Assembly (NCBI GenBank): GCA_030615105.1
Contig: JAUWZV010000012.1
Location: 1-33,224 of the forward strand
From: Desulfobacteraceae bacterium
GTDB lineage: Bacteria; Desulfobacterota; DSM-4660; Desulfatiglandales; B25-G16
Reading direction: 5' to 3'
DNA: 33,224 nucleotides
Shown piece after piece: positions 1 to 33,224 of the stretch. Positions within the stretch are counted from its first letter, which is position 1, and each line of letters starts with the position of its first letter. The notes under the pieces were generated by a model. The model did no database searches. It saw only the letters and a list, made by a program, of their open reading frames with translations, and was not told the DNA's origin. The translations under genes were made by a program, and so were the position numbers.

Positions 1-748
1 GGCAAGCGCAAGGGGCGGTTCACAGAGATAACCGGACCGTAGTCGGGTAATAAATAATAACCAATAGCTCTTTGAAAAGCTGAAGGTCATCATCTGGAAC
101 GGGCGATTCCATGACGTGCCTCACGTTCACATATCCATTCGGATTCTTTATGTCATGAGAACTCATAGAGGCTCCTTTCCATACTCTGTGTTTGGCCCTT
201 CGCCTTTATCTGCCTCCGGCGGAATGTCCTGATCATTGCATCAGGCGTTTGGCTACTATGACCTCTGCTGACTTCTGCCCAATCACACTATGAATTGCTC
301 CAAGGTGCGCTCTTATACCTGCCCTGCTACCATGTTTCGCTCATACCGCTAAGGCAGCTTCACGATATGCCCAGGCTTGTTTCACCAGTGGCCTGACTGG
401 TTTTCTTTTAGAACAGGTATTAAGATCGCCCGTTGAGCAGATCTCCCCGGATAAGGACGTGAACTTTCTCCACACAACCGCAGCATTTACCCTATCCCCC
501 GAACCCTGGGCTTTGTCATGTTGTGCTGACTTACCCGGAAACTGGCCCTTGTATGCTGTTCCTGTCCGTCGGCTCATGGATTTGCACTCCGGCTTCCTTC
601 AGACCCTCCCTCACGGGAACGCCCTTGCCTTCGGCTAGTACTTTTGTTAACGTATTTAACCATTAACAGGATTCACGTACAGGGGACTTCCATCCCATAA
701 GTTCACGCCCCCCGATAAGTCGGGATCTGCGACATGCCGGGCGTACAC
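1..748 (-). mobile_element. Group IIC intron, 5' ribozyme part, inserted in an attC site
   Basis: Read on the - strand, the stretch from about 746-748 downward has the layout of a bacterial group IIC intron: a 5' end resembling the family start GTGCGCCCGGCATG (here GTACGCCCGGCATG from 746), a hairpin with GGGATGGAAGTCCC (684-697), the internal GTCTGAAGGAAGCCGG segment (about 580-597), and GCAGAAGTCAGCAGAGGTCATAGTA (258-282) of the late domain I region. The exact 5' end is ambiguous by two bases because GT is repeated. The 5' exon is the left arm of an attC-like repeat, and the intron lies antiparallel to the cassette genes, as is known for group IIC-attC introns. No reverse transcriptase is recognisable before the left edge, so completeness cannot be judged. 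Confidence 0.75.
20..166 (-). CDS. Small 48-residue ORF inside the intron
   Basis: An ATG at 166 follows a plausible ribosome binding site (AAGGAG about 7 bases upstream) and opens 48 codons ending at TGA 20-22. It lies where the intron-encoded reverse transcriptase usually begins. The protein starts MSSHDIKNPNGYV and contains an acidic PDDDLQLFKELL stretch, and I do not recognise reverse transcriptase motifs. It may be a genuine small protein, or the front of an intron-encoded protein broken by a frameshift near codon 36, since a second frame stays open to the left edge. Function unknown. Confidence 0.3.
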   Translation of the reverse strand: MSSHDIKNPNGYVNVRHVMESPVPDDDLQLFKELLVIIYYPTTVRLSL

Positions 749-843
749 AATAGAATTCAGCGGACACAAAAAGCCGGCGGACTTTTGTAGCAGATCGAAA
801 TACCTCATTCGGCTTTTTGTGCAGCTGATTCAAGCCGTTAGCT
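749..843 (+). repeat. attC-like recombination site, left end cut by the intron
   Basis: Arms at 754-776 and 810-830 pair almost completely (both contain the ACAAAAAGCCG core and an AATTCAG/AATCAG segment), with a variable loop of about 33 bases. The right end carries a core site GTTAGCT at 837-843 (consensus GTTRRRY). The left core box is missing because the group IIC intron begins there. It marks the 3' end of a cassette whose gene lies to the left. Confidence 0.75.
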
Positions 844-883
844 ACTAAATCATAATCGAAATTGAAATACAAAGGAGGATTAG

Positions 884-1315
884 ATGTTAAAGCTAGAAAA
901 CCTGAAGTTATTTCTTGTCTTGAGTGTCTTCGTAGTTACCGGGTGTGCTGTGTATGCAGCCCATGACGACATGATTCATAATAAGTATTTGAGTGCCGAT
1001 CCTCTTCCAAATCCAAATTCTCCTTATGTTGGTACTTGGACTACAAATATGGTAGGCGGTTTAGTCTGTATAAAAATCAATCCGGATGGTACAGCAAAAT
1101 ACTGTCAAAATAAAATGAATGGCACTGTGGAGAAGATCTACGCAAAAATTTACAAAGAAGCTAATGGTGATTTGTTTTTGATAAATGAAGCTGGGGTCAG
1201 ATACAAAATCATCGATTATTCGAGTAATTATATAGACACAACGGCTTACGGCTCCAAATTCAGGTTCATACCAGGAGTCAAGTCTGCCAATTGTGAAGAT
1301 TTTCTCCGAAATTGA
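884..1315 (+). CDS. Putative lipoprotein, cassette gene
   Basis: This 143-residue protein has a hydrophobic N-terminal segment (about residues 9-20) ending in the lipobox-like VTGC, so Cys21 would be lipidated and the protein anchored to a membrane. The rest is a small domain with a PYVGTWTTNMVGG start, two further Cys (in VCIKIN and YCQNK) and alternating hydrophobic residues suggesting a beta-rich fold. I do not recognise the family. An AAAGGAGG sequence 7 bases upstream supports the ATG. It occupies the cassette between the attC sites ending at 843 and 1370. The gene is AT-rich compared with the aminotransferase cassette downstream, in line with independent acquisition. Confidence 0.75.
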   Translation: MLKLENLKLFLVLSVFVVTGCAVYAAHDDMIHNKYLSADPLPNPNSPYVGTWTTNMVGGLVCIKINPDGTAKYCQNKMNGTVEKIYAKIYKEANGDLFLINEAGVRYKIIDYSSNYIDTTAYGSKFRFIPGVKSANCEDFLRN

Positions 1316-1334
1316 TTCAATAGCATAAGAAACA

Positions 1335-1370
1335 GCGAACCAGCGCATTCAGTCGGATGCGCACGTTAGC
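1335..1370 (+). repeat. Very short attC-like site
   Basis: The 14-base arms 1335-1348 (GCGAACCAGCGCAT) and 1357-1370 (ATGCGCACGTTAGC) match as inverted repeats at 11 of 14 positions, including AAC/GTT ends and a perfect GCGCAT stem. The right end contains the core GTTAGC. At about 36 bases it is shorter than usual attC sites (roughly 57-141), but it lies exactly between two + strand genes. Confidence 0.5.
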
Positions 1371-1420
1371 AATTTAATAGGAAAAGAAAATGGAGTCTGC
1401 TTAAAGCGATAAAGATCTTA

Positions 1421-2002
1421 GTGTTAATAATAGGGTTCATGGGGGCTATCCAACTAGTAATTGCAATCCTTAAAATGACACCAGATATTTTAGGGAGATT
1501 GTCGAGATCATATATTTCCTTTAGTACACGCATGTTGGATAACCTTTCTGCCCAAAAAGCTGATGCCATAATTGGATTGCTTTTGGTTTCATTTGCCTTT
1601 GTTATACAATTAATGACAGAAATTTTTGTCACTAACTCTTTTACTCTACCATTTACGCATAGAGATAGCGTTTTATTCATAATCTTAATAGGCCTTGTTT
1701 TGTTCTCAGTAATTCGTGTATTTCATAGGATTCTACGGAAACAAATTCGGATCAATGCCGGAAAGGCCCTTATTGTAGCGCAAGCGAAAGAAGAGTGGTT
1801 TAATCATAAACCTATCCGCAATGTAAGAATTAAACCCATTGAGAGGAGCACAAAACTTCTTTGTTTCTTTGAAAGAAGTGATAATGAGGATACACTAGAG
1901 TTTCTTAGGAGGCTAGGTAGTTATATAAAATTCGACCTAATTGATTTTATAAAGGAACGATATAATATTGACGAGGAGTCGATTTCCCAGCATTTGAAAT
2001 AA
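1421..2002 (+). CDS. Three-helix membrane protein of unknown function, cassette gene
   Basis: The predicted protein of 193 residues has hydrophobic segments at about residues 2-18, 47-65 and 83-102, followed by a basic region and a soluble C-terminal tail of about 85 residues containing an acidic SDNEDTLEFL patch. It is likely an inner-membrane protein with a cytoplasmic tail, but no family is recognised. The GTG at 1421 is the first usable start; the frame is open from 1370 without an ATG, so the true N-terminus is uncertain. Its stop codon is 4 bases from the next attC site, typical of tightly packed cassettes. Confidence 0.55.
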   Translation: MLIIGFMGAIQLVIAILKMTPDILGRLSRSYISFSTRMLDNLSAQKADAIIGLLLVSFAFVIQLMTEIFVTNSFTLPFTHRDSVLFIILIGLVLFSVIRVFHRILRKQIRINAGKALIVAQAKEEWFNHKPIRNVRIKPIERSTKLLCFFERSDNEDTLEFLRRLGSYIKFDLIDFIKERYNIDEESISQHLK

Positions 2003-2006
2003 TAGT

Positions 2007-2080
2007 TGCTAACCCCTGGCTGGACGCCGACTGGGGTTCCGCTGGCGCTCCACCCCAGCCGGTCAGCCAGCACGTTGTGC
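2007..2080 (+). repeat. attC-like recombination site
   Basis: The left box GCTAAC (2008-2013) and right core GTTGTGC (2074-2080) bound a 74-base imperfect palindrome. The left arm CTGGCTGGACGCCGACTGGGG pairs with the right arm CCCCAGCCGGTCAGCCAG, leaving a short central loop. Unpaired bases in one arm are typical of attC hairpins. Confidence 0.85.
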
Positions 2081-2097
2081 GTCAAGATGGAGATCCA

Positions 2098-2931
2098 ATG
2101 GAAGAAAATGACATGAGTTCTGTAAATAAAGAAGGTTTTTTGGCTGAACACATAAACCAGTGGATCGAAAAACATAGAAAAGAAAATTCTGAGTTGTTCA
2201 AATTATGTGAGGATATTAATCGATTCTCTCATAGCACTATGCTTAACATTACAATTCACAATAAATATCTACCCGAAATTATTGGTGCATCATTGTACAT
2301 TAAGGCTATGAGTAATTTTCAAGGAGTGATCCTCATGGCAGAGCGTGGTATGATAAATGAAGCAAAAGCTTTACTAAGATGCCTCCTTGAATGCCAGTTT
2401 GCTATAGTTGCCGTCGATAAAGATAAAAACATCGTTGATCAATTTGTGTTAAAAGATCAACTTCAACGAAGAGATTACTTAAAGGCATATGTAAGAAATA
2501 AAAAGGCAGGTATTGCTCATCCCGAGGATGCACCATCTTTGGAAGAAATCGATAATCTTTTACAGGATATTAAAAAACAAATTAAGAAAAAAAGTATAAA
2601 AAAATTAACAAAACGAGATCTTGCTGAAAAGGCAGGATTATTGACAACATATGACTCTGCTTACAAAATCCTCAGTGGGACTATTCATGTGAATGCTCGT
2701 GATTTGGAACAGTATTTAGATCTTAATGATGAGGGAGAAATTAAAGGTTTTATATGGGGGCCAGATGTGGAAGAAATTGATGCCATATTATTTACTGCTG
2801 CAGAAAGTATGTTTTTTATATTAGTCGGTATTGCCCGCATTTTTTCTTTGTCATTTGATGTTACGTGGGAGAAGCTTCAGGAGAAATACAAAAGCCTTGC
2901 TAACAATTTAAATAAATCGGTTTTAACTTAA
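2098..2931 (+). CDS. DUF5677-like protein, cassette gene
   Basis: The protein (277 residues from the ATG at 2098) is largely alpha-helical. A segment near residues 70-110 (ILMAERGMINEAKALLRCLL) resembles the conserved helical region of DUF5677-family proteins, whose function is unknown. A central lysine-rich stretch (about residues 160-180) probably forms a charged helix. The longer frame begins at a GTG at 2077 inside the attC core. The ATG at 2098 is preferred because a GGAG lies about 6 bases before it. The cassette is closed by the attC at 2955-3026. No catalytic motif is seen. Confidence 0.7.
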   Translation: MEENDMSSVNKEGFLAEHINQWIEKHRKENSELFKLCEDINRFSHSTMLNITIHNKYLPEIIGASLYIKAMSNFQGVILMAERGMINEAKALLRCLLECQFAIVAVDKDKNIVDQFVLKDQLQRRDYLKAYVRNKKAGIAHPEDAPSLEEIDNLLQDIKKQIKKKSIKKLTKRDLAEKAGLLTTYDSAYKILSGTIHVNARDLEQYLDLNDEGEIKGFIWGPDVEEIDAILFTAAESMFFILVGIARIFSLSFDVTWEKLQEKYKSLANNLNKSVLT

Positions 2932-2954
2932 TATTTTTCCTTCAATATAAACTC

Positions 2955-3026
2955 GCACAACATCACAATTCACCAGATCAGCTACAGCCTGCGGCTTCCG
3001 CTGCCTGGTGATCGTGGGCGTTCGGC
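2955..3026 (+). repeat. attC-like recombination site
   Basis: The left box GCACAAC (2955-2961) and right core GTTCGGC (3020-3026) bound a 72-base imperfect inverted repeat, with AATTCACCAG on the left pairing with CTGGTGATCGTGGG on the right, and a GC-rich loop. It follows the DUF5677-like gene by 23 bases. Confidence 0.8.
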
Positions 3027-3043
3027 TTTTGAAGAGGAATTAT

Positions 3044-3075
3044 TTGACTTGCGTTGTAGAATTATCGTCTATACT
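3044..3075 (+). promoter_or_regulatory. Possible cassette-borne promoter
   Basis: TTGACT at 3044-3049 and TATACT at 3070-3075 resemble sigma70 elements, but the spacer is 20 bases. An alternative -35, TTGCGT at 3049-3054, gives 15. Neither is ideal, so this is tentative. It lies just after the attC core and 55 bases before the first gene of the two-gene cassette. Confidence 0.3.
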
Positions 3076-3130
3076 GTTAAAAATGAAAATTTTGTAATGT
3101 AATGTATAAATGGGAGGGTAAGTAGATCAT

Positions 3131-3385
3131 ATGAAGTGGTCAGAAATGCGAAAAAAATATCCTGCTAAATTCATTTTGATTGGTGACCTTGTAGAAGAAA
3201 AGATTTCAGAGACCCAATCTAAGATTATAGAAGGTAAGATTTTGAAAGTTAGTGATGATGGAAAAGAAATCAGGGAAGCCTACCAGCAGTACAAACAGAA
3301 AGGTATTGAGGTATTATATTCTCTTCCTACTACTTCTGCAGAGTTTATAGTTGAAAATGTGCCGTTTAAAGGGATCTTAACATGA
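3131..3385 (+). CDS. Small protein paired with a retropepsin-like protease
   Basis: This 84-residue protein begins MKWSEMRKKYP and alternates charged helical and beta-like stretches; no signal peptide or membrane segment is seen. Its stop overlaps the next gene by 4 bases (ATGA at 3382-3385), which indicates translational coupling. From memory, small proteins starting MKW..(I/V)R..YP are found next to clan AA aspartic proteases in other bacteria, so it may be a partner, substrate or regulator of the protease. That role is inference. GGGAGG about 15 bases upstream is somewhat far for a ribosome binding site. Confidence 0.7.
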   Translation: MKWSEMRKKYPAKFILIGDLVEEKISETQSKIIEGKILKVSDDGKEIREAYQQYKQKGIEVLYSLPTTSAEFIVENVPFKGILT

Positions 3386-3762
3386 TCTTTCAGTGGAAAC
3401 ATGGATTAATATGGATAACATTTGAGGTTGTATATGAAGGGAAAGGCATCAAAATTGACAATTGTATCTTAGATACAGGCTCTGCAACGACAGCAATTGA
3501 TATCGATTTGGTTGATTTTAATTACCGAAAACCTGCTGCGATAAAGCGTTTGTTTGGAATAGGTGGAGGTACACACGAGGTAGTAGCTCAAAAGGTTGAT
3601 AAAGTCATCATTGATGAAAATGAGTTAAAGGATATTGAAATTGAATTCGGAGGCATTAAGTCGGAATTAGGAATAAATGGATTTATCGGTAACGATATCT
3701 TAAGTCTGTTTACTATCACTATTGTATATTCAAAGCAAGAAATTGAGTTAAGATTTCAATAG
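3382..3762 (+). CDS. Retropepsin-like aspartic protease, cassette gene
   Basis: The 126-residue protein carries the clan AA signature LDTGSATTAI at about residues 30-39, where the Asp would be catalytic in a homodimer. Flap-like and psi-loop features (FGIGGGTHEVV near 65-75, then INGFIGNDIL near 104-113) are in the expected order for single-domain retropepsins. It has no signal peptide, so it should act in the cytoplasm. It overlaps the upstream small gene by 4 bases and shares its cassette, which is closed by the attC at 3779-3907. Substrate unknown. Confidence 0.8.
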   Translation: MIFQWKHGLIWITFEVVYEGKGIKIDNCILDTGSATTAIDIDLVDFNYRKPAAIKRLFGIGGGTHEVVAQKVDKVIIDENELKDIEIEFGGIKSELGINGFIGNDILSLFTITIVYSKQEIELRFQ

Positions 3763-3778
3763 GTTATTGAATCCAAAA

Positions 3779-3907
3779 ACCGAACAAAAGGTTCGAGCAG
3801 ACGGCGAGAAACCGTGGCGCTTAACAACTAATAGATTTAAGGTAGATTTTTTGATTTTTGTTCTTTATCAGTTTTAAGCTCGCCGCTGCTCAACCTTGCC
3901 GTTAGAT
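3779..3907 (+). repeat. attC-like recombination site, long type
   Basis: The left arm CGAACAAAAGGTTCGAGCAG (3781-3800) continued by ACGGCGAG pairs with the right arm CTCGCCGCTGCTCAACCTTGCC continued by the core GTTAGAT at 3901-3907. The two arms are separated by an AT-rich variable region, giving about 129 bases in all. This is one of the clearest attC sites in the window. Confidence 0.9.
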
Positions 3908-3943
3908 GCCGAGAGCACAACGTCAATTCGCAGAAAGGGGAAA

Positions 3944-5089
3944 ATGAAAGCGTTAGGCAGCCTCAACGATTTCCCTGCAGCCGATAAGTCGACCTATTTG
4001 AATACGGCTTCCGTGGCATTAATGTATGGGGATGCGGAAAAAGCCATTACCAATTGGCAGAAAGATTTGGCCGAATTCGGCACCATGAATTTTGACGAAA
4101 AGGCGGAACAGGAAGTGTTCGACGACCTTCATGTGATCTTTGCGCGTCTTGTTGGTGCTCAGCCAGAGGATATTGCAGTCGCATCGAGCGCCACAGAGTT
4201 ACTGGCCTCTTTGGCCTGGGCTATCGCACCAGGACGAAGAAGCAACATTGTCAGCACAGATATCGTGTTTCCGAGCACTCTTTATCCGTGGGCGCGGGTG
4301 GCGAGATATACGAACTGCGAGGTTCGCCTGTTGAAAGGGGAGAATAGTTATGCTGATCAGGAGGAATTGATACGGCTAATAGATGATGACACGGCGGTCG
4401 TTTGCATTTCTCATGTCGAGTATGGCAGCGGACAGAGATACGACCTTGGCCGGATCGCCGAATCGGCCCATACCCACAATGCTTTGTTAGTTGTAGACGC
4501 AGCCCAGTCCGCTGGTGCTATCCCTATTGACGCTCCAGCATCTAAGGTAGATGCTCTTGTGTCTGGAGGCTACAAGTGGCTCTGCGGGCCATTCGGCGTC
4601 GCGGTGATGTATCTGGCACCTCATCTGCAAATGAAATTGGACCCTGGACTGGTTGGTTTCCGTAGTCACAAAGACATTTGGGACCTACAGGCGGATCGGC
4701 TCAAATATCCTGACGACGCCAGCCGCTTCGAGTTCAGTACCATGGCTTATGGGTGCGCCATCGGTTTGACCCAGTCTATTCGCTATCTTTTGCGGGTAGG
4801 AGTCGAAAACATACTAGCCCACAATTTGAAACTGGCTGATCTATTAATTCAAGGCCTGGAAGAGATGAAGGCTGAAATTATTTCCCCTGGAAACGACGAG
4901 GAGAGAACGTCGATTGTCAGTGCACGCTTTCCGGGAAGGGATTCATACGAAATCGCGTGGGATTTGGGTGAGGCGGACATTGTGGTTTCGCAGAGACGCG
5001 ACTTTGTACGTTTTTCCCCTCATCTCTACAACGGGACGGATGACATCAGTCGAGCGTTGGAGAAGCTCGGTCAAATATTAGCCTCCTAA
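3944..5089 (+). CDS. Class V aminotransferase (cysteine desulfurase-like fold), cassette gene
   Basis: This PLP-dependent fold-type I enzyme has the class V signatures: DAAQSAG (Asp contacting the PLP ring nitrogen) and SGGYKWLCGPFG with the Schiff-base Lys, plus a C-terminal RFSPHLYNGTDDI segment typical of isopenicillin-epimerase and cysteine-desulfurase relatives. I see no clear catalytic-loop Cys of a desulfurase, so substrate and reaction are open (lyase, epimerase or desulfurase). The ATG at 3944 follows AAAGGGGAAA. A longer frame from a TTG at 3896 would lie in the attC core and is rejected. Codon and base use are more GC-rich than in the flanking cassettes, suggesting separate origin. 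Confidence 0.85.
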   Translation: MKALGSLNDFPAADKSTYLNTASVALMYGDAEKAITNWQKDLAEFGTMNFDEKAEQEVFDDLHVIFARLVGAQPEDIAVASSATELLASLAWAIAPGRRSNIVSTDIVFPSTLYPWARVARYTNCEVRLLKGENSYADQEELIRLIDDDTAVVCISHVEYGSGQRYDLGRIAESAHTHNALLVVDAAQSAGAIPIDAPASKVDALVSGGYKWLCGPFGVAVMYLAPHLQMKLDPGLVGFRSHKDIWDLQADRLKYPDDASRFEFSTMAYGCAIGLTQSIRYLLRVGVENILAHNLKLADLLIQGLEEMKAEIISPGNDEERTSIVSARFPGRDSYEIAWDLGEADIVVSQRRDFVRFSPHLYNGTDDISRALEKLGQILAS

Positions 5090-5190
5090 CAAAATTTTTG
5101 GTTGCAGGACGGCTTGGCACCTAATCAAGGGCTGCAGCGGATTTGCTACACGCTTCGCTGCTCGCCCGCAGCTTACCCGCGCCGTTATAT
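5084..5190 (+). repeat. attC-like recombination site
   Basis: The left box TCCTAAC (5084-5090) overlaps the aminotransferase stop codon. The right core is GTTATAT (5184-5190). The strongest pairing is between AAGGGCTGCAGCGG (5127-5140) and CGCCCGCAGCTTACCC (about 5163-5178). An alternative, outer left arm with GGTTGCAGGACGGC is also possible. Confidence 0.7.
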
Positions 5191-5260
5191 TAAGCCTTTC
5201 GGCAGGAGAGGTTGGCCAGCATATGTTTCCCCCTTTAACCAGATTCTGGCTAATATGTGA

Positions 5261-5627
5261 ATGCCTATGAAAAGTAGACATAGGAAAGTTGTTGGCTATT
5301 TCGCGACTCGCACGGGCACTATGTATATCCTCTGTGACGGTGATGCCTGTGTGATCGCCGGCTCTGAAAATGCATTGAGAAGCTATATTATTACACTTGC
5401 AAAAGAAAACCCTGCAGACTATCACATTAAAAACCCGATATGGAGAGATTCTTAAGGGGATGCGAATGGGTGGTGTCTATACATTTGATAAGAGTGCCTA
5501 CAATAAATTTCTTCCACTTGCAAAAGCTGAAGGTCTGAATATGGTTGAGTTTCAGATAGAAGATGATCCAAAGCCCCATGAGAATGCTATACGTTTGATG
5601 CGAGTGAAGTGGATTGATATAAGTTGA
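5261..5627 (+). pseudogene. Small conserved-looking protein split by a frameshift
   Basis: Two overlapping frames (5261-5455 and 5397-5627) appear to be halves of one protein of about 121 residues. The first reads from MPMKSRHRKVVGYF to ENPADYHIK, then shifts at the AAAAA run near 5429-5433. Removing one A would join it to TRYGEILKGMRMGG and run to the stop at 5627. No family is recognised and there is no signal peptide. The cause may be a real mutation or a homopolymer sequencing error. If the reading is intact, the two frames might instead be separate small proteins. The gene follows the attC ending at 5190. Confidence 0.55.
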
Positions 5628-5783
5628 ACAATATTTGAAGCAGATTAGCCTTTCCAATGATATTATCGGTCGCTATTGATAAATGAAGGGGGACGCTCTT
5701 AAATTTCTAAATAAAAAGCTATAGGTCAGGGATTGAAACTTAGCGGGTGACTTAGGTTCTCAAGCAACTTAATGATTAAGAAA

Positions 5784-5992
5784 TCATTCTATTCTACTTT
5801 GTTCTAAAATATTCCCATTAAATCTTTCACACGTATTTGTGAAAGTCAGCTTTTGGTATAAGATCCCTTTCTGGGTGCCCATACAGGCATCATGTCTCAC
5901 CTTACTGACACCCACCCAACCATCAACAGATCTGGTTGTTGAACATAGTCTTTACGTCTCTTCTGATTTCTGGCATAATCTTTAAGTCTCAT
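5784..5992 (-). pseudogene. IS110-family transposase N-terminal remnant
   Basis: On the - strand an ATG at 5992, preceded by AGGAGGTGT, opens MRLKDYARNQKRRKDY and stops after 31 codons (TGA at 5897-5899). Skipping one G in the GGGTGGGTG stretch continues with VGVSVSKVRHDACMGTQ and then KLTFTNT, which matches the start of IS110/IS1111 transposases (family pattern VGVDVSK..HDAC), until a stop at 5784-5786. The first acidic residue of the DEDD catalytic set is replaced by Ser here. It is frameshifted and lacks most of the catalytic domain, so it is a dead remnant. Confidence 0.6.
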
Positions 5993-6062
5993 GGGATACA
6001 CCTCCTATAAATATTGTTTTGATTGAATACCTTGTATCCTACAGAGGTGTGTCCTATGAGAC
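5986..6062. repeat. 19-base inverted repeat flanking a 39-base spacer
   Basis: Positions 5986-6004 and 6044-6062 are inverted copies matching at 17 of 19 bases. Each contains an AGGTGT ribosome-binding-like sequence followed by ATGAGAC. The left copy is the start of the transposase remnant. The right copy, on the + strand, leads into the region before the SYLF gene. It may be an IS-related end or a duplicated translation start. Confidence 0.6.
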
Positions 6063-6115
6063 CAAATTACTATTTGATCTCATATACGAGCCAATTAAAC
6101 AAAAAAGGAGGAAAT

Positions 6116-6685
6116 ATGAACGGTGTTTCAAGATCTTTATCGAAGACTATAGTGTTTGCTTTAGCATTTCTCGTAATTGCCGGTATATCGTTTCCAAGTG
6201 TTGCATCCGCAACTTCAGCCGAGGAGATCAACATAGGTGTCGATGCCACTTTGAAGCGGTTTCGCAAAGAGGTACCTGGAGGGAGTGATTTTTTGAAAAA
6301 GGCTGAAGGCGTGCTGGTTTTTCCGAGTGTTATCAAAGCAGGCATTGTCATTGGGGGCGAGTATGGTGAAGGGGCGCTTCGTATAGGCGGCAAGACGGTA
6401 GAGTATTACAGTACAGCGGCTGCTTCTATCGGATTTCAGTTGGGAGCACAATCCAAGTCGGTAGTATTGGTATTTCTGACAAAAAAGGCCCTTTCTGATT
6501 TTAGAAAAAGCGATGGATGGAAAGCAGGCGTAGACGGCTCAGTTGCCTTACTCAAATGGGGTGTAGGCGAAGACATCAATACCATCGATGTCAAGGATGC
6601 CATTGTCGGTTTCGTTTTCAGCAATAAGGGGTTGATGTATAACCTGACAATCGAGGGTTCAAAGTTCACAAAAATTAGTCGCTGA
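6116..6685 (+). CDS. SYLF/Ysc84-domain lipid-binding protein, exported
   Basis: This 189-residue protein has a Sec signal peptide (basic MNGVSRSLSK, then a hydrophobic core to about residue 30, with cleavage near ASA). The mature part fits the SYLF domain: a KKAEGVLVFPSVIKAGIVIGG-like start, YYSTAAASIGFQLGAQ, a VLVFLTKKAL strand and a final GLMYNLTIEGSKFTKI. Bacterial members are periplasmic or outer-membrane-associated lipid-binding proteins of unclear role. The ATG at 6116 is chosen because AAAAGGAGG precedes it and the signal peptide begins there; a longer frame from 6023 is unsupported. The attC at 6769-6840 closes this cassette. Confidence 0.85.
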   Translation: MNGVSRSLSKTIVFALAFLVIAGISFPSVASATSAEEINIGVDATLKRFRKEVPGGSDFLKKAEGVLVFPSVIKAGIVIGGEYGEGALRIGGKTVEYYSTAAASIGFQLGAQSKSVVLVFLTKKALSDFRKSDGWKAGVDGSVALLKWGVGEDINTIDVKDAIVGFVFSNKGLMYNLTIEGSKFTKISR

Positions 6686-6768
6686 CCAGTTTTCGGTCTG
6701 GGACTTTCAAAAGGAAAGTACTCAGCGATTTCACTTATTATTTGAATTCATCAAATAATGTTGACCTA

Positions 6769-6840
6769 TCGCTAACAACAGCTTCAACTCGGAAAATTCC
6801 GCTGCGCTCCAAAGCCAGCCGTTTAAGCTGGGCGTTTGAC
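6769..6840 (+). repeat. attC-like recombination site
   Basis: The left box CGCTAAC (6770-6776) and right core GTTTGAC (6834-6840) bound a 72-base imperfect palindrome. AACAGCTTCAACTCGG on the left pairs with CCGTTTAAGCTGGGCGTT on the right. No further attC is seen until 25.7 kb, so this is the right end of the main array. Confidence 0.75.
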
Positions 6841-6867
6841 GGTCGACATTAATTCACTGAGGCAGAA

Positions 6868-7350
6868 ATGAAGGAAGAGAACGGCGAACACCCTTTCGGT
6901 GACACTGGGCAGTTGATACTGCTTGTCTTGTTTCTGGTCGTCTGGGCGGGAGATTCATTTTTCCTTCGCAAATCGACTTTTCTGTCGGATTACGTGCCGT
7001 TGTATATTCGTCTGGTCATCTTGGCCGTCGCAGCTGTTGCCGCGGCCTGTCTTTTCAAGTCCGGTCATGTTGTAGTCAGTCATGAGCGGCATCCCACCGG
7101 CGTGGTGTCCACCGGCGCCTTCCGCTATGTGAGGCACCCTTTGTATTTGGGGAGCATCTTATTCTACCTCGGGCTGGCGGTTTCCACGGCTTCGCTTTTC
7201 TCCCTCGCGTTGCTGGTGGTGATATTCGCCTTCTACAATTACATCGCAAGCTATGAGGAGAAGCTGCTGGAGACAAGCCTTGGCGAGGCGTATAGAGAGT
7301 ATGAGAGAAAAACGGGGAAATGGGTGCCGAGGATTCTCAAAGGGCGGTAG
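6868..7350 (+). CDS. Isoprenylcysteine methyltransferase-like membrane protein
   Basis: This 160-residue protein has about four membrane helices and the signature of the ICMT/phospholipid methyltransferase superfamily: GAFRYVRHPLYLG near residues 83-95, and a C-terminal EEKLLETSLGEAYREYERKTGKWVP, which in the family forms the SAM and substrate site. Bacterial members methylate small or lipid substrates that are mostly unknown. It starts 28 bases after the last attC core, and could be the final cassette gene with its own attC lost or the first chromosomal gene. The start ATG has a weak GAGGCAG sequence before it. Confidence 0.8.
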   Translation: MKEENGEHPFGDTGQLILLVLFLVVWAGDSFFLRKSTFLSDYVPLYIRLVILAVAAVAAACLFKSGHVVVSHERHPTGVVSTGAFRYVRHPLYLGSILFYLGLAVSTASLFSLALLVVIFAFYNYIASYEEKLLETSLGEAYREYERKTGKWVPRILKGR

Positions 7351-7398
7351 GCAAGTAAGGAGTACGGCGACAAGGGACTGTCTAACAAAGTCATCAAC

Positions 7399-7617
7399 AT
7401 GGATATATCCACCGTTAAAATAGGCAATCCTAAAGACAGAGTGAAGTTGAAGAAAGGCCTCGCTGGGGAGAGTAACATCTATATACAGGTAGCTAAGGAG
7501 AACAACCTTATAGTTCTGGCAGGTACCGATCTTCATAACAACATTGAGGATATCGGAAGGTTCCTTCTGCCCTTTGAGGTGTTTGAAAGCCTGAAATACA
7601 AGGGCAATCAGGGATGA
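7399..7617 (+). CDS. Hypothetical 72-residue protein
   Basis: A short soluble protein beginning MDISTVKIGNPKD, with a hydrophobic NNLIVLAGTDLHNNIEDIG stretch that loosely recalls the end of PHP-type domains. No clear ribosome binding site precedes the ATG, so it may be a remnant of a larger gene. It ends 24-50 bases before the radical SAM gene. Unrecognised, low confidence. Confidence 0.4.
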   Translation: MDISTVKIGNPKDRVKLKKGLAGESNIYIQVAKENNLIVLAGTDLHNNIEDIGRFLLPFEVFESLKYKGNQG

Positions 7618-7668
7618 CTTCCAGGGCCCTTTATAAGTATAGTGTTTCGAGAACTCGTGGAGAATAAA

Positions 7669-8958
7669 ATGGGTATAGACCCATTATCCGTAAAACCATT
7701 TGAGATTTGCTCTATCAGGCCCCCTACTGAGAACTATAGCCTCACCTTCAGGCTCACGGGAAATTGTTACTGGAACAAATGCTGGTTCTGTCCGGTGTAC
7801 AAGTTGGGAGCACGTTTCTCAAAACGGGGCATTGAAGAGGTAAAAGAAGACATCAGAAGGGCAAAGTTAATCGATGATTTGCTGTCCGAACAGGGCATTA
7901 GCAACAGCCCATACTCTTATGCAGGACATAGCCGCATTACTGAGCTGGCCTATAGGATAAAACAGGCAAAGCATGAAGCCGGCCATAGAGAGGAATACCA
8001 TGACGAAAAGGCGCCGGAGGATCTTGATCCCGGATTGGCATGGTTTCTCCCATGGTTCAAGGATAAACCAACCCTGGAGGACAGTCTAAACCATGTCATG
8101 TCCTGGCGGATGGGAGGGGGCAAAACCTGTTTTATGGGTGATTCTGATTCCCTGATCTTAAAGCCAGACTTTATTACTGAGACAATAGATCAGATAAAAA
8201 TAAACTTTCCATCGATTCAGCGGTTCACTGTGTATGGCAGAACAAGATCTGCTGCAAGGATCCGAAAGTTGGATGAATTAAAGGCCTATCGCAAGGCCGG
8301 GCTTGACAGGGTTCATCTTGGCCTGGAGAGCGGTTCTGATGCTGTTCTCAAGTTCGTTAACAAGGGCGTAACCAGAGATGAGCACATCGAGGGGGGACTC
8401 AAGACAAGGGAGGCAGGACTTTCATGCTCTGTGTACGTGATGCCAGGGCTTGGAGGGGTAAGGTGGTCGGAAGAGCATGCACATGATACGGCCGATGTGT
8501 TAACAAGGATTTCACCTGACTACATAAGGCTGAGGACCCTCCAGGTGTTCCCGCAGACCCCTCTTGATGAGGCCATGCGCAATGGGGAGTTCATAGAGGC
8601 CAGCGAGGAGCAGATTGTCAGGGAGGTCAGAATAATGGTGGAGGAAATTGACGCAGACACAGAGATAATCAGCGACAGCGCTTCTAACCTGCTCAACATA
8701 AATGGAAGACTGCCTGATGACAGAGCAGCTATGCTTGGAAATATTGATCAATACCTGACCCTTTCTAAGAGGGAAAAACTACTTTTCAGTCTTGAATCGA
8801 GGCTTCGTTCCTTTGCAGGGCAGTATGGCAAGCTGACAAGAGATATATCAAACGCGTTAGGCCCATTTATAAAAAATGGCGGACTGGATTATTCAGCCAT
8901 TTCGGATACAAAGATAGGGGATATTATAAGATTGATACACTCAAAGCTTATGCCATAA
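7669..8958 (+). CDS. Radical SAM protein
   Basis: This 429-residue enzyme has an iron-sulfur/SAM site with three Cys in CYWNKCWFC (about residues 33-41), spaced CX4CX2C rather than the usual CX3CX2C. It also has the Elp3/HemN-type TIM-barrel segments: a GDSDSLILKPDF strand, RFTVYGRTRSA, HLGLESGSDAVLKFVNKG, and a late Q-rich VFPQTPLDEAMRNGE. An insertion of about 60 residues separates the cluster motif from the second strand. The ATG at 7669 is preferred over the GTG at 7642 because GTGGAG precedes it. It is transcribed alone, and no partner peptide or substrate gene is obvious. Confidence 0.85.
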   Translation: MGIDPLSVKPFEICSIRPPTENYSLTFRLTGNCYWNKCWFCPVYKLGARFSKRGIEEVKEDIRRAKLIDDLLSEQGISNSPYSYAGHSRITELAYRIKQAKHEAGHREEYHDEKAPEDLDPGLAWFLPWFKDKPTLEDSLNHVMSWRMGGGKTCFMGDSDSLILKPDFITETIDQIKINFPSIQRFTVYGRTRSAARIRKLDELKAYRKAGLDRVHLGLESGSDAVLKFVNKGVTRDEHIEGGLKTREAGLSCSVYVMPGLGGVRWSEEHAHDTADVLTRISPDYIRLRTLQVFPQTPLDEAMRNGEFIEASEEQIVREVRIMVEEIDADTEIISDSASNLLNINGRLPDDRAAMLGNIDQYLTLSKREKLLFSLESRLRSFAGQYGKLTRDISNALGPFIKNGGLDYSAISDTKIGDIIRLIHSKLMP

Positions 8959-9051
8959 TCCTCCTTTTTTCATTGCAAGGGACACAATATGAAAACTCAC
9001 AGGGTCAATCACTAAGTTCAGTTGAAAATTAAAGAGGGCTATCAGAAATAT

Positions 9052-10158
9052 TTATATATCCCTTGCTGCCCGCCAGAGCAGTATAAATGTTGTAACCCCT
9101 AAAACCATGTTTGGTATCCAAATGGCCAGGAAAGGGTTTAATTTACCTGTTTCTCCCAAACTATCTGTGGCTGATAGCAAGATATAGTATATTACAAATA
9201 TAACAATACTTAAGGCAATCCCCCAAGATCTCCCTTTTGCTGTCATCATTAAACCCAGGGGGAGCCCAATAAGGCCCAAAAGCAAACACGCAAAAGGAAT
9301 CGAGAATTTACGCCATAATTCTAAGGTCAAGATATTGTGTCTAACTGTCCCTTTTTTGATTTTTTTAAGTTGATCCTTAAGCTCAAATATAGACATCTCC
9401 CTTTCGCCTTTCATCCGTGAAGAGAATCTCTTCATTATATCAGAAAGCCCTATATTTAAGTCATAGGACTTAAATCGCAGTATTCTGGATGTATCTAATT
9501 CCTTACTTACCATAAAAACAGATCCATTAGTGAGGTGCAGATTGATGGACATCTGTTTTGGGTTTGAACTTATCCTTCCTTGCCGGGCAATGATGGTGTT
9601 GGAAAGGTCTGGATCTCTTTCATCAAATATAAATACCCCTTCCATTGATCGGTCTCGATCCGATATATGATTGGCATATAATACTATGTTGGGGATACTG
9701 TCATTGAATATGCCTTGCTTGATTCCAATACTTATGTTAGACTTAGCTACCTCAAAAAGGAGCCTTGCCATGGAATAATTTCCAACAGGAAGAAGGTAAA
9801 TGGCTATAAGGGAGGCAAAAAGGTAGCTGATTATAGAAAATGTGACTACTGGAGGAAGTATCTGGTACAGACTTATTCCAGATGACTTTAAGTCAATTAT
9901 CTCATTGTCTTCATTAAGCCTGGAAAAGGCAATCAGGGAGGCCAAAAGGGTTGCCATGGGCAACGTAAAAAACAGAACGTAGGGCAAAGTATAGAGGGTT
10001 ATTAGCAGAACTTGTGATAGGCGGATACCATGATTGACCATCCATTCGGTTAGCTGTAATATCCTGCCAGCAAGCACAATAAAGGTGAATACAATAAGGC
10101 TGGTGGTAAAATTAGGGATCATCTCCTTAAAGATATAGATGTTTATAATCTTTTTCAT
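9052..10158 (-). CDS. lptF: LptF/LptG-family LPS export permease
   Basis: This 368-residue protein has the YjgP/YjgQ-family layout: three N-terminal membrane helices, a periplasmic beta-jellyroll-like domain of about 150 residues (containing GIFNDSIPNIVLYA, near residue 150), and three C-terminal helices, with TLELWRKFSIPFACLLLGLIG near 275-295. In the LptB2FG complex it extracts LPS from the inner membrane. The GIF...I.LY motif fits LptF somewhat better than LptG, but the two are hard to separate. No second permease lies next to it in the window. It runs opposite to both neighbours. Confidence 0.88.
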   Translation of the reverse strand: MKKIINIYIFKEMIPNFTTSLIVFTFIVLAGRILQLTEWMVNHGIRLSQVLLITLYTLPYVLFFTLPMATLLASLIAFSRLNEDNEIIDLKSSGISLYQILPPVVTFSIISYLFASLIAIYLLPVGNYSMARLLFEVAKSNISIGIKQGIFNDSIPNIVLYANHISDRDRSMEGVFIFDERDPDLSNTIIARQGRISSNPKQMSINLHLTNGSVFMVSKELDTSRILRFKSYDLNIGLSDIMKRFSSRMKGEREMSIFELKDQLKKIKKGTVRHNILTLELWRKFSIPFACLLLGLIGLPLGLMMTAKGRSWGIALSIVIFVIYYILLSATDSLGETGKLNPFLAIWIPNMVLGVTTFILLWRAARDI

Positions 10159-10351
10159 AAGTCTTTTAAAGATTGCCTAATTTCTCCTGCCTCGGTTTTT
10201 AAGTAATCATAAAAGATAGCAAAATATTTTAATCCGCCTGTGGCGGACCATCCAGTTAAGGAAAGAACACCTTGAAAATTAAATTAAAAATAACCCAATG
10301 TCAATCTCTGGTTCAGTTATATAAACCCTAACATTGCAGGGATTTTATTGT

Positions 10352-11236
10352 ATGAAGATGGCAACTGTGAAAATTCTACTTATTAGTGTCTTATTGATTA
10401 TTGGATTTGTTGATGTTTCTTTGTCCCAATCACCTGAAGCAAAGCAATCGTCCGACTGCCTTGATCAGACCATCCAGGCAAAAGGTGGCAAGGCCGAAAA
10501 AGTAGAACTCGATAAGGGCTATTGCAAGGGATATATTACAGACACAAAAAGCATTCTAACCTCGCCATTACGTTGGGAGCGGGCTGATTGGATGAAGGCC
10601 TCGCTGATCGCAGGGATAACCCTCGGATTATATGCCTGTGATGAAAATACGCAAGATTGGGTTCAAGAAAACCGGAACGATACCAGTGACGATATAGCAA
10701 GGTTTGCAAAGATTTTCGGCGACGGCAAGTACACCCTTCCACCTTTAGCAGGACTCTTTCTTTATGGCCACTTTTCTGAAAATTCAAAGGCCCGGAGGGT
10801 TGCCTTGCTGAGTTTAGAAAGTTATGTAGTCTCCGGTTTTTTTACCCTCTCAATAAAGTTTGCTGGACACAGACACAGGCCCGGTGAAGCAGATTCACCG
10901 TATGTATGGGATGGTCCAGGTCTTTATAGAGAGAATCAGTCCTTTCCTTCAGGCCATGCACAATCTGCCTTTTCAATAGCTACTGTTATAGCATCGGAAT
11001 ATAGTGACATCGAAGTTATTCCTCCGTTGGCCTATGGTCTTGCAACGTTAACTGCTCTGTCCAGGGTTAATGACAATGCTCACTGGTCTTCAGACGTATT
11101 TTTTAGCTCTGCTCTTAGTTATTTTACTGCCAAGGCAATTATTCGCAGACATAAAAAAGACAAAGGCAATAATCTTATTGTACTTCCTTTAATAGACAGC
11201 AAATATACAGGCTTATTATTATCCTATCAATTTTGA
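10352..11236 (+). CDS. PAP2-superfamily phosphatase with signal peptide
   Basis: All three PAP2 signatures are present: KX6RP (in KFAGHRHRP), PSGH, and SRX5HX3D (SRVNDNAHWSSD). The N-terminus is a signal peptide or anchor (about residues 1-24, ending VSLSQ), followed by a soluble stretch with two Cys. Members hydrolyse phosphate from lipids such as undecaprenyl diphosphate, phosphatidylglycerophosphate or lipid A. The substrate here is unknown. The ATG at 10352 is chosen because the signal peptide begins there; a TTG at 10334 is possible. It is followed by the complex hairpin at 11278-11361. Confidence 0.88.
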   Translation: MKMATVKILLISVLLIIGFVDVSLSQSPEAKQSSDCLDQTIQAKGGKAEKVELDKGYCKGYITDTKSILTSPLRWERADWMKASLIAGITLGLYACDENTQDWVQENRNDTSDDIARFAKIFGDGKYTLPPLAGLFLYGHFSENSKARRVALLSLESYVVSGFFTLSIKFAGHRHRPGEADSPYVWDGPGLYRENQSFPSGHAQSAFSIATVIASEYSDIEVIPPLAYGLATLTALSRVNDNAHWSSDVFFSSALSYFTAKAIIRRHKKDKGNNLIVLPLIDSKYTGLLLSYQF

Positions 11237-11277
11237 TCTGTCGTTCATTTAAAGGAACATGCTCAATAAAGCGTGGA

Positions 11278-11361
11278 AAATGTAAGGTCGGGTTTTATAC
11301 CCGACCTTAAACAGGTGGCATATTAATAAGCCTAAGGCTTATAAAATGCCACCCTACATTT
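11278..11361. repeat. Three-way-junction palindromic element
   Basis: Outer arms at 11278-11284 and 11355-11361 (AAATGTA/TACATTT) enclose two separate hairpins. One has perfect 10-base arms (11284-11293 with 11299-11308, AAGGTCGGGT). The other has arms at 11314-11321 and 11346-11353 (GGTGGCAT) with an inner stem at 11326-11332/11336-11342. There is no U-run, so it is not a standard terminator. It could be a small REP-like or MITE-like element. Confidence 0.7.
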
Positions 11362-11553
11362 GTATGTTGGTTCAGGTTTTATAACATACAATAAGTCCAC
11401 AGGATATTGAGGAATTACATTTAAAGGGTTTATTATTTTTTACCTTTGTGTAAAGTGCTAATATATTATTTCGGAATTTCTACAACTTATTTTGAATCAG
11501 AGAGCTTTTGATGTGGGGCGAAGCCCTAATTTCGGTAAGGGGGAATTATAAGG

Positions 11554-12519
11554 TTGCAGGATCTTCATAGAATATCAATTGTTGTGCCTTTATATAATGA
11601 GGAAGAGAACGTCATAGAACTGCACGATCGTATCAGCAATACTCTTGATTCCATCCAACTTACAGGTGAGATTATCTATGTGAATGACGGTAGCATAGAT
11701 GGGACATGGGAAAAACTGGAGGAAATTTCCGAATCAGATGACAGGATAGTGGCAATTTCATTTTCTCGCAACTACGGCCAGACAGCAGCTATGCAGGCCG
11801 GTTTCGAGGCAGCCAAGGGAGATGTGATTATCACCATTGACGGTGACCTTCAGAACGACCCTTCCGACATACCTCTTCTGTTGGAAAAGCTTTCTGAAGG
11901 TTACGATATCGTAAGCGGGTGGAGGGTGAACCGGCAGGACAGTACAGTGTCAAGAAAAATCCCCTCGAAGATTGCCAACTGGCTTATTGGACTGCTTACA
12001 GGGGTGAGGCTGCACGATTATGGATGTAGTTTGAAGGCCTATCGTGCTGAAGTTGTCAAAGAAATCCAGCTTTACGGTGAAATGCACCGTTTCATACCTG
12101 CTCTGGCCTCGATAGTGGGGTCCAAGGTTGCTGAGATTCCAGTAAAGCACCATGCCAGGACAAGGGGTGTTTCAAAATACGGGATATCAAGAACCCCCAA
12201 GGTTTTCTTAGACCTTTTACTGGTGCGGTTTCTTCTTCGATACAGGACTCGGCCCCTGCATATTCTTGGAGGTGCCGGACTTATCACGGGAGGTATCGGT
12301 TTCTTTATTGCCCTGTATCTAACCTTTCAAAAGATATTTTTCGGCGCCCAACTGGCAAAGCGACCCCTTCTTATTATGGCTGTTATGCTCATTCTTGCGG
12401 GGCTTCAACTGTTGACAACAGGTATCCTGGCCGACCTTGTGATGCGTACATACTTTGAGAGCCAGGGACGACATCCCTACTGGATAAGAGAGAAGATTGG
12501 CACAGGCATTGAGGATTGA
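11554..12519 (+). CDS. GT2 polyprenyl-phosphate glycosyltransferase (DPM1/ArnC-like)
   Basis: The 321-residue protein has an N-terminal GT-A domain (ISIVVPLYNEEENV at 7-20, VNDGSIDGT, RNYGQTAAMQAGF, and the metal-binding DGDLQNDP), then two C-terminal membrane helices (about 235-260 and 270-300). This is the layout of enzymes that transfer a sugar from a nucleotide donor to a polyprenyl phosphate at the cytoplasmic face. The start is TTG at 11554, after AAGGGGGAATTATAAGG; no better ATG precedes the fold. It overlaps the next gene by about 23 bases, implying coupled translation and a shared pathway with that flippase-like protein. Confidence 0.9.
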   Translation: MQDLHRISIVVPLYNEEENVIELHDRISNTLDSIQLTGEIIYVNDGSIDGTWEKLEEISESDDRIVAISFSRNYGQTAAMQAGFEAAKGDVIITIDGDLQNDPSDIPLLLEKLSEGYDIVSGWRVNRQDSTVSRKIPSKIANWLIGLLTGVRLHDYGCSLKAYRAEVVKEIQLYGEMHRFIPALASIVGSKVAEIPVKHHARTRGVSKYGISRTPKVFLDLLLVRFLLRYRTRPLHILGGAGLITGGIGFFIALYLTFQKIFFGAQLAKRPLLIMAVMLILAGLQLLTTGILADLVMRTYFESQGRHPYWIREKIGTGIED

Positions 12520-13420
12520 AAAGGTCTTCTATGCAGCGGTTTCCATCCTTATAGCCGTTGCAACCATCTTGTTTTTCACCCACACAGGAGATATTTTCCG
12601 GCCCCTTTCCATCTGGAAAAACTTCACCCTGCAAATCCTGCTCTGCGCATTCTGCCTTTATTTTGTCACCTATCTCCTCAGAGGATGGCGCTGGATGTTG
12701 CTCTTCAAAGTTCCCCTTCGGTCTTCTTCCCTGGCAGATTTTACAGGATTGGTGGCCATCCACACTGCTGCTGCCAACATTCTGCCCTTTAAAAGCGGAG
12801 AGGCGGCCTTCCCTGTCCTGATGATCAGGCGAGGCTATCCCATGACAAAAGGCATCATCTATCTTCTTGCAGGAAGGTTGATTGATGCAGCAGTGATGTT
12901 ATCTCTTGCACTAATCTTTTATGGGGGATTGGGGGGAGCTGTGCTGATATTAGTTTTCTGGTGTGTCGGGGTCTGGCTAAGAAGTCCTTTCCGCACTATG
13001 CTCTTTTGGTGTTTAAGGAAGAAAAGTTTCCGCGATAAACTTGAACCTCCGATAAACCATCTGGTCACTATGCCTATCAAAGAAGTGTTCTCCCTAACAG
13101 GGGTAACGCTTCTCATCTGGACAGTAAAGCTACTTGCCGTTGGCCAGCTCGTTTTTGGATTTTCAGGAAAGAACCTTCTGGACAGTACTGTTTGTGCCCT
13201 TGGAGCTGAACTTGCCTTTCTGCTGCCCTTTTCTGGTTGGCTCGGCCTTGGCAATTATGAGGCAGGCTGGCTCATGGTGTCAGAACTTACAGGGAAATTG
13301 GGAGTTGATGCGGCAGGATTGGCACTTTTCGCTCATTCATTCCTGCTTGGCTCGTCAATTCTTCTCGGAGGAGTTGCTCTTCTTTTTGAGGTAGTGAGAG
13401 GCTGGAGGAAAAGCACATAG
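12497..13420 (+). CDS. Flippase-like membrane protein (LPG synthase TM-region family)
   Basis: This 307-residue, roughly eight-helix membrane protein fits the lysylphosphatidylglycerol synthase transmembrane family (also called flippase-like domain): LRGWRWMLLFK near residue 55, then HTAAANILPFKSGEAAFPVLMIRR at about 90-112 and GRLIDAAVML. It begins at a TTG (12497, or 12509) within the end of the GT2 gene, so the pair is probably co-expressed. A role in moving the lipid-linked sugar across the membrane is inference. Its 3' end overlaps the convergent PAP2 gene by 66 bases. Confidence 0.8.
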   Translation: MAQALRIEKVFYAAVSILIAVATILFFTHTGDIFRPLSIWKNFTLQILLCAFCLYFVTYLLRGWRWMLLFKVPLRSSSLADFTGLVAIHTAAANILPFKSGEAAFPVLMIRRGYPMTKGIIYLLAGRLIDAAVMLSLALIFYGGLGGAVLILVFWCVGVWLRSPFRTMLFWCLRKKSFRDKLEPPINHLVTMPIKEVFSLTGVTLLIWTVKLLAVGQLVFGFSGKNLLDSTVCALGAELAFLLPFSGWLGLGNYEAGWLMVSELTGKLGVDAAGLALFAHSFLLGSSILLGGVALLFEVVRGWRKST

Positions 13421-14089
13421 TGTGCCAATAATGGCTCCAGTAAAGACATCGGAAGGCCAATGATCGCCTGTATAGACCCTTGCAAATGCTGTTAAAAAGG
13501 CCAGCACCATAAGGATAGGCCAGAGTTTTTTCGTTTTTGTGAATAGAGCAAAGGCAGAGAGCGCAAAAGCAGTGGCCGCATGACCGGAGGGGAAAGAAAG
13601 GTAACGCCAACTGAAACCGCTATCCTTAAAAGGCCCAAATAAAAACCATCCCTCCTCTGCCGTCTCTAACATAGGCCGTCCACGGACAAAGAGGACCTTC
13701 AGAAGATCAACTGCGACTCCGGCTACAACCATCGCCGCCACAGTGCCGAGAAACCACCGGGCAATATTCTCTTTCTGGCAGGTTGCTGCAATGTAATATC
13801 CACATATAAAAAAAGAAAAGGCGACCTTCCCGTCACCATAATCGTTTCCTGCTTTTGAAAGAATCCTCCAGAAATCCCCTTCAATAGATACCAAAACAGC
13901 AATGATCCTTTTATCCAACCATATAAAGGCAGCAAGGAGGGCCACCGTTAAGACTATGAATTTTACAGAAATACATTTTCTCAAAGAACTCTTGTCGCCA
14001 AATGCCCCCACATAGCCATCTTCCCATATCCTCCAGACCATAAAGGCAAAAAGAATGTACATCACATAGATAGGAACATTTATGAACAT
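13355..14089 (-). CDS. PAP2-superfamily membrane phosphatase
   Basis: This 244-residue membrane protein has about five helices and the three PAP2 motifs: KX6RP in KVLFVRGRP, PSGH in SFPSGHAATAF, and the His/Asp motif in ARVYTGDHWPSD (Ala in place of the usual first Ser). Its ATG follows the stop of the ArnT-like gene directly (TAG then ATG), so the two are one operon. A likely role is dephosphorylation of the undecaprenyl carrier released or used by the neighbouring transferases, or of lipid A. It overlaps the convergent flippase gene by 66 bases. Confidence 0.88.
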   Translation of the reverse strand: MFINVPIYVMYILFAFMVWRIWEDGYVGAFGDKSSLRKCISVKFIVLTVALLAAFIWLDKRIIAVLVSIEGDFWRILSKAGNDYGDGKVAFSFFICGYYIAATCQKENIARWFLGTVAAMVVAGVAVDLLKVLFVRGRPMLETAEEGWFLFGPFKDSGFSWRYLSFPSGHAATAFALSAFALFTKTKKLWPILMVLAFLTAFARVYTGDHWPSDVFTGAIIGTLCAFPPASHYLKKKSNSSEKN

Positions 14090-15691
14090 CTATTCCCCTT
14101 CCTCTCTAAATTCGACCACCTGTACCCTGTCGTCCTTATCGTAGCCTTCCCACAAGACAGTATGCTTAACAGAGTGGGGAAGATCGGCGAGTGGTGAATC
14201 GGAGTCGTTTGAACGCAGCCATAGACGGAGCACCTTTTCTTTGGACAGCTTGCTGAAGACCTTCCCGGCGTTTTCGAGAATGGGAAGGCGTTTTTGCGCA
14301 TAAAAGATAACCGCTGACTGTTCATGTTTATAAAGAGCTGAAGGCGCCTCGGAAAGGTATTTCCCTGCAATCTGCGGCTGGTAAATTCCGGAGTAGAGAT
14401 AGGCTGCTGCTAAGAGAACAGACAGGAAAGCCCCGGCCCGAAACATCTGAAGCCAGGGTAAAAGGAACTCCCTTTTTATGTATGTTTTGAAGGCGGTAAA
14501 GAGAGTGATTATGCCGACAACGACCATAGTAGCTGCAAGGGGCTTGAGAGAGAGGGGAAGCCCTGTAGAAACGTATTTCCACAGGAAAACTGCCGCTCCG
14601 ATCTCGATGAATCCCTGAATCGCCAATACTGCTCTGGTGCTCACAGAAAGCCCTCTTGATGTTGCAGCAGCTTGACCAATCAACAGGCATAATCCGGGGT
14701 AAGAAGCAAGTATGTAATGGTGGAGCTTGTTGGCAGCCACACCATAAAAGAGTATAATCGTTGCCGACCAGATAACCATCGCCTTGATCATGCTGGTGGT
14801 GGGAAAGTCGTTGCCTAAAAGCCTTGCAAAGATCTTCCCCCAAAGAGGGTGCCACAGCCAGAAGCCTACAGCAAGGACAGGGATGTAAACAGACCAGAAG
14901 GAGTAGGGATGGTAGGCAATGCTTCCTGTGAAGCGGGCAAGAGTATTTTTGTAAAAGAATTCCTGAAGAAACAGATCACCGTGTATATAGACCATCGCAC
15001 CATACCAAGGAAGGACAATAACAACAAAAATCACAGGGCCAACATTTCTCCAGGCCCGGCCAATAAACTTAATGAGTCCCTTCCATCCTTTGAGCCAGAG
15101 TACGCACACCATAGCTGCCAAACAGGGAAGGAGAATGCCCACAGGCCCTTTTGCCATGACGGCAAGGGCTGCACAGCCCCAAGAGAGAGCTATTTTCCTT
15201 TTATTCACCTGTAGCCCTGTAAGGCCGGCTCCCTCAATAAGAAGAAGAAAGGAAAGAAACATGAACAGGACGAGGATCATTTCTGGAACCGCAGCCCTGG
15301 CCTCAATAAAAACATGGATGTTTGTGCACCAGACAAGCATGGCCCACCAGCCAGTTCCCTTACTTATACGGCTCTCCCCCCACCAGAAGAGGACAGCCCC
15401 TATAGCCAGGGCCGCGAGAAAAGATGGAAGTCTCGCTGCAAAGGCCCCTGGTCCAAATATCTTCATAAATGGTAGCATGAAGTAATAGAGTAATGGGGGT
15501 TTTATGAGTCGCGGTTCCCCGTTAAACATAGGTGTCAAGAAATGCCCTGAAGAAAGCATTCCCCATGCCGCCGAGGCATTACGTCCCTCATCCGGGCCTG
15601 TAAGGGGAAGGATGCAGAGCCCTGTTCCAAGTAAAACAGCAGCTATAATAAGAAGTGGTAAAAAGTGAGATCGCCACTTAGAGTAAATCAA
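14090..15691 (-). CDS. ArnT-like glycosyltransferase (GT83/GT39-type, GT-C fold)
   Basis: This 533-residue integral membrane protein has about 12 hydrophobic segments. The first loop carries GPDEGRNASAAWGML and, after it, FNGEPRLIKPPLLYYF, the acidic and KPP signatures of ArnT/PMT enzymes, which take a sugar from an undecaprenyl-phosphate donor and transfer it to lipid A or another acceptor at the periplasmic side. A soluble C-terminal part of about 100 residues follows the membrane domain. The start is a TTG at 15691, with no strong ribosome binding site. It lies in an operon with the PAP2 gene and beside a GT2/flippase pair that could supply the donor. Confidence 0.88.
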   Translation of the reverse strand: MIYSKWRSHFLPLLIIAAVLLGTGLCILPLTGPDEGRNASAAWGMLSSGHFLTPMFNGEPRLIKPPLLYYFMLPFMKIFGPGAFAARLPSFLAALAIGAVLFWWGESRISKGTGWWAMLVWCTNIHVFIEARAAVPEMILVLFMFLSFLLLIEGAGLTGLQVNKRKIALSWGCAALAVMAKGPVGILLPCLAAMVCVLWLKGWKGLIKFIGRAWRNVGPVIFVVIVLPWYGAMVYIHGDLFLQEFFYKNTLARFTGSIAYHPYSFWSVYIPVLAVGFWLWHPLWGKIFARLLGNDFPTTSMIKAMVIWSATIILFYGVAANKLHHYILASYPGLCLLIGQAAATSRGLSVSTRAVLAIQGFIEIGAAVFLWKYVSTGLPLSLKPLAATMVVVGIITLFTAFKTYIKREFLLPWLQMFRAGAFLSVLLAAAYLYSGIYQPQIAGKYLSEAPSALYKHEQSAVIFYAQKRLPILENAGKVFSKLSKEKVLRLWLRSNDSDSPLADLPHSVKHTVLWEGYDKDDRVQVVEFREEGE

Positions 15692-15861
15692 TTTCTAAAT
15701 ATCTCCCATACTTAAGCATCTATGTAAAATGCAGGTCCTCTAAATCACTCATTGCTGATTATTGGTTTATAAAAACCTCTTCACAAAAAATTTAATTTAG
15801 GTAAAAGGCAGTTAGGTGTAAAGCAAAAAGATCATCTAAAGATCATAGGGCTCTCTTTATC

Positions 15862-15890
15862 TTGACCTAAAGAATCCATTAACTTATATT
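15862..15890 (+). promoter_or_regulatory. Sigma70-type promoter of guaA
   Basis: TTGACC at 15862-15867 and TATATT at 15885-15890 are separated by 17 bases, about 40 bases before the guaA start. The spacing and near-consensus elements make it a good candidate for housekeeping expression. Confidence 0.6.
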
Positions 15891-15932
15891 TTTTATTTTA
15901 TAGATACCATTCTTAAGAAAGAGATTTGAGTG

Positions 15933-17462
15933 ATGATCTTAATTATTGACTTCGGTTCCCAGTATAACCAGCTCATTGCCAGGAGGGTCAGGGAGCAGCA
16001 TGTTTACTGCCAGATAGAGCCTCCAGACATTGAATTGCCTAAAATTAAATCATTATCCCCTGAAGGGATAATACTCTCAGGAGGGCCGGCAAGTATATAT
16101 GAGAAAAACAGTCCTAAAGTAGACCTCCAGATCTTCAATCTAAATATTCCCATACTTGGTATATGTTACGGTATGCAGCATATGATACATAGTTTAGGCG
16201 GTAAAATCGAGAGCACATCAAAAAGAGAATATGGCCTGGCTGAGCTAAAGATACTTGATAAAAAAAGCATTTTTTATGGGATCAACATGGAAACCCCTTG
16301 CTGGATGAGTCATGGTGATTCTACCTCTGGTCTGCCAGAGGATTTTAAGATAACGGCCTCAACGGAAAATACCAAGATTGCAGCGGTTGAGAACGTTAAA
16401 AAGAAGTTTTACGGCCTGCAATTCCACCCTGAAGTCGCCCATACACCTGAGGGGAAGAAGATGCTAAGCAATTTCCTTTTCAGAGTATGCGGCTGTAAAA
16501 AGACATGGACTATGAAATCCTTTATTAGAAAGGTAACAGAAGAGATAAAAGATGAAGTTGGAGAAAAAAACATAATTTTAGGGTTGAGTGGTGGTGTAGA
16601 TTCCTCGGTTGCGGCCCTTCTTCTCAACAGGGCTATTGGTAAACAATTGACCTGTGTCTTTGTGGACAACGGCCTTTTGAGAAAAGGTGAAGGGGAAAGG
16701 GTTAAAAGTCTATTCAAACGCCATCTTAGAATTAATCTGAGATTCATCAACGCCAGAAAAAGGTTCCTTGAACCACTGAGGGGTATTGTAGATCCTGAAA
16801 GGAAAAGGCGGATAATAGGGAGAACCTTTATAAGGGTATTTGAGCACGAGGCATTAAATATTAAGGGGGTTGACTTTCTGGCACAGGGAACCCTCTATCC
16901 AGACCTGATCGAATCCAGGTCTGCTTTTGGAGGGCCATCAGCGGTTATCAAATCCCACCATAATGTTGGGGGTCTTCCCAAAAAAATGCGCCTTAAACTT
17001 ATTGAGCCATTAAAACATCTCTTTAAGGATGAGGTCCGGCTTTTGGGCAAAGAACTTGGTCTGCCTGATGATATTATATCTCGCCATCCCTTCCCAGGGC
17101 CCGGGCTGGCAGTAAGGATTATTGGTGAGGTAACAGCAAGGCGTCTGTCTATCTTGCGGCAGGCGGATTATATTTTGATAACAGAAATCAAAAAAAGCAG
17201 TCATTACAAAAGGCTATGGCAGGCCTTTGCCATCCTTTTACCCCTGAAAAGCGTGGGGATCATGGGGGATAAACGGACATATGAACATATTGTGGTCATC
17301 AGGGCTGTAAACAGCCTTGATGCTATGACTGCAGATTGGGCCAGGCTTCCCCATACACTGCTGGTCAGGGTTTCAAACCGGATTATAAATGAGGTCAGGG
17401 GTGTCAATAGGGTAGTCTATGATATCAGCTCAAAGCCGCCAAGCACAATAGAGTGGGAATAA
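15933..17462 (+). CDS. guaA: GMP synthase (glutamine-hydrolysing)
   Basis: This full-length GuaA (509-510 residues) converts XMP, ATP and glutamine to GMP in the cytoplasm. The N-terminal class I amidotransferase domain has [11 protein letters not shown], the nucleophile Cys in GICYGMQ (about residue 79) and the His-Glu of QFHPEVAHT. The ATP-pyrophosphatase domain has the P-loop LSGGVDSSV (about 218). The C-terminal dimerisation domain ends with the conserved [16 protein letters not shown]. The ATG at 15933 and a GTG at 15930 are both possible starts. It is monocistronic, with its own promoter. Confidence 0.97.
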
Positions 17463-17529
17463 TATCAGGGCTAATTCATTCAAAGATGTAACTCAATGTA
17501 ATGTCAAGATTGTTTGCTTAACCAGTTTT

Positions 17530-17755
17530 TAAAAATTCGAAATCCTAAACACTAAACCCTAAACAAATTCGAATGTTCCAAATCCTAAATTCAAAACAAA
17601 GGATATCTCCAATAGTTTCGTATGATTATTACGCCAATGCTAGAAATGTTTTGTTTCTGAATTCCGAGTTTCGGAATCCGGAACTCGGAAGCATTTGATA
17701 TTAGGATTTTGAGATTGTTTCGGATTTCGATATTCGAATTTAGGATTTAAGCATC
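17530..17755. repeat. Inverted-repeat element between guaA and hisH
   Basis: The 360-base gap after guaA holds a low-complexity inverted structure. The left part (about 17533-17600) repeats AATTCGAAATCCTAAA-type words. The right part (17717-17752) is their approximate reverse complement. A central hairpin has 9-base arms TTCCGAGTT (about 17662) and AACTCGGAA (17682-17690). No ORF is supported inside. It may be a non-autonomous mobile element or an intergenic repeat family. Confidence 0.55.
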
Positions 17756-17822
17756 TTGAGAATCTTTACGTTTTATTAAGGTAGAATCTACTTTAACAAT
17801 ACCGTTGGAGTAAGAGAAACAT

Positions 17823-18485
17823 ATGATTGCCATTATTGACTATAAGGCCGGAAATCTTGGCAGTGTTGCTCGGGCCATAAACCATCTCGGATTTGAATGC
17901 CGGATTACCCATGATGTAAAGGAGATATTAGAGGCTGATAGGGTTATCTTCCCGGGCGTTGGGTCTGCAGGTAAGGCCATGCTGGATCTAAAAAGAATGG
18001 GGCTTGACCAGGCAATATATGATCTCTTTAGATCTGGTAAACCCTTTTTGGGAATCTGTCTGGGAACTCAGATAATTCTGGAAAAGAGCGAGGAAAATCA
18101 GACTACCTGTCTCGGGTTGCTCCCCGGCAATGTAAAATATTTTCCTATACCGCTCCTCTCAGATGATGGCAAAAAGCTCAAGGTGCCCCATATGGGCTGG
18201 AACCAGGTAAAACTTAAAAGGCTGCATCCAGTTTTTGACGGTGTTCCCCCAGAAAGTGAGTTTTATTTTGTTCACAGTTATTTTCCAGCCCCAAGAGACA
18301 TAGAGACAATCATCGGGACAACTGACCATGGTATTACCTTTGCCAGTGTAATTGGTGAAAGAAACCTGCTTGCTGTACAGTTTCATCCAGAAAAGAGTGG
18401 ACCTCCAGGCTTGACCATCCTCAAAAATTTCTGTTTATGGAAGGTAGAAGAGAATAAGCAGAAAAAATTTACCTCTTTAAATTAA
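17823..18485 (+). CDS. hisH: Imidazole glycerol phosphate synthase, glutaminase subunit
   Basis: This 220-residue class I glutamine amidotransferase has the HisH pattern: YKAGNLGSV at the start, FPGVGSAGKAM, the nucleophile Cys in FLGICLGTQ (about residue 79), VPHMGWNQV, YFVHSYF, and the catalytic His-Glu in QFHPEKSG. HisH supplies ammonia to HisF in histidine (and AICAR) synthesis. The gene is not beside hisF or other his genes here. A GGAGTAAGAG sequence lies upstream of the ATG. A role with a LPS-type HisF paralogue cannot be excluded, because LPS genes are nearby. Confidence 0.93.
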   Translation: MIAIIDYKAGNLGSVARAINHLGFECRITHDVKEILEADRVIFPGVGSAGKAMLDLKRMGLDQAIYDLFRSGKPFLGICLGTQIILEKSEENQTTCLGLLPGNVKYFPIPLLSDDGKKLKVPHMGWNQVKLKRLHPVFDGVPPESEFYFVHSYFPAPRDIETIIGTTDHGITFASVIGERNLLAVQFHPEKSGPPGLTILKNFCLWKVEENKQKKFTSLN

Positions 18486-18495
18486 AGACATACTC

Positions 18496-19713
18496 TTATC
18501 GAGGGTTAGCAGGGGAGAGTTCTTTAGCTGCTTCAAACATCCGCTCCTTGTTTACAGGCTGCACATGTTTCACGATCCACTCACGAACCCTTTCTCCTGC
18601 GGGTAGTGACTGTTTATAGCTCATAAAATCAAGTCGCACCTCGAGGGCATCTGCGACCATAGTCGCCAGCAGAGGCCAGATCTCGCCAATATCCCCTACA
18701 ATGGGCAGACTTCCGGGAATCCTTGCAAACCCTGACATTTCCATACGGAAAGGGATCTGCATAAGCTTTGTCTTGGGAAGGCCTTTATGAACCGCATCGC
18801 TGACCATTTTCGATTTGCGTTCCTGCGTCCATGCCCGCTCCAAATTGGGATCCAGGTCGATACGCACAATCTTCTTATCAGCAAGGGAATATGTCCATCC
18901 CCCTTCCCAGTCGGCCCATATCCCATGGCCAGTAAACCCTTCAAAGGGGCCGTCATGGACTTCCTGGGACAGGGCGAGGGCAGACTCAATAATCACATCT
19001 GCACTGTCAAGAAGCCTTGCAATGCGGTGGCAACGTTCTGAAATAGATAAAGAGTCCCCGATAGCAAGACCTACCTCTCCGCCTCCCACCAACTGAGGCA
19101 CGGTGACCAGTACCGGAATGTTGTGCTCGACTCCGGCACCAATCATGGTGAGGCGGTCAGCGCCATAACCTGCCATCTGTTCAAAAGGAACGCCACAGCG
19201 CTTTGCCAGGGCAAGGACATCCCGGGCCAGCCTCTCTGTGCGAAGTCCTGTGGGGTAAGCCATGTTTCCAGCGACCTTGATGATAACGTCTCCTTTGGCC
19301 CGGAGCATTCGCTGGTAAAGGTCCATATCGATGGGCATCTCGCGCTGAAATTCCTCCAGCCTTGCCTTTGAAAGGATGCTAACCTCAAAAAAGCCGTCTG
19401 AAGGAAGTTTTTCTCGTTCAAAGCCAAAGCTCACACCATCGAATCGCTTTACCTTTTCCAAAGTGCCGGCCATCTCATGATTGATTACTGCAGAACTGGT
19501 GGAGACACCATCAATAATTCCCTTGTGCATAAGTTCTGCAAGAAGGGTGGTTACCCCCTCATGCAGATTTGGTCCGCTGCCCACCACTGCCACCACCTTA
19601 CCTCCCTTTTCCTTGGCCTTAACGATCAAATCTATAGCGCGCTTCAGCCTTGTTTTAGCCTTTGAAGGAAGGTTATTGTATATATCTTCAATTACTTTTC
19701 GCTCAATTGACAT
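18496..19713 (-). CDS. Conserved protein of unknown function, possible Rossmann-like core
   Basis: This 405-residue soluble protein has no signal peptide. An N-terminal helical segment is followed by KVVAVVGSGPNLHEGVT (about 39-55), a glycine-rich loop suggesting nucleotide binding, then a GVSTSSAVINHEMAGTLE stretch, VIIKVAGNMAYPTGLR, LVGGGEVGLAIGDS (about 215), and a final HVQPVNKERM. The first region loosely recalls deoxyhypusine synthase and ArgZ-type ornithine cyclodeaminase proteins, but this is not certain. The ATG at 19713 has a strong AAGGAGG before it. The gene lies 50 bases after waaA on the same strand, so co-transcription is likely. Confidence 0.6.
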   Translation of the reverse strand: MSIERKVIEDIYNNLPSKAKTRLKRAIDLIVKAKEKGGKVVAVVGSGPNLHEGVTTLLAELMHKGIIDGVSTSSAVINHEMAGTLEKVKRFDGVSFGFEREKLPSDGFFEVSILSKARLEEFQREMPIDMDLYQRMLRAKGDVIIKVAGNMAYPTGLRTERLARDVLALAKRCGVPFEQMAGYGADRLTMIGAGVEHNIPVLVTVPQLVGGGEVGLAIGDSLSISERCHRIARLLDSADVIIESALALSQEVHDGPFEGFTGHGIWADWEGGWTYSLADKKIVRIDLDPNLERAWTQERKSKMVSDAVHKGLPKTKLMQIPFRMEMSGFARIPGSLPIVGDIGEIWPLLATMVADALEVRLDFMSYKQSLPAGERVREWIVKHVQPVNKERMFEAAKELSPANPR

Positions 19714-19763
19714 AAGGCAACCTCCTTTGATGCAAACTTCCAGATTATAGCGGGGCCCAAGTC

Positions 19764-21059
19764 TCAGACTAATCCCGCTATCACCCTTGCATGTTTTTCC
19801 GCAGCGTTTTGGTTCCGTATGACAGCTTCCCGTGCTCGGTCACCATAAGTTTTCAAGGCATCAGGATTCTTAAGAAACCAGATAGCCTTTTCAGCCAACA
19901 TTTCAGGGCTTAAAACTGGCACGCCCGCACCGACATCCTCTAACAGTGCCTTTGCGTCCAAGAAGTCTTCCATTGAAGGGCCGTAAAAAACGACCTTTCC
20001 CCAAACAGCTGCTTCCAGGGGATTCTGCCCGCCTAACGGCACGAGGCTTGCTCCACAAAACACGACAGTTCCCACACTATAAAGCTTAAAGAGTTCTCCA
20101 AAGGTATTGATGATAATGGCAGGCTCTGTCCTCTTTGCCTTACCTATGTCAAGTTCGCTCCGGAGCTGATACCTAAGGCCTCGTCTTTCAAAAAGGGATC
20201 CAATCTCCGGTGTTCGCTCAATGTGCCTTGGTGCAATGATCAAAACCGTGTCAGGAAACTCTCCTACGATTCTTTCATAGGCATCCAACACCATTGCCTC
20301 CTCACCGCTATGGGTGCTGCCTGCAACAAAAACCGGATGTGAGGCTTCAAGATTCAATATTTGCCGCATTTCTGTTTCCATGGCAGGTTCTGCAAGGCTC
20401 GCCAGGAGATCATATTTTGCATTGCCATTTATCTCGATCTTGTTCTGATCAGCTCCCATCGACCTGATACGAGCCCCATCTTCTTCCGAAATCATGCTGA
20501 AGGCATCCACATTTCTTAATACCTCACGAAAGAATGACCGGAACTTTAGGTAACCCCCAATCGATCTCACAGAGATTCGACCATTAACAAGGGCGGTTTT
20601 GATACCCATCCGCCGCGCTTCGGTTAGCCACGCAGGCCAGATTTCAGTCTCCAGAAAAACCAGAACATCTGGGTGCACACGGGAAAGTGCCTTTCGTACT
20701 GAACCAATAAAATCGATTGGCGCATATACAATGGGAATGTCTTCTTCAAAAGTCTCCCTCGCAAGTTCGCGTCCGTGTTTTGTGGTCGTTGAAATAATGA
20801 CAGAACAGCCCGGCATGATCCGCCTGAGAGCCTCAACAATAGGGGCTGTCACATTCACCTCTCCCAAGGACACGGCGTGAATCCAGATACGGGGCGATCC
20901 TGAAAGTGTTTGCAAAAGTTTTGGGGATACATGCCCTAAGCGTTCTTTCAGATTTTCGCCATAGCGTCCGCTCAGGCGGGTATATATCCAAAAGGGTGGA
21001 AAACAAGATATGAACAGGCCCCCAGTAAGGAGAGTATATGCCCCATAAAGAATGTTCAT
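19764..21059 (-). CDS. waaA: 3-deoxy-D-manno-octulosonic acid transferase
   Basis: WaaA (KdtA, GT30) adds Kdo from CMP-Kdo to lipid IVA at the inner membrane. The protein has an N-terminal membrane anchor, a GT-B N-domain with WIHAVSLGEV, FLETEIWPAWL (the conserved Glu region), and a C-domain with VAGSTHSGEEAMVL and the sugar-nucleotide-binding VPLGGQNPLEAAVWGK. It is about 431 residues from ATG 21059, the usual length. A longer frame to a TTG at 21122 is unlikely because WaaA proteins begin at the MNILYGAYTLL helix. It is divergent from the GlmU-like gene. Confidence 0.93.
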   Translation of the reverse strand: MNILYGAYTLLTGGLFISCFPPFWIYTRLSGRYGENLKERLGHVSPKLLQTLSGSPRIWIHAVSLGEVNVTAPIVEALRRIMPGCSVIISTTTKHGRELARETFEEDIPIVYAPIDFIGSVRKALSRVHPDVLVFLETEIWPAWLTEARRMGIKTALVNGRISVRSIGGYLKFRSFFREVLRNVDAFSMISEEDGARIRSMGADQNKIEINGNAKYDLLASLAEPAMETEMRQILNLEASHPVFVAGSTHSGEEAMVLDAYERIVGEFPDTVLIIAPRHIERTPEIGSLFERRGLRYQLRSELDIGKAKRTEPAIIINTFGELFKLYSVGTVVFCGASLVPLGGQNPLEAAVWGKVVFYGPSMEDFLDAKALLEDVGAGVPVLSPEMLAEKAIWFLKNPDALKTYGDRAREAVIRNQNAAEKHARVIAGLV

Positions 21060-21220
21060 GGCTTTATCCGGATAAAATAGCCTCCCACCATCTTTGTTTA
21101 GAGGACTGTTAAGAAAAGTCAAGGGAAAAAAGACAAAAACTTCCTGTTAAACGGAGAACTGTTTCAAGGTATGATAGCAGGGTGGGGAAATATAACCTCA
21201 TTAAAACAATATCAAAAAAC

Positions 21221-21249
21221 TTGACATAAGTTCAATTCTTTATTATTAG
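21221..21249 (+). promoter_or_regulatory. Putative promoter of the GlmU-like/glmM/NagB-like operon
   Basis: TTGACA at 21221-21226 is followed, after 17 bases, by TATTAG at 21244-21249, within the divergent gap with waaA. The -35 is consensus and the -10 is weak, with one or two alternative registers. Confidence 0.5.
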
Positions 21250-21384
21250 GTATACGCAGTTAAAATAGAATTAATACAAGGGCGTATTACAAAAGACAAA
21301 GAGATCCACATCATCTCAAAGATTAGATGGGTGGATTTTTTTATTGAAAAAATTTATCAGAAGCAGGCTTTAATGAGAGTTGCT

Positions 21385-22653
21385 ATGGATTACCAAAACA
21401 GTGAAAAGGTTAAACTCCTTATAAAAAAAGGAGTAAAGATTCCTAACCCCTTAACCGTTGAGATTGGAGAAGAAGTTGATGTCGACAGGATTTCTGGTGA
21501 CGGTGTGGTCATCTATGCCGGATGTAAAATCTATGGTAAAAAACCGCTGATTATGTCTGGAACAAAGCTGGGCCATGAAGGCCCTGTAACCATAGAGGAT
21601 TGTCAAATAGGATACAATGTAGAGCTTAAAGGCGGTTTTTTCTGTGACTCTGTGTTTCTTCAAAAGGCCAATATAGGCAATGGAGCCCAGGTGCGGAATG
21701 CATGTATTTTAGAAGAGGAGGCCAATGGGGCTCATGCAGTTGGACTCAAGCACACCATTCTTTTCCCGTTTGTTACCTTAGGTAGTCTCATCAATTTTTG
21801 TGATTGCCTTATGGCAGGTGGCACAAGCCGCAGGAACCACAGTGAGGTAGGAAGCTCCTATATTCACTTTAATTACACCCCGAACCAGGACAAAGCAACT
21901 CCTTCGCTGATAGGTGATGTGCCAAGAGGAGTAATGCTTAATCAGGGCCCTATTTTTTTGGGGGGTGAGGGAGGACTGGTTGGGCCTTCTCGATTAGGTT
22001 ACGGAACGGTCATAGCTGCTGGGGTCATTTATCGGGGAGATTATCCTGAAGGTGGTAAGCTCCTGATTGCTGGAGAGGTGAAAAAGGCGAATTCGGATTT
22101 TTATCCAGGGCTTTACTGGAATATTGCAAGGCGGGCACTAAATAACATAAATTATATTGCAAATCTTATAGCCCTCAGGCAGTGGTATCTGTGTGTCCGC
22201 TTCCAATTCTTCCAAGAAGACATAATGAGCCAGGAATTGTATGAGGGGGCATTGGAAAAATTGGATATGGCCATTGATGAGAGAATAAATTGTCTTAAGG
22301 GTCTGGCCCACAAGATGCCTGAATCTGCCGAAATCTATCAAAAAATTTTGAAAGGGAAAGGCTCCCAGAAGTTATTGAATCAGAAAAAAGAACTGTTTGA
22401 TAAGTGGCAAGAAATAGAGAACACTTTTTATTCTTATAGAGAAAAGACGGGCGGGGCATCTGAGAGGGTTGCCTTTTTGGAAAAGGTAGCTCAGGATAGA
22501 GAGGAAAAGGGTAGCGACTATATTACGGTGATTCAGGGTTTACAAAAGAAGTGGTGTACCAAGGGAATCTCCTGGCTGCAAGGTATTGTAGATGAGATAA
22601 ATAAAGAAGTTTTAGAAAAAATCCCTTCTTTTAAAAACGTGGATAATAGATAA
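21385..22653 (+). CDS. GlmU C-terminal-like acetyltransferase (left-handed beta-helix) protein
   Basis: The protein (about 422 residues from ATG 21385; GTG 21331 and ATG 21373 are alternatives) is built from hexapeptide-like repeats over its first 260 residues. It then has a helical C-terminal region with a coiled-coil-like segment. HSEVGSSYIHFNYTPNQDKAT and SLIGD parallel the NYDG...K..T.IGD segment of the GlmU acetyltransferase active site. The N-terminal uridylyltransferase domain of GlmU is absent. It probably acetylates glucosamine-1-phosphate, which fits its operon with glmM, but the missing half of GlmU must be supplied elsewhere. The start codon is uncertain. Confidence 0.7.
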   Translation: MDYQNSEKVKLLIKKGVKIPNPLTVEIGEEVDVDRISGDGVVIYAGCKIYGKKPLIMSGTKLGHEGPVTIEDCQIGYNVELKGGFFCDSVFLQKANIGNGAQVRNACILEEEANGAHAVGLKHTILFPFVTLGSLINFCDCLMAGGTSRRNHSEVGSSYIHFNYTPNQDKATPSLIGDVPRGVMLNQGPIFLGGEGGLVGPSRLGYGTVIAAGVIYRGDYPEGGKLLIAGEVKKANSDFYPGLYWNIARRALNNINYIANLIALRQWYLCVRFQFFQEDIMSQELYEGALEKLDMAIDERINCLKGLAHKMPESAEIYQKILKGKGSQKLLNQKKELFDKWQEIENTFYSYREKTGGASERVAFLEKVAQDREEKGSDYITVIQGLQKKWCTKGISWLQGIVDEINKEVLEKIPSFKNVDNR

Positions 22654-22705
22654 TAATGCTAATAATGCCATCCTAACAAAAAACTGATTTTAAAGGAGGA
22701 AACTA

Positions 22706-24055
22706 ATGGGAAAGTTGTTTGGTACTGACGGGGTAAGAGGTGTAGCAAATGAACACCCTATGACTGCAGAGATGGCCTTGAATATTGGAAGGGCAACTGC
22801 ACATTTGTTTAAACGGAAGGGTCATGCACCCAGGATCATCATTGGAAAAGATACTCGTATCTCTGGATACATGCTTGAAAACGCCCTGGTGTCAGGGATC
22901 TGCTCTATGGGGGTAAATGCCCTCCTGGTTGGGCCACTACCCACACCAGGCATTGCCTTTACAACCAATAGTATGAGGGCTGATGCAGGTATTGTAATAT
23001 CTGCCTCTCACAATCCATTTCAGGACAATGGCATCAAGATATTTTCTCGCGAAGGCCTCAAGCTCCCCGATGAAAAGGAGCTCGAGATAGAAAAACTGAT
23101 ATTTTCTAATAAAATGCATACCTTGCATCCATCCCCAAATGAATTGGGTAAGGCCTATAGGATTGATGATGCGAGAGGCCGGTACATTGTCTTTCTCAAG
23201 AGCACCTTTCCCAAGGACTATACCCTTGAAGGAACCAAGGTCGTTTTGGACTGTGCCCATGGGGCTACCTATAAAGTGGCACCGGAGACCTTCTTTGAGT
23301 TAGGGGCTGATGTCACCTCCCTCTTTGATGAGCCTAATGGAGAGAATATCAACGCAAATTGTGGATCTCAGCACCCGGAAACCTTGATGGAGGAGGTAGT
23401 CAAAAGAAAGGCGGATGTGGGTTTTGCCTTTGATGGGGATGGCGATCGCTGTATTGCGGTTGATGAAAAGGGATCGGTGCTCACAGGAGACCAAATCATG
23501 GCCATTTGTGCCAGGGAGATGAAAAAGGAGGGTAAACTGGCTCACAATCTGCTTGTAACTACTGTTATGAGTAACATTGGTCTTGGAATTGCACTAAAGG
23601 AGCTTGGTAGCGAACAGCTAATAACCCAGGTCGGTGATAGATATGTGTTGGAGGAGATGCAAGCAAAGGGGGCTTCAATTGGTGGAGAAGAATCAGGGCA
23701 TGTGATCTTTCTGGAGCATCACACCACAGGTGATGGGATTATTACCGCTTTGCAGGTTCTGTCTGCCATGAAAAAGACCCAAAAATCCCTCTCGGAGCTA
23801 GCCCAAGTCATGAAGGTTTTCCCTCAAAAACTCATTAATATGGACGTAGAGACCAAGCCTGAATTATCTACTATTCCCGAGATAGGTGAGGTTATTAGAG
23901 ATGTAGAAGAGCAACTGGGCGATAAGGGAAGGGTCTTGGTGCGGTACTCAGGAACGCAGCCAATGTGCCGTGTTATGGTAGAGGGGCCTACTGACGAGGA
24001 GACTGAGAAATACTGTAGGCAAATTGTTGATGTAATCCGGGAAAAACTCAGTTGA
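22706..24055 (+). CDS. glmM: Phosphoglucosamine mutase
   Basis: GlmM isomerises glucosamine-6-phosphate to glucosamine-1-phosphate in the UDP-GlcNAc pathway. The 449-residue protein has all key elements in order: TDGVRGVAN at the start, the phosphoserine loop [14 protein letters not shown] (about residues 97-110), the Mg-binding FDGDGDR (about 240), GEESGH (about 328), and the phosphate-binding RYSGTQP loop near the C-terminus. The ATG follows AAAGGAGG. It lies 52 bases after the GlmU-like gene and 25 before the NagB-like gene on the same strand, forming one operon. Confidence 0.97.
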
Positions 24056-24080
24056 ATAAACCCTAATGGGAGGTGCTGAA

Positions 24081-25043
24081 ATGCCGTTTAAGGTAATTAT
24101 AACCAAAGATTTTAATCATATGAGCGAGGTTGCTGCCCAAATAGTGGTAAAAGACATAAAAAACACATTAAAAAATAAGGATGCCTATGTGCTTGGGTTA
24201 GCTACTGGTAACACACCTGTTGGCCTTTATAAACACTTTGCCAAGTCAGCTAATGCAGGGGAATTTGACTGCTCGAAAATTCAAAGCTTTAACCTCGATG
24301 AATATGTAGGTTTGCCTGGAGAAAATGCCCAGCAACGGGCACTGCATCCTGAAAGCTATAGCTTTTTTATGGTGCAGGAACTTTTTGGGCTCCTTGAGAA
24401 AAAATTCAAGGAGACAAATGTACCCTGGGGCACACTCATTGATCAGGAAAGTCTTCTGGCTGAACTCAATGTCAACCCCAATGATTGGGAGGAGCAGGGT
24501 GCAGATAAAGGAAAGGCTATTGTAATCAAGGCTAATGCTCAATCTGAATATCTTGCCTGGATTCGTAGAGAGATATTAGATGCATACCGGGAAAAAATTG
24601 AGCGAAATGGAGGGATTGACCTCCAGGTTGTTGGTGTTGGCGGGCGTGGTCATGTAGCCTTCCATGAATCGGGTATCCCTTTTGAGGGTAACAAGATGCT
24701 TTTAGTGAAACTTGATGAAAATACCGTGGCAAATGCCGTAAAAGATGGACACTTTTCAAGCAAAGAGCAAAGCCCATGGTATGCCATTTCTATGGGAGTC
24801 GAGCTTGTCTATAGTGCAAAAACTGTGCTTCTTTTGGCCAATGGAGATCGCAAGGTAGAACCTATGGCAGAATCCCTTTTAAATGATCCAACACCGTTAG
24901 TACCCATATCCTACGGGCAAATATTTTCTGAGAAAGGCGGTACCATGATTTACGTGATCGATAAGGCCGCTGCCAAAAAGGTAATGGAAAACGCAAACAG
25001 GATAAACCAACGTGGTATAGATATTGAGAATATTAGTAACTAA
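24081..25043 (+). CDS. NagB-like glucosamine-6-phosphate isomerase/deaminase homologue with altered active site
   Basis: This 320-residue protein (from ATG 24081, after GGGAGG; a 24066 ATG is less likely) has the NagB/6-phosphogluconolactonase fold: GLATGNTPVGLYK phosphate loop, FNLDEYVGL, and GVGGRGHVAFHE. In E. coli NagB the last motif is GVGNDGHIAFNE with catalytic Asp141, His143 and Glu148. Here Arg replaces Asp141, while His, Glu and the Asp72 equivalent remain. About 47 extra residues lie between the two sites. Being last in an operon with glmM, it may make or bind GlcN6P rather than degrade it. The reaction is uncertain. Confidence 0.8.
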   Translation: MPFKVIITKDFNHMSEVAAQIVVKDIKNTLKNKDAYVLGLATGNTPVGLYKHFAKSANAGEFDCSKIQSFNLDEYVGLPGENAQQRALHPESYSFFMVQELFGLLEKKFKETNVPWGTLIDQESLLAELNVNPNDWEEQGADKGKAIVIKANAQSEYLAWIRREILDAYREKIERNGGIDLQVVGVGGRGHVAFHESGIPFEGNKMLLVKLDENTVANAVKDGHFSSKEQSPWYAISMGVELVYSAKTVLLLANGDRKVEPMAESLLNDPTPLVPISYGQIFSEKGGTMIYVIDKAAAKKVMENANRINQRGIDIENISN

Positions 25044-25232
25044 AATTAGTAACTAAAAAAGGTAAAGGCCCTGGGTGACAAATTTGTTCATATTAAAAAT
25101 ATTGTTGAAGAGACAGGCCTATCCTGGCAAGATGAATATCTCAACCTGCTGGATGTTGAAGAACTTTTTGGAAATAGCGCAGAAAAGATAGCTGAATCTA
25201 TCATGTCTTCCTCTTCTGCTGCCCAATCTTAA
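25031..25232 (+). other. 13-base tandem duplication and possible gene fragment
   Basis: ATTAGTAACTAAA is repeated in tandem across the NagB-like stop codon (about 25032-25057). It is followed by an open stretch to TAA 25230-25232. That frame encodes about 54-59 residues with a protein-like, helical pattern (for example NIVEETGLSWQDEYLNLLD) but no ATG, GTG or TTG start. It may be a broken remnant or begin at CTG 25071. Nothing recognised. Confidence 0.35.
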
Positions 25233-25575
25233 CGTAAACCCTATTCATGTCCCGTTAAATAATGTCCCGCTGCTATCTGTAACTTTGAATGCCCCGACAT
25301 GATTATGCCCTTCTATTTAAAAGAGTGAACAGCCAAGTGCTAACATGTCCCCAACAAAGGGAAACAGATGGTTCAGACGGCTGAGCCTTTCCTTGACTAT
25401 CCAGACTCCCATCTCCCACCATCTAACCCATCCTATAATCAGCTTTATGTCGAAGACCTGCCTCTGGTGTAGTTGGTGATCAGTATTCTGAAGGTTTCTC
25501 TGCATAGTTTAAAATTGTAAGACAGATTTGATCTGAAAATAAACTTGATTTATTCGTTAAAAGTCATGAACCGGG

Positions 25576-25662
25576 GTCATTGCGAGGGCTTTAGCCCGAA
25601 GCAATCTAATAAATACAATAAGCTATGGAATAGGAGATTGCTTCGCTCCGCTCGCAATGACA
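25576..25662. repeat. Palindromic intergenic repeat, GTCATTGCGAG type
   Basis: The left arm (25576-25607) starts GTCATTGCGAG and ends GAAGCAATCT. The right arm (25635-25662) is its inverted copy, AGATTGCTTCG...CTCGCAATGACA. Such palindromes recur in many deltaproteobacterial and other genomes. The rest of the gap (25233-25820) has no convincing gene; only a 34-codon ATG frame at 25368-25472 was seen. Confidence 0.75.
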
Positions 25663-25784
25663 TGCTTTTGGAATTTTTCCGGGACTATCAAACTTACTAT
25701 TTTCATCCTTCGTGGTGCCCAGAATAGGCATGAAGGTTTGCTTTGAAAAAGCAGACCTTTATCAACCAGTTACACGCCATTGCT

Positions 25785-26213
25785 CAATGCAAAATGAAAA
25801 GTATAAATTGAAAAATGCAAAATGAAAGAAAATAACCTTTCGGAACGATTATTAAACTTCGCTGCTGAAGTTATCAAGCTAGCTGTCAAACTCAACAAAA
25901 CTGCTGTTGGACCTCATATTGGAGTGCAATTAACACGTGCATCGACATCAGCAGGTGCAAATTATGAAGAGGCTTGCGGTGCTGAAAGTCGTGCTGATTT
26001 CATTCATAAATTGCAGATAGTATTGAAAGAACTACGAGAGTCGCTTTATTGGTTACGTTTAATAAGAAAGACGAATCTGATTTCAGGTCCAGCTTTGGAG
26101 AAGCTTATCCAGGAAGGTAAAGAACTGACCAATATTATAGCTAAATCGATAGTTACAGCAAAGAAAGGTAAATAATTTTGCAATTTGCATTTTGATATTT
26201 TTATTTTTCATTG
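25785..26213. repeat. Inverted flanks around the four-helix-bundle gene
   Basis: A left flank at 25785-25826 (containing two direct copies of AATGCAAAATGAAA at 25786-25799 and 25814-25827) and a right flank at about 26176-26213 (TTTGCATTTTG...TTTTTCATTG) are approximate reverse complements. The gene's start codon lies in the second left copy. Intervening sequences in 23S rRNA are bounded by similar pairing flanks. Confidence 0.6.
25822..26175 (+). CDS. Four-helix bundle protein (23S rRNA intervening-sequence type)
   Basis: This 117-residue all-helical protein fits the family of proteins encoded in 23S rRNA intervening sequences: LNFAAEVIKLAVKL near the start, then LTRASTSAGANYEEACGAESRADFIHKL (about residues 37-65), a conserved core, and LRESLYWLRLI. 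The family forms pentameric bundles of unknown cellular function. This copy is not in an rRNA gene. It is bounded by inverted flanks and followed by an attC-like site at 26239-26307, so it may be a mobile cassette. Confidence 0.88.
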   Translation: MKENNLSERLLNFAAEVIKLAVKLNKTAVGPHIGVQLTRASTSAGANYEEACGAESRADFIHKLQIVLKELRESLYWLRLIRKTNLISGPALEKLIQEGKELTNIIAKSIVTAKKGK

Positions 26214-26238
26214 AGGTTTGCGAAAAAAACGCAACCGC

Positions 26239-26307
26239 GCATAACAGCGTGTTTGCGACGCTTCGCTAAATGCCTTCGGTACTTCGCAAACACGCAAACC
26301 GTTAACG
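26239..26307 (+). repeat. attC-like recombination site
   Basis: The left box GCATAAC (26239-26245) and right core GTTAACG (26301-26307) bound a 69-base imperfect palindrome. AGCGTGTTTGCGACG pairs with CTTCGCAAACACGCAAACC. It lies between the four-helix-bundle gene and the antitoxin promoter, far from the main array. Confidence 0.75.
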
Positions 26308-26313
26308 TTTGTA

Positions 26314-26344
26314 TTGACAATGTATTAACTTTGAGATACATTGT
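26314..26344 (+). promoter_or_regulatory. Antitoxin promoter with overlapping operator
   Basis: TTGACA (26314-26319), a 17-base spacer and TACATT (26337-26342) form a near-consensus promoter. A perfect 9-base inverted repeat, ACAATGTAT (26317-26325) and ATACATTGT (26336-26344), overlaps both elements and would suit autorepression by the antitoxin dimer. Confidence 0.75.
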
Positions 26345-26393
26345 GTAATAAATATAGATTCAGCATTTTTTAAATATTATAAGAGTGGGAATC

Positions 26394-26654
26394 ATGGCTA
26401 AAAATACAAATATAAATGTTAGAACAACCGAGGATATTAAAAAGGGTGCAGAGGTCATTCTTAATGGCCTCGGATTAAATATCTCCTCAGCAATTAATCT
26501 TTTTTTGAAACAAGTTATCAATTACAGGGGTATCCCGTTTGATTTGCGACTTCCTAACAAGGAAACGCTACATGCTATGGATGACATTGAAAATAATCGT
26601 AATCTTGAGTCAGCAGATACCGTTGAAGAAATGTTCAAAAAGATCGGTGTATGA
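26394..26654 (+). CDS. RelB/DinJ-family antitoxin
   Basis: The 86-residue protein starts MAKNTNINVRTTEDIKKGAEVILNGLGLN, the ribbon-helix-helix DNA-binding start typical of RelB/DinJ antitoxins (the ATTEDIK strand, then the GLNISSAINLFLKQVI helix), and continues with FDLRLPNKETLHAMDDIE, the usual toxin-binding linker. The ATG at 26394 is chosen over the GTG at 26385 because it starts the domain. It overlaps the toxin frame by 8 bases and carries its own promoter-operator. It appears intact, while its toxin is truncated. Confidence 0.88.
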   Translation: MAKNTNINVRTTEDIKKGAEVILNGLGLNISSAINLFLKQVINYRGIPFDLRLPNKETLHAMDDIENNRNLESADTVEEMFKKIGV

Positions 26655-26849
26655 TTTTAAGAAACTAATATGGACAAAGAGGTTCTCTAAGGATGTCAAT
26701 CGAGCGAAAAGGCGTAACAAGAATTTAGACTCTCTGCAAAAAGTTATTAAAATGCTGCAATCAGGTGACAACCTACCCCAGGAATACAAACCTCATCCCT
26801 TAAAAGGCAAATACTCAGGTTATATGGAATGCCATATTGAACCGGAAAG
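26647..26849 (+). pseudogene. Truncated YafQ/RelE-type toxin
   Basis: Starting at a GTG inside the antitoxin's last codons, the frame matches YafQ toxins: KLIWTKRFSKDVNRAKRRNKNLDSL, then QEYKPHPLKGKYSGYMECHIEP. After that family-like part (about residue 67) the sequence changes to unrelated codons, so the C-terminal segment with the remaining catalytic residues (including the last His and the Asp-Trp region) is missing. The loss coincides with the end of an antiparallel antitoxin fragment, suggesting a recombination junction near 26846-26850. Its mRNA endonuclease activity should be lost. Confidence 0.75.
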
Positions 26850-26963
26850 GTACTCGCGCAAGGCATGCTCGATCAATGCCGAGCGGGTTTTTGGTTTTTC
26901 GATCACCTGTTCAATGGCTTTTATGATTTCCTCGGAAAGTGTTATAGATCTCTTGATTTTCAT
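26820..26963 (-). pseudogene. Truncated ribbon-helix-helix (CopG-type) antitoxin
   Basis: On the - strand the ATG at 26963, preceded by AAAGAAG, opens a 47-residue frame starting MKIKRSITLSEEIIKAIEQ and continuing KTRSALIEHALREYL, the pattern of CopG/VapB-like ribbon-helix-helix DNA-binding domains. It ends after a short tail read antisense through the YafQ fragment, so the toxin-binding half is lost. No toxin follows it. The fragment faces the YafQ remnant, a junction of two addiction modules. Confidence 0.65.
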
Positions 26964-27158
26964 ACTTCTTTGATACATAATTTTCTTTGTGTCCCCATTC
27001 TATTGAAAAAAAGATGTAAAAAGTCAGTCATACTGGATCTTTTAAGGCAATGAAAATTCTTCATGAAAACCCCCATGTTAAAGGCATTCAATAGGATTTT
27101 TCAATAAAGCGGGGACATTACCATAATTTTTAAAGACCGAATTAATCGGCAATGGGCA

Positions 27159-28337
27159 ATGCTTATGTCTTTCCATATAGAAGATATCCACCAATCTATT
27201 CTCGCTCAAATCGAGGCATTTGAAAGCCATTCCCTGGACTTTCTATTCACCCCGGATAATCATCCTTACCTGGACATTGACTCAATTCATGCCTGCTTTG
27301 AGAAAGAATGGGAAACGGTAATTACGTTTCTGCATAATAAAGACCTGATGCAGGATCTTGCAGATACTATCTTTCCAAAGCAACCTTATGACCTAAAGCT
27401 CATCCAAAAATTACATGATATCTTTCTTAGTCCTCCTCTTCCCCACCCCTTTATCTTTCTGGATATCTGTATCGCAAAAATTTTGACAGAAATTTCAGGG
27501 AAATACAGGAAGCGGGTTTCTCCACAACTACTCCTTGAATTACTAAATTTTTACAAGCTTAGGACACCGGAATTCTTGATCATAATCAAACCCATCTTAC
27601 AGGTAATTTTGGATCGGGAAAAAAGCTTTAATCATGCAATTAAATCCCATGCCTGTGAAGTTCTGATCAATAATTATGAAAGTGAAGCACTTTTTATCTT
27701 TATCTCATGCACCCTGGATATAAAAGAAGAGGAAAAACAAGTTCTTTTTCAAAGTTTAACCGCCTTTCAAAAGATCTATCGAAAATTTCTTGAGTTACAT
27801 GTGGGAATCCCGGAAAAAGATCTGATCAGCTTGAAATGGTTTGGGTTTTCATACGATCAGCTAAGACGAAAGGGGGAATGGAGGGACAGTTTTTCCAATC
27901 TGGTCAGGCATTTTATTGAGTATCTTAAAAAAAGGGATAAAAGGGAAGCAATCCGGATCGGGCGTTTTCTTGTACTCCGCTTTAACAATGAAGATATCCT
28001 GAGGCTTATTAACTATGAAATCAGTAGAGATCCTGATCTTTCCCATGGGAAACCTTTAACAAGGTTCATATATCGTCAGATCTATAGGATTATGCAAGAA
28101 TTTCGCAAAAACTACTTTTCTCGAATATCTTCGTTGACCGGAGGCTTTAGAGGAAGCCCTTTCGATTTGGACAGCACCAATAGATACGACTGGGATGAAG
28201 AGCCTGAAAATTGTTTATTCAGGCCTGGATATACTCAAATTTCCATTCCCCAACCCATTCTGGAAAGATGGGAAGAGACCCAAAACATTCAAAGAGATTT
28301 CCTTAAGGGCTTGATCCAAGAAAAACAATGGAATTGA
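27159..28337 (+). CDS. Hypothetical 392-residue helical protein
   Basis: I do not recognise this protein. It is soluble, without a signal peptide, rich in Leu, Ile and aromatic residues, and appears almost entirely alpha-helical, perhaps a repeat (HEAT-like) fold. An acidic, aromatic stretch near residues 345-365 (STNRYDWDEEPENCLF) lies close to the C-terminus. The ATG at 27159 and a second one at 27165 are both possible. It is isolated between the antitoxin remnants and a possible transposase remnant, and it is AT-rich. Confidence 0.65.
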   Translation: MLMSFHIEDIHQSILAQIEAFESHSLDFLFTPDNHPYLDIDSIHACFEKEWETVITFLHNKDLMQDLADTIFPKQPYDLKLIQKLHDIFLSPPLPHPFIFLDICIAKILTEISGKYRKRVSPQLLLELLNFYKLRTPEFLIIIKPILQVILDREKSFNHAIKSHACEVLINNYESEALFIFISCTLDIKEEEKQVLFQSLTAFQKIYRKFLELHVGIPEKDLISLKWFGFSYDQLRRKGEWRDSFSNLVRHFIEYLKKRDKREAIRIGRFLVLRFNNEDILRLINYEISRDPDLSHGKPLTRFIYRQIYRIMQEFRKNYFSRISSLTGGFRGSPFDLDSTNRYDWDEEPENCLFRPGYTQISIPQPILERWEETQNIQRDFLKGLIQEKQWN

Positions 28338-28420
28338 GGGGAAATTAACCCTACTCCGTAAATTCAGACATCTGGAAAATTTGACATAAAATGGCTCGGC
28401 CAACATAGAGATTTGCCCCT

Positions 28421-28789
28421 TTACCGTTGCTCTATCCGATATTTGACTTGGAAACCAAACTTATCAAGGGTTACTGGATTAAAGGTATTAAGATACTCAC
28501 AAATTTTTTCGGCTATCTTTTGAATCTGTTTCTCATTAAAGTACCCTATTGTCACATATAGGGTATGATAGCTGAGTTTGAGCTTAGCTCCCTTATTGGT
28601 TATCTGTTTGATGATGTCATAGGTATTGACTGAAGAATCATTATTATTTGACATAGTAGAACGGTTTATAGATTGCATCAGGTATCGTTGTAGATTGTAG
28701 GCGGTTATCTTCATAGAATCCAAGATAGCCTTTTTCTCAAGGTCAAGCTCTTTTAGATTCTGGTGGAGATATGCCTCCTTGACGCACAA
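28421..28789 (-). CDS. Hypothetical protein, possible transposase C-terminal remnant
   Basis: A 122-residue frame beginning at a TTG without a good ribosome binding site. The start CVKEAYLHQNLKELDLEKK and AYNLQRYLMQ recall the helical tail of some transposase-like proteins, but I am not sure. A stop codon lies two codons upstream, so an N-terminal part may have been lost. It overlaps nothing essential of the hydrolase gene to its right. Confidence 0.4.
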   Translation of the reverse strand: MCVKEAYLHQNLKELDLEKKAILDSMKITAYNLQRYLMQSINRSTMSNNNDSSVNTYDIIKQITNKGAKLKLSYHTLYVTIGYFNEKQIQKIAEKICEYLNTFNPVTLDKFGFQVKYRIEQR

Positions 28790-28876
28790 GAACCTTTACC
28801 CTATACTGCCTTCACTAAAAAAACAGAATTCTTATCAACTCAACCAAATCAACGGCTGAAGCATAAGGAGATATGT

Positions 28877-29506
28877 ATGGACATTGAACAGATGAAAGTC
28901 GGATTTATGGATGTATTCTGTTATTTTGTGGCATGTCCAAGGACTAAAGAGGCTTTGGTTATTGATCCGGCCGGAGATGAGGATCGGGTTGTTGAAAGGA
29001 TTGAACAAAAAGATCTAAATTTGAAATATATTGTAAATACCCACGGCCATCCGGATCATATCTGCGGCAACGCTAAAGTCAAGACCCTTACAGGGGCCAG
29101 GATTATTATTCATGAACTGGACAATCAAATCATCAATTCAGCCCATGGACACGAAATAGCCCGCCAGTGGGGTTTTACTCCTTCACCTCCTGCTGATATA
29201 ATAGTAAAGGATGGTGATCAGATTGTGGTGGGTGATGTTTCTCTTAAAGTCATTCATACTCCGGGACACAGCCCTGGGGGCATATGCCTTCTGGGTGATG
29301 GAAACCTTTTTACAGGCGATACCCTGTTTGTTGGAGGCATAGGTCGAACCGATCTACCTGGTGCATCCATGGCCCAGTTTATGAAGTCCATAAAGGAAAG
29401 ACTTCTCATCCTTCCTGGTGAAACAATTGTTTGGCCTGGACATGACTATGGAGTTAGGCCTTCTTCAACTATTGAGATTGAAAGGAGGACTAATCCCTGG
29501 TTATAG
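28877..29506 (+). CDS. Metallo-beta-lactamase-fold hydrolase (glyoxalase II-like)
   Basis: This 209-residue protein has the zinc-binding set of the fold: THGHPDH (HXHXDH, about residues 55-61), TPGHSPGG with the third His, GDTLFVGGIGRTDLPG with the bridging Asp, and a final PGHDYG His. The order and length match the glyoxalase II-like subfamily, which hydrolyses thioesters such as S-lactoylglutathione or related bacillithiol or CoA esters. The ATG at 28877 follows AAGGAG; a longer frame from 28763 is unsupported. Its 3' side ends in an attC-like repeat. Confidence 0.92.
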   Translation: MDIEQMKVGFMDVFCYFVACPRTKEALVIDPAGDEDRVVERIEQKDLNLKYIVNTHGHPDHICGNAKVKTLTGARIIIHELDNQIINSAHGHEIARQWGFTPSPPADIIVKDGDQIVVGDVSLKVIHTPGHSPGGICLLGDGNLFTGDTLFVGGIGRTDLPGASMAQFMKSIKERLLILPGETIVWPGHDYGVRPSSTIEIERRTNPWL

Positions 29507-29548
29507 TATATGAGGGTCGGATTTTTTATTTTAATAAAAAGCTATCCT

Positions 29549-29607
29549 GCCTAACAATTACCTAAAGCCGGCGCGGTAAAACGCGCGGCTGAGCTTTACC
29601 GTTATTC
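29549..29607 (+). repeat. attC-like recombination site
   Basis: The left box GCCTAAC (29549-29555) and right core GTTATTC (29601-29607) bound a 59-base imperfect palindrome. TACCTAAAGCCGGCGCGG pairs with CGCGCGGCTGAGCTTTACC. It lies 42 bases after the metallo-hydrolase stop and 39 before the EamA pseudogene. Confidence 0.75.
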
Positions 29608-29645
29608 ATTTCTACGTAATAATTCTTTGAATTTTAATAGAAAAA

Positions 29646-30551
29646 ATGAGCAAGGGTTCCTTGGTATTTGTTTATGTCAATTTATTGTTAACAGCAATCT
29701 TCTGGGGAGGTACCTTTATCGCTGGAAGGATTGTTGCAAAAGACGTTGGGCCTTTTTCAGCTGCTTTTTTAAGGTTTGCTATAGCTTCAGTTTTTCTTCT
29801 TTTACTTACCTGGAGAGCCGAAGGCAAACTGCCCATACTAAAGAGGAGACAAATCATTCCTGTTATCCTTCTTGGAATGACAGGCATATTTGCATATAAT
29901 GTTTTCTTTTTCAAAGGACTTAAAATTATCAGCGCAGGCCGAGCATCACTCATCATTGCGAACAATCCAGTATTTATTACTCTTCTTGCTGTTTAGTTTT
30001 TTAAAGAAAAATTAAACCTGATAAAAGGTGCTGGAATTATTATTTCGGTCACCGGGGCAATTATTGTTATCTCAAGAGGAAATCTCACTGAAATTTTGAA
30101 TGGAAATGTGGGATGGGGTGAATTTTTTATCTTTTGCTGTGTTATAAGCTGGGTAACCTTTTCTTTAATAGGTAAGGCAATCATGACAGACCTGTCTCCT
30201 CTTGTTTCAATATCTTATTCCTCTGTAATCGGTGCTGTTGGTTTATTTATCCCAGCTTATTTTGAGGGAATAGTGCAAGATTTCACTCATTACTCTAAAC
30301 TGGAGTGGTTCAGTATTTTTTACTTAGGGTTTTTTGGAACTGTGTTAGGATTTGTTTGGTACTACCAAGGCATAAAAGCCATTGGCCCAATGAAGGCAAG
30401 TCAATTTATCAATTTTGTTCCTGTGAGTGCTATTTTACTTGCCTTTTTCATACTTAAAGAGCCAATTACTCCTTCTTTATTGGTTGGGGGAATATTCGTT
30501 ATCTTGGGCGTCTATTTGACAAATACGACGTTTAATGCAAGACCTGGCTGA
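29646..30551 (+). pseudogene. EamA-family (DMT) permease with an internal amber codon
   Basis: A ten-helix drug/metabolite transporter frame of about 301 residues: an N-terminal EamA domain with WGGTFIAGRIVAKDVGPFSAAFLRF, and a second with FFIFCCVISWVTFSLIGKA and GAVGLFIPAY. One TAG (29994-29996) interrupts it after LLAV, in the linker before FFKEKLNLIKGAG, where relatives have Trp or Leu. The remaining codons stay in frame. The gene could be a recent pseudogene, or the stop a sequencing error; readthrough is possible but unsupported. Its 3' end overlaps the convergent ATPase gene by 20 bases. Confidence 0.8.
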
Positions 30552-31308
30552 GAAACAGTTTGGTCCGCTCGTTTTGCGGGTTTTCAAAAAACTCTTCTGG
30601 AGTATTTCCCTCCACAATTTGACCGAAATCCATGAAAAGCACCTTGTGGGCTACGCTTTTGGCAAAACCCATTTCGTGGGAGATCACAATCATGGTCATG
30701 CCTTCTTGGGCAAGTTCTACCATGACATCCAGCACTTCCTTAATCATTTCGGGGTCCAGGGCAGAGGTGGGCTCATCAAAGAGCATAATCTTCGGATTCA
30801 TACAGAGACTGCGGGCAATGGCAACACGCTGCTGCTGCCCACCTGATAGCTGCCCTGGATATTTTTTAGCCTGTTCAGCAATATGCACCTTTTCCAGATA
30901 ATACATGGCCATTTCTTCTGCTTTAGCTTTCGGGACCTTTCGCACCCATATGGGCCCCAGGGTCAGGTTTTCAACGATCGTTAAGTGTGGAAAAAGGTTA
31001 AAGTGCTGAAACACAATGCCCACTTCAGCGCGGATCTTCTCGATATTCTTGATATTGTTGGTCAGCTCAATACCATCGACGACGATCCGGCCACGTTGAT
31101 GCTCCTCGAGGCGATTGATGCAGCGGATCAGTGTTGATTTTCCGGAGCCTGAAGGGCCGCAGATGACGATACGTTCCTTTTTGCCCACGGTCAGGTTAAT
31201 GCCCTGAAGCACATGGAAGTCTCCAAACCACTTGTGCATATCAATGATTTCTATCATGGCTTCGTCAGACGACCGGTTTTCAGCGTTTTTTGTTAATTCC
31301 TCGTTCAT
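30532..31308 (-). CDS. aapP: Polar amino-acid ABC transporter ATP-binding protein (AapP/GlnQ-like)
   Basis: This 258-residue ATPase powers amino-acid uptake. It has the Walker [10 protein letters not shown] (about residue 52), Q-loop [10 protein letters not shown], signature LSGGQQQR, Walker [14 protein letters not shown], and H-loop VISHEMGFA, all as in GlnQ/AapP. It follows the AapM-like permease on the same strand after 144 bases, a wider gap than usual. The Met at 31308 has a 17-residue acidic extension before [10 protein letters not shown]; the inner Met is an alternative. Confidence 0.92.
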
Positions 31309-31452
31309 GAAAGCCTATCATAGTTCTATTTCGGATTTCGTAATGCGTGCCCTGTGAAACGCAAAGCATATTTCACTGGGGCGGAATGTAATAACATTTC
31401 ATTAAGCAACATAAAACATTTGGCAGCCATTATCAAGAATAAGTATCCGGTA

Positions 31453-32547
31453 TCAATCTTCTGTTGACAACTCTTTTTCCAGCTTTCGACTGTAATTGGA
31501 CATGGAAAAACAGCCTAAAAAATAAAGGATGGCAATAAAGAGATATGCCTCGCGGCTGAATCCCATCCATTCAGGATTGGAGAGCACGGATTGGGTCGTC
31601 TTCATCAGGTCCCATAGAGCTATTATTACTACAAGGGATGTGTCCTTAAAGGCTGAAATGAGAATGCTCACAGTGGGCGGAATTACGATCTTCAGTGCCT
31701 GAGGTAAAATAACCAATCGCATAGTCTGGTAGTAATTCAATCCCATCGATTCCGCTGCCTCATATTGCCCACGAGACATACCCTGCAACCCTCCACGGAC
31801 CACCTCTGCTATATAGGAAGCAGTAAAAAGAATAATGGCCACCTGTGCCCTGAGGATTTTATTGATGGTGATCCCTTCTGGCAAAAACAGTGGAAAAATG
31901 ATCGCGGACATAAAGAGGAGGCTGATCAGGGGCACCCCACGTATCAACTCAATATAAAGAACACAGAGCCATTTTACGCCATGCATTTTGGATTGACGTC
32001 CCAGGGCCAGGATAACACCAAGGGGGTAGGCAGCGGTAAGCCCGAAAACAGAGAGCAGGAGTGTGAGGGGTAATCCTCCCCACTGGGTACTTTCAACCGA
32101 GGTCAGTCCGAAAAGACCACCCTTCATGAGCAGGCCCATGGTGAAAAGTCCCACGATCCACGCATAGCCTAATGGTTTTTTCCAGTGATTTCTGTCCCTG
32201 CTGTAAAAAAGGAGGCCGAACAAAAGAAACATGGCCAACAGGGGCCTCCACTGCTGTTCGTAGGGAAAGAAACCGAAGATAATAAAGCGGAAGTTTGTAT
32301 AGATAATTGACCAGCAGGCACCATCGATTCCCCGGCATGCCTTTCCAGTCGTGTGCCATACGCTGTTAAAAAAAGCCCATTGTAAGAGTGGAGGCACGAT
32401 TTTCCAAAGAAAGAAGAGGGTCACAATGGTAAGAATGGAGTTAAACCAGCCATTGAAAAGGTTGTTTTTTGCCCATCCTATGACCCCCACGCTGGTTACA
32501 GGTGGTTTTAAGTCTCCTATCTGTGTCGCTTGAGCAGTTTCTTGCAT
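31453..32547 (-). CDS. aapM: Polar amino-acid ABC transporter permease (AapM-like)
   Basis: This 364-residue inner-membrane permease of the HisMQ family has an N-terminal extension with several helices, typical of AapM/YhdY, and the binding-protein-dependent transport domain. The EAA loop that contacts the ATPase is present as YEAAESMGLNYYQTMRLVILPQALKIVIPP. It pairs with the AapQ-like permease whose stop is 8 bases upstream. The expected partner binding protein (AapJ) would lie beyond the right edge. Confidence 0.92.
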   Translation of the reverse strand: MQETAQATQIGDLKPPVTSVGVIGWAKNNLFNGWFNSILTIVTLFFLWKIVPPLLQWAFFNSVWHTTGKACRGIDGACWSIIYTNFRFIIFGFFPYEQQWRPLLAMFLLFGLLFYSRDRNHWKKPLGYAWIVGLFTMGLLMKGGLFGLTSVESTQWGGLPLTLLLSVFGLTAAYPLGVILALGRQSKMHGVKWLCVLYIELIRGVPLISLLFMSAIIFPLFLPEGITINKILRAQVAIILFTASYIAEVVRGGLQGMSRGQYEAAESMGLNYYQTMRLVILPQALKIVIPPTVSILISAFKDTSLVVIIALWDLMKTTQSVLSNPEWMGFSREAYLFIAILYFLGCFSMSNYSRKLEKELSTED

Positions 32548-32555
32548 GAGTTTTT

Positions 32556-33224
32556 CTATCTTTCTACGAGGGCAACTCTTTTATTGTACCAGTTCATAAA
32601 GGCCGATGTTGAAAGGCTGAAGATAAGATATAATGCCATGATCAGGGCTACACCCTCAATAGCCTGTCCTGTCTGATTGATGGTTGTGTTGGCCACTGAA
32701 ACAAAGTCGGGGTATCCGATAGCCACGGCCAGGGAACTGTTTTTTGTCAGGTTAAGCATTTGACTGGTCAGTGGTGGAATGATCACCCTGAGGGCCTGGG
32801 GTAAAATCACCAAATTTAGAATAGGAGCGGGTCTTAGACCGATTGACATGGCAGCTTCTCTCTGGCCTTTACTGACCGACTGTATGCCTGCCCGCACCAC
32901 TTCGGCCACGAACGCGGCAGTATATAAGATAAGCCCAAGCAAAATGGCAATAAACTCAGGGCTTAAAGTTATACCGCCCTCAAAGTTAAACCCTACAAAT
33001 TTGGGGACATCCATTTTTATGGGAGCATCAAATGCTAACCAGGTGATCAATGGGAGCCCAATTACGATAGCTATGCCGAAACGAAAGACCGGGAAAAATT
33101 TCCCTGTTTTTTCCTGTCGTTTCTTCGCCCATCTACGCACGAGGTAAACCACGACACAACCAACGAAAAGGGCCAAAAGCATATATTTATGTGCAGGATG
33201 CGCCTCCGGGACTGTAAAGGCCAC
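32556..33224 (-). CDS. aapQ: Polar amino-acid ABC transporter permease (AapQ-like), 5' end outside the window
   Basis: The last 222 or so residues of the second HisMQ-type permease are present. The visible part contains membrane helices and the EAA loop REAAMSIGLRPAPILNLVILPQALRVIIPP, followed by NLTKNSSLAVAIGYPDF, a sequence typical of AapQ. Full-length family members are around 400 residues, so about half the gene lies to the right. It would form the AapJQMP system for uptake of general L-amino acids. Confidence 0.9.
   Translation of the reverse strand: MAFTVPEAHPAHKYMLLALFVGCVVVYLVRRWAKKRQEKTGKFFPVFRFGIAIVIGLPLITWLAFDAPIKMDVPKFVGFNFEGGITLSPEFIAILLGLILYTAAFVAEVVRAGIQSVSKGQREAAMSIGLRPAPILNLVILPQALRVIIPPLTSQMLNLTKNSSLAVAIGYPDFVSVANTTINQTGQAIEGVALIMALYLIFSLSTSAFMNWYNKRVALVER

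Follow-up and report, generated by a model that had tools for sequence, protein, structure and literature searches.

A 532-bp segment of the window (the whole stretch of 33,224 nt that we analyzed, which is one entire contig, C4, of an 81%-complete draft assembly with 171 contigs totalling 2.46 Mb) is very probably an integron gene cassette that was inserted alone at a non-attC site. We surmise that an IVP element, comprising an S23-type gene and its inverted heptamer arms (25783-26215), came to be carried as cargo in a cassette holding little besides it, and that an integron integrase then put the circular cassette, via its attC site, into a G^TT site ahead of relB-yafQ, outside any array. 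The agent would thus be an integron integrase, the substrate would be circular, with its attC folded as a single strand, and entry of the element into the cassette would have preceded the insertion. The family overall would move as a heptamer-armed element by some other route, with the cassette being a chance ride. Taken as a whole, this explanation, with cassette insertion at this locus and a different general route for the family, appears likely to us. The cassette reading draws on the G^TT joints, the empty sites in two other genomes, a hairpin of like type in a genome of the same phylum (G094), a cassette array elsewhere on the contig, and the genome's three integrases.

The gene within this segment is intact (64.1 bits to PF05635 vs. 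a curated cut-off of 33.8) and its protein matches PDB 2rld (E 6e-16), in agreement with the sequence-only reading, which had called it a four-helix-bundle (rRNA intervening-sequence) gene. It is placed between a nagB-type gene and relB and not inside an rRNA gene; no Rfam rRNA match was found in the window, and the assembly yielded no 23S rRNA of the genome itself. Its stop codon at 26175 is followed on the same strand by the attC-type site, and beyond the insertion a YafQ-type toxin gene lies next to relB. Judged against intact relatives, to which the match stops at 26846, the relB-yafQ module (26385-26973) has lost its toxin end. We rejected this module as a separate cassette, as two related modules (L147 and L149) show by eye no attC around them. 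Immediately to the left of the insertion target, 25699-25747 is a piece of a dispersed repeat of which several copies occur in this genome and in G001, G002, G007 and G025, and farther left is a palindrome (25574-25662, around GATTGCTTCGCTCCGCTCGCAATGAC) of a repeat type familiar from many genomes.

Table 1. Features of the window that bear on the cassette reading (coordinates in nt).
Feature	Position	Strand	Remark
Array ORF	1421-2002	+	no Pfam match
Cassette array on the same contig	2007-3907	+	attC-like sites 2007-2080, 2955-3026 and 3779-3907, each after a + strand ORF
Array ORF	2077-2931	+	DUF5677
Array ORF	3131-3762	+	weak aspartyl-protease match
Target-side flank left of insertion	25737-25769	+	palindromic here; palindrome not kept in G081
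Left junction GTTACAC	25769-25775	+	target G, then cassette TT
Inserted segment, read as a single integron gene cassette	25770-26301	+	532 bp; breakpoints G^TT at 25769/25770 and 26301/26302
5' arm, degenerate heptamers (TGCAAAA/TGAAAAA type)	25783-25829	+	overlaps start codon
S23 / 23S_rRNA_IVP (four-helix-bundle) gene	25822-26175	+	117 aa, intact; PF05635
3' arm, inverted heptamers	26176-26215	+	pairs with 5' arm
attC-type site	26239-26307	+	R'' GCATAAC 26239-26245; R' GTTAACG 26301-26307; scanner score 17.8
Target-side flank holding the relB antitoxin gene and its promoter region	26302-26654	+	relB 26385-26654, PF04221 70.4 bits

The pairing flanks that had been described around the gene are borne out, with arms (25780-25827 vs. 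26178-26225) that are 73% complementary, a pairing score of 25 (z 8.7) and a fold of 25718-26330 at -167.3 kcal/mol (z = -4.65, 20 shuffles); the window copy has complementary termini able to form a long stem. Remnants of this arm type, with no intact S23 gene, were seen on four other contigs of the same genome (C43, C162, C154 and C32; L018, L019, L020 and L021), of which one precedes a tRNA-like sequence and one bears another insertion.

At the 3' end of the gene, the attC-type site keeps the invariant letters of both boxes: R'' retains AAC and fits RYYYAAC at 3 of 4 variable positions, while R', whose last six bases are target side, retains GTT and fits GTTRRRY at 2 of 4. The stem between them (GCGTGTTTGCGA/TCGCAAACACGC at 26247-26258 / 26284-26295) is 12 bp and perfect, is not trailed by a run of T, and shows no extrahelical base. 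Such a base is typical of attC stems, and its absence, like the limited fit of R', weighs against the attC reading; by eye, it is likewise absent in the hairpins of G094:C15 and L195. As judged by a purpose-made scanner that scores boxes R'' and R' plus stem, the site reaches 17.8 in the orientation of the gene vs. 16.6-20.3 for class-1 attC sites in array orientation. The scanner recovered 7 of the 12 class-1 cassette attC sites implied by annotated cassettes, so that some attC sites would be missed in a survey, and the block-shuffled window gave 0.006 hits/kb/strand at this score, and thus about 0.002 expected per 320-nt 3' flank. As a site of equal score (22808-22934) falls within a coding ORF (22706-24055), the score by itself is not decisive, and we regard the junctions described below as the stronger evidence. 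The good attC-like site proposed for the 3' end of the gene stands as a hairpin of the attC type. For the weaker one proposed upstream, the palindrome (ending at about 25762) is real but the scanner finds no site at 25718-25775, and we rejected it as a second attC; the GTTACAC that was to end it is the left junction of the insertion.

A DNA search of 118 relatives found hairpins similar to this site. The one in G094:C15, from a genome of the same phylum, shares its stem with the window site and has a perfect R'' box, GCCTAAC, with two additional attC-like sites 2-4 kb away. A partial counterpart in G094:C67 lies behind an ORF that starts, by eye, like MazF, and about 0.9 kb ahead of another attC-like site; further partial look-alikes are on own contig C168 and on G007:C39. 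A narrow attC pattern run over 395 genomes of the phylum matched G094 alone and missed the window site itself, and is therefore too strict for counting.

Integron integrases cut at G^TT, and both breakpoints of the segment fall on this motif. The segment is framed by ...CCAG and TTAACG..., starting with TTACAC... and ending with ...ACCG. A search of 85 genomes of the order with the joined flanks minus 25770-26301 found empty sites in two: 1) G081:C205, with 26 of 33 bases matching left of the joint and CCAG/TTAAC intact (binomial 1e-8); and 2) G083:C50, with 16 of 19 bases matching (binomial 1.5e-6) and T, not G, ahead of TTAAC. The joint at the empty sites reads G/A/T^TTAAC. These homologies span just 33 and 19 nt, and the probabilities assume 30% chance identity. 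The alignment of a third candidate, G012, needs gaps. On the right side, the match of L147 and L149 relB-yafQ to the window (~87%) starts exactly at 26302, which is the T following the G of GTTAACG. On these sequence grounds, the joints are of the integron type.

The genome has three complete integron integrases above the curated cut-off (480, 437.5 and 369.8 bits), with none near the IVP cassette. Upstream of the integrase on contig C124 are attC-like sites. Among integrase loci scanned at a threshold of 16.3, L186 has two doubtful attC sites and L187-L191 have none. On the window itself, the three array sites, in order of position, score 14.5, 15.8 and 20.3 in + orientation and 18.0, 17.5 and 22.0 in the opposite one, with two more attC-like sites recognized by eye alone near 774-844 and 1325-1372. 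The IVP cassette is solitary, 22 kb from this array. Parts of a group II intron (RF01998, RF02001) lie beside the array at 195-620 (-); group II introns of the attC-targeting class occur beside such cassette arrays.

Since GTTA is present at both junctions, the joints also fit a 4-bp target duplication, and an IVP element plus a chance hairpin could have been brought in by transposition, the more so as IVP elements sit at many places without attC. We consider this unlikely, as the ORF list shows no transposase in segment 25770-26301, as homology of the nearest relatives (L066-L068) to the window ends at 26212-26223, short of the hairpin, which is thus not part of their elements, and as the hairpin has the box order of attC and same-type relatives near other attC-like sites. 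A hairpin that is no more than a terminator or repeat beside a chance IVP insertion, with coincidental G^TT joints, would accord with the equal-scoring site inside a coding gene, but both breakpoints are on G^TT, one of the two lies precisely within the R' box, and the T run expected behind a terminator stem is missing; this seems to us improbable. Slightly less improbable is that the filled state is ancestral and that G081 and G083 lost the segment, as the evidence consists of presence and absence alone and its direction is not polarized. The relB-yafQ modules of L147 and L149, with by eye no attC upstream, speak against a loss. A clean loss at G^TT would need integron-type recombination, so that the reading of the segment as a cassette would stand even then.

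A broader alternative, suggested by the sequence-only reading, is that IVP genes generally spread beyond rRNA through capture by integrons. PF05635 was found in 55 of 61 near genomes, some with 10-24 matches, as well as in 80 named loci spread over many phyla of bacteria and several archaea, with at most 81% identity to the window protein. We surveyed 201 of 248 distinct genes (255 hits) for attC and arms, with 47 left out as partial, flankless or with N runs; an earlier set comprised 155 of 188 copies, full-length with both flanks. Copies were picked by bit score and contig room, and thus non-randomly, with only part of the match lists included. Within the 320-nt 3' flank, the window copy alone scored above 16.4, whereas the 5' flanks of the 201 copies yielded a single score of 18.5 (L323). 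The check for attC at the 3' ends of free-standing members thus turned up a credible site in 1 of 201, or a few per cent at most after allowing for the scanner's sensitivity, and archaeal copies are without attC. The survey indicates that integron capture is not the family's general way of spread; the window locus itself speaks for such a route, which we judge highly improbable. What had been proposed about capture thus seems to hold for the window copy, as exemplified by the order and orientation of its attC together with the five lines of evidence named at the outset, but not for the family. Capture appears to have happened at this locus and to be rare, and the window copy looks exceptional among free-standing relatives, which lack cassette packaging. 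Four archaeal copies (L083, L087, L091 and L092) all come after what is apparently one gene end, by eye the purE C-terminus.

What the copies share is the anatomy of their arms. Among the 201 copies, autocorrelation of the flanks was 0.401, 0.375 and 0.351 (5') and 0.375, 0.343 and 0.328 (3') at 7, 14 and 21 nt, vs. 0.25-0.31 at other lags >1, with no 7-nt peak farther out; the periodicity was also present in the 155-copy set. Many copies have a unit of their own, inverted across the gene (GTGACAA, GGCGTTA, AGTAAGC, GTTCCGA, TGCAAAA and others). The median pairing score was 20 for own arms vs. 10 for swapped arms, and pairing z exceeded 3 over shuffles in 137 of the 201 copies, with 64 below. 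In the 155-copy set, the 5-mer cosine of the arms rose with protein identity, from 0.14 (<25%) to 0.45 (70-80%) and 0.56 (80-95%), vs. 0.16-0.17 up to 80% identity and 0.25 above it for the outer flanks. As the arms track the protein lineage and the outer flanks do not, the moving unit is the gene plus its arms. This trend falls short of showing recognition of the arms by the protein, because common descent of the unit predicts the same. Upstream neighbors (n = 183 of the 201) were on the same strand in 146 cases, opposite in 24 and absent in 13, and downstream neighbors (n = 183) in 146, 32 and 5, respectively; where the upstream ORF was on the same strand, its stop codon lay a median of 86 nt from the copy. 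The copies are thus mostly sense-oriented between same-strand neighbors, in counts uncorrected for genome-wide gene orientation.

From these features, we speculate that S23/IVP genes, inside and outside rRNA, belong to a single large class of minimal mobile elements defined by inverted, copy-specific heptamer arms, in which an Avd-like single protein would recognize its own arms and the folded sense transcript would be the mobile or tolerated form, with the window holding such an element riding an integron. This proposal is tentative, and we hold it to be less likely than not. The survey points to inverted arms of seven-base units, moving together with the protein, as the feature general to the family; they make the question of its mobility testable and may account for some of the unexplained heptamer arrays in bacterial genomes. 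The window locus offers one testable transfer event via a known machine.

The closest published counterpart of the element is in 23S rRNA. According to excerpts of a 2016 paper (PMC4990558), which describes as unclear how rRNA intervening sequences arose and spread, the insertion in helix 45 of Coxiella burnetii 23S rRNA carries three tandem GACAGAT heptamers ahead of the S23 ORF, along with a terminal stem of 28 bp, and its excision from the transcript by RNase III has been shown. It thus resembles the window copy in its S23-type gene, terminal stem and tandem heptamers before the gene, and differs in location, as the window copy and all surveyed copies are free-standing, with a heptamer per copy group. 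Since the Coxiella insertion has heptamers too, insertions in rRNA and copies outside it appear to be the same sort of element. The surveyed loci yielded no S23 gene within rRNA, and conserved 23S/16S motifs occurred in them only as chance single matches; the link to rRNA, and with it the likeness to 23S insertions that the earlier reading had asked to be compared, therefore comes from this one published case. It was also the only relevant item on heptamers with S23 or 23S-intervening sequences among the open-licence papers searched, none of which joined four-helix-bundle or S23 to integrons. Avd, the accessory protein of diversity-generating retroelements, is described in an excerpt of PMC10053308 as resembling PF05635. 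Heptamer arrays are known as TAACTGA in Beggiatoaceae (PMC4679880) and GGGAATC in Xanthomonas (PMC4692102), and the excerpts of these papers do not mention the term S23; like the window arms, these arrays are intergenic tandem 7-nt units, in Xanthomonas often as convergent pairs, but the arrays described here border an S23 gene and vary by copy. For the insertion, the parallel is with the lone cassettes at non-classical attG sites (Loot et al. 2024, Nat Microbiol, as cited in excerpts of PMC12901181 and PMC11023631), which share with the window copy a position outside any array, a G^TT joint and a 3' attC. Unlike those cases, the cargo in the window, as read from its sequence, is a second mobile element, and the integrase and host are different ones.
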